Origin: Panacagrimonas sp.
GTDB taxonomy: Bacteria; Pseudomonadota; Gammaproteobacteria; Nevskiales; Nevskiaceae
DNA length: 64,000 bases
Assembly: GCF_020697055.1 (NCBI RefSeq)
Contig: NZ_JAJFBP010000020.1
Span: 1-64,000 of the forward strand
Reading direction: 5' to 3'
The first letter of the stretch is position 1. Each line of letters starts with the position of its first letter. Positions 1-64,000 of the stretch are shown piece by piece. The notes beneath the pieces were generated by a model. That model was not told where the DNA came from and made no database searches. It saw only the letters and a program-made list of their open reading frames with translations. The position numbers and the translations under genes are program-made.

Positions 1-1
1 C

Positions 2-1204
<1,203 letters not shown>

Positions 1205-1215
1205 CCCTTGATGGA

Positions 1216-1243
1216 CTCCGTCGCGGGGTCGCCCGCGACGGAG
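1216..1243 (+). terminator. Hairpin after tuf
   Basis: A perfect 12-bp stem, CTCCGTCGCGGG (1216-1227) with CCCGCGACGGAG (1232-1243), closes on a GTCG tetraloop 11 bases after the tuf stop. No long T tract follows, so it may be a weak intrinsic terminator or an RNA-processing/stabilising hairpin before tRNA-Trp. Confidence 0.65.
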
Positions 1244-1260
1244 CTTGAAAGTGATCCCCG

Positions 1261-1266
1261 TACAAT
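1261..1266 (+). promoter_or_regulatory. Possible -10 box for tRNA-Trp/secE/nusG
   Basis: TACAAT lies 40 bases before the tRNA and just after the tuf hairpin, a natural place for a promoter of tRNA-Trp-secE-nusG. A TTGAAA at 1245-1250 is too close (10-base spacer), and nothing convincing sits 17 bases upstream, so this is only a candidate -10 element. Confidence 0.3.
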
Positions 1267-1305
1267 CCGCGCCCCTTTTGTGTCGCGTAGTCCAGACATA
1301 TCGCT

Positions 1306-1381
1306 AGGGGCGTAGCTCAATTGGTAGAGCGTCGGTCTCCAAAACCGAAGGCTGGGGGTTCGAGACCCTCCGCCCCTGCCA
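1306..1381 (+). tRNA. tRNA-Trp (anticodon CCA)
   Basis: 76-nt tRNA with encoded 3' CCA. The acceptor stem AGGGGCG pairs with CGCCCCT. The anticodon stem TCGGT/ACCGA (1332-1336/1344-1348) holds loop CTCCAAA with anticodon CCA at 1339-1341. The T arm carries GTTCGAGAC. Its place between tuf and secE is the classic gammaproteobacterial arrangement (trpT between tufB and secE in E. coli). Confidence 0.97.
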
Positions 1382-1427
1382 TAAAAGCCTGCCCTTCGGG
1401 ATTGCGTACTGCGCGTTGGCCGTATTG

Positions 1428-1808
1428 ATGGAATCCCAGACCGAAGTCACTCAATCGCCGCGCTACGACAGCCTGCTGCTCGCGGCGGCGGTGCTGCTGC
1501 TCGTCGGCGCGCTCGGCTCGTTCTATTACTTCGCGGGCGACGTCAACGTGCTCGTGCGGGTGCTCGGCCTGCTGGTCGGCACCGGCGTAGCGCTGGCGCT
1601 GGCCTACCGTACCGAACTGGGTCGCTCCGTCTGGGGCTACATCGTCGGCGCGCGCACCGAATTGCGGAAAGTCGTCTGGCCGAGCCGGCAGGAAAGCGTG
1701 CAGGCCACGCTGATGATCGCGGTCGTCGTGCTGATCACGGCCCTGCTGCTCTGGGGTCTGGACTCGCTCCTGCTGTGGGGCGTCAAGCTGCTCACCGGTC
1801 GGGGCTGA
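1428..1808 (+). CDS. secE: Preprotein translocase subunit SecE
   Basis: Small essential subunit of the SecYEG inner-membrane channel. 126 aa from ATG 1428; an in-frame TTG at 1416 would add four residues, but ATG is preferred. Two hydrophobic segments near residues 16-60 and a C-terminal one (about 95-120) give the three-helix gammaproteobacterial form. The diagnostic amphipathic stretch before the last helix is visible as [16 protein letters not shown]. The stop codon is 8 bases before the nusG start, so the two genes are translated as a unit, as in most bacteria. Confidence 0.95.
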
Positions 1809-1816
1809 GGACCAAC

Positions 1817-2350
1817 ATGACGATGCGCTGGTACGTGGTGCACGCCTATTCGCAGTACGAGAACAGCGTCAAGAAGGCGCTGGTCGAGCGCATCAATCGC
1901 GCCGGCCTGCAGGAGCAGTTCGGCGAGATCCTGGTGCCGACCGAGGAAGTGGTCGAGATCCGTGACGGCGTCAAGCGCATGACCGAGCGGAAGTTCTTCC
2001 CCGGTTACGTGCTGGTGAACATGGAGATGAACGAGGACACGTGGCACCTCGTCAAGTCCACGCCCAAGGTGCTGGGCTTCATCGGCGGCACGCCGGACAA
2101 GCCGGCGCCGATCTCCGAGAAGGAAGCCAACGCCATCCTCAACCGCGTCGAAGAGGCGGTCGAGAAGCCCAAGCCCAAGACGCTGTACGAGCCTGGCGAA
2201 GGCATCCGCGTCATCGACGGACCGTTCGCCGATTTCTCGGGCGTGGTCGAGGAAGTCAATTACGAGAAGAACCGCCTGCGTGTCGCGGTTCTGATCTTCG
2301 GTCGGTCGACGCCGGTCGAGCTGGAATTTAGTCAGGTCGAGAAGGCCTGA
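1817..2350 (+). CDS. nusG: Transcription termination/antitermination factor NusG
   Basis: RNA-polymerase-bound elongation factor that links transcription to Rho and to the ribosome through S10. 177 aa. Start chosen at ATG 1817 ([15 protein letters not shown]), six bases after GAGG at 1807-1810; the frame is open further upstream into secE but without homology. The N-terminal NGN domain (about 1-115) is followed by a KOW motif visible as [16 protein letters not shown] (about residues 126-141). secE-nusG coupling is universal in this group. Confidence 0.97.
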
Positions 2351-2356
2351 AAGGCG

Positions 2357-2417
2357 GGCGTTAGGCGTTAAGCGTTAGGAACGGCAGTGCTTCTCCTAAC
2401 GCCCAACGCCTAACGCC
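2357..2417. repeat. Long inverted repeat of tandem heptamers between nusG and rplK
   Basis: Left arm 2357-2380 and right arm 2394-2417 (24 bp each, two mismatches, 13-base loop). Each arm is built of tandem 7-mers (GCGTTAG/GCGTTAA, and CTAACGC/CCAACGC on the other side). It could act as a terminator or attenuator between nusG and the L11 operon, or be a member of a dispersed palindromic repeat family. Confidence 0.75.
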
Positions 2418-2466
2418 TAAACACCCCGGGGAGCCGAAAGGCGCTATCACCCACCAGGAGTAAACC

Positions 2467-2901
2467 ATGGCCAAGAAAGTCCAAGGCTACGTCAAGCTGC
2501 AGATCCCAGCTGGCAAGGCCAATCCCTCACCCCCGATCGGTCCCGCACTGGGCCAGCAGGGCGTGAACATCATGGGTTTCTGCAAGGAGTTCAATGCAGC
2601 GACCCAGAAGCTGGAGCCCGGCATGCCGATTCCCGTGGTCATCACGGTGTACTCGGACAAGAGCTTCACCTTCATCATGAAGACGCCGCCGGCGACCTAT
2701 CTGATCAAGAAGGCCGCGGGCGTCGAGTCCGGTTCCAAGACCCCGCACACGGTCAAGGTGGGCAAGCTCAAGCGCGCCCAGCTCGAGGAGATCGCGAAGG
2801 TCAAGATGGCGGACCTCAATGCCGCCGACATGGACGCCGCCGTGCGCATCATCGCCGGCAGTGCGCGTTCGATGGGCATCGACGTCGAAGGGGTGAAGTG
2901 A
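2467..2901 (+). CDS. rplK: 50S ribosomal protein L11
   Basis: Binds the GTPase-associated centre of 23S rRNA. 144 aa, slightly longer than the E. coli protein (142). The N-terminal signature [20 protein letters not shown] with the conserved [12 protein letters not shown] is seen directly, and the C-terminal RNA-binding domain ends [15 protein letters not shown] at 2456-2460 lies six bases before the ATG. The stop is one base from the rplA ATG, the usual bicistronic L11 operon, in which L1 is known in other bacteria to repress its own mRNA. Confidence 0.98.
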
Positions 2902-2902
2902 C

Positions 2903-3616
2903 ATGGCCCAGGAAAAGAAAGCCGCCAAGATCAAGCTGAGCAAGCGCCAGAAGGCGTTCAAGGTTGAGCAGGGCAAGACCTACGCCCTTACCGAAGCGCT
3001 CGACCTGCTCAAGGCCAGCGCGACCGCCAAGTTCAAGGAATCGGTCGACATGTCGATCAACCTTGGCATCGACGCGAAGAAGTCCGACCAGAACGTGCGC
3101 GGCTCGACCGTGCTGCCGCATGGCAACGGCAAGTCGGTGAAGGTCGCGGTGTTCACGCAGGGTGCGAAGGCCGCAGAAGCGACCGCCGCCGGCGCCGACG
3201 CCGTGGGCATGGACGACCTGGCCGCCAAGATGAAGGCGGGCGAGCTCGACTACCAGGTCGTGATCGCGTCGCCCGATGCGATGCGCGTCGTCGGCCAGCT
3301 CGGCCAGCTGCTCGGTCCGCGTGGTCTGATGCCGAACCCCAAGACCGGCACCGTGACGCCGAACATCGCCGAGGCGGTCAAGAACGCCAAGGCCGGTATG
3401 GCCAAGTTCCGCACCGACAAGGCCGGCATCGTGCATTGCTCGATCGGCTCGGCCTCGTTCGAGAAGGACAAGATTCTCGACAACCTGCTGGCCGTGATGC
3501 GCGACATCCGCAAGCAGAAGCCCGCGTCGTCGAAGGGCATCTTCATCAAGAAGGTGACGCTCTCGACCACGATGGGTCCCGGCATCCGCGTCGACGTGGC
3601 GTCGCTGCCGGAATAG
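2903..3616 (+). CDS. rplA: 50S ribosomal protein L1
   Basis: 237 aa; E. coli L1 is 234. Forms the L1 stalk that handles the exiting tRNA. The L1 signature is visible: [18 protein letters not shown] in the C-terminal half, and [16 protein letters not shown]. In other bacteria L1 also binds its own mRNA and represses the L11-L1 operon. It follows rplK with a one-base gap. Confidence 0.98.
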
Positions 3617-3849
3617 TCAAAGGACGGGGCCCGTTGGGTCCCGGCTGAAAGTTTCGAAGTGTGGGGCCCGCGAGGGCCCACGTCGTCGAAGACCGCAAGT
3701 GCCGCAAGGCTTAAAGGGCTCGTCCAGCCGCTCGCGCAGACGGTGTAACCGAAAGCAGTCGTCGTCGTTGGCTTCCGGCGAAACCGTGAGGTGGAACGTC
3801 TTCGCAAGAAGAGGTTCCGTTCGTCAACAGCAGCACCAGGAGCAGTCTT
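3617..3849 (+). promoter_or_regulatory. Untranslated leader of the rplJ-rplL-rpoBC unit
   Basis: 233 bases without a gene. Two hairpins follow rplA: GGGGCCC/GGGTCCC (3626-3642) and GTGGGGCCC/GGGCCCAC (3661-3681, GCGA loop). The remainder leads to rplJ. In enterobacteria this leader binds L10-(L7/L12)4 and gives autogenous control. Position and length fit such an L10 leader, but I cannot confirm the conserved RNA fold by eye. Confidence 0.45.
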
Positions 3850-4380
3850 ATGGCATTGAGGTTGGAAGACAAGAAAGCCCTGGTTGCGGAAGTCAACGAA
3901 GTTGCGTCCAAGGCGCTCTCGGCCGTCGCGGCCGAGTACCGTGGTCTGAGCGCCGGCAAGTTCGACATCCTGCGTGATCGAGCCCGCAAAAACGGGATCT
4001 ATCTGCACGTGGTGAAGAACACGCTGGCGAAGCGGGCCGTGGCCGGCACGGAGTTCGAGTGCCTGGGTCCTGCGCTGACCGGTCCGCTCGTGCTCGGTTT
4101 CTCTCTCGAGGATCCGGGTGCGGTGGGTCGCGTCATCAAGGACTTCGCCAAGGAGAACGAGGCGCTGGTGGTCAAGGCGGTCGCGGTCGGCGGGACTCTT
4201 TACGGGCCCAAGGACATCGAGCGTCTGGCTTCTCTGCCGACCAAGGAGCAGGCCATCGCCATGCTCATGGGCGTCATGAAGGCCCCCATCGAGAAGTTCG
4301 TGCGCACCGTCAACGAGCCCACCGCGAAGTTCGTGCGCACGGTCAAGGCCGTCGCCGACAAGCAGGCCGAAGCCGCCTAA
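3850..4380 (+). CDS. rplJ: 50S ribosomal protein L10
   Basis: Base of the ribosomal stalk; its C-terminal helix carries L7/L12 dimers. 176 aa; E. coli L10 is 165. Typical features seen: [15 protein letters not shown] start, [16 protein letters not shown], and [16 protein letters not shown]. The extra length is in the C-terminal helix, which contains a near repeat ([20 protein letters not shown]), possibly one more L12-binding segment; that is inference. rplL follows after 67 bases. Confidence 0.97.
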
Positions 4381-4447
4381 GACATCCGCAATCACGCTTT
4401 CGCAAACAGCGATTCACCACACTTAATCAAGTTTCAGGAGTCAGAAC

Positions 4448-4831
4448 ATGTCGCTCAGCAATCAGGAAATTCTTGACGCGATCGCCGCCAAGTCCGTCAT
4501 GGACATCGTCGAGCTGGTCAAGATGATGGAAGAGAAGTTCGGCGTTTCCGCCGCTGCCGCCGTGGCCGTCGCCGCGCCGGCCGCCGGTGGTGGTGCCGCT
4601 GCCGCCGCCGTCGAAGAGAAGACCGAGTTCACGGTCGTCCTCACCGCGTTCGGCGAGAAGAAGGTCGAGGTCATCAAGGTGGTGCGCGAGCTCACCGGCC
4701 TGGGCCTGAAGGAAGCCAAGGATCTGGTCGAAGGCGCGCCGAAGGAAGTGAAGGACGGCGTCGACAAGAAGACCGCCGAGGAAATGAAGAAGAAGCTGGA
4801 AGCCGCAGGCGCCAAGGTCGACGTCAAGTAA
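4448..4831 (+). CDS. rplL: 50S ribosomal protein L7/L12
   Basis: Multicopy stalk protein that recruits translation GTPases. 127 aa. N-terminal dimerisation domain (1-32), an Ala/Gly-rich flexible hinge (about 35-58), and the conserved C-terminal domain with [19 protein letters not shown] are all visible. A good ribosome site (CAGGAG) precedes the ATG. It lies between rplJ and rpoB as in most proteobacteria. Confidence 0.98.
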
Positions 4832-4869
4832 ACCTTGTCGGCGCGGTTTCAGTTTCGGTTTTGAGCGAA

Positions 4870-4898
4870 GGCTGGGGGCGCCTCGTGCGCCCCCGGCC
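4870..4898 (+). terminator. Attenuator-like hairpin between rplL and rpoB
   Basis: GGGGGCGC (4874-4881) pairs perfectly with GCGCCCCC (4887-4894) across a CTCGT loop, within the 190-base rplL-rpoB gap. There is no T run. In E. coli this gap holds a partial terminator and an RNase III site that set the ratio of stalk protein to polymerase; a similar role is plausible here. The rest of the gap shows only the ribosome site of rpoB (GAGG near 5010). Confidence 0.5.
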
Positions 4899-5021
4899 TG
4901 TCGCCGTTGTACGGGAAGTCGGAATGCATCGGTTTGGCCTGAATGCCAAACCCATGGGTTCCGGGGCGTCTAAACAGCGCCGCCGTCTGTTGTTGTCGTA
5001 GTTCGACTGAAGAGGTCACGA

Positions 5022-9098
<4,077 letters not shown>

Positions 9099-9161
9099 GG
9101 ACGATCAGCGTCCTGCGGAACTGAGCCAGCCCGAAGTAGCAAACCGAATTTTGGAGTCACC

Positions 9162-13424
<4,263 letters not shown>

Positions 13425-13461
13425 ACGGCAGCGTTGCGAGTGCCGCGATGCAGTACGACGG

Positions 13462-13481
13462 AGCCCCGCTGACGCGGGGCT
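13462..13481 (+). terminator. Intrinsic terminator after rpoC
   Basis: AGCCCCGC/GCGGGGCT, perfect 8-bp stem with TGAC loop, 37 bases after the rpoC stop, followed by a modest TCGCCGTTT. It plausibly ends the long ribosomal/RNA polymerase transcript. The remaining roughly 100 bases before the next gene show only a ribosome site (GGAGAAG). Confidence 0.7.
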
Positions 13482-13584
13482 TCGCCGTTTCAGCGTGTCC
13501 GGCCACGGGATTGCCCGGGATGGTTCGCGTGCAAAGGCTCGTGTACGTTCGATCGATCCAAGGCACGCACGAGCGGAGAAGCGT

Positions 13585-14679
13585 ATGGCCAACAACAGGA
13601 AGGTTCTGATCGCCGGCGCCAGCGGTGTCGTCGGAGCGGCGGCGGTGGAGGAATTCCTCGCGCAGGGCTGGGACGTGGTCGCGTTGTCGCGTCGCAAGCC
13701 CGAGATCGCCAATCCCAAGCCGTTCGAACACCTCGCGGTGGATCTGCAGGACGCAGCGGCCACGCGCACTGCGCTTTCGAAACTCACCGACGTCAGCCAC
13801 GTCGTCTACGCCGCGCTGTTCGAAAAGCCGGGTCTGATCGCCGGCTGGTCCGACAAGGACCAGATGGAAACCAACCTGGCGATGCTGAAGAACTTCCTCG
13901 AGCCGCTGATGGCCGCGGCCAAGGGACTGAAGCACTTCAGCCTGCTGCAGGGTACCAAGGCCTACGGCATCCACCTGCACCCGATGCCGATCCCCGCGCG
14001 TGAGCGCGCGGCACGCGACCAGCACGCCAATTTCTACTGGCTGCAGGAGGACTACCTGACGAATATGGCGAAGAAGGCCGGCTTCGACTATTCGATCCTT
14101 CGTCCGCAGCTGATCATCGGATCGGCCTACGGCGTGGCGATGAACCTCGCGCCGATCATCGGAGCCTACGCCGCGATCACGCGCGAGGAAGGCGAGCCGT
14201 TCGGATTTCCGGGCGGCATCAGCTACGTCTGGGAAGCGGTCGACTCGCGCCTGCTCGCGCGCATCTTCACCTGGTGCGCCACCAGTCCGGCGGCGGCGGG
14301 GCAGCATTTCAACTGCACCAACGGCGACGTCTTCGAATGGCGCAACCTGTGGCCGGCAATGGCCAAGGTGCTGGGCGTGACGGTCGGTCCCGACAAACCG
14401 CGCTCGATGGCCGAGTACCTGCCGGCCAAGGCCGGCGTCTGGGACGGCATCGTCAGGAAGAACAAGCTGCGGCCGGTGAAGATGTCGGAACTGGTCGGCG
14501 AGTCGCATCACTACGCCGATTTCTGCTTCGCCTACGGCGCCACCACGCCACCGCCACCGGCGTTCGTCAGCGCGATCAAGCTGCGCCAGGCGGGATTCAC
14601 CGAGGTGTGCGACACCGAGGAGATGTTCTGCTACTGGCTGCAGAACTTCATCGATCGCGGGATTCTGCCGAGGCCATAG
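13585..14679 (+). CDS. PRISE-type SDR (progesterone 5-beta-reductase/iridoid synthase-like)
   Basis: NAD(P)H-dependent reductase of the atypical SDR group that reduces C=C bonds of enones. 364 aa from ATG 13585 (MANNRKVLIAGASGVVG). The Rossmann motif GASGVVG is at residues 11-17. PRISE-family signatures are visible: a conserved Lys in QGTKAYG (about residue 118) and NFYWLQEDYL starting at N149, matching the family FYYxxED motif that bears the catalytic Tyr. The substrate cannot be told; plant homologues act on progesterone and iridoids, bacterial ones on various enones. The family is fairly sure, the reaction is inferred. It stands alone after the rpoC terminator. Confidence 0.8.
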   Translation: MANNRKVLIAGASGVVGAAAVEEFLAQGWDVVALSRRKPEIANPKPFEHLAVDLQDAAATRTALSKLTDVSHVVYAALFEKPGLIAGWSDKDQMETNLAMLKNFLEPLMAAAKGLKHFSLLQGTKAYGIHLHPMPIPARERAARDQHANFYWLQEDYLTNMAKKAGFDYSILRPQLIIGSAYGVAMNLAPIIGAYAAITREEGEPFGFPGGISYVWEAVDSRLLARIFTWCATSPAAAGQHFNCTNGDVFEWRNLWPAMAKVLGVTVGPDKPRSMAEYLPAKAGVWDGIVRKNKLRPVKMSELVGESHHYADFCFAYGATTPPPPAFVSAIKLRQAGFTEVCDTEEMFCYWLQNFIDRGILPRP

Positions 14680-14690
14680 GTTCGAACGGC

Positions 14691-14798
14691 AAAAGCCGTC
14701 ATCGCAAAGGCGCAAAGGTGAAAACGAGGACGCAAAGTTTTATTGGTTTTTCCTCTGCGCCCTTTCTTTTCCTTTGCGCCTTGGCGGTGACGGCTTTT
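14691..14798. repeat. Long inverted repeat before uvrD
   Basis: Arms 14691-14718 and 14771-14798, 28 bp each with two mismatches, starting and ending in AAAAGCCGTC/GACGGCTTTT. The arms contain tandem GCGCAAAG-like units, and the 52-base loop carries partial copies. It sits 50 bases before uvrD and 12 after the reductase gene. A role as terminator or bacterial palindromic repeat is likely. Confidence 0.8.
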
Positions 14799-14848
14799 CA
14801 GCTCTGAAAGTTCGCCAGCCGGGCCGGTCGACCGCGTAAAATCCCGCG

Positions 14849-17131
14849 ATGCAGCCTCTCGCGGACATCACGCCCCTCGTCGCCTCGCTCAATCCCGCGC
14901 AGAAGGAAGCGGTCACCGCGCCGCCGGAGCATCGGCTGGTGCTCGCAGGCGCCGGCAGCGGCAAGACGCGCGTACTCGTGCATCGCATCGCCTGGCTGAT
15001 CGCGGTCGAAGGCGTCTCGCCGCTGTCGATTCTCGCGGTGACCTTCACCAACAAGGCGGCCAGCGAGATGCGTGGGCGCATCGAGCAGCTCATCAACGTG
15101 CCCATCCGCTCGATGTGGGTGGGCACGTTCCACGGCATCGCGCATCGCATGCTGCGCCTGCACTGGAAGGAGGCGGGCCTGGCGCAGAACTTCCAGATAC
15201 TCGATGCCGACGACCAGGTGCGCCTGGTCAAGCGCGTGATCCGTTCGCTCGATCTGTCAGACGAGCAGTGGCCGCCCAAGATGGTGACGGGCTGGATCAA
15301 CGCCCAGAAGGAAGAGGCGCGGCGTCCGCAGCACCTGGCCGACCTGGGCGACTTCACACAGCGCCAGTACGTGCGCATCTACACCGCCTACGAGCAGGCG
15401 TGCGCGCAGTCGGGCATGGTCGATTTCGCCGAACTGCTGTTGCGCGCGTTCGAGTTGAGCCGCGATGTGCCGGAGATCCAGGCGCACTACCGCCGGCGCT
15501 TCCGCCACATCCTGGTCGACGAATTCCAGGACACCAACACGCTGCAGTACCTGTGGCTGAAGGTGCTGGCCGGCGATCAAGGGACGATGTTCGCCGTCGG
15601 CGACGACGACCAGAGCATCTATTCCTGGCGCGGCGCGCGGGTCGAGAACATGGTGCGCCTGGAAAAGGATTTCCCGGGCACCGAGGTCGTGCGCCTGGAG
15701 CAGAACTACCGCTCCACCGGCACGATTCTCAAGGCTGCCAACGGACTCATCGCGAAGAACACCAATCGCCTCGGCAAGAACCTCTGGACGGACAGCGGCG
15801 AAGGCGAGCAGATCCAGCTCTATGCCGCGTTCAACGAATACGACGAGGCCGAGTTCGTCGCCAACCGGATGCGCGAGCACATCGAGGGTCGCTCGCGACA
15901 CTCGGACCTCGCGATCCTGTATCGATCCAACGCGCAGTCGCGCGTGCTGGAAGAGATCCTGATCCGCGCGCGCATCCCGTATCGAATCTACGGCGGTCTG
16001 CGGTTCTTCGAACGGCAGGAGATCAAGGACGCGCTCGCCTACCTGCGCCTGCTCCACAACCGCGACGACGACACCAGCTTCGAGCGCGCGGTGAACACGC
16101 CGGCGCGCGGCATCGGCGCCACCTCGATGGAACGGCTGCGCGAGATCGCGCGTGCCAGTTCCGTGTCGCTGTGGATGGCGGCCAAGAATGCGGCGGCGCA
16201 GCTCGGACGATCCGCCGGCAACGTCACGCAGTTCCTCAAGCTCATCGACGATCTGCAACACGAGACGCGCGATATGGAGCTGTCCAAGGTCACCGAACTG
16301 GTGATCGCACGCACGGGATTGCGCGAGCACTACCGGAAAGAGAAGGGCGAGCAGGCCGAGGCGCGGCTCGAGAACCTCGACGAGCTGATCAGCGCGGCAC
16401 GCAGCTTCGAGACCGACCCCGCGGCACGCGCAGCCGCGGCCTCCGAGAATCCGGACGAGCCCGTGCTCGATCCGCTGACCGCGTTCCTGACGCACGCGGC
16501 GCTCGAGTCCGGCGAGGAGCAGGCCGGTCCCGGCGAGGACTGCGTGCAGCTGATGACGCTGCATGCGGCCAAGGGACTCGAATTTCCGGTGGTCTTCATC
16601 GTCGGCGTGGAGAACGGTCTGTTCCCCTCGATGCGCGCGGTGGATGAAGGCAATCTCGAGGAGGAGCGACGGCTGTTCTACGTCGGCATCACGCGGGCGC
16701 GGCGCAAGCTGTACCTCAGCTACGCCGAGATCCGGCGCGTGCACGGCGTCGAGCAGATCGGCGCGCCATCGATGTTCCTCAAGGAAGTGCCGTCCGAATG
16801 CGTGGTCGAGACGCGACCGCGCGCGGGCATCCTGCGGCCCGGCTTCGGATCGCGTGAGCCGCAGTCGTCCTATCGCGGCGGTTATGGTGGATACGGGTCG
16901 GGTGGCGCGCCCGGTGCGGCGCGGCCCCTTCCACGCTCGATCGCCGCATCATCCGGCGGCCTGGGGCCCGGCGGCTTTCGCCTGGGCCAGCGCGTCGAGC
17001 ATCCCAAGTTCGGTGAAGGAACGATCCTGAGCTTCGATGGCGACGGAGATCGTGCACAGATCGAGGTCAAGTTTCGCGACGCCGGAGTCAAACGCCTGGT
17101 GCTCGGATTCGCCAACCTGCGCGGACTCTGA
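14849..17131 (+). CDS. uvrD: DNA helicase II UvrD
   Basis: 3'-5' SF1 helicase of nucleotide excision and mismatch repair. 760 aa; E. coli UvrD is 720. Walker A GAGSGKT is at 34-40, followed by RVLVHRIAWLI; the Walker B motif DEFQD is at 224-228; motif III GDDDQSIYSWRGA and motif VI GITRARRKLYLS are present. The N terminus SLNPAQKEAVTAP and the C-terminal Tudor-like tail (RLGQRVEHPKFGEG...) match UvrD rather than Rep. A Gly/Tyr-rich linker precedes the tail (near residues 675-695). Confidence 0.95.
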   Translation: MQPLADITPLVASLNPAQKEAVTAPPEHRLVLAGAGSGKTRVLVHRIAWLIAVEGVSPLSILAVTFTNKAASEMRGRIEQLINVPIRSMWVGTFHGIAHRMLRLHWKEAGLAQNFQILDADDQVRLVKRVIRSLDLSDEQWPPKMVTGWINAQKEEARRPQHLADLGDFTQRQYVRIYTAYEQACAQSGMVDFAELLLRAFELSRDVPEIQAHYRRRFRHILVDEFQDTNTLQYLWLKVLAGDQGTMFAVGDDDQSIYSWRGARVENMVRLEKDFPGTEVVRLEQNYRSTGTILKAANGLIAKNTNRLGKNLWTDSGEGEQIQLYAAFNEYDEAEFVANRMREHIEGRSRHSDLAILYRSNAQSRVLEEILIRARIPYRIYGGLRFFERQEIKDALAYLRLLHNRDDDTSFERAVNTPARGIGATSMERLREIARASSVSLWMAAKNAAAQLGRSAGNVTQFLKLIDDLQHETRDMELSKVTELVIARTGLREHYRKEKGEQAEARLENLDELISAARSFETDPAARAAAASENPDEPVLDPLTAFLTHAALESGEEQAGPGEDCVQLMTLHAAKGLEFPVVFIVGVENGLFPSMRAVDEGNLEEERRLFYVGITRARRKLYLSYAEIRRVHGVEQIGAPSMFLKEVPSECVVETRPRAGILRPGFGSREPQSSYRGGYGGYGSGGAPGAARPLPRSIAASSGGLGPGGFRLGQRVEHPKFGEGTILSFDGDGDRAQIEVKFRDAGVKRLVLGFANLRGL

Positions 17132-17224
17132 TCTGCGCTCCAGGTCACGCGGACGGGTCGCGCGCGTGTCGAGGCTGCGGCTATGCTCGGGCCGCGCGCA
17201 CGCGCGAACAGGGAGATGACCACA

Positions 17225-17587
17225 ATGGATTTCGGCAAGGTTCTGACCAAGGAGTTCCTGCTGAACTGGAAGGGGCGGGTGAATCGGGCGCAGTTCTGGG
17301 CGTTCGTCCTCTTGTACATCGCGGGCGCCATCGCGATTGCGATCGTCGACGGGATACTCGGTACGGGCGGTATCCTCGGATTCATCTATGCCCTGGCGGC
17401 CCTCTATCCCTACTTCTGTGTCCTGATCCGGCGCTGGCACGATCGCGACAAGAGCGGCTTGTTTTGTCTGGTGATCCTGATCCCGTTCTTGGGTGCGCTC
17501 TGGATCCTGATCGAATGCGGCTGCCTGAAGGGCACCGACGGGCCGAACCGATTCGGCCCCGATCCGCTGGCCCCGGCCGCGGTCTGA
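17225..17587 (+). CDS. DUF805 family inner-membrane protein
   Basis: 120 aa with about three hydrophobic segments. The opening FLLNWKGRVNRAQFWAF and the RRWHDRDKSG motif before the last helix are characteristic of DUF805 (YhaH/YhaI-like) proteins, whose function is not established. Start chosen at ATG 17225, nine bases after GGGAG at 17211-17215; an ATG at 17216 lies too close to that site. The next gene starts 28 bases later on the same strand. Confidence 0.85.
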   Translation: MDFGKVLTKEFLLNWKGRVNRAQFWAFVLLYIAGAIAIAIVDGILGTGGILGFIYALAALYPYFCVLIRRWHDRDKSGLFCLVILIPFLGALWILIECGCLKGTDGPNRFGPDPLAPAAV

Positions 17588-17615
17588 AGTCGACCGAGGG
17601 CGACCTTCTGCCGGC

Positions 17616-18428
17616 ATGACACTGCCGGAGTTCGGGGCCCTCGAGGCCTGGGTCGCCCTCGGCATCGCGCTGTTCCTGATCGGTCGCGCCGTGTTCCGGC
17701 GGGCCCGGCCCGATGGCGGCGCGGCGGACGACGCGGCGCGCGGTTCTCCGCTCGAGTGGAAGGACCTGCTCGACGATCGACTGCCGCAGGTCGCGCGGCT
17801 GTCCGCCGAGCAGCGCACGCTGTTCCACGACCGTGTCGAACGCTTTCTGAAGCAGAAGCGCTTCGTCGGCTGCGCCGGCATTGAAGTCACCGACGAGATG
17901 CGCGCGCTGATCGCGGGAATGGCCTGCCTGATGATCCTGCGACCGGATGCCGCCCTGTTTCCGGCGCTGCGCCAGATCCTGGTGTATCCCGGCCCGTTCC
18001 TGGTGCCGGTCACCGAGCCCGACGAGTTCGGACTGGTGCCGGACGAACCGCAGGAGCGCATCGGCGAGTCCTGGCACGGAGATCGCGTGATTCTTTCCTG
18101 GCCCGATGTGGAGGCCGCGCTCGACGGCGACGAGGTGAACGTGGTCGTGCACGAGTTCGCGCATCAGCTCGACGACGAGAGCGCGGCGGGCGAAGGCGCC
18201 CCGCGGATGGCCGACTACGCGCGTTGGTCGGACGTGCTGCGCTCGGAGTTCGCCCGGTTGCGACGACAGCGACGACCACCGGTGCTGGATCCGTATGGTG
18301 GCGAGAGCCCCGCCGAATTCTTCGGCGTGGTCAGCGAAGCGTTCTTTCAGCGCGGGATGGAACTGTCGCGCCATCATCCCGAGTTGTATGGGGTATTGCG
18401 TGATTACTACGGGTTCGATACTGCCTGA
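17616..18428 (+). CDS. MtfA-like M90 zinc metallopeptidase
   Basis: 270 aa. In E. coli, MtfA is a cytoplasmic aminopeptidase that binds the glucose repressor Mlc. The zinc motif HEFAH is at 179-183 within VHEFAHQLD, and a likely third ligand is E234 in SPAEFFGVVSEAFF, the spacing known for MtfA. Unlike E. coli MtfA, this copy begins with a hydrophobic segment (about residues 10-25) that may anchor it in the membrane. No mlc gene is in the window, so the regulatory role is unproven. Confidence 0.85.
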   Translation: MTLPEFGALEAWVALGIALFLIGRAVFRRARPDGGAADDAARGSPLEWKDLLDDRLPQVARLSAEQRTLFHDRVERFLKQKRFVGCAGIEVTDEMRALIAGMACLMILRPDAALFPALRQILVYPGPFLVPVTEPDEFGLVPDEPQERIGESWHGDRVILSWPDVEAALDGDEVNVVVHEFAHQLDDESAAGEGAPRMADYARWSDVLRSEFARLRRQRRPPVLDPYGGESPAEFFGVVSEAFFQRGMELSRHHPELYGVLRDYYGFDTA

Positions 18429-18515
18429 GACCTGGATCGCAGGGTCGCGGGACGGGTGGGTGGGTTTCCGTGCCCGGGGCAGATAGGATGCAGCCATCCA
18501 TAGTGTGAGGAGTCC

Positions 18516-19436
18516 ATGAGCGAGCTCCGTTCCGCGGCCGTGATGTTCGCGGATATCGCTGCCGCCACCGAGCTGCGCAACAGCGTCGGGGATCGGCAGG
18601 CGGACGCCATCCTGGACCCTTTGCTCCAGGCATTGACCGATATCGTCTATCGCAACGGAGGCGAGGTCCTGAAATCGGATGGCGACGACGTGCTCGCGGT
18701 GTTCGATCGTGCCGGGACCTGCGTGGACGATGCCGCCAATGCCGCGATCGAGTGCCAGCTCGCCGCCCGCGGCGCGGGACGCAAGCTGTACGTGGGCGTC
18801 GATGCGGGCGTGGTGGAGTTTCGCGAAGTGCTCGGGCGGCCCGATGTCGCGGGCATGCCGGTGAATCTTGCGGCGCGCCTGCACAAGCTGGTGCCGGACC
18901 TGGCCGGCTACATCTTCCTGGCGATCGACACCGTCCAAGCCCTGCGGCCCGATCTGCGTGACCGCGCTCGGCCCTACGGCGTGCGGCCCATCAAGGGAGT
19001 CGGTGCGGTCGACGTGCACACGCTCGACTGGGACGAAGCGGTCACCATGGTGCCGACGCGCTTCGCGCTGCCGACGACGCAGGCCATTCAGGCGGCGGCG
19101 CTGGCGCTTACGCACGCCGGCCGCGTGATGCGCCTGACGCCGAGCACGCCGGCGCTGATGGTGGGGCGCGACCGCAACAACGAGCTGCGCATCGACGACG
19201 ACGAGCAACGCGTGTCATCGCGCCATCTCAAGGTCCTGTGCCGCAACGGCGCCTGGATCCTGCAGGACACCAGTCGCAACGGGACGTGGGTGCGCTTCAA
19301 CAACAATTCGAACCAGATCGGACTGCTCGGCGACGAGCTCAAGCTCGTGGGGAACGGGCGCATGTGCCTCGGCCGTCCCTTTGCCGACGACGTGCAGGGA
19401 CGATTCACGGTGCACTTCGAACTCGTGAAGAAATGA
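18516..19436 (+). CDS. Class III nucleotide cyclase-FHA fusion protein
   Basis: 306 aa soluble signalling protein. Residues 1-175 form a class III adenylate/guanylate cyclase homology domain with a full set of likely catalytic residues: metal Asp D13 (FADI), K53 and D57 (VLKSDGDDV), D110, and N117/R121 (VNLAARL). Residues about 205-300 form an FHA phosphothreonine-binding domain with GR 217-218, SSRH 234-237 and RNGTW 254-258. cAMP versus cGMP specificity cannot be read. The kinase gene begins 19 bases downstream, so a kinase-reader pair in one operon is likely. A related protein is encoded at 60512-61459. Confidence 0.85.
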   Translation: MSELRSAAVMFADIAAATELRNSVGDRQADAILDPLLQALTDIVYRNGGEVLKSDGDDVLAVFDRAGTCVDDAANAAIECQLAARGAGRKLYVGVDAGVVEFREVLGRPDVAGMPVNLAARLHKLVPDLAGYIFLAIDTVQALRPDLRDRARPYGVRPIKGVGAVDVHTLDWDEAVTMVPTRFALPTTQAIQAAALALTHAGRVMRLTPSTPALMVGRDRNNELRIDDDEQRVSSRHLKVLCRNGAWILQDTSRNGTWVRFNNNSNQIGLLGDELKLVGNGRMCLGRPFADDVQGRFTVHFELVKK

Positions 19437-19455
19437 TCACGGGGCACTTCCTGGG

Positions 19456-22047
19456 ATGAGCGCGCCCAGCGTCCTTGCCGACGGCACCTGGATCGACAAC
19501 TTCCGTGTCGTGCGACGGCTCGGACGCGGCGGGTTCGGCGTCACGTATCTCGCCGAGGAGTTCCGCGAGTGGGAGGCGGGCAGCGGGACCGGCTCGCCGT
19601 TGCGACTGGTCGCGATCAAGGAGTACTTCCCGCGCGGCCTGGCGACGCGTCCGGACGGGCACACGGTCATGCTCTCGCCCGATGTCGAGGGCGGGGAGCA
19701 AGCCTTCCAGATGGCGCTGAAGGGCTTCTTCCAGGAAGCCGAATCGTTGATGCGGTTCGATCATCCGAACGTCATCAAGATCCACCGCGTGTTCCAGCGC
19801 AACGGGACCGCGTACTACATCATGCCCTTCCTCAAGGGCGAGACGCTCAAGGCCATCCTCAAGCGCGACGGCGCGATGGGCGAGGAACGCGCGCGGCGGC
19901 TGATGCTGCCCATCCTCGACGGCCTGATCCACGCGCACGCCAAAGGCATCCTCCATCGCGACCTGAAGCCGGACAACGTGATGGTGCCGGACGAGGGCGG
20001 GCCGGTGTTGATCGATTTCGGCGCGGCGCGCGCGCAGGCGGTCGACGACGTCCAGGAATACACGCGCCACAGCGAGCTGGTCGCGTACACCCCGGGGTAT
20101 GCGGCGCTGGAGCAGTACGGACGCGCCACGCGCGACAATCTTCACGGTGCGCACACCGACGTCTACGGCCTGGCGGCGGTGCTCTACCACTGCGTGACGG
20201 GTGAGGCGCCGATCGAGGCGTCGCTGCGTTCGATGCAGCTCTCCAACGGCGCGGTCGATCCGCTGTCGCCCGCGTCGTCGCGGCTGATGGATACGCCGGG
20301 CTACGGCCGGGCGTTCCTGTCGGCGATCGATTGGGGACTCGAGCTCGCCGGCCGCAGCCGACCGCAGACCGTGGCCGAGTTCCGGCGTGCGCTCGACGGC
20401 AAGCTGACGCTGCCCGAGCACACGCTCGCGCGCCTCGAACAGCACGGCGTATCGACCGAGCCGTTCACGCGCCCCGGGCCGACGACGCGCACGATCTCGC
20501 CCACGGTCCCTGTGCGCGATACACAGCAGCTGGCGACGCGCCTGCTCTCGGAGCCGACCGACACGGTGGTCGGCCATCCCGCGACGCGTCCGTCGATCCA
20601 GACCGGACCGCTGACCGACCCGCTCACCGGACCCACCACGGGCCCGATCACCGGTCGACACACGACGACGCCGACGATGCCGGTGCCGGTGCAGGACGCA
20701 ACCGTGATGTTCCCGCCGCAGCCCGCCGCCGCGGCGCCGGCGCCGAAGAGCGGGAGCGGGAGCGGCAAGCTGCTGCCGATCCTGGGGCTGCTCGTATCCG
20801 TGATCGCCGTGGCCTATGTGGCGCGCGACCAGGTGCCCGAAGGCGTTCGCGCGGCGCTTCCCGAAGGCCTGCGCGCCCAGTTGTGGCCGGCCCCGCCGGC
20901 CGAATCGACGGTGGCGACGCCGGTGACGCCGCCCGCATCGATCGAGCCGGCGCCCGTACCCGTGCCGGTGCCCGAGCCGCCGCGTGAAGATCCCAAGGCC
21001 GTAGCGGAGCGCGAAGCCTTCGAAGCGGCGAAGTCCAGCGATTCGCTGGAAGGCTGGAAGGCGTTCAAGAAAGCCTTTCCGGATAGCGCGCTCGCGGCGA
21101 CCGCGGACATCCGCATCGCGGCCTTGCAGCCCAAGCCCACGCCCAAGCCGGTGCCCACGCCGCCGCCGGTCCCCGAACGCGCCGCACCCGTTCCGGTCCC
21201 CGTGCCGTCGCCTCCGGTCGCCGAAGCGCCGCCGCAGCCGAAGCCTGAAACCGCTCCGGTTCCCCGACCGGCGCCGCAACCCAAGACGCTGTCGGGCGGT
21301 TTTCGTGATTGCCCGGCCTGCCCGGAGATGGTCAAGGTCCCTGGCGGTTCGCTCGAGATGGGTGACGTCGCAGGGACCGGCGAGGCCGACGAAAAGCCCC
21401 TTCGCCAGATCGGCATCGGTGCGTTCTATGCCGGACGCTACGAAGTCACGTTCGACGACTGGGCCGGGTGCGTGAGCGGCGGCGGCTGCAACGGCACGCC
21501 GCGCGACGCCGGTTGGGGTCGCGGTCGTCGACCGGTGATCAACGTCAGCTGGAACGACGCGCAGCGTTACGCGAGCTGGCTTTCGCGCGAGTCCGGCAAG
21601 CGCTATCGCCTGCCGAGCGAGGCCGAGTTCGAATACATGATGCGGGCGGGGTCGCGCAGCACCTATCCCTGGGGCGAGGACGGCTCGCAGGCCTGCCTGT
21701 TCGCCAACGTGGCGGATCGCCAGGCCAAGAAGCAGAACCCCGACTGGAACACGTTCCCCTGCGACGACGGCAATCCGCTGACCGCACCGGTGGGCAGCTA
21801 CCGCGCCAACCCGTTCGGTCTGTTCGACGTCGCCGGCAACGTCTGGGAGTGGACGCTGGACTGCTACCAGAGCTATCGGCAGGCCGCGTCTGACGGCTCG
21901 CCGTCGAACCCGGCCAATTGCGCGCGCCGGGTCATCCGCGGCGGCTCATGGAGCGATGCGACGCGCAATCTGCGTTCGGCCGACCGCACCGCCAGTTCGC
22001 CCAATGCGACGCTGAAGATCGTCGGATTCCGCGTGGTGCGCGACTGA
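19456..22047 (+). CDS. Membrane Ser/Thr protein kinase with C-terminal FGE-like domain
   Basis: 863 aa. N-terminal Hanks-type kinase: Gly loop GRGGFG (23-28), Lys in VAIKEYF (K55), HRDLKPDN (167-174), DFG (187-189) and PGYAALEQY as APE variant. A Pro/Thr-rich linker follows, with one transmembrane helix at about 438-456 and a Pro-rich stalk. From about 618 on there is a formylglycine-generating-enzyme/SUMF1-type domain (PGGSLEMGD, LPSEAEFEYMMRAGS, GNVWEWT, GFRVVRD). The two Cys used by true FGE after RGGS are missing (RGGSWSDATRN), so this domain is probably a ligand or structural module. Predicted topology: kinase inside, FGE-like domain in the periplasm. Confidence 0.9.
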   Translation: MSAPSVLADGTWIDNFRVVRRLGRGGFGVTYLAEEFREWEAGSGTGSPLRLVAIKEYFPRGLATRPDGHTVMLSPDVEGGEQAFQMALKGFFQEAESLMRFDHPNVIKIHRVFQRNGTAYYIMPFLKGETLKAILKRDGAMGEERARRLMLPILDGLIHAHAKGILHRDLKPDNVMVPDEGGPVLIDFGAARAQAVDDVQEYTRHSELVAYTPGYAALEQYGRATRDNLHGAHTDVYGLAAVLYHCVTGEAPIEASLRSMQLSNGAVDPLSPASSRLMDTPGYGRAFLSAIDWGLELAGRSRPQTVAEFRRALDGKLTLPEHTLARLEQHGVSTEPFTRPGPTTRTISPTVPVRDTQQLATRLLSEPTDTVVGHPATRPSIQTGPLTDPLTGPTTGPITGRHTTTPTMPVPVQDATVMFPPQPAAAAPAPKSGSGSGKLLPILGLLVSVIAVAYVARDQVPEGVRAALPEGLRAQLWPAPPAESTVATPVTPPASIEPAPVPVPVPEPPREDPKAVAEREAFEAAKSSDSLEGWKAFKKAFPDSALAATADIRIAALQPKPTPKPVPTPPPVPERAAPVPVPVPSPPVAEAPPQPKPETAPVPRPAPQPKTLSGGFRDCPACPEMVKVPGGSLEMGDVAGTGEADEKPLRQIGIGAFYAGRYEVTFDDWAGCVSGGGCNGTPRDAGWGRGRRPVINVSWNDAQRYASWLSRESGKRYRLPSEAEFEYMMRAGSRSTYPWGEDGSQACLFANVADRQAKKQNPDWNTFPCDDGNPLTAPVGSYRANPFGLFDVAGNVWEWTLDCYQSYRQAASDGSPSNPANCARRVIRGGSWSDATRNLRSADRTASSPNATLKIVGFRVVRD

Positions 22048-22059
22048 GCCGGGGATTTC

Positions 22060-22082
22060 AAGACGTGCCAGTGGCACGTCTT
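22060..22082. terminator. Perfect palindrome between convergent genes
   Basis: AAGACGTGCCA (22060-22070) and TGGCACGTCTT (22072-22082) pair perfectly around a single G. It lies 13 bases after the kinase stop and 39 before the stop of the converging methyltransferase, as expected for a bidirectional terminator. Confidence 0.65.
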
Positions 22083-22120
22083 GCCCGGCGAAGGCTCGGG
22101 GCTGGGCCCCAGCGGCGCGC

Positions 22121-23299
22121 TCAGCGATAGAGATAGTCGCGCGTCATCGGCAGCCGGTTGATCTCCCGGCCCATCTGCAGCTGGAACACCACCAGACCAC
22201 CCTGGCGGAAGCTCGCTTCCGAGCCCTGCAGATAGAACTCCCAGATGCGACAGAAGCGTTCCCCCAGTCGTTGCGCGAATTCGGAGCGCCGTGCCTGGAA
22301 ACGGCGGTTCCATTCGGCGAGCGTCAGCGCGTAGTGCAGCCGCCAGATCTCGAAATCGGTCAGTCGTAGTCCGCTGGGCTCGAGCGCTTCGAGCACTTCC
22401 GAGGCCGCGGGAATGTAGCCCCCGGGGAAGATGTGGCGGCGGATCCAGGCGTTGGTCGGTGCCGGCGGGCCGTTGCGACCGATGGTGTGCAGCAGCGCGG
22501 TCCCGCCGTGCGCGAGCCGCTCGCGCATCGTCTCGAAGAAGCGCGGGTACTGCGGACGTCCCACGTGTTCGAACATGCCCACGCTGACGATCGCGTCGAA
22601 GCGACCCTCGGTCAGGCGATAGTCCTGCAGCCGGAATTCGACGCGATCGGTCAGGCCGCGCTCCGCCGCGCGTCGCCGGGCAACCTCGAACTGTCCCGGC
22701 GACAGCGTGATGGCGGTGACGCGCGCGCCGTGCTTCTCCGCCAGGTACAGCGCAAGGCTGCCCCAGCCGCAGCCGATGTCGAGCACGCGCGCGTTGGGTC
22801 GCAGATCGAGCTTGGCGGCGATCAGCGCGCACTTGGCCTGCTGCGCCGCTTCGAGATCCATCGTCGGGTCGGCGAAGTAGGCACAGGAGTAGTGCAGGTC
22901 GCGGTCGAGGAACGTCGCGTACAGGTCCGAGTCGACGTCGTAGTGATGCCGGATCCGGCGCGCCGCGATCCAGGCGTCGTTGAGTTCCGCGATGCGTTCG
23001 GCGGCCCGTGAAAGCACGCGCCAGCGGGCCGAAACGGCGTCCGAGTCGGTCATCGCCACCGCGGCCTCGAGCACCTGCTCGAGCGTGCAGCCGAGCGGGT
23101 CCCAGGCGCCTTCGACGTAGGCCTCTCCGAACTGCAGGTCGGGGTGCAGCAGCATCCGCCAGAGGCTGCGCTTGCGATGCAGCCGGATGCGCGCTTGCGG
23201 CGCGCCGTGGCCCAGGTTCCAGCTGGCGCCGTCGGGAGCCTCGAACGTCAGGCTTCCGTGACGAAACCGCCCCTGCTTCCAGTCGAGTACGGCATCCAT
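22121..23299 (-). CDS. Cyclopropane-fatty-acid synthase family methyltransferase
   Basis: 392 aa SAM-dependent enzyme that adds a methylene (or methyl) group across acyl-chain double bonds of membrane phospholipids. The SAM motif VLDIGCGWGSLALYLAE is seen, as are typical CFA-synthase segments HYDVDSDLY, SCAYFADP, TLSPGQ and GMFEHVG. The C-terminal catalytic stretch RRHIFPGGYIP and WRLHYALTL fits the family. It converges on the kinase gene and may be cotranscribed with nothing: the upstream S9 peptidase ends 50 bases before it on the same strand. Confidence 0.9.
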   Translation of the reverse strand: MDAVLDWKQGRFRHGSLTFEAPDGASWNLGHGAPQARIRLHRKRSLWRMLLHPDLQFGEAYVEGAWDPLGCTLEQVLEAAVAMTDSDAVSARWRVLSRAAERIAELNDAWIAARRIRHHYDVDSDLYATFLDRDLHYSCAYFADPTMDLEAAQQAKCALIAAKLDLRPNARVLDIGCGWGSLALYLAEKHGARVTAITLSPGQFEVARRRAAERGLTDRVEFRLQDYRLTEGRFDAIVSVGMFEHVGRPQYPRFFETMRERLAHGGTALLHTIGRNGPPAPTNAWIRRHIFPGGYIPAASEVLEALEPSGLRLTDFEIWRLHYALTLAEWNRRFQARRSEFAQRLGERFCRIWEFYLQGSEASFRQGGLVVFQLQMGREINRLPMTRDYLYR

Positions 23300-23349
23300 G
23301 GGTCCCTCCGCGTCAACCGGCGGAACAATCGACCCTGGCGTTCAGCGCC

Positions 23350-25326
23350 TCAGTCGTCCGCCTCAGTCCCCAGGCATTGGCGCAAGAATAGCGCGCTGGC
23401 GGCCGTGGCCAAATCGCGATTCGGCTTCTTGCGGAAGCCGTGGCCCTCGTCCTTGGCGAGCAAATACCAGACCCGGCCTCCCTGCGCGCGCACCGTCTCC
23501 ACGATCTGCTCGGCCTCGGTAGCCGGAACGCGCGGATCGTTGGCGCCCTGGATCACGAACAGCGGCTTGGCGATGCGGTGCGCGTTGGTGGTCGGAGAGA
23601 TGCGCTCGAGCACGGCGCGCATGGCCGGATCGCGCTCGTCGCCGTACTCGGCGCGGCGCAGATCGCGGCGGTATTCCTGCGTCTGGGTCAGGAACGTCAC
23701 GAAGTTGCTGATGCCGACGGTGTCGATGCCGCACCGCAGGCGATCGTCGAAGTGCGCCATCGAGGCCAGCGTCATGTAGCCGCCATAGCTGCCGCCGGCC
23801 ACCGCCACGCGGGACGCGTCGAGCTCGCCGGGCCGGTGCGCGATCCAGTCCAGCAGGGCGCCGATGTCGCGCACCGAGTCCTCGCGCTTCTCGGCGTTGT
23901 CGAGCTGCAGGTAGGTCTTGCCGTAACCATCGGAGCCGCGCACGTTCGGAACCAGCACCGAGATCCCGAGTTCACGCAGATGAAACTCGGTGATCGGCGA
24001 GAACAGCGGCAAGGCCTGCGCCTCGGGCCCACCGTGGATCTGGATCAGGACCGGTCGCGGCCCCGGATGCGGGGCGCGGTAATAGAAAGCCGGGATGGAG
24101 CGGCCGTCGAAGCTGTCGAAGTGCACGAGCTCGGGTTCGACGAAGCCGCTGGCATCCAGCCCTCCGGTCTCGCTCGACGTCCAGCGTCGAAGGCTTCGCT
24201 GGGAGAGCCGGATCGAATACACGTCGCTCGAATGTCGCGCGTTGTTCAGCACGAACCCGAGCTCGCGGCCGGTCCGGTCGAAATTCAGATCGTCGATCAC
24301 CCCGCGCGGCAGCGCTGGAAGCGCGACGCGGCGATCGCGTCGCAGGTCGATCACGCGCAGATCGGAAAAGCCGTCGACGTTGGTGACGTACGCCAGGTAG
24401 GCGCCCGCGGGCGACAACGCAATTTGTTTGACGTCCCAGGGCAGCGTCTGGCCGAGCACGCGCGCGCCGCTCCCGTCGAGCTGCTCGTAGCGCAGGCGTC
24501 GGACATCGGCATGCTCGTCGGAGACGTAGTAGAGGCCGCGACCGTCGCGCGAGAAGCGCGCCGGGCCAAACGCGATCGCATGATCGGAGGGATGAAAACG
24601 ACGGGCCTCGCCGGAAGGCGCGGTGGGCAGCAACCACAACTCGCTCTGGTTGATCGAGATGTACTTCTGCGCGAGCACCCATCGATCGTCCGGGGACCAG
24701 TCGAGCGGCGTCCACGTTCCGTCACGCTCGATCAGCGAGTGCGACCGGCGTGTCGCCAGATCGACGACGTGGACGTCGGTATCACGGCCGTTGCGCCTCG
24801 TGCTCGAAAACGCGATCCGGTCGCCACGATTCGACCAGACCGGATCGGTGTTGCGTGCGCGGCCTTCGGTGAGCCGCGTGACCGTGCCAACGCCGTCGTC
24901 GTGCCACAGCTGGTAGAACTCGTCGCCGCCCTGGTCCTTGGCGAACACGTAGCCGCGGCCGGTCGGCGCCGGACGCGCCTCGAGCACCGGTTCGACATGG
25001 AACGTGAGCTGCGTGCGCGCGCCCCCCGGCAGCGCGACGCGATGGACCTGCGCGGTCTCGCCGAAACGCGTCGTGATCAGGGCCGCGCCATCCGCGGTCC
25101 AGCCTTCGAGCGAGGCGCCGCGGGTGGCCTGATAGGCGCGCATGCGCTCGGCCAGGTCCTGCGGAATCTCGGGCACGCCCTCGAGCGCCAGGTTGCCGCG
25201 CTCGATCCGCGTGACCGCAGGGGTTTCGGCGGCCGTCGCCGGTAACGAAACGGACGACAGGAGCGCGATGGCGAAGGATCCCGCCAGCCAAGGCCTTCGA
25301 CGAAGTCCGCACGCGCTCAGCTGCAT
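23350..25326 (-). CDS. Secreted prolyl-oligopeptidase family (S9) peptidase
   Basis: 658 aa. A hydrophobic signal peptide is visible (about residues 12-32, ending near LPATAAE), so it should act in the periplasm or outside. A beta-propeller region fills the middle, followed by an alpha/beta-hydrolase domain with nucleophile motif GGSYGGYM, Asp in IQGANDPRVP and His in KDEGHGF. Dipeptidyl- or acylaminoacyl-peptidase activity is typical of such proteins; which one is not clear. It lies 25 bases downstream of the SPOR gene. Confidence 0.9.
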   Translation of the reverse strand: MQLSACGLRRRPWLAGSFAIALLSSVSLPATAAETPAVTRIERGNLALEGVPEIPQDLAERMRAYQATRGASLEGWTADGAALITTRFGETAQVHRVALPGGARTQLTFHVEPVLEARPAPTGRGYVFAKDQGGDEFYQLWHDDGVGTVTRLTEGRARNTDPVWSNRGDRIAFSSTRRNGRDTDVHVVDLATRRSHSLIERDGTWTPLDWSPDDRWVLAQKYISINQSELWLLPTAPSGEARRFHPSDHAIAFGPARFSRDGRGLYYVSDEHADVRRLRYEQLDGSGARVLGQTLPWDVKQIALSPAGAYLAYVTNVDGFSDLRVIDLRRDRRVALPALPRGVIDDLNFDRTGRELGFVLNNARHSSDVYSIRLSQRSLRRWTSSETGGLDASGFVEPELVHFDSFDGRSIPAFYYRAPHPGPRPVLIQIHGGPEAQALPLFSPITEFHLRELGISVLVPNVRGSDGYGKTYLQLDNAEKREDSVRDIGALLDWIAHRPGELDASRVAVAGGSYGGYMTLASMAHFDDRLRCGIDTVGISNFVTFLTQTQEYRRDLRRAEYGDERDPAMRAVLERISPTTNAHRIAKPLFVIQGANDPRVPATEAEQIVETVRAQGGRVWYLLAKDEGHGFRKKPNRDLATAASALFLRQCLGTEADD

Positions 25327-25351
25327 CGTGCCGCGCCTCCCGGTCGCCCGA

Positions 25352-26002
25352 TCAGGGCATCTTCACCACGCGACTCTCGAAGCCCTGGGACTTGAGGCGG
25401 GCCGCCACGCTCTGCGCCTGGTCCTCGGACGCGGTGGGCCCGATGCGCACGCGCTGCAGCGTGTCGCCGTCCTGGGTGCGGACGCTTTCGATACGCGCCT
25501 CGACGCCGGCCAGCGCGAGCTTGGCCCGATGCGCCTCGGCGTTCGCCGCGTCGCGGAACGACCCGGCCAGGATGAGATAGCGCGTGCCGCCGGCCGACGC
25601 TGCAGGCGTGGACGGCATGCCGGGCGCAGGGGAGATCGCGGCTGGTGTCGAGGTCGTCGCGGCGGCGGTCGGTGCGATCGGACGCGCCGGCGTCTTGGTC
25701 GGCGGTCTCGGACGGGATTCGCCCGGTACGACCATCTGCTCTTTTTCGAGCAGCGTGTAGAAATCGAAACGCGGCTCTTCCACTGGAGGGATCTCGACCT
25801 TTTCCCGCGCCTTGTTCGCGCTCGCGACGCCGCCCGCGCCGCCTGCAGGCGCCATCGGCATCGGCTGCGCCGGCCGGCCGATGTAGACGATGCAGGCCAC
25901 CACGAGCCCCATCGACAGGCCTGCGACGAGCCACACCCAGCCGGGCAGGCCGGCAGCGCGGGCGGCCGGGCGTCGATTGCGTGCGGCGTAGTCGCGGCCC
26001 AT
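25352..26002 (-). CDS. SPOR-domain inner-membrane protein
   Basis: 216 aa from ATG 26002. Short Arg-rich cytoplasmic N terminus, one transmembrane helix (about 20-42), a Pro/Ala/Thr-rich periplasmic linker, and a C-terminal SPOR domain (about 140-216; YLILAGSFRDAANAEAHRA and VRIGPTASEDQAQSVAARL). SPOR domains bind denuded septal glycan strands. An argS-SPOR pair is common in gammaproteobacteria, and the protein looks like FtsN/DedD. Whether it is the essential FtsN cannot be decided by eye. Confidence 0.85.
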   Translation of the reverse strand: MGRDYAARNRRPAARAAGLPGWVWLVAGLSMGLVVACIVYIGRPAQPMPMAPAGGAGGVASANKAREKVEIPPVEEPRFDFYTLLEKEQMVVPGESRPRPPTKTPARPIAPTAAATTSTPAAISPAPGMPSTPAASAGGTRYLILAGSFRDAANAEAHRAKLALAGVEARIESVRTQDGDTLQRVRIGPTASEDQAQSVAARLKSQGFESRVVKMP

Positions 26003-26036
26003 CAGTCCGGATCTCGCGGAGCGAGGCAAACGTCCC

Positions 26037-26081
26037 TCGCCCGCCCAGCGGGAGAGGAGAGGGCCCTCGACGGTGTCGAGG
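26037..26081. other. Two hairpins between argS and the SPOR gene
   Basis: CTCGCCCGC/GCGGGAGAG (26037-26056, one mismatch, CCA loop) and CCTCGAC/GTCGAGG (26065-26081, GGT loop) lie in the 122-base gap between these same-strand genes. They may attenuate transcription or be remnants of palindromic repeats. Confidence 0.4.
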
Positions 26082-26124
26082 ATGGGGACAGGGTGGTCAC
26101 GCGCGTACTCGGATCGTTGTGGAT

Positions 26125-27906
26125 CTACATGCTCTCGGGTGCAGAGACACCGAGCAGGCCCAGTCCGTTCGCCAGGACCTGACGCGTGGCGGCGACCAGT
26201 CCGAGACGTGCGCTCTGCAGCTCGGCGTCGTCGACCAGGAACTTGTGCGCGTTGTAACAGCTGTGCAGGGCGTCGGCGAGCTCGCGCAGGTAGAACGCGA
26301 GCAGATGCGGCGCGTACTGGCGTGCCGCGGCGTTCAGCGTCTCGGGATATTTCTGCATCAGCGTGAGCAGCAGTTTTTCCTGCGGCTCGACCAGACGGTG
26401 CAGGCTGCCGGCCAGCGCGCCGATATCGAACGATTGGCCGCGCTCCGCCGCCTGGCGGAACACCGAGCAGATGCGCGCGTGCGCGTACTGCACGTAGAAG
26501 ACCGGGTTGTCGTTGCTCTGCGAACGCGCGAGCTCGATGTCGAATTCCAGGTGCTGGTCATGTGAACGCAGCAGATAGAAGAAGCGCGTCGCGTCCTTGC
26601 CGGCCTCGCTGATCAGGTCCTGCAACGTGACGAAGTTGCCGCTGCGCTTGCCCATGCGGCCCGAGGACAGGGTCACGAACTGCATCAGCTGCACGCGCAG
26701 CGCGTCCTTGCGCCCGGTCAGCGCTTCGATCGCGGCGCGCACGCGCGCGATGTAGCCGTGGTGGTCGGCTCCCCAGACGTCGAGCAGCACCGGATAACCC
26801 CGATCCAGCTTGTCGACGTGGTAGGCCAGATCGTTGGCGAAGTAGGTCGCGGCGCCGTCGGCCTTGAACAGGACGCGGTCCTTCTCGTCGCCGAACGTCG
26901 TGGTGCGAAGCCACGTCGCGCCGTCCTGTTCATACACGTGGCCGGCCGTGCGCAGGCGATCGATCGCGGTCCTGGCGAATCCCGAATCGACCAGCGACTG
27001 TTCCGAGTACCACTGGTCGAAACGCACGCCGAAGGCGTCAAGCGTGGCGCGAATGGCGGCGAGCTGGTCGGCGAGCGCAGCGCTTCGCACGACCGCGTAG
27101 TCGGTGCCGAGCGCCGCGCGGGACTGCTCGATCAGTTCGTCCATGGCGCTTTCCTGCCGCGCCTTGATCGCCGCCTTGGTCTTGTCGTCCACATCGCCGG
27201 CAGCGGGAGGTTCGGCCTGCAGCGTGGCGACGAGCGAAGTCGCATCGCGCCGGAGCGCGTCCCCGTGCTCCCGTACGAGCCGGTCGGCGGTGAGGCGGAT
27301 GTAGTCGGCCGGGTATCCGCGCTGCGGGAACGGCAGTTCGACGCCGCGCGCCTGCAGGTAGCGGATCCACACGCTGACCGTGAGGATGTCGACCTGGCGG
27401 CCGGCGTCGTTGATGTAGTACTCGCGGTGCACGGTCCAGCCGGTGACGGCCAGGATGCTCGCCAGCGAATCGCCGTAGGCGGCGCCGCGTCCATGCCCCA
27501 CGTGCATCGGGCCCGTCGGATTGGCCGACACGAACTCGACCATGACCTTGCCGAGCGCACCGCTGCGATCGCAGCCGTAATCGGCGCCCTGCTCGAGCAC
27601 CCGGCTCACCACCGACTGGAATGCGCCCGGGGCGAGGAAGAAGTTGATGAAGCCCGGGCCGGCGATCTCAGCCTTCGCGATCAGGCTCGACGCGGGCAGA
27701 TGCTCCAGCAGCGCCTGGGCCACCGCACGCGGCGGCTGTCCCAGGCCCTTGGCGGCGATCAGCGCAAGGTTGGTCGCGAAATCGCCGTGGCGCGGATCCT
27801 TGGCGGCGTCGATCTGCAGGCCGGCCGGAAACGGAACGTCGCGGCCGAGCGAAGCGGACAGCGAAGCGAGCGCCTGTTCCAGCAGCGCCTGCAGTTGGGA
27901 TTTCAT
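26125..27906 (-). CDS. argS: Arginyl-tRNA synthetase
   Basis: 593 aa class I synthetase that charges tRNA-Arg. Signature HVGH (135-138) in SANPTGPMHVGHGRG; the second catalytic loop reads SSGRMGKRSGNFV, the relaxed KMSKS seen in many ArgS. An N-terminal Add1 domain (about 1-110) and the C-terminal anticodon-binding domain (about 470-593) are present. Length is normal for gammaproteobacteria (E. coli 577). Confidence 0.97.
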   Translation of the reverse strand: MKSQLQALLEQALASLSASLGRDVPFPAGLQIDAAKDPRHGDFATNLALIAAKGLGQPPRAVAQALLEHLPASSLIAKAEIAGPGFINFFLAPGAFQSVVSRVLEQGADYGCDRSGALGKVMVEFVSANPTGPMHVGHGRGAAYGDSLASILAVTGWTVHREYYINDAGRQVDILTVSVWIRYLQARGVELPFPQRGYPADYIRLTADRLVREHGDALRRDATSLVATLQAEPPAAGDVDDKTKAAIKARQESAMDELIEQSRAALGTDYAVVRSAALADQLAAIRATLDAFGVRFDQWYSEQSLVDSGFARTAIDRLRTAGHVYEQDGATWLRTTTFGDEKDRVLFKADGAATYFANDLAYHVDKLDRGYPVLLDVWGADHHGYIARVRAAIEALTGRKDALRVQLMQFVTLSSGRMGKRSGNFVTLQDLISEAGKDATRFFYLLRSHDQHLEFDIELARSQSNDNPVFYVQYAHARICSVFRQAAERGQSFDIGALAGSLHRLVEPQEKLLLTLMQKYPETLNAAARQYAPHLLAFYLRELADALHSCYNAHKFLVDDAELQSARLGLVAATRQVLANGLGLLGVSAPESM

Positions 27907-28155
27907 CGGGAAAGGGGTGGAGAAAAGCGGCGGAAGTTTAGCCCGCCGTTCGTCCCAGCGTCATGGCGCCGATCGCGGTCGAAGACGATCTGAACGGTAC
28001 GTTTTCACCGACGACTGGGGCCGCATGCGGGCCATTTGCACTGCCATCGGTTCGAACCGCGCTTTCATCGGCGATGCGCCCAAATCCTTGCGGACGACGC
28101 GCAGGATGTTTCCATCGCGCAGGGTTGCAAGGGCTTCACAGGAGACCCGAACGCC

Positions 28156-28254
28156 ATGAGAGGCCATCGCAGGAATCACCGCACGACGGTTCTGCGCTGG
28201 ATGCTCGCAGGGCTGCTCCTGGTGGTCACCTTTCCTCTGGCGGCGACGCTGTAA
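28156..28254 (+). CDS. Possible 32-aa membrane peptide
   Basis: ATG 28156 opens a 32-codon frame with a basic start (MRGHRRNHRTTVLR) and one hydrophobic stretch WMLAGLLLVVTFPLAATL. GGAG at 28141-28144 lies 11 bases upstream. An intrinsic terminator follows 80 bases after the stop. It lies in a 594-base space between argS and rubredoxin that otherwise lacks a convincing gene; longer open frames across it have no protein-like features. No homologue is known to me. A noncoding RNA ending at the same terminator is the alternative. Confidence 0.3.
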   Translation: MRGHRRNHRTTVLRWMLAGLLLVVTFPLAATL

Positions 28255-28334
28255 GGCTTCACCCCAATCGCGACGCGTTGCCCCTGGCAGCCCGTCAAGC
28301 GGCCCGAGAGCCCGCGAACCGTCTCTCCCCCCTG

Positions 28335-28367
28335 ACCGGGTTCGGCTTGCCGACCCGGTTCTTTTTT
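28335..28367 (+). terminator. Strong intrinsic terminator upstream of rubredoxin
   Basis: ACCGGGT-T-CGGC pairs with GCCGACCCGGT (one bulged T), followed directly by TCTTTTTTG. This is the best Rho-independent terminator in the window, oriented plus. No known gene precedes it, so it must end a short transcript from the argS-rubredoxin gap. Confidence 0.85.
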
Positions 28368-28500
28368 GTCCGCGATCCAGGCCACGGCTGGCCCGGGTAT
28401 CGCGGTGTAGAATTCGCGGCCGTTCTGCCCGGTCGTCGTGTGCGTATCCGGGGTTGTGAACCAAACCAAGATCCGCCCGATTGCCCGACCGAGGTCCGAG

Positions 28501-28665
28501 ATGAAGAAGTGGCGTTGCCTGGTATGCGATTTCGAGTACGACGAGGCCAAGGGCCTCCCCGAAGAAGGCATCAAGCCCGGCACCCGCTGGGAGGACATCC
28601 CGGACTCGTGGACCTGCCCGGACTGCGGCGCGGCCAAGTCCGATTTCCAGATGGTCGAGGTCTGA
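28501..28665 (+). CDS. Rubredoxin
   Basis: 54-aa one-iron electron carrier. The two CxxC-type Fe ligands pairs are CLVC and CPDC, with the conserved [20 protein letters not shown]. Start chosen at ATG 28501 (MKKWRCL), six bases after GAGG at 28491-28494; the frame is open upstream but non-homologous. A TAGAAT at 28408-28413 is a possible -10 box. Partner enzyme is unknown; in other bacteria rubredoxins serve alkane hydroxylases or oxidative-stress reductases, neither of which is in the window. Confidence 0.95.
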
Positions 28666-28683
28666 GAAGCGGTGACCCGTGGT

Positions 28684-28720
28684 CAGTGGTCGCTTCGTGA
28701 CGGCTGGCGACTGACCACTG
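28684..28720. repeat. Inverted repeat between rubredoxin and zapD
   Basis: CAGTGGTC (28684-28691) pairs with GACCACTG (28713-28720); the arms contain tandem GTGGTCA/GTGGTCG heptamers. It lies between convergent genes, so a bidirectional terminator role is possible. Confidence 0.55.
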
Positions 28721-28735
28721 GCAACAAGCCCTGTT

Positions 28736-29512
28736 TCAAAACGCGCAGCACTGCAGCTTGAACGCGATGTCCCGGTGCGCCTGCGAGGCGCGCTGGTTGA
28801 TGTCGCGCAGCTGCATGAAACGCAGCGTGAAGCGGTGGCTGCCGGCACTGATCTCCGGATAGACCGCTTCCTCGCGCGGCACGAACACGCGCAGCAGGCT
28901 GCACGCGCTCTGCGGTGCGTGCACGTACGTCCCGCCCGGGGCGACCGCATCGGTGACCGGCACGCTGCCGCGCAGCAGTCGCAGGTCCAGCAGGATCGCC
29001 TGCGCAAACGGCACCAGATCCCCGAACCAGGCGTCGAGATCGCGCTGCTGCTTCTCGGCCGGCTGCGCCAGCCAATGGTGGTAGGCCGGCAGGTCGAACG
29101 CACAGGTGCCGCCCGGGATCGAGCTGCGGTTGTGGATCGACATCAGGAACTCGTTGTCGCGCAGGGCCGTGGACGCGAACTGAGTCGCCTGCTGCTGCAG
29201 ACCATTGACCGACGTCGTGATCTCTCCGAGGACCGCTTGCAGGCGCGCATTGTCGACGCCCGGGCGATTGGCCAGGCGCATCAGGACGGCGTGCTGATCG
29301 TTCAGATCCTTGAGGATGTCCTTCTTGAGATCCGAGCGGCCGAGCACCGTGAGAATGTCGAGCAGGGCATGCAGCCGCGCGCGCGTCCCCAGCGGGCTGG
29401 GATCGGCTCTGTGGTGTTCGTATTGTCCGAACAGGAACTCCAGACGCAGGAAAGTTCTGATCCGCTCGTTGAGCGGCTGTTCGAAGACGATCGCATCCAG
29501 CCCTGGGCTCAC
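28736..29512 (-). CDS. zapD: Cell division protein ZapD
   Basis: 258 aa cytoplasmic protein that bundles FtsZ filaments at the division site. Recognised by the N terminus FEQPLNERIRTFLRLEFLF, the middle SIPGGTCAFDLPAYHHWL and C-terminal DINQRASQAHRDIAFKL. It follows coaE (75-base gap), as in E. coli, where yacG comes next; here no yacG follows and rubredoxin converges instead. Confidence 0.93.
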   Translation of the reverse strand: MSPGLDAIVFEQPLNERIRTFLRLEFLFGQYEHHRADPSPLGTRARLHALLDILTVLGRSDLKKDILKDLNDQHAVLMRLANRPGVDNARLQAVLGEITTSVNGLQQQATQFASTALRDNEFLMSIHNRSSIPGGTCAFDLPAYHHWLAQPAEKQQRDLDAWFGDLVPFAQAILLDLRLLRGSVPVTDAVAPGGTYVHAPQSACSLLRVFVPREEAVYPEISAGSHRFTLRFMQLRDINQRASQAHRDIAFKLQCCAF

Positions 29513-29587
29513 GCCAAAAACGGTCCGGCAAAAGTGGCTGGATTGTGAACCAGCGCACTGGGCGGGGCAATTTGTCGGTGCCGATCT

Positions 29588-30220
29588 TCAGCCCGTGGTC
29601 GTGCCGCTGGCGCCGCGCGCTGCCGTCGCGCGCGTCAGGTAGGACTCGTGCAGGCGACGGACCGATTCGGCGGTTTGTTCGATCGTTCCGGTGTTTTCGA
29701 TGATGTCGTCGGCGCGCGATCGACGCAGTTCGCGCGAGCTCTGGGCCGCCAGCATGCGTTCGACCAGCACCGGATCGATGCCGTCCCGATCGACCAGGCG
29801 CGCGCGCTGCAGCGCTTCGGGGACGTCGACCACCACCACGCGATCGACCAGCGCGTCCATGCCGGATTCGAACAGGATCGCGTTCTCCAGGATGCAATAC
29901 GGCGCCTGCTGCGCATCGAGCCATTCGCGGATGTGCGCGCGGATGCGCGGGTGCGTGATGCGCTCGAGTTCTAGCCGGGCGCCCGGGTCGGCGAACACGA
30001 TCTCGCGCATGCGACGACGATCGAGCTGGCCGTCGTCGAGCAGCACCTCGGGGCCGAAGCGCAACGCGATCTCGGCCAGCGCGGGGCGCCCGGGTTCCAC
30101 CACCCAGCGCGACACCTGGTCGGCGTCGAGCACCGGCACGCCGAGCGCGCGGAACTGCGCGCTGACGAGCGACTTGCCGCTGGCGATTCCTCCGGTGAGA
30201 CCGACGGTGTAGCGCGCCAT
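29588..30220 (-). CDS. coaE: Dephospho-CoA kinase
   Basis: 210 aa; last step of CoA synthesis, phosphorylating the 3'-OH of dephospho-CoA. P-loop GLTGGIASGKS (about 8-18), the DADQVSRWVVEPG motif, HPRIRAH and the lid segment RMLAAQSSRELRRSRADDII are all seen. It begins 6 bases after pilD on the same strand, the usual pilD-coaE arrangement. Confidence 0.96.
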   Translation of the reverse strand: MARYTVGLTGGIASGKSLVSAQFRALGVPVLDADQVSRWVVEPGRPALAEIALRFGPEVLLDDGQLDRRRMREIVFADPGARLELERITHPRIRAHIREWLDAQQAPYCILENAILFESGMDALVDRVVVVDVPEALQRARLVDRDGIDPVLVERMLAAQSSRELRRSRADDIIENTGTIEQTAESVRRLHESYLTRATAARGASGTTTG

Positions 30221-30226
30221 CGTCGA

Positions 30227-31102
30227 TCAGCCCGCCGGACCGATTCCGCTGATGCCCAGGTACGTTCGATTGATCTGGTCGCCCCAGATCAGCGCGATCC
30301 ATCCCGCACCGGCGATGTAGGGTCCAAAGGGAATGCGCGACGACCACTCGGCCTTGCGCGCCACCATCAACGAAATGCCGACGATGGCGCCGACCAGCGC
30401 CGACAGCAGCACGATCTGCGGCAACGACTGCCAACCGAACCATGCGCCGAGCGCGCCCATCAGCTTGAAGTCGCCGTAGCCCATGCCTTCCCTGCCGGTG
30501 GCGAGCTTGAAAGCCCAGTAGATCGACCACAGCAGCCCGTAGCCGACGATGGCGCCGACGATCGCCGAGCCCGCATCCGCGAACAGCGGCACGAGGCTCA
30601 GCGCCAGGCCCAGCCACAGCAAGGGCAGCGTGATGCTGTCGGGCAGGTACATCGTGCGCAGGTCGGTGACGGTGAGCGCGACCAGCGCCCAGGACAGCAC
30701 CAACGCGGCGGCGAGCTGCGGCGAGAAGCCGAAGCGCCAGGCGCATGCGACCGACAGCACGCCGGTCAGCAGTTCGACGACCGGGTATTGAATGGAGATC
30801 CCGGCGCCGCAGCCGGCGCAGCGCCCGCGCAGCACCAGCCAGCCAACCACCGGCAGGTTGTGCCAGGGCTTGATGCGGGCGCGGCAGGACGGGCAGGTCG
30901 ACGGCGGAGAAGACAGGCTGACGGGCGTACGTTCGGGTCGCGACGGCAGGCGCAGGAACTCCCGCGCCTCACGCCGGAAGTCCTGCTCGATCATCTTGGG
31001 CAGGCGGTAGGCGACGACGTTGAGGAAGCTGCCCACGCACAGGCCGAGCAGGGCGACGCTGACGGTCAGGACCGTCGGACTGGATTCGAGGAGTTCGAGC
31101 AT
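30227..31102 (-). CDS. pilD: Type IV prepilin peptidase/N-methyltransferase PilD
   Basis: 291 aa polytopic membrane aspartyl protease that cleaves and N-methylates type IV prepilins. N-terminal GSFLNVVAYRLP, the cytoplasmic zinc-type loop with CPSC and CAGCGAG, and the two catalytic Asp in TVTDLRTMYLPD and GYGDFKLMGALGAW are visible. Multiple hydrophobic helices fill the C-terminal half. It lies between pilC and coaE. Confidence 0.96.
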   Translation of the reverse strand: MLELLESSPTVLTVSVALLGLCVGSFLNVVAYRLPKMIEQDFRREAREFLRLPSRPERTPVSLSSPPSTCPSCRARIKPWHNLPVVGWLVLRGRCAGCGAGISIQYPVVELLTGVLSVACAWRFGFSPQLAAALVLSWALVALTVTDLRTMYLPDSITLPLLWLGLALSLVPLFADAGSAIVGAIVGYGLLWSIYWAFKLATGREGMGYGDFKLMGALGAWFGWQSLPQIVLLSALVGAIVGISLMVARKAEWSSRIPFGPYIAGAGWIALIWGDQINRTYLGISGIGPAG

Positions 31103-31189
31103 GAACGGAAGGACGCCGTATCCACGTCAGCGGATACGGCGTTGAGAGTGATGATCAAACCGCGATCCGAGCGCGGGTGGAGCGCGCGC

Positions 31190-32407
31190 TCAGATCGCCT
31201 GACCGAGCTTGAAGATCGGGAGGTACATGGCCACCACGAGGCCGCCGACCAGTACCCCGAGGACCGACATGATCATCGGTTCGAGAAGGCTGGTGAGGGC
31301 CTCGACCAGGTTGTCGACTTCTTCTTCGTAGAATTCGGCGACCTTGGCGCACATCTGGTCGAGCGAGCCCGATTCCTCGCCGATCGCCACCATCTGCACC
31401 GCCATGTTCGGGAACAGGTTCGACTGCTGCATCGCCAGCTGCAGCTGCTGGCCTGCCGCCACCTGGTCGCGCATCACGTTGATCGCATCCTCGAACACGA
31501 TGTTGCCCGACGCCTTGGCGACCGAGACCAGCGCTTCGACCAGCGGAACGCCCGCGGCGAACATTGTGGACAGCGTGCGTGCGAAGCGTGCGACGGCGGA
31601 CTTGTAGAGGATCTCGCCCACGACCGGAAATTTCAGTCCGATGCGATCCAGCGCGCGCCGCATCTTGAGCGAGCGTTTCTTGAAGAAGAAGAACGCGAAG
31701 AAGGTGCCGCCGACGATCAGGATCATCAGCCACCAGTACTCGCGGACAAAGTCGGACAGGGCGACGACCATTTTCGTGAAAGCCGGCAGGTCGGCGCCGA
31801 AGCCCTCGAACAACGCCTGAAACTGCGGCACGACGAAGTACAGCATGATGCCGGTGACGATGAAGGCGACCACCAGCACTGCGCTCGGATAGACCAGCGC
31901 CTTCTTGACCTTCTTCTTGATCTTCTCGGTCTTCTCCTTGTACGTGGCGATCTTGTCGAGGAGCGTTTCCAGCGTTCCCGAGCGTTCGCCCGCGTCGACC
32001 AGGTGGACGAAGAGGTCGTCGAAGTAAAGCGGGTATTGCGCGAGCGACTCGGCAAGGCTGCGGCCCGACTCGATATTGGTCTTGATGCCGAGGATGAGCT
32101 CGCTCATCGACGGGTTGTCGTGGCCACGGCCGACGATCTCGAGTGACTGCACCATCGGGACGCCCGCCGCCATCATGGTGGCCAGCTGGCGGCTGAAGAT
32201 GGCGATATCAGCGGACTTGATGCTCTTCTTGGTCTTGAAGAGTTCGATGTTGCGCCGCACCCGGATCGGGTTGACGCCCTGCCGGCGCAGGTTCATGCGC
32301 ACGGCGTTTTCGTTCGGTCCCTGGGTGACCCCCTTTACGCGGGTACCCTTACGATCGGTCCCCTCCCATTGGAAGCTGTATTCCTTAACGACCGCGGCCT
32401 GCGCCAT
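31190..32407 (-). CDS. pilC: Type IV pilus inner-membrane platform protein PilC
   Basis: 405 aa. Two repeated GspF-type cytoplasmic domains separated by transmembrane helices: first half FSRQLATMMAAGVPMVQSLE, second half FARTLSTMFAAGVPLVEAL. C-terminal LLEPMIMSVLGVLVGGLVVA. It connects the assembly ATPase PilB to the growing pilus. It starts 91 bases after pilB on the same strand. Confidence 0.96.
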   Translation of the reverse strand: MAQAAVVKEYSFQWEGTDRKGTRVKGVTQGPNENAVRMNLRRQGVNPIRVRRNIELFKTKKSIKSADIAIFSRQLATMMAAGVPMVQSLEIVGRGHDNPSMSELILGIKTNIESGRSLAESLAQYPLYFDDLFVHLVDAGERSGTLETLLDKIATYKEKTEKIKKKVKKALVYPSAVLVVAFIVTGIMLYFVVPQFQALFEGFGADLPAFTKMVVALSDFVREYWWLMILIVGGTFFAFFFFKKRSLKMRRALDRIGLKFPVVGEILYKSAVARFARTLSTMFAAGVPLVEALVSVAKASGNIVFEDAINVMRDQVAAGQQLQLAMQQSNLFPNMAVQMVAIGEESGSLDQMCAKVAEFYEEEVDNLVEALTSLLEPMIMSVLGVLVGGLVVAMYLPIFKLGQAI

Positions 32408-32429
32408 AACGCGATTCCCTGATTGCTTG

Positions 32430-32456
32430 CCGGCCCCTTAGAAGGGGGAGCCGGCG
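32430..32456 (-). other. Hairpin between pilB and pilC
   Basis: GCCGGC-CCCTT and AAGGGGGAGCCGGC form an interrupted stem with a short loop in the 91-base pilB-pilC gap, read on the minus strand just before the pilC ribosome site. It may lower pilC expression or stabilise pilB mRNA. No T run. Confidence 0.5.
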
Positions 32457-32498
32457 CGTATTCCCCGCCGTCTCATCTACACGAACGGCCCGCGAAGC

Positions 32499-34241
32499 TC
32501 AATCGGCAGTCGTCGCACGGTTGGCTTCGAGCAGATCGATGAGCCCGTTCTTCACCTTGACCAGGGCCGAAGCGCGCAGGTCTTTGACGCCTTCTTTGTG
32601 CGCCTGGTCAGCCAGTTCCATAGCACTTCCGCCTTCCATGATGATCCGGCCCATGGCCTCGGAGAACACCATGACCTCGTAGATGCCGGTACGGCCCTTG
32701 TATCCGCGATCGCACTGATCGCAGCCCACCGCCTTGAAGATCCGGAAGCCGGGCGCGTCGACCTCCTCCGGCTTGAATCCTTCCTTGATGAGCTCGGGGC
32801 GCGGAATGTCGGCCGGCTTCTTGCACAATGAGCACAGCCGGCGCGCCAGACGCTGCGCAATGATCAGGGTCAGCGTCGAGGCCAGGTTGTAGGCCGGCAC
32901 GCCCATGTTCATCAGTCGCACGATGGTTTGCGGCGCATCGTTGGTGTGCAGCGTCGACAGCACCAGGTGTCCGGTCTGCGCCGCCTTGATCGCGATCTCG
33001 GCGGTTTCCAGATCGCGGATCTCACCGACCATGATCACGTCCGGGTCCTGGCGCAGGAAGGCCTTGAGCGCCGCGGCGAAGGTGAGTCCGACACGCGGGT
33101 TGACGTTGACCTGGTTGATGCCCGGCAGGTTGATTTCCGCCGGATCCTCGGCCGTCGAGATGTTGATGTCCTCGGTATTGAGGATGTTGAGGCCGGTATA
33201 CAGCGACACGGTCTTGCCGGAACCCGTGGGCCCGGTGACCAGGATCATGCCCTGGGGCTTGTCCAGCGCGGCGAGATACGCCTCCTTCTGCTCGGGCTCG
33301 TAGCCGAGCGCGTCGATGCCCAGTTTGGCGCTCGAAGGATCGAGGATTCGGCAGACGATCTTCTCGCCCCACAGCGTGGGACAGGTGCTGACGCGAAAAT
33401 CGATCGCCTTGTTGCGCGAGATCTGCAGCTTGATGCGTCCGTCCTGCGGGACGCGCCGTTCGGCCAGGTCCAGCCGGCTCATGACCTTGACGCGTGCGCA
33501 GATGCGGACCGCGAGCTGCTGCGGCGGGCTCGCAATGATCTTGAGCTCGCCGTCCTTGCGATACCGGATGCGGAAGATCTTTTCGTAGGGCTCGAAGTGG
33601 ATGTCCGAAGCGCCCTGGTTGATGGCATCCACCATCAACTTGTTGACGAATTTGACGATCGGGGCGTCGTCGGCGTCGCTCTTGGTGACGTCCCCACCAC
33701 CCTCGGCATCGGTATCGATGATCTCGAGGTTGGCGAGTTCCTCTTCCGACCCGATGCTGAGTGCCGCGCTCTCCATCTGCGAGACGGCCGTATCGATCGT
33801 CTTGGTGAGCTTGTCTTCCTCGACCAGGATCGCCTCGGTGGTCAGACCGGTAGCGAACTTGATCTCGTCCAGCGCCTGCAGGTTGGTCGGATCCGACACG
33901 CCGAGAAACAGCTTGCGGCCGCGCTTGAACAGCGGCATCGCATGGCACTTGCGCAGCAGCTTCTCGCCGACCTCGCCCATCAGCTGGGCATCGAGGCTGA
34001 ACGCTCCCAGGTCCAGCAGCGGAACGCCGAACTCCTGGCTCGCCGCTTCCGCCAGGCGCAGCGCCGGAATGGTTTTTCCTTCGACCAGCACCGTCACCAG
34101 CGGTGAGCCGGTCCGGATCGCGCGCGTCTGCATCTCGCGCGCCTGGTCTTCCGAGATCAGGTTGTCCGCGACCAATCGGCGCGCCAAGCCCCCGAGGAAA
34201 ACCGTCTGGGTTGGATTGGAGCTTTGCGGATTGATGGCCAT
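32499..34241 (-). CDS. pilB: Type IV pilus assembly ATPase PilB
   Basis: 580 aa hexameric ATPase that drives pilus extension. An N-terminal MshE/GspE-type domain (about 1-170, FGVPLLDLGAFSLDAQL) is followed by the catalytic core: Walker A GPTGSGKT near 335-343, the Asp box, Walker B MVGEIRDLETAEIA, a His box LSTLHTNDA, and the tetracysteine zinc site CSLC...CDQC. No pilin gene lies between pilB and pilC or upstream of pilB. Confidence 0.97.
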   Translation of the reverse strand: MAINPQSSNPTQTVFLGGLARRLVADNLISEDQAREMQTRAIRTGSPLVTVLVEGKTIPALRLAEAASQEFGVPLLDLGAFSLDAQLMGEVGEKLLRKCHAMPLFKRGRKLFLGVSDPTNLQALDEIKFATGLTTEAILVEEDKLTKTIDTAVSQMESAALSIGSEEELANLEIIDTDAEGGGDVTKSDADDAPIVKFVNKLMVDAINQGASDIHFEPYEKIFRIRYRKDGELKIIASPPQQLAVRICARVKVMSRLDLAERRVPQDGRIKLQISRNKAIDFRVSTCPTLWGEKIVCRILDPSSAKLGIDALGYEPEQKEAYLAALDKPQGMILVTGPTGSGKTVSLYTGLNILNTEDINISTAEDPAEINLPGINQVNVNPRVGLTFAAALKAFLRQDPDVIMVGEIRDLETAEIAIKAAQTGHLVLSTLHTNDAPQTIVRLMNMGVPAYNLASTLTLIIAQRLARRLCSLCKKPADIPRPELIKEGFKPEEVDAPGFRIFKAVGCDQCDRGYKGRTGIYEVMVFSEAMGRIIMEGGSAMELADQAHKEGVKDLRASALVKVKNGLIDLLEANRATTAD

Positions 34242-34324
34242 CGATCGATCGCGGGACGGCTTGGAAGTCTGGATGAGGTAACGAGATTACGACAAAAGAC
34301 GGGGATTCTTGAACCGGAGGTCGA

Positions 34325-34777
34325 CTAAGGCGAGACCCACTCGACGCCCCAGGGACCGCGCCCCGTGACCTGCAGCACGGAGTCCTCGATGAACCCGACG
34401 AAATGCGGCGCACCCGGCGGATTCACGTAGTAGTCGCCGGCGCGGAAGACGCGCATGCGGGTTTGGTCATACGCGGTTCCGAAACCCACGCCGATCGCAC
34501 CCTGGATGACGGTCACGCGCTCGGGAAGCGGGTGGACGTGGGGCGCCAGTCGCGCGCCCGCGGGTGCGCGCAAGCGCAGCGTGAAGATCTCGCCCGTGCG
34601 CGGATCCCCTTCGAGAACCACCGTTTCCATTCCGGGCGGAAACGGGGCTGCGGCCGGTTTCCACGCCAGCGTCGTGCCGTCCTGCTGGATCGTTCCCGCC
34701 GGCGGAACATCGGCCGCGGACAGCGCCGCTGTCCACATTGCGAGGGCCGTCACGAGCAGCCGAACGAAAGATCGCAT
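34325..34777 (-). CDS. Exported cupin-domain protein
   Basis: 150 aa from ATG 34777; a signal peptide of about 21 residues is visible (MRSFVRLLVTALAMWTAALS). A single cupin barrel follows, with metal-site style motifs PHVHPLPERVTVIQG and, near the end, NPPGAPHFVGF, giving His/Glu ligands. Function unknown; such small periplasmic cupins often bind a metal and a small ligand. It is divergent from fabH with 82 bases between. Confidence 0.75.
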   Translation of the reverse strand: MRSFVRLLVTALAMWTAALSAADVPPAGTIQQDGTTLAWKPAAAPFPPGMETVVLEGDPRTGEIFTLRLRAPAGARLAPHVHPLPERVTVIQGAIGVGFGTAYDQTRMRVFRAGDYYVNPPGAPHFVGFIEDSVLQVTGRGPWGVEWVSP

Positions 34778-34859
34778 GGGCCCAGAGTGTCCGAAGCAGG
34801 CGGGATGCCCGACACTATAGGCCGTACGCCCCCGTCGTTCCCGGTACGCCAGATATCCC

Positions 34860-35819
34860 ATGACCCATTCGCGCATCGCCGGCGTCGGCAGCTACCTGCC
34901 GTCCCGGATCATCCACAACCAGGATCTGGAAAGCCGGATCGAGACCTCGGACGAGTGGATCTTCCAGCGCACCGGCATTCGCAGCCGGCGGGTGGCCGCG
35001 CCGGGCGAGCAGACCTCGGACCTGGCGGTGCAGGCCTCGCTGCGCGCCATGGAGATGGCCGGGGTCACCGCCGCCGACGTCGACCTGATCGTCGTGGCCA
35101 CGACCACGCCCGATATCGTGTTTCCGTCCACCGCCTGCATCCTGCAGCGCAAGCTCGGGGTCAAGCGCGGCGCGGCGTTCGACGTGCAGGCGGTCTGCAC
35201 CGGGTTCGTCTATGCCCTGGCGGTGGCCGACAAGTTCGTCGCCAGCGGCCAGCACAAGTGCGCGCTGGTGGTCGGTGCCGAAGTCTTCTCGCGCCTGCTG
35301 GACTGGAACGATCGGCGCACCTGCGTGCTGTTCGGCGACGGTGCCGGCGCCGTGGTGCTCAAGACGTCGGACAAGCCCGGCATCCTGTCCACGCATCTGC
35401 ACGCCGAAGGCGACCAGGGCGACATCCTGTGCGTGCCGGGGACGGTCCATGGCGGCGAGCAGGTGGGCCATCCGTTCGTGAAGATGGACGGGCAGGCCGT
35501 GTTTCGCTTCGCGGTGCGCGCGCTCGATCAGGTCTGCCGCGAGACGCTCGAGCACAACGGGATCAAGGGGACCGACATCGACTGGCTGGTACCGCACCAG
35601 GCCAACATCCGGATCATCGTGGCCACCGCGCAGAAGCTCGGGCTGCCGCCCGAACGCGTGGTGACCACGCTCGAGCATCAAGGCAACACCTCGGCGGCGT
35701 CGGTGCCGCTGGCGCTCGACGTTGCGGTACGCGACGGCCGCATCCAGCCCGGCCACCTCGTGATGCTCGAAGCGGTGGGCGGGGGAATGACCTGGGGATC
35801 GGCGCTGCTGCGCTGGTAG
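34860..35819 (+). CDS. fabH: 3-oxoacyl-ACP synthase III (KAS III)
   Basis: 319 aa thiolase-fold enzyme that condenses acyl-CoA with malonyl-ACP to start fatty-acid synthesis. Catalytic triad seen: C113 in QAVCTGF, His in LVPHQANIR (near 244), Asn in HQGNTSAAS (near 274). It is not surrounded by plsX, fabD or acpP, so this may be the organism's extra copy or a relocated main one. Start at ATG 34860. Confidence 0.9.
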
Positions 35820-35825
35820 CGCGCC

Positions 35826-36437
35826 TCAGGGCGACGTTGCAGGCGGGGGCTGGGCGCGCAGCATCTCCAGCGCGAGCTTCTTGATGTCGGCCGGGAAGTA
35901 GTCGGCATAGCCGAGCCAGATCATGTGCACCTTGCCTTCCGGCGTCAGCAGGAAGGTCGCCGGGAGTTTCCACGGACCGTAGAGCTGCATCGCGATGCCG
36001 ATCGGATCGCCGATCACCGGGTAGCCCACCGGATGTTTCTCGAGGAAGCGGCGGGCCTTGGGAATGTCGTCGTCGACGTTGACGCTGACGATCTCGAACC
36101 GATCGCCGAATCCGGCCTCGGCGATCTCGGTGCGCACGCGATCGAGCTCGGGAATCGACTGCAGACACGGCGTGCACCACGTCGCCCAGAAGTCCACCGC
36201 GACCACGCGACCGCGATACTGCGAAAGCTTGGTCCCGGGCGCGCCGTTGAGCACCAGGCCCGCGATGTCGGGCGCTTGGGCGCCGAAGGCGAGCAACGGT
36301 GTGCGTGCCGGCGCGGCCGGTGCGGTCGCAGGCGCCTCGGCCGCCGTCAAATGCGGTGTGGTCCCGAAGAGCAGGACGAGAATCAGGCGCAGCGCGGTAC
36401 CTGCGGCGCCGGCTCGAAGGCCGTTGAAAAGTCGCAT
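35826..36437 (-). CDS. Exported TlpA-like thioredoxin-fold protein
   Basis: 203 aa. An N-terminal hydrophobic signal (about residues 12-33) leads to a thioredoxin fold of the TlpA/ResA type with redox motif CTPC in VDFWATWCTPCLQSIPEL. Predicted periplasmic thiol-disulfide reductase or cytochrome-maturation helper; substrate unknown. It converges on fabH with a 6-base gap, no terminator visible between them. Confidence 0.85.
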   Translation of the reverse strand: MRLFNGLRAGAAGTALRLILVLLFGTTPHLTAAEAPATAPAAPARTPLLAFGAQAPDIAGLVLNGAPGTKLSQYRGRVVAVDFWATWCTPCLQSIPELDRVRTEIAEAGFGDRFEIVSVNVDDDIPKARRFLEKHPVGYPVIGDPIGIAMQLYGPWKLPATFLLTPEGKVHMIWLGYADYFPADIKKLALEMLRAQPPPATSP

Positions 36438-36505
36438 GTAGCGGAAAAGGGCGGCGAGAATCGGTGCCGAAACCTAACCCGCGAGTGCCAACCAGGCAAA
36501 GCAAG

Positions 36506-37183
36506 ATGAGCACGCTGATTCTGTTGCGACACGGCCAGGCATCGTTCGGTGCGGATCGCTACGACTCCCTCTCGGATCGCGGACGCGAACAGTCGGAGCG
36601 CGTGGGCGCGCACCTGCTCGAACGCGGCCGGCGATTCGATCGCGTCTGGATCGGTCCGCGCGATCGCCATCGCCTCACGGCACGCCACAGCCTCGGCCCG
36701 CTGGGCATCGACTGGCAGGGCGCGGCCGAATCCACGCTCGATGAATTCGCCGAGGGCCAGCAGATCCTGGCGTCGGCCGAGGCGCGCCGCGGAATCCAGC
36801 TGCGGGGTGAAGGCGCGGTACGCGGCAAGGACGCGGCGCGCTACTACGCGCAGGAGATCGACGCCTGGGCGCACGCGCAGGTCGACATTCCCGGCGTGCC
36901 GTCGCCCGGCGCCTTCCGCAAGACGGTCGCACGGTGGCTGCAGCGCGCGACCCGCGAGTCCGATCTGCCGGGCCAGTCGATCATCGCGGTGACCTCGGGC
37001 GGCGTGATCGCCTCGGTGATGGCGGAGGTGCTCGGGCTGCCGGACGCCGCGATCGGAGCGCTGATGCACGCGATCTACAACGGCTCGCTCAGCGAATTCG
37101 TTTTCTCTGCGGATCGAGCGCCCGCGCTGGTGAGCTTCAACGTCGCGAGCTTCCTTCCCGACGCGCTGCTGACCCGCGTGTAG
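36506..37183 (+). CDS. Histidine phosphatase family protein
   Basis: 225 aa from ATG 36506. The phosphoglycerate-mutase-like RHG motif is in LILLRHGQASFGADRYD. In the second core motif, where many members have His (sHgG), this one has VTSGGVIAS; a TSGG form is usual in the RHGQASFG subgroup as I know it. Substrate unknown. Confidence 0.82.
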   Translation: MSTLILLRHGQASFGADRYDSLSDRGREQSERVGAHLLERGRRFDRVWIGPRDRHRLTARHSLGPLGIDWQGAAESTLDEFAEGQQILASAEARRGIQLRGEGAVRGKDAARYYAQEIDAWAHAQVDIPGVPSPGAFRKTVARWLQRATRESDLPGQSIIAVTSGGVIASVMAEVLGLPDAAIGALMHAIYNGSLSEFVFSADRAPALVSFNVASFLPDALLTRV

Positions 37184-37314
37184 CGCGGGACGGCGGCCGG
37201 CGTGCCGGTGCAACGCGCCTGACATCTCATTTCCGTTTTCTGAAGCGGGGACGACATCGCGCGCCGCTACGCTGCCGCCGACTCGCCACACGTCAACGCC
37301 TTCGGAGATCGAAC

Positions 37315-38397
37315 ATGAGAATCGCGACCCCGCTTTTCCGCGCTGCCCTTCTCGCCGCCACCGCTGTCTGCGGTGTCGCGCACGCCGCGAAGTTCGGCGA
37401 CGTGAGCGTGCTGGCCCAGGTGCCTGCGCCGGGATTTCCCGAAGGCATCGCCGTGCGTGGCGATCGCGTCTACGTCGCCGGCCCCGCCACGCTCGGCACC
37501 GCGATCAACAACCAGGCGTCACGCGTGTGGGAATTCAGTGCCGCCAGCGGCGCCCTCACGCGCACCTTCCTGACGCAGGGCGAGCAGGTCTTCGGCGCCG
37601 AGCACGCCAACTCGTGCATCGCGTTCGACGGCCTCGGCCGGCTGTACGTGCTCAACACGCAGATCGGTCCGTATCGCCTGGATCTGGCGAACGGGATGCA
37701 GGCGTCGTACGGCCCGCCGATTCCCGACCTCAACCCCTGCCTGCCGACCGACGGCCCGCAGGCGCAGTGCACGACCAGCCCCGGGATCACGCCGCCGCTG
37801 CCCAACGACCTGGCGTTCGACGCGGCCGGCAACCTGTACGTGAGCGACTCGATGCAGGCGACGATCTTCCGCATCCCGCCCGGCGGTGGTCCGGCGCAGG
37901 TGTGGTTCCACGACTACCGCCTGTTCGGGCCCTACATCGGCGTCAACGGACTGCGCGTATCGCCCGATGGTTCGAAGCTGTTCCTGACGGTGACCAACGA
38001 CCTGCTCGGCATCGGTCGCGTCTACACACTACCGCTGATCGATGCGCCGCAGGCCGCCGACCTGCAGACGTTCCACAACTACATCCTGGCCGAAGGACCC
38101 GACGGCATCGCCTTCGGCGCCAGCGGCAAGCTGTACGTCACGCTCGCGCTGCCCGGCAGCTCCGGCATCTCGATCCTCAATCCCGACGGCAGCGAGGCGG
38201 CGCGCATCAAGAACCCGCTGCTGTCGCTGACCAAGCCGTTCGACGCGCCGGCCAATCTGGCGTTCGACGGCAACGGCAACGTGTTCGTCACCAACCATGC
38301 GTTCGCCACCGGCCTGCTGCTGCCCAAGCAGTTCCAGGTTCTGAAAGTGTTCGTCGACGACGTCGGCGCGCCGCTGGTGATGCCGATCGTGCCCTGA
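37315..38397 (+). CDS. Secreted NHL/SMP-30-like beta-propeller protein
   Basis: 360 aa from ATG 37315 with a clear signal peptide (MRIATPLFRAALLAATAVCG...AHAAK). Repeats of the form LAFDAAGNLYVSDS and LAFDGNGNVFVTNH mark a six-bladed propeller of the NHL or gluconolactonase-like kind. Four Cys around residues 140-165 may form a disulfide-bonded loop. No enzyme motif is certain; sugar-lactonase or binding roles are possible. Confidence 0.75.
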   Translation: MRIATPLFRAALLAATAVCGVAHAAKFGDVSVLAQVPAPGFPEGIAVRGDRVYVAGPATLGTAINNQASRVWEFSAASGALTRTFLTQGEQVFGAEHANSCIAFDGLGRLYVLNTQIGPYRLDLANGMQASYGPPIPDLNPCLPTDGPQAQCTTSPGITPPLPNDLAFDAAGNLYVSDSMQATIFRIPPGGGPAQVWFHDYRLFGPYIGVNGLRVSPDGSKLFLTVTNDLLGIGRVYTLPLIDAPQAADLQTFHNYILAEGPDGIAFGASGKLYVTLALPGSSGISILNPDGSEAARIKNPLLSLTKPFDAPANLAFDGNGNVFVTNHAFATGLLLPKQFQVLKVFVDDVGAPLVMPIVP

Positions 38398-38423
38398 ACC
38401 CTTGCAACGTTGCGCAGTCGGAC

Positions 38424-38449
38424 GAGGCCCGGTCATTCGATCGGGCCTC
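38424..38449 (+). terminator. Hairpin after the beta-propeller gene
   Basis: GAGGCCCGGTC (38424-38434) pairs with GATCGGGCCTC (38439-38449) with one mismatch and an ATTC loop, 27 bases after the stop. No T tract, so termination strength is uncertain. It separates this gene from the WS/DGAT gene; the rest of the 160-base gap shows only a GGAG ribosome site. Confidence 0.6.
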
Positions 38450-38557
38450 GCTGCATGGGGGCGTAACGAAACCGTCGTTGGCATGTCGCGAGCGGACGGG
38501 GACAATGGCACGGCATTCGCTAATGCCAACGTGCGTACGCTGGTCGACGGAGCCGCA

Positions 38558-39934
38558 ATGAAACGCCTCACCGCGCTGGACCTGGGATTCATCTACCTGG
38601 AGAAGCGCAATCAGCCGCTGCACGTTGCCTATCTGAACCTGCTCACGCCGCCGGCCGATGCGCCGGACGACTTCGTCCAGAAGCTGGTCGAACGGCTGCG
38701 TTCGTACGCCGCGCCGCTGCCGCCGTTCAACCAGCGCCTGGAAAGCAGCCTGGGTGCGGCGTACTGGGTCGAGGATCCCGAATTCGACATCGAGCAGCAC
38801 GTGATCCACCTGTCGCTGCCGCGGCCCGGGCGGATCCGCGATCTGCTGTCGATGGTGTCGCGCATGCACGCCAGTCACCTGGATCGCGCGTACCCGTTGT
38901 GGCGTACCTACATCATCGAGGGCGTCGAAGGCGGTCGCATCGCGACCTACTCGAAAGTGCATCACGCCGTGGCCGACGGCATCGCCGGCACGCGGCTGAC
39001 GTTGCGCTCGATGTCCGGCGATCCTCACGACATCCTGCCGCCGCCGTGGGCGGTGCCGCCGCAGGGACGCCGCGAGCGCCAGGCCAACCTGCTGACCGCG
39101 CCGGTGACCGGTGTCGCGCGACTGGCTTCGCGGTTTCGTCACGCGTTCGACAGCGTTCCGACCGTCGCGCGCGAGCTGCGCCAGTCGATGCGCGAGGCCA
39201 AGCAGAAACATCCCGATTTCGTCTCGGGCAATGCCGCGCCCCCGTCGATCCTCAATCGCGGCATCAGCGCCTCGCGCCGCTATGCCGCGCAGAGCTACTC
39301 GCTGCCCCGCGCCAAGGCCGCGGGCAAGGTGCTGGGCGGCACCGTCAACGACATGGTGCTGGCGATGTGCAGCCACGCGCTGCGTCGCTACCTGTCCGAT
39401 CTCAATGCGCTGCCCGACAAGCCGCTGATCGCCGGCGTGCCGATGTCCACGCGCCGCGATCGCAGCGAGACCGGCAACCAGATCGGTTTCATGCTGGTCA
39501 ACCTGGGCACGCACCTGGACGATCCGCTCGAGCGATTGAACTGCATCGTGGCGTCGGTGGAACACAACAAGCAGCGCTTCATCAAAATGAAGGCCGGCGA
39601 GATCCTCGGCTATGGCGCGACGTTGATGGCGCCCGGCCTGCTCAACATGCTCACCAATCCCAAGGGCGGGCGGTTGGCGTTCAACCTCGTCATCTCGCAC
39701 GTGCCCGGGCCGCGATCGAACCTGTACTGGATGGGCTGCCGCGTCGACGGCATGTACCCGGTTTCGGTCGTCGTCGACGGCATGGCGCTGAACATCTCGC
39801 TGACGAGTCTCGAGGATCGCATCGACTTCGGCGTGATCGCGTGCCGGCGCACGCTGCCGCACGTGCAGCGCGTGCTCGATTACCTGGGTGAAGGACTCGA
39901 CGAGCTGGAAGCGTTGGCGGCGAGATCGACGTAA
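38558..39934 (+). CDS. Wax-ester synthase/acyl-CoA:diacylglycerol acyltransferase
   Basis: 458 aa WS/DGAT enzyme that makes storage wax esters or triacylglycerol from acyl-CoA. The catalytic HHxxxDG motif is HHAVADG (135-141); PLW (113-115) and NDMVLA in the second half are the other family motifs. Start chosen at ATG 38558 (MKRLTALDLGFIYLE) with GGAG five bases upstream. Codes for a neutral-lipid storage capacity known from Acinetobacter, Marinobacter and mycobacteria. Confidence 0.9.
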   Translation: MKRLTALDLGFIYLEKRNQPLHVAYLNLLTPPADAPDDFVQKLVERLRSYAAPLPPFNQRLESSLGAAYWVEDPEFDIEQHVIHLSLPRPGRIRDLLSMVSRMHASHLDRAYPLWRTYIIEGVEGGRIATYSKVHHAVADGIAGTRLTLRSMSGDPHDILPPPWAVPPQGRRERQANLLTAPVTGVARLASRFRHAFDSVPTVARELRQSMREAKQKHPDFVSGNAAPPSILNRGISASRRYAAQSYSLPRAKAAGKVLGGTVNDMVLAMCSHALRRYLSDLNALPDKPLIAGVPMSTRRDRSETGNQIGFMLVNLGTHLDDPLERLNCIVASVEHNKQRFIKMKAGEILGYGATLMAPGLLNMLTNPKGGRLAFNLVISHVPGPRSNLYWMGCRVDGMYPVSVVVDGMALNISLTSLEDRIDFGVIACRRTLPHVQRVLDYLGEGLDELEALAARST

Positions 39935-39938
39935 AGCC

Positions 39939-39954
39939 CGTAGCCCGGGCTACG
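39939..39954. terminator. Palindrome between WS/DGAT and the ABC permease
   Basis: CGTAGCCCGGGCTACG, a perfect 16-bp palindrome in the 29-base gap between two convergent genes. It could fold into a hairpin in both transcripts, though a self-complementary sequence without loop makes only a short stem. GTAGCCCGGGC-type palindromes are frequent in this bacterial group (from memory). Confidence 0.5.
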
Positions 39955-39963
39955 TCGTTGCGT

Positions 39964-41097
39964 TCAATCAAGCGTCCGTCGAAACCGCGTCAGCCCCAGC
40001 GCCAGCACCGCGGCAATGAATACCAGCAGCGGCCACAGGTGCGGCCAGACGTCGAGCGCACCGTTGCCCTTGAGCAGGATGCCGCGCACCACGCGCAGGA
40101 AGTGCGTCAGCGGCAGCACCTCGCCGATCGTCTGCGCCCAGACCGGCATGCCGCGAAACGGGAACATGAAGCCCGACAGCAGGATCGACGGCAGGAAGAA
40201 GAACAGCGTCATCTGCATCGCCTGCATCTGGTTGCGCGCGGTGGTCGAGATCGTGATGCCGACCGCGAGGTTGGCCAGGATGAACGCCTGCGTGAGCAAC
40301 AGCAGCAACGGCAGGCTGCCGACCATCGGCACCTCGAACAGGAACGCCGCCGCGAGCAGGATCACGCCGACCTGCACGTTGCCGATGGCCACGTACGGCA
40401 GGATCTTGCCGAGCATCACCTCGAGCGGCCGTACCGGCGTCGCCAGCAGGTTCTCCATCGTGCCGCGCTCGGTTTCGCGCGTAACCGCCAGCGCGGTCAT
40501 CATGATCATCGTCATCGTCAGGATCACGCCCATCAGTCCCGGCACGATGTTGTAGGCGCTGGTGCCTTCGGGGTTGTAGCGCCGATGCACGCGCAATTCG
40601 AACGCCTCGGTCGCCGGCGCCGACGCGGCGAGCGGTCCGGTCAGATCGTCGCGCAGCGCCGTTTTCGGCAGCTGCATGACCGCCGCCACCGCGTTGCTCG
40701 AGGCGGCCGGATCGCTCGCATCGGCTTCAACCAGTAGCGCGGGATGTTCGCCGCGCACCAGCGCGCGCGTGAAGCCGGCGGGAACGTGAACCAGGAACTG
40801 CACTTGTCCGCGCGCGATCAGGCGATCGGCGTCGGCCAGTCGCTCGCCGGTCCACACCACGTGGAAATAGCCCGAGTTCTGCACCGCAGCCACGAGGCTG
40901 CGCGAGATCTCGGTGCGATCGGCGTCCACCACCGCGGTCGGCAGATGCTTGGGATCGTTGTTGATCGCATAGCCGAACAGCGTGAGCTGCAGCAGCGGCA
41001 CGCCGATCATCATCGCGAAGGTCAGCCGATCGCGTTTGAGCTGGATCAGCTCCTTGCGGACGATCGCCAGGAATCGCGCCCAGGACCACAGGCTCAT
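39964..41097 (-). CDS. ABC-2 type transporter permease
   Basis: 377 aa membrane component of an exporter. One N-terminal helix (about 25-42), a large periplasmic part, and five hydrophobic helices in the C-terminal half. The ABC-2 signature ERGTMENLLATPVRPLEVML is present, as in YhhJ/YbhS-type exporters. Its ATG overlaps the ATPase stop by four bases (ATGA). Export substrate unknown; in homologues drugs or lipids. Confidence 0.9.
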   Translation of the reverse strand: MSLWSWARFLAIVRKELIQLKRDRLTFAMMIGVPLLQLTLFGYAINNDPKHLPTAVVDADRTEISRSLVAAVQNSGYFHVVWTGERLADADRLIARGQVQFLVHVPAGFTRALVRGEHPALLVEADASDPAASSNAVAAVMQLPKTALRDDLTGPLAASAPATEAFELRVHRRYNPEGTSAYNIVPGLMGVILTMTMIMMTALAVTRETERGTMENLLATPVRPLEVMLGKILPYVAIGNVQVGVILLAAAFLFEVPMVGSLPLLLLLTQAFILANLAVGITISTTARNQMQAMQMTLFFFLPSILLSGFMFPFRGMPVWAQTIGEVLPLTHFLRVVRGILLKGNGALDVWPHLWPLLVFIAAVLALGLTRFRRTLD

Positions 41098-41831
41098 CGA
41101 AGGTCCTTGAGGCCTTTCATCACCTCGATGAACACGTCCTCGAGTCTGTTCACGCCGAAACGCTCGAGCAGCTCGGTGCCCGTGCCCTGCGCCAGCATCT
41201 TGCCGTAGGCGATGTAGCCCAGCCGCGTGCAGCGCTCGGCCTCGTCCATGTAATGCGTGCTGACCAGCACCGTCACGCCCGAGGCGGCGAGGCGGATGAT
41301 CTGGTCCCAGAATTCGCGCCGCGCGCGCGGGTCGACGCCGGCGGTGGGCTCGTCGAGCAGCAGCAGTCTGGGTTCGTGCATCAGGCAGGCGGCGAGCGCC
41401 AGGCGCTGCTTCCATCCGCCCGACAGGCCGCCAACGAGCTGATGCTGGCGCTGCGTCAGTCCCAGTTCCTCGATCGTGCGATCGACGATGCGTTGGCGCT
41501 CGCGGACCTCGTACATGCGCGCGACGAACTCGAGGTTCTCGCGCACGCTCAGGTCCTCGTACCAGCCGAAGCGCTGCGTCATGTAGCCGACCTCGCGGCG
41601 GATCGCGCGCGAGTCGGTCAGCAGGTCGCGGCCCAGGCAGGTGCCGCGGCCCTGGTCCGGCGTCAGCAGGCCGCACAGCATCCGGATCGACGTGGTCTTG
41701 CCGCTGCCGTTGGGGCCGAGAAATCCGAAGATCTCGCCGCGCCGCACGCGCAGGTCGAGGCCTTCCACGGCGCGCCGACCGCCGAACGATTTGGCCAGGC
41801 CCTCGACTTCGATGACGGCTTCAGCCGCCAT
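41094..41831 (-). CDS. ABC transporter ATP-binding protein
   Basis: 245 aa ATPase. Walker A GPNGSGKT, signature LSGGWKQRLALA, Walker B LLLLDEPTAGVD and the switch His in STHYMDEAERC are visible. Start at ATG 41831 overlaps the end of the HlyD gene by 11 bases. It pairs with the permease at 39964-41097 and the HlyD protein at 41821-42786 as one export unit. The frame extends upstream without homology. Confidence 0.93.
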   Translation of the reverse strand: MAAEAVIEVEGLAKSFGGRRAVEGLDLRVRRGEIFGFLGPNGSGKTTSIRMLCGLLTPDQGRGTCLGRDLLTDSRAIRREVGYMTQRFGWYEDLSVRENLEFVARMYEVRERQRIVDRTIEELGLTQRQHQLVGGLSGGWKQRLALAACLMHEPRLLLLDEPTAGVDPRARREFWDQIIRLAASGVTVLVSTHYMDEAERCTRLGYIAYGKMLAQGTGTELLERFGVNRLEDVFIEVMKGLKDLR

Positions 41832-42786
41832 CGCCCGCCACCCGTCCGATGTCGACGGGCTGGCCCGGATGCAGTCGCACGGCGTCTTCCGCGGAAGGCA
41901 GCGCTTCGACCCGATACACCAGGCGGTCGCGCTGACGACGATCGAACAGCACGGGCGGCGCGAACTCCGCCTGCGCCGCGACGAAACGCACCGTCGCCGC
42001 GACCGGTTCGCCGCAGCCGTCGCAACGCGCGAGCACGCGCGCGCCGATCGCGAACCCGGCGAGCTGCGATTGCGGGATGAAGAAGCGCAGGCGCTTGTTG
42101 GGCGGCGGCAGCAGCGCCAGCACCGGCACGCCGCTGCCGACCCACTCGCCGACGCGGAAATAGACGTCCTCGATCGAACCGGCCGCCGGCGCGGCCACCG
42201 ATTTCTGTTCGAGCGCCCAGCGCGCCTGGTCGAGCAGCGCGCGCGCCGTGGCGACGTCCTGTCGCGCGGCTTCGAGCGCATCGCTGCGGCCGGCGAGTTC
42301 GGCGACCTCGAGCGCGCGCTCGAGCTCGGCCACGCGCGCCTCGTCGCGCGACTGCGCCGTACGTGCGGTATCCAGCGCATCGGCGCTCACGAGCTGGCGC
42401 TGCGCGAGCTCGGACTGTCGCCGCGCGGTCGCGGCCGACAGCTTTCGCTGCGCCTGGGCCTGCTGGAGCTGCGCGCGGATCACGGCGATCTCCTGCGGCC
42501 GTCGCCCTTTTTCCAGATCGGCCAGCCGCGCCGACTGCGCGTCGAGCCGATGCCGGGCCTCGTCGACCGCGGCCTGTTCGCGATCCGCATCGAGCGCGAA
42601 CAGCGGCTGTCCCTGGCGCACCGTGTCGCCACGATCGACCGCCAACGCGGTGATGCGCCCGCCGCTGGCGGCAGCCGGGCGCAGATAGATCGCCTCGACG
42701 TAGCCGGTGATCGCGCGGTCGTTCGATTCGCGACAAGCGGCGAGTCCGAGCAGCAGGAACGCGGCGGCAATTCCCAGACCGCGCAT
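41821..42786 (-). CDS. HlyD-family periplasmic adaptor, probable lipoprotein
   Basis: 321 aa from ATG 42786. The N terminus FLLLGLAAC is a lipobox, so it is probably lipid-anchored. The barrel-sandwich/biotinyl-lipoyl half-motif is RITALAVDRGDTVRQGQPLF; a long coiled-coil hairpin (about 75-190) follows, then the second half-motif SIEDVYFRVGEWVGSGVPVL. It links an inner-membrane pump to an outer-membrane channel such as TolC, which is not in the window. The start is 14 bases after the hydrolase gene. Confidence 0.88.
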   Translation of the reverse strand: MRGLGIAAAFLLLGLAACRESNDRAITGYVEAIYLRPAAASGGRITALAVDRGDTVRQGQPLFALDADREQAAVDEARHRLDAQSARLADLEKGRRPQEIAVIRAQLQQAQAQRKLSAATARRQSELAQRQLVSADALDTARTAQSRDEARVAELERALEVAELAGRSDALEAARQDVATARALLDQARWALEQKSVAAPAAGSIEDVYFRVGEWVGSGVPVLALLPPPNKRLRFFIPQSQLAGFAIGARVLARCDGCGEPVAATVRFVAAQAEFAPPVLFDRRQRDRLVYRVEALPSAEDAVRLHPGQPVDIGRVAGDGG

Positions 42787-42800
42787 TGGCGCGGGCCCGT

Positions 42801-43736
42801 TCAGGCTGCGCGTCCCGCGTTGTCGGCGATCAGCTCGGCCCAGCGCGGCATCAGCGCGATCGGGCAGTCGTGCGCCATGCCCTCGATCAGCTCGAGCCGC
42901 GCATCGCGGATCAGCGCCGCACAGCGACGGCCGCAGGCCGGTCGCACCAGCGGGTCGTTGGTGCCGTGGATGATCTGCGTGGGCGCGCGCACGTTCTTCA
43001 GCAGCGGCTCGAAGCTGCCGGTGGCCACGATCGCGTGCATCTGGCGCAGCGTTCCGCCCGGCCGGAACGATCGATCGAACGCGCGACCTGCGAAGTCGCG
43101 CCGCTCGATCTCCGGCGTCGGAAATCCGGGGCTGCCGATCAGCCCGAACGTCTCGGTCTGGCGCGCCACGATCGTGTCGCGCAGCAGGTTGGGCGGCGAC
43201 GTGGCCATGCGCAGCAGCAGGTCCAGGCGCGTCTGGCGCAGCCACGGATGGTTGGTGCTCGACATGATCGAGCACAGCGAGCGCACGCGGTCGGGAAACG
43301 CGCCCGCCGCGATCTGCGAAATCATTCCGCCCATCGAGACGCCGACCAGGTGCGCGTGATCGATGCCCAGCGCATCCATCAGGCCGACGGTGTCGGCCGC
43401 CATGTCGTGCAACAGGTAGTTGGCCGGTCCGGGGCGCAGCCCCAGCCGGATGCGCAGGAAGTCGCGGCGCAGGTTGAAGCGGATCCCGCGTTCGGCCTCG
43501 TCGGACAGGCCCGCGTCGCGATTGTCGAAACGGATCACGCGGAAACCGCGGGCGGCCAGGTCGCGGCACAACGGTTCGGGCCACTGGATCAGCTGGCAGC
43601 CCAGGCCCATCACCAGCAGCAGCGGCGCACCGCGCTCGGGCCCCAGTGCTTCCCAGTGCAGCTTCAGGCCGTTGGCTCGCGCGTCACCGCGCTGCCACTG
43701 GCCGTTGTTCTGCGCCGCGCTGTCGGATCCGTCCAT
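42801..43736 (-). CDS. Alpha/beta hydrolase
   Basis: 311 aa. Nucleophile elbow GVSMGG, oxyanion region LLLVMGLGCQLIQW, acid in HGTNDPLVRP and catalytic His in GMAHDCP. This architecture resembles bacterial esterases annotated as aclacinomycin-methylesterase-like. Substrate not known. It lies 48 bases after the first HSL esterase and 14 bases before the HlyD gene. Confidence 0.85.
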   Translation of the reverse strand: MDGSDSAAQNNGQWQRGDARANGLKLHWEALGPERGAPLLLVMGLGCQLIQWPEPLCRDLAARGFRVIRFDNRDAGLSDEAERGIRFNLRRDFLRIRLGLRPGPANYLLHDMAADTVGLMDALGIDHAHLVGVSMGGMISQIAAGAFPDRVRSLCSIMSSTNHPWLRQTRLDLLLRMATSPPNLLRDTIVARQTETFGLIGSPGFPTPEIERRDFAGRAFDRSFRPGGTLRQMHAIVATGSFEPLLKNVRAPTQIIHGTNDPLVRPACGRRCAALIRDARLELIEGMAHDCPIALMPRWAELIADNAGRAA

Positions 43737-43784
43737 GAGCGAAACGATCCGGCCGATCCGCGTGGATCGGCCGGATCGGGCTCG

Positions 43785-44723
43785 TCAGCCTCGCAGCGTT
43801 TCCTTCAGCCAGCGGATCGCCTCGTCGACCATGCGTCGACCCGGCTCCATCACGGTGAAGAAGCTGAAGGCGGCGTGGATCGAACCGTCGTAGCGCGAGA
43901 TCACGGTCGGCACGCCCGCGGCCTTGAGCGCTTTGCCGTAGTCCTCTCCCTCGTCGCGCAGCGGATCGAATTCGCAGGTCTGCACCAGCGCCGGCGGCAG
44001 GCCGGACAGATCCTTGGCCAGGATCGGCGAGACGCGGACGTCGGTGCCGTCGGCGTCGGAACGCAGGTAGTGATTGCGGAACCAGTCCATGTCGGCGCGC
44101 TGCAGCAGGTAGCCCTCGGCGTTCTCGACCAGCGACTTGCTGGCCACACCATCGAGGCGCGCCACCGGATAGATCAGCAGCTGCGCGGCGAGCCTGATCT
44201 TGTCCTGGTCACGCAGCTGCTGCGTCACCACCGCCGCGAGATTGCCGCCGGCGCTGTCGCCACCGACCGCCACGCGCTTGGCATCGGCGTTGATCTGGCC
44301 GGCGTTCTGAACCACCCAGCGCGTCACGGCGAGGCAGTCGTCGGGTGCGGCCGGGAACTTGTGTTCCGGGGCCAGGCGATACGCCACCGAGACCACGACC
44401 GCGCCGACGCCGCCGCTGAGTTCGCGGCACACGCTGTCGTGCGAAGCCAGATCCCCGATGACCCAGCCGCCGCCGTGGAAGAAGACCAGCACCGGAAACG
44501 GGCCCTTGCCCTCCGGCGTGTACACGCGGGTCGCGATCGGACCTGCGGGGCCCGGGACCTCGCGATCGGCGACGTTGGCAAGCTTGGCCTGGCTCGGCGG
44601 CAGCGAGGCGAGCAATCCGCCGAACACCTGGCGACATTCCTGCGGCGACATCGCATGGAACGGCTTGCCTCCGGCGGCGACCATCTGGTTCAGCAGTCCT
44701 TCGACATGGGGATGCAGCGGCAT
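43785..44723 (-). CDS. HSL-family (hormone-sensitive lipase-like) esterase, copy 1
   Basis: 312 aa carboxylester hydrolase. Oxyanion HGGG (83-86) in FFHGGGWVIGD; nucleophile S157 in GDSAGGN; acid in EFDPLRDEGE; His in SIHAAFSFF. A strong ribosome site (GGAGAT) precedes the ATG. It is a close tandem paralogue of the gene at 44818-45759: both begin MPLHP and share long identical stretches such as ALVQTCEFDPLRDEGE. Esters of short or medium acyl chains are typical substrates for this family. Confidence 0.92.
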   Translation of the reverse strand: MPLHPHVEGLLNQMVAAGGKPFHAMSPQECRQVFGGLLASLPPSQAKLANVADREVPGPAGPIATRVYTPEGKGPFPVLVFFHGGGWVIGDLASHDSVCRELSGGVGAVVVSVAYRLAPEHKFPAAPDDCLAVTRWVVQNAGQINADAKRVAVGGDSAGGNLAAVVTQQLRDQDKIRLAAQLLIYPVARLDGVASKSLVENAEGYLLQRADMDWFRNHYLRSDADGTDVRVSPILAKDLSGLPPALVQTCEFDPLRDEGEDYGKALKAAGVPTVISRYDGSIHAAFSFFTVMEPGRRMVDEAIRWLKETLRG

Positions 44724-44817
44724 GGAAATCTCCTGGTGATCTGATGCGGTGCAGACGGGTGGTCGAGCTTACTGCCCTGCGTTGGATCGGGCACCTGATC
44801 GCCGCGCCCCCATTCGA

Positions 44818-45759
44818 CTAGGTGGTACGCAACCGCTCGCGCAGCCAGCCCACCGCTTCGTCGACCATGCGTCGACCGGGCTCGAGCACCGTGAACAGAC
44901 CCCAGGCCGCGTGGATGCTGCCGTCGTAGCGCGTGGCGACGACGTCGACGCCGGCCGCGCGCAGCGCTTGCGCGTACGCCTCGCCTTCGTCGCGCAGCGG
45001 ATCGAATTCGCAGGTCTGAACCAGCGCGGGCGGCAGGTTCGAAAGGCTCGGCGCCAGCATCGGCGAGGCCCGCCAATCCAGACCGGCCTGCGGCGACGGC
45101 AGGTAGTGCGCGCAGAACCAGTCCATGTCCGCGCGCTGCAGGCCGAAGCCCACGGCGTTGTCGATCATCGACGGCGTGACCGTTCCGTCGATGCGCACGG
45201 CCGGATAGACCAGCAGCTGCGCGGCGATCGCGGGAGCGCCTTCGTCGCGCAGTTGCAGCGCCACCGCCGCCGCCAGATTGCCGCCGGCGCTGTCGCCGCC
45301 GACGGCCAGGCGCGCCGCGTCGGCGTCGAGCGATGCGGCGTGTTCGGCCGCCCAGCGGGTGGCGGCGAGGCAATCGTCGACCGCCGCGGGGAAGCGATGT
45401 TCGGGCGCGAGCCGATAGTCCACCGACACCACCACCAGGTTCGCGCGGCCGCAGAGCTCGCGGGCGACGCTGTCGTGCGAATCCAGGTTGCCGACGACCC
45501 AGCCGCCGCCGTGGAAGTACACCAGCAGCGCGAAGGGTCCGGTCCCGAGCGGCGTATAGATCCGCAGGCCGATGCGGTTGCCGTCGGGTCCGGCGATGAA
45601 CCGATCCTCGACCTTGGCCACCGCCACCGCGCTGGGCGGCAGCATCGCGCGCGTGGCGAACGCGCGACGCGCCTCGTCGACGCTGACCTGGTGATAGGGC
45701 TTGGCACCGGAATCGGCGATCTGCTTGAGCAGGGCCTGCACCTGCGGATGCAGCGGCAT
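44818..45759 (-). CDS. HSL-family esterase, copy 2
   Basis: 313 aa. Motifs as in copy 1: YFHGGGWVVGN, GGDSAGGN, CEFDPLRDEGE, and SIHAAWGLF with the catalytic His. Start chosen at ATG 45759 (six bases after GAGGA); an in-frame ATG at 45765 sits directly on that site and is less likely. The open frame continues far upstream without homology. It follows prpR by 41 bases and is probably transcribed with it. Confidence 0.92.
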   Translation of the reverse strand: MPLHPQVQALLKQIADSGAKPYHQVSVDEARRAFATRAMLPPSAVAVAKVEDRFIAGPDGNRIGLRIYTPLGTGPFALLVYFHGGGWVVGNLDSHDSVARELCGRANLVVVSVDYRLAPEHRFPAAVDDCLAATRWAAEHAASLDADAARLAVGGDSAGGNLAAAVALQLRDEGAPAIAAQLLVYPAVRIDGTVTPSMIDNAVGFGLQRADMDWFCAHYLPSPQAGLDWRASPMLAPSLSNLPPALVQTCEFDPLRDEGEAYAQALRAAGVDVVATRYDGSIHAAWGLFTVLEPGRRMVDEAVGWLRERLRTT

Positions 45760-45800
45760 GGACATTCCTCGAAGGCGTTGGGCGACCAACGCGCCGCAGC

Positions 45801-47417
<1,617 letters not shown>

Positions 47418-47426
<9 letters not shown>

Positions 47427-47468
47427 GGGGCCGATTATGAAACGTGAACGGAACAGAATGAAACATGA
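47418..47468. promoter_or_regulatory. Candidate PrpR operator (three half-sites)
   Basis: ACGTTTCAT (47418-47426) and ATGAAACGT (47437-47445) form a perfect 9-bp inverted repeat with a 10-base spacer. A third half-site, ATGAAACATGA, starts at 47458, 21 bases (two helical turns) after the second. The first arm covers the prpR start codon. The sites are about 140-180 bp upstream of the putative -24/-12 element, a normal distance for an enhancer-binding protein. Confidence 0.65.
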
Positions 47469-47601
47469 CGGCGAGCGGCGACCCGGTCAGGCGCGCAGCG
47501 GTCGGCAAGCCGGTCGACCGTTCCCGAAGGCCTGCATCTGAAGGATCGGGGAGAGCGTGTGGGCCCGGCCCGGCCGTGGGCAGCGGTATCATCCCGAGTC
47601 C

Positions 47602-47617
47602 TGGCATGCGCCTTGAG
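47602..47617 (+). promoter_or_regulatory. Sigma-54-like promoter of prpB
   Basis: TGGCATGCGCCTTGAG matches the -24/-12 consensus (TGGCACGN4TTGCW) at -24 and at TTG, but the -12 GC doublet reads GA. The prpB ATG is 68 bases downstream. In enterobacteria prpBCDE is known to be sigma-54-dependent. Confidence 0.6.
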
Positions 47618-47685
47618 CCAAGACGGGCAGGCGTTTCAGCCCGCGGGTCCACCCACCCGCCCATTCCAATATCTGGAGAGTCCGC

Positions 47686-48570
47686 ATGAGCGCATCCGCC
47701 GGCGCGCGATTCCGCGCCGCCCTTGCCGAGGAAAAGCCGCTGCAGGTCATCGGCGCGATCAACGCCAACCACGCGCACCTGGCCAAGCGCGCCGGCTTTC
47801 GCGCGCTGTACCTGTCCGGCGGGGGTGTCGCGGCCGGATCGCTGGGCCTGCCGGACCTGGGCATCAACACGATGGACGACGTGCTCACCGACACGCGCCG
47901 CATCACCGATGTCTGCGACCTGCCGCTGCTGGTCGACATCGACACCGGCTTCGGACCCAGCGCCTTCAACATCGAGCGCACGATCAAGAGCCTGATCAAG
48001 GCCGGCGCCGCCGCCTGCCACATCGAGGACCAGGTCGGCGCCAAACGCTGCGGTCATCGTCCGGGCAAGGAGATCGTCACCCGGGACGAGATGGTCGATC
48101 GCGTGAAGGCCGCCGCCGACGCCAGGACCGATGCCCAGTTCTTCCTGATCGCGCGAACCGACGCGATCCAGGCCGAAGGCGTCGATGCCGCGATCGAGCG
48201 CTCGATCGCCTGCGTCGAGGCCGGCGCCGACGGCATCTTTGCCGAGGCCGCCTACGATCTGCCGACGTACAAGCGCTTCGTCGACGCGGTGAAGGTGCCG
48301 GTGCTGGCCAACATCACCGAGTTCGGGGCCACGCCCTTGTTCACGCGCGACGAGCTGGCCTCGGTGGGCGTGAGCATCCAGCTCTATCCGCTCTCGGCGT
48401 TCCGCGCCGCGAACAAGGCGGCCGAGGCGGTCTACACCTCGATCCGCGCCAACGGTCACCAGAAGGATGTGATCGACCTGATGCAGACCCGCGTGGAGCT
48501 GTACGACCGCATCGGCTACCACGCCTTCGAGAACAAGCTCGACGCGCTGTTCGCCGCCAAGAAGAAATAG
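47686..48570 (+). CDS. prpB: 2-methylisocitrate lyase
   Basis: 294 aa. Splits 2-methylisocitrate into pyruvate and succinate, the last step of the methylcitrate cycle. The catalytic motif [11 protein letters not shown] is seen, with the substrate region [16 protein letters not shown] and DADTGFG-like [16 protein letters not shown] precedes the ATG. First gene of prpB-prpC-acnD. Confidence 0.96.
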
Positions 48571-48613
48571 TGTCCCCAAGATCGAAAAACGCCCGACGAC
48601 TCCAGGAGAGAAC

Positions 48614-49771
48614 ATGAGCGAAACCGCGCCCGCCCCCGGCTTCAAGGCCAAGAAATCCGTCGCCCTGTCCGGCACGGCCGCCGGCAACACCGCGCTGTGC
48701 ACCGTCGGCCGCAGCGGCAGCGACCTGCACTATCGCGGCTACGACATCCTCGACCTCGCGCACACCTGCGAATTCGAGGAGATCGCGCACCTGCTGGTGC
48801 ACGGCAAGCTGCCGACGTCGGCCGAGCTCGCCGGCTACAAGACCAGGCTCAAGGCGCTGCGCGGACTGCCGGCCGCGGTGAAGACCGCGCTCGAGCAGCT
48901 GCCGCCGTCGGCGCATCCGATGGACGTGATGCGTACGGGCGTCTCGGTGCTCGGCTGCGTGAAGCCCGAGAAGGACGATCACAACCACGCCGGCGCGCGC
49001 GACATCGCCGACAAGCTGCTCGCCTCGCTCGGCTCGATGCTGCTGTACTGGTACCACTTCGCCTACAACGGCAACGTCATCGACGTCGAGACCGACGACG
49101 ACTCGATCGGCGCGCACTTCCTGCACCTGCTGCACCAGGAGAAGCCGCGCGAGTCCTGGGCCAAGGCGATGAACACGTCGCTGATCCTGTACGCCGAGCA
49201 CGAGTTCAACGCCTCCACGTTCACCTCGCGCGTCATCGCCGGCACCGGTTCCGACATCTACTCCGCGATCTGCGGCGGCATCGGCGCGCTGCGCGGCTTC
49301 AAGCACGGCGGCGCCAACGAGGTCGCGTTCGAGATCCAGCAGCGTTACGACACGCCCGACGAGGCCGAGGCCGACATCAAGGCGCGCGTCGAGAAGAAGG
49401 AGGTCGTGATCGGCTTCGGCCACCCGGTCTACACGGTGTCCGATCCGCGCCACAAGGTGATCAAGCAGGTCGCCAAGGAGCTGTCGTCCGAGCAGAAGAA
49501 CATGAAGATGTACGACATCGCCGATCGTCTCGAGACGGTGATGTGGGACATCAAGAAGATGTTTCCGAACCTCGACTGGTTCAGCGCGGTGAGCTACCAC
49601 ATGATGGGCGTGCCCACCGACATGTTCACGCCGCTCTTCGTGATGGCGCGCACCGCCGGCTGGAGCGCGCACATCATCGAACAGCGCATCGACGGCAAGA
49701 TCATCCGACCCTCAGCCAACTACACAGGACCTGAGGATCAGAAGTTCGTGCCGATCAAGGATCGCAAGTAA
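48614..49771 (+). CDS. prpC: 2-methylcitrate synthase
   Basis: 385 aa, citrate-synthase fold. Condenses propionyl-CoA with oxaloacetate. Catalytic His residues in [11 protein letters not shown] and [16 protein letters not shown]. The short length and the [17 protein letters not shown] stretch are typical of PrpC rather than GltA. It lies 43 bases after prpB. Confidence 0.96.
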
Positions 49772-49777
49772 AAAATT

Positions 49778-49854
49778 GGCCACCGAACACACCGTAGACG
49801 CCGAAACAGCAAAAATGGTTTTTCGGTGCCTTCGGCGTGTTCGGTGGCTTGGCC
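49778..49854. repeat. Inverted repeat between prpC and acnD
   Basis: Arms of about 28 bp (left 49778-49806, right 49821-49854, about four mismatches plus a small gap, 14-base loop), with core CCACCGAACAC/GTGTTCGGTGG. The stem would form just before the acnD ribosome site and could uncouple acnD from prpBC. Confidence 0.75.
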
Positions 49855-49870
49855 GCTTTTAGAGAACCCA

Positions 49871-52468
49871 ATGAACACCGCACACCGAAAAAAACTTCCG
49901 GGTACCCCGCTCGATTACTTCGACGCGCGTGAAGCCGTCGACGCGATCCAGCCCGGCGCCTACGACAAGCTGCCGTACACCGCCCGCGTCCATGCCGAGA
50001 ATCTGGTGCGCAAGGGCGAGCCCGAAAAGATCGACGCCTATCTCGCTCAGCTGATCGGGCGCAAGCGCGAGCTGGATTTCCCGTGGTTCCCGGTGCGCGT
50101 GGTGTGCCACGACATCCTGGGCCAGACCGCGCTGGTGGATCTGGCGGGACTGCGCGACGCGATCGCCGACCAGGGCGGTGATCCGGCCCAGGTCAATCCG
50201 GTGGTGCCGGTGCAGCTGATCGTGGACCACTCGCTCGCGGTCGAACACGCGGGCTTCGAGAAGGATGCGTTTGCCAAGAACCGCGCGGTGGAGGATCGCC
50301 GCAACGAGGATCGCTTCCATTTCATCGACTGGACCAAGAAGGCCTTCAAGAACGTCGAAGTGATTCCGGCGGGCAACGGGATCATGCATCAGATCAACCT
50401 GGAGCGGATGAGCCCGGTGATCTACACGCAGGACGGTGTCGCGTTCCCCGACACCTGCGTGGGCACCGACTCGCACACGCCGCACGTCGATGCGCTCGGC
50501 GTGATCGCCATCGGCGTCGGCGGCCTCGAGGCCGAGAACGTGATGCTGGGCCGCGCGTCGTGGATGCGCCTGCCGGACATCACCTGCGTCGAGCTCTCGG
50601 GCAGGCCGCAGCCCGGCATCACCGCGACCGACGTGGTGCTGGCGCTGACCGAGTTCCTGCGCAAGGAAAAGGTCGTCGGCCATTACCTCGAATTCCGTGG
50701 CGAAGGCGCCGCGGCGCTGACGCTCGGCGATCGCGCGACGATCTCGAACATGGCACCCGAGTACGGCGCGACCGCCGCGATGTTCTTCATCGACCAGAAC
50801 ACGCTCGACTATCTGACCTTGACCGGCCGCGAGGCCGCGCAGGTCAAGCTGGTCGAGACCTATGCGAAGACCACCGGCCTGTGGGCCGAGGCGCTCCAGA
50901 CCGCCGAGTACGAGCGCACGCTGCACTTCGACCTGTCGACGGTGGTGCGCAACATGGCCGGGCCGTCGAACCCGCACAAGCGCCTGCCGACCTCGGCGCT
51001 GGCCGAGCGCGGCATCGCCGCGCCGTGGGAGCTGCCGGCCGACGGCCGGATGCCGGACGGCGCGGTGATCATCGCCGCGATCACCTCGTGCACGAACACC
51101 TCGAACCCGCGCAACGTGATCGCCGCGGGCCTGATCGCGCGCAACGCCAACGCCAAGGGCCTGACGCGCAAGCCCTGGGTCAAGAGCTCGCTGGCGCCGG
51201 GATCCAAGGCGGTCCAGCTCTATCTGGAAGAAGCCAAGCTGCTGTCCGAACTCGAGCAGCTCGGCTTCGGCATCGTCGCGTTCGCCTGCACCACCTGCAA
51301 CGGCATGTCCGGCGCGCTCGACCCGAAGATCCAGCAGGAGATCATCGATCGCGACCTGTATGCGACCGCCGTGCTCTCCGGCAACCGCAACTTCGACGGC
51401 CGCATCCATCCGTACGCCAAGCAGGCCTTCCTCGCGTCGCCGCCGCTCGTCGTGGCCTACGCGATCGCCGGGACGGTGCGCTTCGACATCGAGAAGGATG
51501 CGCTGGGCATCGACCAGCACGGCCAACCGGTCACGCTCAAGGACATCTGGCCGACCGACGAGGAGATCGACGCGGTCATCGCCCGGAGCGTCAAGCCCGA
51601 GCAGTTCCGCAAGGTCTACGACCCGATGTTCACGTTCAAGATCGTCGAGGACAAATCGATCAAGCCGCTGTACGACTGGCGTCCGAAGTCCACCTACATC
51701 CGCCGTCCGCCGTACTGGGAAGGCGCGCTGGCCGGCGAACGCACGTTGAAGGACCTGCGACCGCTGGCGGTGCTGCCGGACAACATCACGACCGATCACC
51801 TGTCCCCGTCCAACGCGATCCTGATGGACAGCGCCGCGGGCGAGTACCTGCACAAGATGGGTCTGCCGGAAGAGGACTTCAACAGCTACGCAACGCACCG
51901 CGGCGATCACCTGACCGCGCAGCGCGCGACCTTCGCCAACCCGCAGCTGGTCAACGAGATGGCGGTGGTGGAAGGCAAGGTCAAGAAAGGATCGCTGGCG
52001 CGCGTGGAGCCGGACGGCAAGGTCATGCGCATGTGGGAAGCCATCGAGACCTACATGAACCGCAAGCAGCCGCTGATCATCGTGGCGGGCGCCGACTACG
52101 GTCAGGGCTCGTCGCGCGACTGGGCGGCCAAGGGCGTGCGACTGGCCGGGGTCGAGGTGATCGCGGCCGAAGGCTTCGAGCGCATCCACCGCACCAACCT
52201 GATCGGCATGGGCGTGCTGCCGCTGGAGTTCAAGCCCGGCACCACCCGCCTGACGCTGGGCATCGACGGTACCGAGACCTACGACGTGATGGGGCGGCTG
52301 GCGCCGCGCACGACGCTGACGCTGGTGGTTCGACGCAAGAACGGCGAGGTGGTCGAGGTGCCGATGACCTGCCGCCTCGACTCCGACGAAGAGGTCTCGA
52401 TCTATCGCGCCGGTGGCGTCCTGCAGCGCTTCGCGCAAGACTTCCTGGAGTCCAACAAAGCAGCTTGA
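49871..52468 (+). CDS. acnD: 2-methylcitrate dehydratase AcnD (Fe/S-dependent)
   Basis: 865 aa aconitase-fold enzyme; converts 2-methylcitrate to 2-methyl-trans-aconitate, which PrpF then isomerises. [4Fe-4S] cysteines are in SCTNTSNP and ACTTCNGMSG. DSHTPHVDALGVIAIGVGG and the C-terminal GADYGQGSSRDWAAKG are intact. Length and N terminus (PLDYFDAREAVDAI) fit AcnD rather than AcnA. AcnD needs prpF, which is not adjacent but at 57.8 kb. Confidence 0.94.
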   Translation: MNTAHRKKLPGTPLDYFDAREAVDAIQPGAYDKLPYTARVHAENLVRKGEPEKIDAYLAQLIGRKRELDFPWFPVRVVCHDILGQTALVDLAGLRDAIADQGGDPAQVNPVVPVQLIVDHSLAVEHAGFEKDAFAKNRAVEDRRNEDRFHFIDWTKKAFKNVEVIPAGNGIMHQINLERMSPVIYTQDGVAFPDTCVGTDSHTPHVDALGVIAIGVGGLEAENVMLGRASWMRLPDITCVELSGRPQPGITATDVVLALTEFLRKEKVVGHYLEFRGEGAAALTLGDRATISNMAPEYGATAAMFFIDQNTLDYLTLTGREAAQVKLVETYAKTTGLWAEALQTAEYERTLHFDLSTVVRNMAGPSNPHKRLPTSALAERGIAAPWELPADGRMPDGAVIIAAITSCTNTSNPRNVIAAGLIARNANAKGLTRKPWVKSSLAPGSKAVQLYLEEAKLLSELEQLGFGIVAFACTTCNGMSGALDPKIQQEIIDRDLYATAVLSGNRNFDGRIHPYAKQAFLASPPLVVAYAIAGTVRFDIEKDALGIDQHGQPVTLKDIWPTDEEIDAVIARSVKPEQFRKVYDPMFTFKIVEDKSIKPLYDWRPKSTYIRRPPYWEGALAGERTLKDLRPLAVLPDNITTDHLSPSNAILMDSAAGEYLHKMGLPEEDFNSYATHRGDHLTAQRATFANPQLVNEMAVVEGKVKKGSLARVEPDGKVMRMWEAIETYMNRKQPLIIVAGADYGQGSSRDWAAKGVRLAGVEVIAAEGFERIHRTNLIGMGVLPLEFKPGTTRLTLGIDGTETYDVMGRLAPRTTLTLVVRRKNGEVVEVPMTCRLDSDEEVSIYRAGGVLQRFAQDFLESNKAA

Positions 52469-52502
52469 TACGGCGGTTCCAAACAGAGGGGGGGAGATTC
52501 CG

Positions 52503-53411
52503 ATGGCACAAGCGATCGCATGGCCGCAGAAAACCCGGGAGATGCAGAGTCATCACTTCGACTCCACGATCTGGAACGACTTCAAGTTTCGCGACGACGA
52601 CATCGTCATCGCCACCTGGGCCAAGTCCGGCACGACCTGGACGCAGCAGATCGTCGCGCAGCTGCTGTTCGGACCGGACAAGGACCGGGCCGTGGCCGAG
52701 ATGTCGCCGTGGCTCGACATCCGCGTGCCGCCCAAGGCGGTGAAGCTGCCGGTGGTGGAGGCGCAGACGCATCGGCGTTTCCTGAAGACGCACCTGCCGG
52801 TGGACGCGCTGGTGTTCTCCCCGAAGGCCAAATACATCTACATCGGCCGCGACGGTCGCGACGTGGTGTGGAGCCTCTACAACCACCACGTCAACGCCAA
52901 CGACCTGTGGTACCAGGCGCTCAACGACACGCCCGGACGGGTCGGCCCGCCGATCGGCAAGCCGGCGGCCACCGTGCGCGAATGCTGGCGCGAGTGGATG
53001 GACGGCGACGGCCATCCGTTCTGGCCGTTCTGGGAAAACGTGCGCACGTGGTGGGCGATCCGGCACCTGCCCAACGTGCTGATGATCCATTTCGCCGAAA
53101 TGAAGCGCGACATGCCGGGTCAGATGCGCCGGATCGGCAAGTTCATCGGCGCCACCATCGATGAATCCAACTGGGACCAGATGGTCGAGCAGTGCTCGTT
53201 CGAGTGGATGAAGAAGAACGCGACCAAGAGCACGCCGCTGGGCGGCGCGTTCTGGGACGGCGGCGCCGAAACCTTCGTGCACAAGGGCGTCAACGGTCGC
53301 TGGTGCGACACGCTCACCGCCGAGGAGTGCGCCGAGTACGAGGCGCGCGCGGTCAAGGAGCTCGGACCCGAGTGCGCGCACTGGCTCAAGACCGGAGAGC
53401 TCGCGGTCTGA
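52503..53411 (+). CDS. PAPS-dependent sulfotransferase
   Basis: 302 aa cytosolic-type sulfotransferase (transfers sulfate from PAPS to a hydroxyl or amine). 5'-phosphosulfate loop KSGTTW (41-46), 3'-phosphate motif YIGRDGRDVVWSLYNHH (about 113-130), and the C-terminal KGVNGRWCDTLT matching RKGxxGxWxxxxT. It starts 34 bases after acnD, where prpF is normally found. Acceptor unknown; lipids or sterols are options. Confidence 0.9.
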   Translation: MAQAIAWPQKTREMQSHHFDSTIWNDFKFRDDDIVIATWAKSGTTWTQQIVAQLLFGPDKDRAVAEMSPWLDIRVPPKAVKLPVVEAQTHRRFLKTHLPVDALVFSPKAKYIYIGRDGRDVVWSLYNHHVNANDLWYQALNDTPGRVGPPIGKPAATVRECWREWMDGDGHPFWPFWENVRTWWAIRHLPNVLMIHFAEMKRDMPGQMRRIGKFIGATIDESNWDQMVEQCSFEWMKKNATKSTPLGGAFWDGGAETFVHKGVNGRWCDTLTAEECAEYEARAVKELGPECAHWLKTGELAV

Positions 53412-53463
53412 AATCCCGCCAGTAGGGCAAGCCCGATTACGATTGGAATAGGAAGGAGACACG

Positions 53464-54105
53464 ATGATCACGATCCACCACCTCGGCATCTCGCAGTCCG
53501 ATCGCATCGTCTGGCTGATGGAGGAGCTCGGACTCCCCTACAAGCTCAAGTGGTATCACCGCGGCGAGAACCGCCTGGCGCCGCCGGAGTTCCTCGCGCT
53601 GCATCCGGCCGCGACCGCGCCGGTGATCGAGGACGACGGCAGGATGTACGCCGAGTCGGCGGTGATCCTCGAGCACATCTGCCACCGCCACGCCGGTGGA
53701 AAATTCACGGTGGGTCCGTCGCAGCCGAACTACGAGGACTACCTCTACTGGATGCACTTCAACAACAACGTGCTGGGATTGTTCTTCGGCAAGCACGCGT
53801 TGTCGGATCTCACCGTCGCCTCGCCCAACAGCGACCGCATGCGCACGCTGATCCAGCGTCGCGAGGATGCGTACTACCGCTATCTCGATCAGCGTCTGGC
53901 CGCCTCGCCGTACCTCGCAGGCCCCGAGTTCACCTGCGCCGACATCATGACGATGTTCATCGTGGCGGAGCTGCCGCTGTTCGGCGGTCGCGCTTCCGAC
54001 GATCTGCCCCACGTGAAGGCCTATGCCGAGCGCATCGGCAAACGTCCGGCATACCAGAAGGCCATGGCTGTCGCCGGGCCTGCAGCCCAGCCCCCGGCCA
54101 ACTGA
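53464..54105 (+). CDS. Glutathione S-transferase family protein
   Basis: 213 aa. Thioredoxin-like N-terminal domain (HHLGISQSDRIVWLMEELGL, with TAPVIEDDGRMYAESAVIL as the cis-Pro/ESxAI segment) and an all-helical C-terminal domain. It lies 52 bases after the sulfotransferase and 14 before the rhodanese. Probable detoxification or isomerase activity; no substrate can be named. Confidence 0.88.
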   Translation: MITIHHLGISQSDRIVWLMEELGLPYKLKWYHRGENRLAPPEFLALHPAATAPVIEDDGRMYAESAVILEHICHRHAGGKFTVGPSQPNYEDYLYWMHFNNNVLGLFFGKHALSDLTVASPNSDRMRTLIQRREDAYYRYLDQRLAASPYLAGPEFTCADIMTMFIVAELPLFGGRASDDLPHVKAYAERIGKRPAYQKAMAVAGPAAQPPAN

Positions 54106-54119
54106 CGCGGAGCCTGTCG

Positions 54120-54530
54120 ATGACCCTCAAGCTCGGCGTCAAGGCGATGGTCGAAGCCGCCAACGCAAAGATCCGCACGCTGAGCCTCGAAGAGGCCAAG
54201 GCGCAGCTCGGCAGGCCCGACGTGCTGTTCGTCGACATCCGCGACCCGCGTGAACTCGAGCGCGACGGCGCCATTCCGGGCGCGTTTCACGCGCCGCGCG
54301 GCATGCTCGAGTTCTGGGTGGATCCCGAGAGCCCGTACTACAAGCCGGTGTTCGGCGAGGACAAGACGTTCGTTTTGTTCTGCGCCGGCGGCCTGCGTTC
54401 GGCGCTGTCGACCGCGACGTTGCAGGAGATGGGGCTGCCCAAGGTCTGCCACGTCGCCGGAGGATTCGGTGCGTGGAAGAAAGGCGGCGGCGACGTGGTC
54501 GCCTACGAGCCCAAGGCCCCCAAGACCTGA
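54120..54530 (+). CDS. Rhodanese-like sulfurtransferase
   Basis: 136 aa single rhodanese domain. Catalytic Cys in LFCAGGLRSA (CxGGxR type), with FVDIRDPRELERDG as the N-terminal signature. It starts 14 bases after the GST stop and ends 17 before the next gene, so it belongs to the same transcription unit. Thiosulfate or persulfide is the likely sulfur donor. Confidence 0.9.
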   Translation: MTLKLGVKAMVEAANAKIRTLSLEEAKAQLGRPDVLFVDIRDPRELERDGAIPGAFHAPRGMLEFWVDPESPYYKPVFGEDKTFVLFCAGGLRSALSTATLQEMGLPKVCHVAGGFGAWKKGGGDVVAYEPKAPKT

Positions 54531-54547
54531 TCGCGGGAGATCCTGAC

Positions 54548-54997
54548 ATGCCGGGCACCGTTCGCTTCCACCGCGTCCTCAAGGCACCGCCCGATCGCGT
54601 CTACCGCGCGTTCCTCGACCCGGCGGCGAAGTGCAAATGGCTACCGCCGCACGGCTTCACCGGGACCGTGCATCACCTCGACGCGCGGGTCGGCGGCACC
54701 TACCGGATGTCCTTCACCAACTTCGGCACCGGCAGCAGCCACAGCTTCGGCGGCACCTACATCGAGCTCGTTCCGAACCAGCGCCTGCGGTACAACGATC
54801 GCTTCGACGATCCGAACCTGCCGGGCGAGATGCAGGTGACGGTCGATCTCCGGCCGGTCATGAGCGGCACCGAGATCTCGATCGTGCAGGAAGGGATCCC
54901 GGACGTGATCCCGACGGAGATGTGCTACCTCGGCTGGCAGGAGTCGCTGACCCTGCTCGCGCAGCTGGTCGAGCCGGAGATTCCCGACGGCCAGTGA
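54548..54997 (+). CDS. SRPBCC/AHSA1 family protein
   Basis: 149 aa, helix-grip fold. Visible features: RVLKAPPDRVYRAFLDPAA, LPPHGFTGTVHHLDARVGG and the C-terminal WQESLTLLAQLVEPEIP, as in activator-of-Hsp90-like START proteins. It likely binds a hydrophobic ligand. Same operon as the sulfotransferase, GST and rhodanese genes. Confidence 0.85.
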   Translation: MPGTVRFHRVLKAPPDRVYRAFLDPAAKCKWLPPHGFTGTVHHLDARVGGTYRMSFTNFGTGSSHSFGGTYIELVPNQRLRYNDRFDDPNLPGEMQVTVDLRPVMSGTEISIVQEGIPDVIPTEMCYLGWQESLTLLAQLVEPEIPDGQ

Positions 54998-55046
54998 CCG
55001 ATTCCGGGCGTCGGCGTCCGTTCTGCCGCTGTCGTCCAGCTTGTCC

Positions 55047-55343
55047 GTGACCTCCGTCGCCGGCGCCGGGATCGAGGCGTACAAGGCGGCGATCGGGTCG
55101 GCCGACCTCGTCGAGCTGGGTCGTCTGCTGAAGGCCGACGGCGCCGCGGTGCCGCGCACCGCCAAGGGCAGCACCGTGCTGCACCTGGCGGCGTCGGGGC
55201 TCGCGTGGCGCGATCGCAACGGGGCGATCGCCGCGGTGCTCGCGGCCGGCATCGATCCGCCCCAGGGGTCGACGGGACGCCATCGCCGCACCGACGAATT
55301 GCTCGACGCGGCGACCCCTCGGCGCGGACTACTCAGGAGATGA
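55047..55343 (+). CDS. Small ankyrin-like protein
   Basis: 98 aa if started at GTG 55047 (TTG 55041 is an alternative). One and a half ankyrin-type repeats are seen: KAAIGSADLVELGRLLK and KGSTVLHLAASGLAWRD. No ribosome site is strong. The stop is 4 bases before the next ATG, which supports real expression. Function unknown. Confidence 0.5.
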   Translation: MTSVAGAGIEAYKAAIGSADLVELGRLLKADGAAVPRTAKGSTVLHLAASGLAWRDRNGAIAAVLAAGIDPPQGSTGRHRRTDELLDAATPRRGLLRR

Positions 55344-55347
55344 GCCG

Positions 55348-55902
55348 ATGAGCGACACGCTGGATCTTCAGCCGCGGGACGTGCCGGCGCGGATCGCTTC
55401 GCTCGATTTCGTCGTCGACCTGCCGGCGGACTGGGTTTCGCACCCGCTGCCGGACGAGACGCTCGAATTCGACAACCCGGCCTTCCTCGTGCCGCTGACG
55501 CTGGTGACCGCGCCACACGCGGTGATCGTGTGGAGCGCGGCCGCGCGTCCGGGATACGAGGAGGGCACGCTCAGCGACTGGGCGCGCTACCTGTTGGGCG
55601 AGCATGGCCTCGCGCCGCAGAGCTTCGGCGAGGCGTTTCTGGGCGAATTGCCGGCGATCGTCGGCGAGTCCGAGCAGCCGAGCGACTACGGCCCGATGCG
55701 CGTGCGCTTCGCCTTCGCCGAGGACGGCGGCCGGCTGATCAACGTCTCGCTCAGCGCGCCGACGCAACTCGCCTCGGCGATCGAGCCGGTCTGGCGCGCG
55801 ACGCTGTCGAGTTTCAAGCTCGGCACGCCGCACGGCCCGACGGTTCCCGTGTGGCCGCCGGCCGAGAGCGACGGCCCGTCCATCATCATCAGTCCCGACT
55901 AG
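55348..55902 (+). CDS. Hypothetical protein, possible DcrB-like fold
   Basis: 184 aa, no signal peptide or membrane helix. The sequence starts PRDVPARIASLDFVVDLPADW and alternates short beta-type stretches (AVIVWSAAARPGY, MRVRFAFAEDGGRL), reminiscent of DcrB/PsbP-like small proteins. AGGAG lies just upstream. I do not recognise the family with confidence. It is the last plus-strand gene before the poorly coding 55.9-56.65 kb stretch. Confidence 0.7.
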   Translation: MSDTLDLQPRDVPARIASLDFVVDLPADWVSHPLPDETLEFDNPAFLVPLTLVTAPHAVIVWSAAARPGYEEGTLSDWARYLLGEHGLAPQSFGEAFLGELPAIVGESEQPSDYGPMRVRFAFAEDGGRLINVSLSAPTQLASAIEPVWRATLSSFKLGTPHGPTVPVWPPAESDGPSIIISPD

Positions 55903-55962
55903 GGCGATCGTTGCTCGCGGAGACGCGCGCTTCCCGACTGCGTCCGGGCTACCGGATGCCGG

Positions 55963-56223
55963 CTACCCGCGCGCTGACCTGCTCGGCCTGTTCGAACGCC
56001 TTCTTCGCGCATAGATGTGACGCACGATGTCCGCCCCTTCGCCGCCGCCGGTCGCCTGCGAGCCCCAGCAACGCCAGTGGTGGAGGCTCATCTCCTTGAG
56101 CCAGGACCACACCAGCGGATCGGTGATGCGGCCATTGCCGTCGCGCAGTTGCATCGCCCGCGCACCCAGGTCCTCCGCGGCGCGCGGCGTTTCACGCTCG
56201 TCCGCCAGGGTGAACCCGGCCAC
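55963..56223 (-). CDS. Hypothetical 86-aa protein, doubtful
   Basis: GTG/ATG-type open frame of 86 codons with the segment WSWLKEMSLHHWRCWGSQ and an Arg-rich end. It overlaps the end of the frame at 56192. Composition is less protein-like than in neighbouring genes and no family is recognised. It may be the remains of a longer gene running from about 56650. Confidence 0.3.
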   Translation of the reverse strand: MAGFTLADERETPRAAEDLGARAMQLRDGNGRITDPLVWSWLKEMSLHHWRCWGSQATGGGEGADIVRHIYARRRRSNRPSRSARG

Positions 56224-56653
56224 GCCGACGCCTACTGGATCGCATTCGAGCAGTCTCCTTCAAAAACGCGGACGCGGGATTGGGGCACCGAGCAGAGCAA
56301 CACCACGTGCCGAACAGCGCGCCGATGAAGATGTCGTTCGCCGATCCGGAATTGCGGCTGTCGTGGTAGTCGATCGTGCCGAAGATCGGCATCATCGCGG
56401 CGTTGAGTCCGATCAACGAGGCGAACCACAGGCGCGTCCACAGCACGAGGCGGCCTTGCCCGTGCGTCGGCAACACGGCGAAAACCAGCCAGAACGACAG
56501 CGGCACCGCGACCAGCGGAAACATCCACAAGCCCATCCGTCCCATCCAGGCATTGCCGACCTCGGTGGCCGGGATGTTGAAACGCGAGACGAGCCACGCG
56601 AGGCCATAGACGAGCAGCCAGAACGACTCCGGTCCGAGCGCATGGGCTTTCAG
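56192..56653 (-). CDS. Small membrane protein with no standard start codon
   Basis: The frame read from CTG 56653 to the stop at 56192 gives about 153 aa with three hydrophobic helices (FWLLVYGLAWLVSRFN, WMFPLVAVPLSFWLVFAVL, WTRLWFASLIGLNAAMM). This part looks genuine. However, no ATG, GTG or TTG exists before the Met at 56545, which would cut off the first helix. CTG 56653 overlaps the stop of the upstream gene as CTGA, so a rare CTG start with coupling is possible; a frameshift or sequence error is the alternative. The C-terminal Arg-rich tail looks out of frame. Confidence 0.4.
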   Translation of the reverse strand: MKAHALGPESFWLLVYGLAWLVSRFNIPATEVGNAWMGRMGLWMFPLVAVPLSFWLVFAVLPTHGQGRLVLWTRLWFASLIGLNAAMMPIFGTIDYHDSRNSGSANDIFIGALFGTWCCSARCPNPASAFLKETARMRSSRRRRGRVHPGGRA

Positions 56654-57492
56654 TCGTTCTCGAGGATCTGGCGCAAGCCGCGGTCGTCCGGCGCTTCACC
56701 ACGCACATCGTCCACGCGCCAACCCGCGCGCTCGCGTACCAGCCGATATTTCAGCCGTTTCTCGACCCAGCCGTCGGCGAATCGCACCTCGAGTTCGGCG
56801 TGATCCTTGCTGACCGTGGCCGCACCCACCGCGAACCGCGTGGGCCCTTCCTGCGAATCGGTGAAGGCATCGCCGTCGATGGGCGGTACCTCGTCCTTCG
56901 GCCGGGGTCGAGCGAAGTAGGTCTTGATCGCCGCGTTCATGGACGCGGACAGCCATTGCGTCTTGGGCGCCAGCGACGCGGGCGCAAACCCCCGGTCGCC
57001 AGCAAAGTGCGATTCGAGCAATGCCTGCACCGTGGCCTCGGGCGAGCCGGCCGCCGCGCGCGTGCCCGGCGCTCTGGACAGCGTCCAGATGCGCTCGTCG
57101 AGGACCACCAGCAGCGTGTCGCCATCGGCGCGGACGAAGTCGAATCCGGCGTTGGGGCAGGTCACGCGCCGGACCGTGTAGGGCGGCGCGCCCAGGCCCA
57201 GCTTGCGTGCCGCCTCGTCGGCGGGCGCGGGGAGCGTTCCTTCGAACAGGCCTTCGGACGGCACCTTGTCGAGAAGTTCCACGCGCGCCGGAGCACAGGC
57301 GAAAGGATCGGCGCCGCGCAGATCGCCGGGCGCGAACTCCAGGCCGCGACCCTGCAGTCCGCTGCGATCGGGCGCCGGCACCGGCCAGGGGCCGGTCATG
57401 GACATCGCGTGCGTGAAACGCCAGCGCTCGCCCGGCTGCGCCGCGGCGCAGGCGCTGAACAGCAACAGCAGCACCACTACGGCTCGTTTCAT
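56650..57492 (-). CDS. Exported protein with DUF3828-like domain
   Basis: 280 aa from ATG 57492 with signal peptide (MKRAVVVLLLLFSACAAAQ). The C-terminal half (about residues 150-270: VQALLESHFAGDRGFA, TYFARPRPKDEVPPIDGD, DGWVEKRLKYRLVRERAGW) resembles DUF3828 proteins. Cys-containing N-terminal half is unassigned. Function unknown. Divergent from the small membrane gene at 57547. Confidence 0.7.
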   Translation of the reverse strand: MKRAVVVLLLLFSACAAAQPGERWRFTHAMSMTGPWPVPAPDRSGLQGRGLEFAPGDLRGADPFACAPARVELLDKVPSEGLFEGTLPAPADEAARKLGLGAPPYTVRRVTCPNAGFDFVRADGDTLLVVLDERIWTLSRAPGTRAAAGSPEATVQALLESHFAGDRGFAPASLAPKTQWLSASMNAAIKTYFARPRPKDEVPPIDGDAFTDSQEGPTRFAVGAATVSKDHAELEVRFADGWVEKRLKYRLVRERAGWRVDDVRGEAPDDRGLRQILEND

Positions 57493-57546
57493 CGGCAGGT
57501 CTCGCGCGAGGGAAAGGGGCTCACGGCGTCTTTTCGGATTGCGCGG

Positions 57547-57801
57547 ATGCACGCCGATGCGCGGGCGTCGACGACGGTGATCTTCACCCTCGCCGCGGTC
57601 GCCTGCTTCTTCGCCGGAATCTGTGCGGTGGCCTGGATCAGCGGAGAAATTTCGATCGGGCGTCCCATGCGCGTGCATCATCGGCTCGCGCAATCCCCGG
57701 TCCGATTCTGGCTGGTGTGGGGTCTCTGGGCCAGCCTGTCGGTGGCGTCTGCATTCGGCGCGGCCTGGCTGTCTCGATACGGGCGTCGACATCGCGTCTG
57801 A
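57547..57801 (+). CDS. Small two-helix membrane protein
   Basis: 84 aa from ATG 57547. Two hydrophobic segments, VIFTLAAVACFFAGICAVAWI and WLVWGLWASLSVASAFGAAWL (positions about 10-30 and 55-75). No homology recognised. It ends 47 bases before the prpF start and may be cotranscribed with it. Confidence 0.6.
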   Translation: MHADARASTTVIFTLAAVACFFAGICAVAWISGEISIGRPMRVHHRLAQSPVRFWLVWGLWASLSVASAFGAAWLSRYGRRHRV

Positions 57802-57848
57802 CCCGCGTCTGTCGGACAATGCGCGCCTTGAACAAAGGAAACATCGAC

Positions 57849-59036
57849 GTGGCTCACGTTTCGCAGATCCGGATCCCCGCGACCTACATGCGCGGCGGCA
57901 CCAGCAAGGGCGTGTTCTTCAAGCTCACCGATCTGCCGGAACGCTGCCAGAAGCCCGGCGAGGCACGCGACAAGCTGCTGATGCGCGTGATCGGCAGCCC
58001 CGACCCGTATGCCGCGCATATCGACGGCATGGGCGGCGCCACCTCCAGCACGTCCAAGTGCGTGATGCTCTCCAAGAGCACGCAGCCGGATCACGATGTC
58101 GACTATCTCTACGGCCAGGTCTCCATCGACAAGGCCTTCGTCGACTGGAGCGGCAACTGCGGGAATCTCTCCACTGCAGCGGGTGCGTTCGCCATCCACG
58201 CCGGACTGATGGATCCCGCGCGCGTGCCGGCGAACGGAACCTGCGTCGTCCGCATCTGGCAGGCGAACATCAGGAAAACCATCATCGCGCACGTGCCGAT
58301 CAGCAACGGGCAGGTGCAGGAAACCGGTGATTTCGAACTCGACGGCGTGACCTTCCCGGCGGCCGAGATCGTGCTCGAGTTCCTGGATCCTTCTGACGAC
58401 GGCGAAGACGGCGGCTCGATGTTTCCGACCGGAAACCTGGTGGATGACCTCGAGGTGCCGGGAATCGGAACCATCAAGGCGACGATGATCACCGCGGGAA
58501 TCCCGACGATCTTCGTGAACGCAGCGGACATCGGCTACACCGGCACCGAATTGCGCGAGGCGATCAACACCAAGCCCGAGGCGTTGGCGAAGTTCGAAAC
58601 CCTCCGCGTCGCCGGCGCGCTGCGCATGGGCCTGATCAAGACGGCGGCGGAAGCCGCCAATCGGCAGCACACGCCAAAGGTCGCATTTGTTTCCAAGCCC
58701 GCGGACTACGTGTCGTCCAGCGGCAAGCAGATCAAAGCCGGCGACATCGATCTGAACGTGCGTGCGCTGTCGATGGGCAAGCTGCACCACGCGATGATGG
58801 GCACCGCCGCGGTGGCCATCGGCACCGCGGCGGCGATTCCCGGGACGCTGGTGAATCTCGCCGCCGGCGGCGGACCGCGCGAAGCCGTTCGCTTCGGTCA
58901 TCCCTCCGGCACGCTGCGCGTCGGCGCGGCGGCCGAGCGGGTCGACGGCCAGTGGATGGTGAAGAAAGCCATCATGTCGCGCTCGGCGCGCGTGTTGATG
59001 GAAGGCGTCGTGCGCGTGCCGGGGGATTCGTTCTGA
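57849..59036 (+). CDS. prpF: 2-methylaconitate cis-trans isomerase PrpF
   Basis: 395 aa from GTG 57849, nine bases after AAAGGA; ATG 57819 is an upstream alternative. Recognised by IPATYMRGGTSKGVFFKL, the hallmark start of PrpF, and by DWSGNCGNLSTAAGAFA, with the catalytic-type Cys/Lys environment. It works with AcnD to make 2-methyl-cis-aconitate. It lies 5.4 kb from acnD with unrelated genes between, so control by PrpR is doubtful. Confidence 0.93.
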   Translation: MAHVSQIRIPATYMRGGTSKGVFFKLTDLPERCQKPGEARDKLLMRVIGSPDPYAAHIDGMGGATSSTSKCVMLSKSTQPDHDVDYLYGQVSIDKAFVDWSGNCGNLSTAAGAFAIHAGLMDPARVPANGTCVVRIWQANIRKTIIAHVPISNGQVQETGDFELDGVTFPAAEIVLEFLDPSDDGEDGGSMFPTGNLVDDLEVPGIGTIKATMITAGIPTIFVNAADIGYTGTELREAINTKPEALAKFETLRVAGALRMGLIKTAAEAANRQHTPKVAFVSKPADYVSSSGKQIKAGDIDLNVRALSMGKLHHAMMGTAAVAIGTAAAIPGTLVNLAAGGGPREAVRFGHPSGTLRVGAAAERVDGQWMVKKAIMSRSARVLMEGVVRVPGDSF

Positions 59037-59045
59037 CGCAGCGAA

Positions 59046-59123
59046 GGTAGGACGGGAAAGCGAAGCGCATCCCGCCGTGTCTGGTATTCCCGGCGGAATG
59101 CGCGGCCGCTTTCCCGCCCTACC
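59046..59123. repeat. Palindromic repeat, family GGTAGGGCGGGAAAGCG, copy A
   Basis: Left arm GGTAGGACGGGAAAGCG (59046-59062) and right arm 59107-59123, 17 bp with one mismatch. Inside, AAGCGCATCCCGCCG and CGGCGGAATGCGCGGC add an inner stem. It lies between convergent prpF and yghU. A second copy is at 61499-61593. Confidence 0.85.
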
Positions 59124-59134
59124 GTTCAACCCGG

Positions 59135-60028
59135 CTACTTCGTTTCGGGCGCGATCTTGTCCTGCGTCTTCAGCTCGAAATCGCTCGCGTCGTGCCGCTC
59201 GTGCAGCTGCTCCGACGGCTCGCCCCACGTGCGGTTCACCATCCGGCCGCGCTTGGCGGCGGGACGCGCGTTGATCTGGTTCGTCCAGCGGATCACGTGC
59301 GTGTACTCGTGCACCGCCAGGAACTCGGCCGCACCGTAGATCACGCCCTGCACCAGCGCGCCGTACCACGGACAGATCGCCATGTCCGCGATCGAGTACT
59401 CGTTGCCGGCCATGTACTCGTTTTCCGCCAGGTGCCGGTTCAGCACGTCGAGCTGGCGCTTGGTCTCCATCGCGAAACGGTCGATCGGATACTTCATCTT
59501 GCTCGGCGCATACGCATAGAAATGGCCGAAGCCGCCGCCCAGGTACGGCGCCGCGCCCATCTGCCAGAACAGCCAGTTCAGCGCCTCGGTGCGCGCGCCA
59601 ACGTCCTTGGGCAGGAACGCGTCGAACTTCGTTGCGAGGTACAGCAGGATCGAACCGGATTCGAAGATGCGCACCGGCTTGCCCGGCGCGCTCTGGTCGA
59701 CCATCACCGGGATCTTCGAGTTCGGGTTGATCTTCACGTAGCCGCTGGAGAACTGGTCGCCGTTGAAGATGTTGACCAGCCAGGCGTCGTACTCCGCGCC
59801 CTTGTGTCCCAGCGCCAGCAGCTCTTCGAGCAGGATCGTGACTTTCACGCCGTTGGGCGTGCCCAGCGAATAGAGCTGCAGCGGGTGCTTGCCGACCTGC
59901 AGTTCCTTGTCGTGGGTGGGCCCGGCGATCGGGCGGTTGATGCTGGCGAACTGGCCGCCGTGTCCCTGCTCCCAGGTCCAGACCTTGGGCGGAACGTAGT
60001 CGTCGGGGTTGTGCGGGGCGTCGGTCAT
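59135..60028 (-). CDS. yghU: YghU-type glutathione transferase (disulfide reductase)
   Basis: 297 aa; E. coli YghU is 288. Nearly colinear with it as I remember: KVWTWEQGHGGQFASINRPI, GKHPLQLYSLGTPNGVKVTI, FESGSILLYLATKFD, GGGFGHFYAYAPSKM and LHERHDASDFE. E. coli YghU binds two glutathiones and reduces disulfides. Converges on prpF. Confidence 0.93.
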   Translation of the reverse strand: MTDAPHNPDDYVPPKVWTWEQGHGGQFASINRPIAGPTHDKELQVGKHPLQLYSLGTPNGVKVTILLEELLALGHKGAEYDAWLVNIFNGDQFSSGYVKINPNSKIPVMVDQSAPGKPVRIFESGSILLYLATKFDAFLPKDVGARTEALNWLFWQMGAAPYLGGGFGHFYAYAPSKMKYPIDRFAMETKRQLDVLNRHLAENEYMAGNEYSIADMAICPWYGALVQGVIYGAAEFLAVHEYTHVIRWTNQINARPAAKRGRMVNRTWGEPSEQLHERHDASDFELKTQDKIAPETK

Positions 60029-60074
60029 CGTCGGGGTCGGGAATCGGCGAGGGGGCGCTTAGCCTAACCCCGGA

Positions 60075-60323
60075 TCAGATGCGCCACTTGCGCGCGGCGG
60101 CCAGCGTCGCGCTGACCAGCAGCTTGACCTCGATGATCGCCGCATCGCGGTCGGGCCCCTCGTACTCGTAGCCGATGCAGACGCCATCGCCGTGCTCGTC
60201 GAGGGGGACGCGAAAACCGATCCCCGGAATCGGATGGGGCAGGCCCGTGAGGCGTGCGATCAGCTCGGGCTTGCCGCCGCTGCTTCTCCAGATGGTCGTC
60301 GTCCCGTTGTCCTCTTCGCTCAT
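60075..60323 (-). CDS. Hypothetical 82-aa protein
   Basis: Start chosen at ATG 60323 (MSEEDNGTTTIWRSS). Contains PIPGIGFRVPLDEHGDG and YEYEGPDRDAAIIEVKLL, and looks like a small soluble alpha/beta protein. No family recognised. Divergent from the cyclase-FHA gene with a palindrome in between. Confidence 0.55.
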   Translation of the reverse strand: MSEEDNGTTTIWRSSGGKPELIARLTGLPHPIPGIGFRVPLDEHGDGVCIGYEYEGPDRDAAIIEVKLLVSATLAAARKWRI

Positions 60324-60386
60324 TGCGCGTTCGCTCCTTGTTCGATCGCTGGGTAACACGGCCACGATCGGCCAATCCATCCGGGT

Positions 60387-60412
60387 GCGCCCCACTCCCG
60401 GGAGTAGGGCGC
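60387..60412. promoter_or_regulatory. 26-bp palindrome, candidate operator
   Basis: GCGCCCCACTCCC and GGGAGTAGGGCGC are near-perfect inverted halves (one mismatch in 13) with centre ACTCCCGGGAGT. It lies in the 188-base space between the divergent hypothetical gene and cyclase-FHA gene, 64 and 100 bases from their starts. A dimeric regulator site is likely; the regulator is unknown. Confidence 0.5.
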
Positions 60413-60511
60413 CGCCCGCGACGCGCGCCTGCGGGCCCCGTCACAGTTCCGGTGGTTGGAGGGTGAACGCTATGCCACGATCGCCTTTGCCTTATCGCCC
60501 ATGAGGGCGCC

Positions 60512-61459
60512 ATGACGCCGAGCGTCCGCCATTGCACCGTCCTGATCGTCGACATCGCCGGCTCGGTGGCGTTGCGCGCGGAGGTGGGCGAGGCCGAGGC
60601 CAGCCGGCGCATCCGGGAACTGCTGCAGGATCTGGCGGCGATCGCACGCGCCAACGGCTGCACGTTCCTGAAATCCTACGGCGACGACCTGATCGCCACG
60701 TTCGAAGGCACCGATCACGGCGCGGCGCTGGCCGCCGAATCCGCGGTCGCGATGCAGCGGCGCGCCGACGCGCTCGGCTTGCAGCTCTACTCGGGGCTGT
60801 GCGAAGGGCCGGTGGAGTTCGTCGAGAGCATGGGTCATCCCGATGCCTACGGGCAGGCGATGAATCTCGCCGCGCGACTGCACAAGCTCACCGAGGACGC
60901 GCCCGGCCGGATCTTCCTGCCGGTCGAGCTCGTGCAGATGCTGCCGGCCGACCTGCGCAAGGAGGCCTCGCTGTTTTCGTCGCGCCACATCAAGGGCTAC
61001 GGTCCGATGGAGGTGTGGACGCTGTCGTGGCGCGACCACTCGGCCACCGTCACCTACGTGCCGCCCAAGACCACCGGGACCGACGCCTTGCCGCTGCGCG
61101 CCGGGCCGCTCGCGCTGTGGCATCGCGGCAAGCGCATGGACGTCGCACCCGGCGGTGACGTGTTCGTGATCGGACGCTCGGCCAGTTGTTCGCTGCAGGT
61201 TCCGGATCCCGAGCCGCGCATCTCCACCAAGCACCTGACGATCGCGATCGAAAGCGGACTGTGGATGGCACACGACGTCAGCCGCAACGGCTGCTGGGTG
61301 CGCGACGAGCGAACCGGCGAGGAATTTCCGCTGATGCCCGGCGCCAAGGCACGCCTGCCGGGACGCGGCGCGATCTGCCTGGGCCGCTCGTTCGTCGAGG
61401 ATCCGGGCAATGCGTACGTCGTGTATTTCGAAGCGGCGCTGCGGGCGTTGAAGACGTGA
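60512..61459 (+). CDS. Class III nucleotide cyclase-FHA fusion protein, paralogue
   Basis: 315 aa with the same layout as the protein at 18516-19436. Cyclase residues: D14 (IVDIAGS), K54/D58 (FLKSYGDDL), D111, N118/R122 (AMNLAARL). FHA: GR 221-222, STKH 238-241, SRNGCW with Cys in place of the usual Thr after NG. Both therefore appear catalytically complete. No kinase is adjacent here; instead a dual-specificity phosphatase converges on it, separated by a palindromic repeat. Confidence 0.85.
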   Translation: MTPSVRHCTVLIVDIAGSVALRAEVGEAEASRRIRELLQDLAAIARANGCTFLKSYGDDLIATFEGTDHGAALAAESAVAMQRRADALGLQLYSGLCEGPVEFVESMGHPDAYGQAMNLAARLHKLTEDAPGRIFLPVELVQMLPADLRKEASLFSSRHIKGYGPMEVWTLSWRDHSATVTYVPPKTTGTDALPLRAGPLALWHRGKRMDVAPGGDVFVIGRSASCSLQVPDPEPRISTKHLTIAIESGLWMAHDVSRNGCWVRDERTGEEFPLMPGAKARLPGRGAICLGRSFVEDPGNAYVVYFEAALRALKT

Positions 61460-61498
61460 TCCGGAGCAACGAGATGTCGCTTTCCGCTTTGCGCCCAT

Positions 61499-61593
61499 CC
61501 GGTAGGGCAGGAAAGCGGCCGGCTTTTTCGGCCTCGCATCCCGCCGTGGTACTTCATCGCGACGGGATGCGCTTCGCTTTCCCGCCCTACCGG
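61499..61593. repeat. Palindromic repeat, family GGTAGGGCGGGAAAGCG, copy B
   Basis: Arms 61499-61517 and 61575-61593 (19 bp, one mismatch); inner segments match copy A (GCATCCCG, AAGCG). The right arm contains the stop codon and last codon of the phosphatase gene, so the repeat has invaded or supplied its 3' end. Confidence 0.88.
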
Positions 61594-62078
61594 ATTTCCA
61601 AATACTGCAAGACCCAGCGCACCTGTTCCGGCGTATCGGGAACGTCGAGTCGCCGCGCCTTGCTGAGCATCGGAAACAGCTGATCGCGCGGCACACCGAG
61701 CCGGGCCATCACGCACGCGGCGACCAGGCCCGAGCGGCCGATGCCCATGCGGCAGTGGATGCCGACCTTTCGACCCGACGCGATCTCGTCCGTTAGTTCA
61801 CCGACCAGCATCCGCAGCAAGGTCGCGGACGTCGGCACGCTGCGATCGACGATCGGAAACGATCGAAAGCGCAGACCTGCGCGCTCGCACTGCGCCGCCT
61901 CGTCCTGCAGGCCCAGGTCGCGCACTTCGTCCGAGGTCAGCAGCGACACGAGCGTGTCGATCCCCGCGGCGGCCAGGCCACGCATCTCCGAGGCGAGCCA
62001 TTCACCCGCGCGCGGCCGCGGCAGGATGGCCAGGCCGGCCGGCTCGATGCCGCGGATCCAGAAGAGGTCGGGAATCAC
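61587..62078 (-). CDS. Dual-specificity/tyrosine phosphatase-like protein
   Basis: 163 aa cytoplasmic phosphatase. P-loop HCRMGIGRSG with C109 and R115 (CX5R), general acid likely D78 in PIVDRSVP. Related to bacterial DSPs that act on phosphoproteins or small phosphates. Its last codons are within the palindromic repeat. A natural counterpart of the kinase at 19456-22047, but a functional link is unproven. Confidence 0.85.
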   Translation of the reverse strand: MIPDLFWIRGIEPAGLAILPRPRAGEWLASEMRGLAAAGIDTLVSLLTSDEVRDLGLQDEAAQCERAGLRFRSFPIVDRSVPTSATLLRMLVGELTDEIASGRKVGIHCRMGIGRSGLVAACVMARLGVPRDQLFPMLSKARRLDVPDTPEQVRWVLQYLEIR

Positions 62079-62120
62079 GCCGGCAGGATGCCGCGCTCCG
62101 GGATCCGGCGCACGGGCGGG

Positions 62121-63827
62121 TCAGGTCGGCTTCAGCAACCGCGCGCTGAACTCGTGCCGGTAGATGCCGCGGGGATCCAGCGCATCCAGCGTCTCGATCG
62201 CCGCGTTCCACGACGCCCCGAAGCTCTGCGGAATGATCCGGTCGAGGACGTCCGCATCGGCCCAGGCCCGGTCCGCGGTGTAGGCCCAGCCCTTGGACCA
62301 TTCGGGGCGCAGCAGCGCGTAGTCGCCGCTGAAATGGGAGAAGGCCCACTGCTCCAGGTCGCGCTTGAACGCGTGATGGCCCGGCGTGCCGGGCAACGTG
62401 GCCGCGCTCAGCCAGACCGCCGTGTCCCAGTCCGGTCGCTCGGCGACGGGTGCGATGGCGGAGAGCAGCGCCGGCTGCGCGCCGGCGATGCCGCAGTCTT
62501 CGGGACGGTCGAGACCGGTCACGCGGATCTCGATCGGCATGTTCATCGGAACCTCGCCGCGCGCCGCGCAGGCATCGCGCAGCTCGCGGTACTTGGCGAT
62601 GAAGTCGCTGACCACGCGCTGCACCTGGTCGCGCCGCGTGATCGCCACGAAGCTGCCGTGGTGGACGCGCAGGGTTTCCGGCCGCAGCCACAGCAGCAGG
62701 TCCTTCGATGCGCCCCAGAGATCGAGCGCCAGCGTCGCCAGCAGGCCGGCGGCGGTCACCGCGTAGGAAGCGGGGCCGACCAGCAGTCCGGCCGGCGGCA
62801 GGCCGGTGACCGCCTGCTCCGCCAGCTCCACGACCTCCGTGGGGAAGCTGTCGGTGAACGGATAGTTGTAGGGCTGCGTCACGACGCGTGCCGACGGCGG
62901 CTTGGCCGGACTCACGCTCCACACCTTCAGCCACGGGTTGTCGGTGAACGGATACCAGATCGCTTCGAGCCGGCCGGCGCTGTCGACGAAGCTCGCCAGG
63001 CTGCGCCCAGCGGTTCCCGGTGCGCCGAACATCTCGCTGACCGGAATGTCGATGTAGCTCATGCAGCGCAGTTTCTGCTCCGGCTCGATCGCCAGCGTGA
63101 CCTCGCTGATCAGCGCGCGACCCAGCGACACCAGCAGCGCGCCGATCTCCGGATCGCTGCGCGCGAACGTGCGCGGCGCGTAGGCGTTCGTGGTCTCGTC
63201 CCAGACGATCGCCGTGAGCATCAGCACGCGATTGCTGAGCGAGCCGTACGTCTGTCCGGCCACGCGCACCTCGCCGACGGCTGGCGCCGCGCAGCCGTGA
63301 CCATCGATCGCCAGCGCACCCCCGATCGAGATGTTGCCCAGCACCGGCGTCGAGGTGAGCCCGAAGCCGCGTGCGCCGATGAAGCCCATGATCGATTCGA
63401 GCGTCGCGCCAGCCTGCGCACGCACCGCCGGAATGCCGGCGATCTCGGTGAGCTCGATCCGGTTCAGATGCGTGAGCATGTCCGCCAGCACCAGCGGCGT
63501 GTCCGGCGTCGTGCTCTCGCTCAGCGCCAGCGGCGACCAGTTGTGCATCGCGCCGCGCGGGCGCAACGCGAAATTGTTGCGTGCGCACCAGTTCGCGACG
63601 TCGACCAGATCGTTCTCGGTCTGTGGCGTGAACGCGCGCAGGTTCGGGAAGTCGAGTTCCTGCGACCAGTTGAGGAAGGCGTCCTGGCGTTGCGCGGTGG
63701 AGGAAGGGAAGGGCTCGTCGCCGGGCGAGACCGATAGGTCATCGCCCGGCGATTGGGACGAGCAGCCCGAGCCAGCCCAGGCGGAAACAAGTCCGATCAG
63801 CAGTTCGCGTCGGCTGAGAGTGCTCAT
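62121..63827 (-). CDS. Tat-exported FAD oxidase, cholesterol-oxidase type II-like
   Basis: 568 aa from ATG 63827. N terminus SRRELLIGLVSAWAGSGC combines a twin-arginine signal with a lipobox at C22. A VAO-type FAD domain follows (about 60-260); H95 in RGAMHNWSPL is a candidate for covalent FAD attachment, as in the Brevibacterium class II cholesterol oxidase. The C-terminal half (IEIRVTGLDRPEDCGIAGA, WDTAVWLSAATLPGTPGHH) resembles the substrate-binding domain of that enzyme. Substrate unproven; a hydroxy-lipid or sterol is a fair guess. Confidence 0.82.
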   Translation of the reverse strand: MSTLSRRELLIGLVSAWAGSGCSSQSPGDDLSVSPGDEPFPSSTAQRQDAFLNWSQELDFPNLRAFTPQTENDLVDVANWCARNNFALRPRGAMHNWSPLALSESTTPDTPLVLADMLTHLNRIELTEIAGIPAVRAQAGATLESIMGFIGARGFGLTSTPVLGNISIGGALAIDGHGCAAPAVGEVRVAGQTYGSLSNRVLMLTAIVWDETTNAYAPRTFARSDPEIGALLVSLGRALISEVTLAIEPEQKLRCMSYIDIPVSEMFGAPGTAGRSLASFVDSAGRLEAIWYPFTDNPWLKVWSVSPAKPPSARVVTQPYNYPFTDSFPTEVVELAEQAVTGLPPAGLLVGPASYAVTAAGLLATLALDLWGASKDLLLWLRPETLRVHHGSFVAITRRDQVQRVVSDFIAKYRELRDACAARGEVPMNMPIEIRVTGLDRPEDCGIAGAQPALLSAIAPVAERPDWDTAVWLSAATLPGTPGHHAFKRDLEQWAFSHFSGDYALLRPEWSKGWAYTADRAWADADVLDRIIPQSFGASWNAAIETLDALDPRGIYRHEFSARLLKPT

Positions 63828-63840
63828 GCGTGTGCGTCGA

Positions 63841-64000
63841 TCATTTCGCAGCCAGGAGAACCTGCAGGACGTCGAGCGGTTTGCGCTCGATTTCGACCAC
63901 GCGACCGTCGACGTGCAGCCCGTAGCTGGCTTCGTCGAAGCGCACCCGTCCGAGACGCCAATGGCGCGACGCACTCCGAACATCTGACGGGCTCGCTCCC
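63841..64000 (-). pseudogene. Truncated winged-helix (OmpR/CadC-type) reading frame
   Basis: The frame is open from the window edge to a TGA at 63841-63843. It reads WRLGRVRFDEASYGLHVDGR then VVEIERKPLDVLQVLLAAK, the first beta strands and helix of a winged-helix effector domain, and stops exactly where the recognition helix should follow. The gene start lies beyond the window. Most likely a broken regulator fragment; a real short gene is less likely. Confidence 0.6.

Follow-up and report, generated by a model that had tools for sequence, protein, structure and literature searches.

FHA domains read phosphothreonine in several described bacterial switches. In the actinobacterial proteins OdhI and GarA, an N-terminal threonine is phosphorylated by a Ser/Thr protein kinase (PknG, PknB) and then docks onto the FHA domain of the same protein (PMC2784874). 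These proteins carry no enzymatic domain and inhibit metabolic enzymes. In DgcB of Bdellovibrio, which makes c-di-GMP and has the order tail-FHA-GGDEF, T14 of the tail binds the FHA domain, and a mimic stapled by a disulphide turns the diguanylate cyclase on; the kinase for this protein is not known (PMC6733907). The third example is Fha1, a T6SS component: PpkA phosphorylates its Thr362 and PppA exerts negative control (PMC5995506), with all of these genes serving the T6SS. Class III cyclases have also been found together with Hanks kinases, namely in Pkn2 of Myxococcus (PMC1262709) and in the TOMM kinase/cyclase family (TIGR03903). However, these are single fused polypeptides, and an FHA domain is not listed for Pkn2 in PMC1262709.

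The locus described here is probably a variant of such FHA phospho-switches in which the output is a class III cyclase and the kinase, joined in many lineages by a phosphatase, is genetically linked. It lies in a stretch of 64,000 nucleotides (the window) from a genome near Panacagrimonas (Nevskiales), whose nearest named relative is P. perspica DSM 26377. The original prediction, made from the DNA letters, called a cyclase-FHA gene followed by a gene for a transmembrane kinase with an FGE-like end. Both ORFs are indeed present, running in the same direction with an intergenic gap of 19 nucleotides. The claim that their catalytic residues are complete was also borne out, as the class III active-site set and the kinase core motifs were all found. 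The features of the pair are as follows.

18516-19436, + strand: cyclase-FHA gene, an ORF for a soluble protein of 306 amino acids that belongs to a conserved family
18516-19031, + strand: class III nucleotidyl cyclase domain, residues 1-172, with D13, K53, D57, D110, N117 and R121
19032-19100, + strand: linker, residues 173-195, as placed by the AF2 model
19056-19058, + strand: codon for T181, the proposed phosphosite, with Thr in at least 90% of sequences in alignment A3
19101-19427, + strand: FHA domain (PF00498, 8e-9), with R218, S234, H237 and N255
19456-22047, + strand: membrane Ser/Thr kinase with an FGE-like C-terminus, an ORF for 863 amino acids
19498-20397, + strand: PpkA-like protein kinase domain, residues 15-314 (PF00069, 6e-31; PpkA, 4e-41)
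20767-20823, + strand: single predicted TM segment, residues 438-456, from hydropathy and in a similar place in the relatives examined
21319-22041, + strand: FGE/PvdO-like module, residues 622-862, predicted to be periplasmic (PF03781, 5e-54)

The genes flanking the pair are annotated as uvrD, DUF805, M90 peptidase, CMAS and S9 peptidase. These do not fit a T6SS cluster, and we therefore rejected the pair as a T6SS component. The earlier statement that no described pathway has exactly this pairing agrees with the open-licence literature, in which we found no match to a cyclase-FHA/kinase/PP2C operon, although DgcB, OdhI/GarA and Fha1-PpkA are closely related in mechanism.

No TM segments are predicted in the cyclase-FHA protein, and its AF2 model has a pLDDT of 92. 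The cyclase domain scores below the Pfam Guanylate_cyc report limit. Its sequence matches LipJ/Rv1900c (6e-9) and Ma1120 (1.4e-7), and its fold matches class III cyclases (Foldseek, 8e-13) that include Rv1900c, CyaB and CyaC. The metal-binding Asp residues are D13 and D57, whereas D110 and K53 form an ATP-type pair, and the Asn and Arg of the transition state are also present as N117 and R121. D110 is located seven residues before N117, which we take to be the position of the purine-specifying Asp in class III cyclases. Both K53 and D110 align with Ma1120 positions. A Lys and Asp pair specifies ATP in class III cyclases (Ma1120; PMC4215837), and thus the predicted product is cAMP. The FHA domain carries the GR, SxxH and NG motifs in the form of R218, S234 with H237, and N255-G256. 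Among 16 relatives, the invariant columns include all six listed active-site residues as well as R218, S234, H237 and N255. The similarity to the Pycsar cyclase PycC is partial and generic, covering residues 7-84 only (2.7e-11), and the neighbouring gene products that we inspected include no typical Pycsar effector. A search of plasmid proteins returned distant cyclases only.

Conservation across the wider family speaks to whether the enzyme is active. Most family members are only 25-40% identical to the window protein, and yet 82 of 93 retain both metal-binding Asp residues and 69 have the complete catalytic set, which argues for selection on catalysis. Part of the active-site set is missing from 13 of the 82 members of this active branch. 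In a second branch the catalytic residues of the cyclase have decayed while the Thr, the FHA domain and the kinase neighbour are retained. The FHA/Thr part may accordingly have a further role that does not depend on the cyclase. Three loci of this kind have pseudocyclase-FHA paralogs, with FHA domain and Thr intact, beside kinase-FGE genes. They lend some weight to the idea that the window protein is likewise mainly an FHA phospho-adaptor whose cAMP production is weak or irrelevant. We consider this quite unlikely in view of the widely kept catalytic residues, and also because a dozen matches to cNMP-binding domains in the genome that carries the window could read cAMP.

The same genome has two PP2C genes, both located elsewhere and not at the pair. 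A weak match to TssB is present on another contig. In addition, the window itself includes a second gene of the family.

60512-61459, + strand: paralogous cyclase-FHA gene, 39% identical, with active-site and FHA residues intact and no kinase beside it

The linker that joins the cyclase to the FHA domain is of particular interest with regard to regulation. T181 falls within residues 177-186, which form the sole stretch of the AF2 model with a pLDDT below 50. Its column holds Thr in 88 of the 90 aligned family members, a level of conservation about equal to that of the phosphate-binding residues of the FHA domain, in the context acidic-acidic-V/A-T-R-M/I/F-A. When the linkers were shuffled and realigned 25 times, no linker column reached more than 19 Thr out of 90. 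The linker Thr recurs as E-L-T-V/I-M in nearly all loci of a phylum survey, and it is near-invariant even where there is no adjacent kinase. The single clear exception is a locus in which the FHA Asn has also changed to Tyr; this joint loss is one case and is suggestive only. In a small control set of FHA-less cyclases there is no shared invariant Thr after the cyclase domain, except that some members of one large multidomain group carry T-R-L.

A conserved Thr in a flexible segment beside an FHA domain is thus found here, as in the self-binding switches of the DgcB and OdhI/GarA type. The proposed arrangement resembles DgcB in that a second-messenger enzyme would be gated by its own conserved Thr, carried on a flexible segment and bound to the FHA domain. 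It resembles OdhI/GarA in that this segment is N-terminal to the FHA domain, but with a cyclase as the output. Unlike DgcB, the enzyme is a class III cyclase with cAMP as its predicted product, the Thr is positioned between the enzyme and the FHA domain, and the kinase and phosphatase are genetically linked.

The kinase protein is organized as a kinase domain, a Thr/Pro-rich tail, the TM segment, a helical stretch and the C-terminal FGE/PvdO-like module. PpkA is the closest solved structure to the kinase domain, and the GxGGFG, VAIK, HRDLKPDN and DFG motifs are intact. For the FGE-like module, the closest solved structure is PvdO (3e-37). All but one of the cysteines in the protein are in the C-terminal part, which fits a periplasmic location. 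In the alignment, the two Cys of a true FGE are matched by GGSWSDATRNLRSADR, and with these copper cysteines absent the module is unlikely to be an enzyme that makes formylglycine. Our guess is that it serves as a ligand-binding or sensor domain. The AF2 model of this protein, which was built from 9 sequences, is poor (pLDDT 58).

With its PpkA-like kinase domain, FHA reader and PP2C eraser, the system is like PpkA-Fha1-PppA, although in that case the reader is a T6SS component and here it is a cyclase. Furthermore, P. aeruginosa PpkA carries a vWA domain rather than an FGE domain (PMC1262709). A chlamydial kinase with a NirV/DUF323 domain is likewise a Ser/Thr kinase fused to an FGE-like module, and no cyclase-FHA partner for it is described in the same source (PMC1262709). 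The two-gene arrangement with an FHA reader also sets this locus apart from Pkn2 and the TOMM family.

The Thr-rich tail of the kinase includes a DATVM stretch in the window protein and an EATQF stretch in P. perspica, both of which resemble the context of T181. This raises the question of whether the FHA domain might instead bind the autophosphorylated kinase, at its activation loop or its juxtamembrane tail, and so draw the cyclase to the membrane, with T181 being a secondary or docking element. Docking of an FHA domain on a kinase activation loop is known for GarA and PknB, according to a title cited in PMC2784874. However, the look-alike stretch is present in the two Panacagrimonas kinases and is not conserved across other partner kinases, and we rejected the tail as a conserved FHA docking site. 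Moreover, T181 is near-invariant even where the kinase is not adjacent. This recruitment mechanism is therefore an unlikely explanation.

Cyclase-FHA genes were found across Gammaproteobacteria and other Pseudomonadota. Relatives were gathered from the family, order and class regardless of their neighbours, and 60 gammaproteobacterial loci were chosen by score and inspected over a flank of about 6 kb. The same adjacent pair is present in P. perspica DSM 26377 (the cyclase-FHA proteins are 82% identical and the kinases 76-77%) and in Nevskia MAG_CA22; in both, the genes overlap or nearly touch. A Ser/Thr kinase lies within the flank at 26 of the 60 loci, and such neighbours recur in 20 families. 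A PP2C phosphatase is nearby at 21 of the 60. Together, a kinase and/or PP2C is found at 31 loci and in 23 of 39 families. Neither is within the flank at the other 29 gammaproteobacterial loci, which is expected if kinases can act from afar but would fit a looser link just as well. At seven loci from several families, the genes run in the order cyclase-FHA, PP2C, large kinase-FGE, and they often overlap. In the phylum-wide survey, PP2C is directly beside the cyclase-FHA gene at 34 of 40 fetched loci, most of which share one syntenic block, and so these 34 cases are not independent.

Proximity of this sort might simply mean that two independent signalling genes happen to lie together, with no direct functional link. 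Consistent with this, a kinase neighbour is missing from the majority of the loci surveyed. In addition, the Panacagrimonas OFTM46 MAG keeps the cyclase-FHA gene while the kinase ortholog is absent both from the locus and elsewhere in that genome, and no decayed kinase was found at the locus. Nevertheless, a kinase is linked in 13 of the 24 genomes for which we have a kinase count (mean of 7.6 per genome), against 0.8 expected under random placement (P about 2e-14). This linkage spans 20 families, includes operons with PP2C, and is accompanied by a near-invariant Thr that is coupled to an intact FHA domain. Co-location without a functional link is thus very improbable. Conservation in relatives had been set from the outset as a test that could refute the proposal, and the pair survived it, with kinase linkage in many families and often with PP2C.

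The accessory domains of the partner kinases include FGE, TPR, HEAT and HAMP-sCache (HAMP-Cache), and some have none that is recognised. Two further partners look like HDOD kinases from their sequences. These domains vary while the cyclase-FHA partner stays. Conservation therefore lies in the relation of kinase and PP2C to the cyclase-FHA protein, whereas FGE can be exchanged for other modules.

Gene content, intact residues, the conserved linkage to kinase and phosphatase genes, and a near-invariant Thr in a disordered linker form the basis of a model in which the membrane Ser/Thr kinase controls cAMP synthesis by means of a phosphothreonine switch that the cyclase itself carries. We favor this model and regard it as somewhat probable. 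Beyond the inner membrane, the FGE-like domain would probably sense a cue and so alter the activity of the cytosolic kinase. On the precedents of OdhI/GarA, DgcB and Fha1, we propose T181, which sits in the flexible linker and is suggested by its conservation, as the site that the neighbouring kinase phosphorylates; FHA binding would then change the output. The phosphothreonine could be captured within its own chain; given that class III cyclases work as dimers, though, the FHA domain of the partner chain is perhaps the likelier binder. Such binding might clamp or rearrange the cyclase dimer and thereby alter the production of cAMP. By analogy with DgcB, we think activation would be about twice as likely as the opposite effect. 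In many lineages, an operon-encoded PP2C would return the switch to its starting state.

The original prediction had outlined a similar path from a periplasmic cue through the kinase and the FHA domain to the cyclase. This path is partly supported. Its core gains from the conserved linkage and from T181 as a candidate site. However, the periplasmic sensing role that it gave to the FGE-like domain is a guess, this domain is replaced by others in other lineages, and one congeneric MAG does without the kinase.

More broadly, we suggest tentatively, at slightly less than an even chance, that these proteins represent a large family of cAMP cyclases in Pseudomonadota that are switched directly by dedicated kinase/PP2C pairs through a single conserved phosphothreonine and their own FHA domain, with interchangeable sensors on the kinases. 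Such a route from phosphorylation to cAMP would be a signalling system so far undescribed. DgcB showed a self-binding FHA switch without its kinase. Here the kinase, and often the phosphatase, is encoded beside the cyclase, and therefore the whole circuit could be rebuilt from purified proteins. T181 and R218 are the two residues that make the model directly testable by mutation. The exchange of accessory domains among the kinases, in turn, supplies a ready-made range of inputs. If the model is correct, this would be a genetically complete system of writer, eraser, reader and output, in which Ser/Thr phosphorylation sets the level of cAMP in bacteria.

The window carries a second cyclase-FHA gene, with 39% identity to the first, and it is arranged convergently with an adjoining phosphatase gene:

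60512-61459, + strand, second cyclase-FHA gene
61590-62078, - strand, DSP/PTP-like phosphatase gene

The encoded protein keeps every catalytic and FHA residue as well as the linker threonine, the proposed phosphosite between the two domains, and this paralog is also kept in P. perspica (locus L046). A kinase gene is absent from the genes adjacent to 60512-61459. Another contig of the same genome includes four tandem class III cyclase genes within about 6 kb (G000:C15:206319-211895).

Among the surveyed loci, the FHA proteins of L055, L057, L059, L060, L062, and L063 have lost the cyclase catalytic residues and retain the linker threonine, and by their sequences they represent a pseudocyclase branch. 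Several of the corresponding genes are in tandem with one another or with an active cyclase-FHA gene and adjoin kinase or kinase-FGE genes, often in divergent orientation.

Other neighbors also recur. A gene for a PpiC-type peptidyl-prolyl isomerase is located near cyclase-FHA/PP2C/kinase loci in nine cases (L080, L081, L082, L084, L087, L091, L095, L117, and L121), and what looks like a glutamyl-tRNA synthetase gene likewise recurs at nine loci. Two Ser/Thr kinases encoded next to cyclase-FHA genes (kinases at L048:9487-11982 and L127:6926-9307) seem, as judged by eye, to include an HDOD domain. A metagenome-assembled genome labelled Verrucomicrobia (MOSS_genome_mining.1) contains cyclase-FHA genes (L069 and L070) that are close relatives of those of Nevskiales, possibly through mis-binning or transfer.

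The purine-specifying residues (K53 and D110 in the first cyclase-FHA protein) are changed in L115:5995-6885, L119:6004-6876, L175, and L176, where K is replaced by E, N, or Y and D by R, N, or A. These substitutions suggest that the four cyclases perhaps have another substrate specificity.
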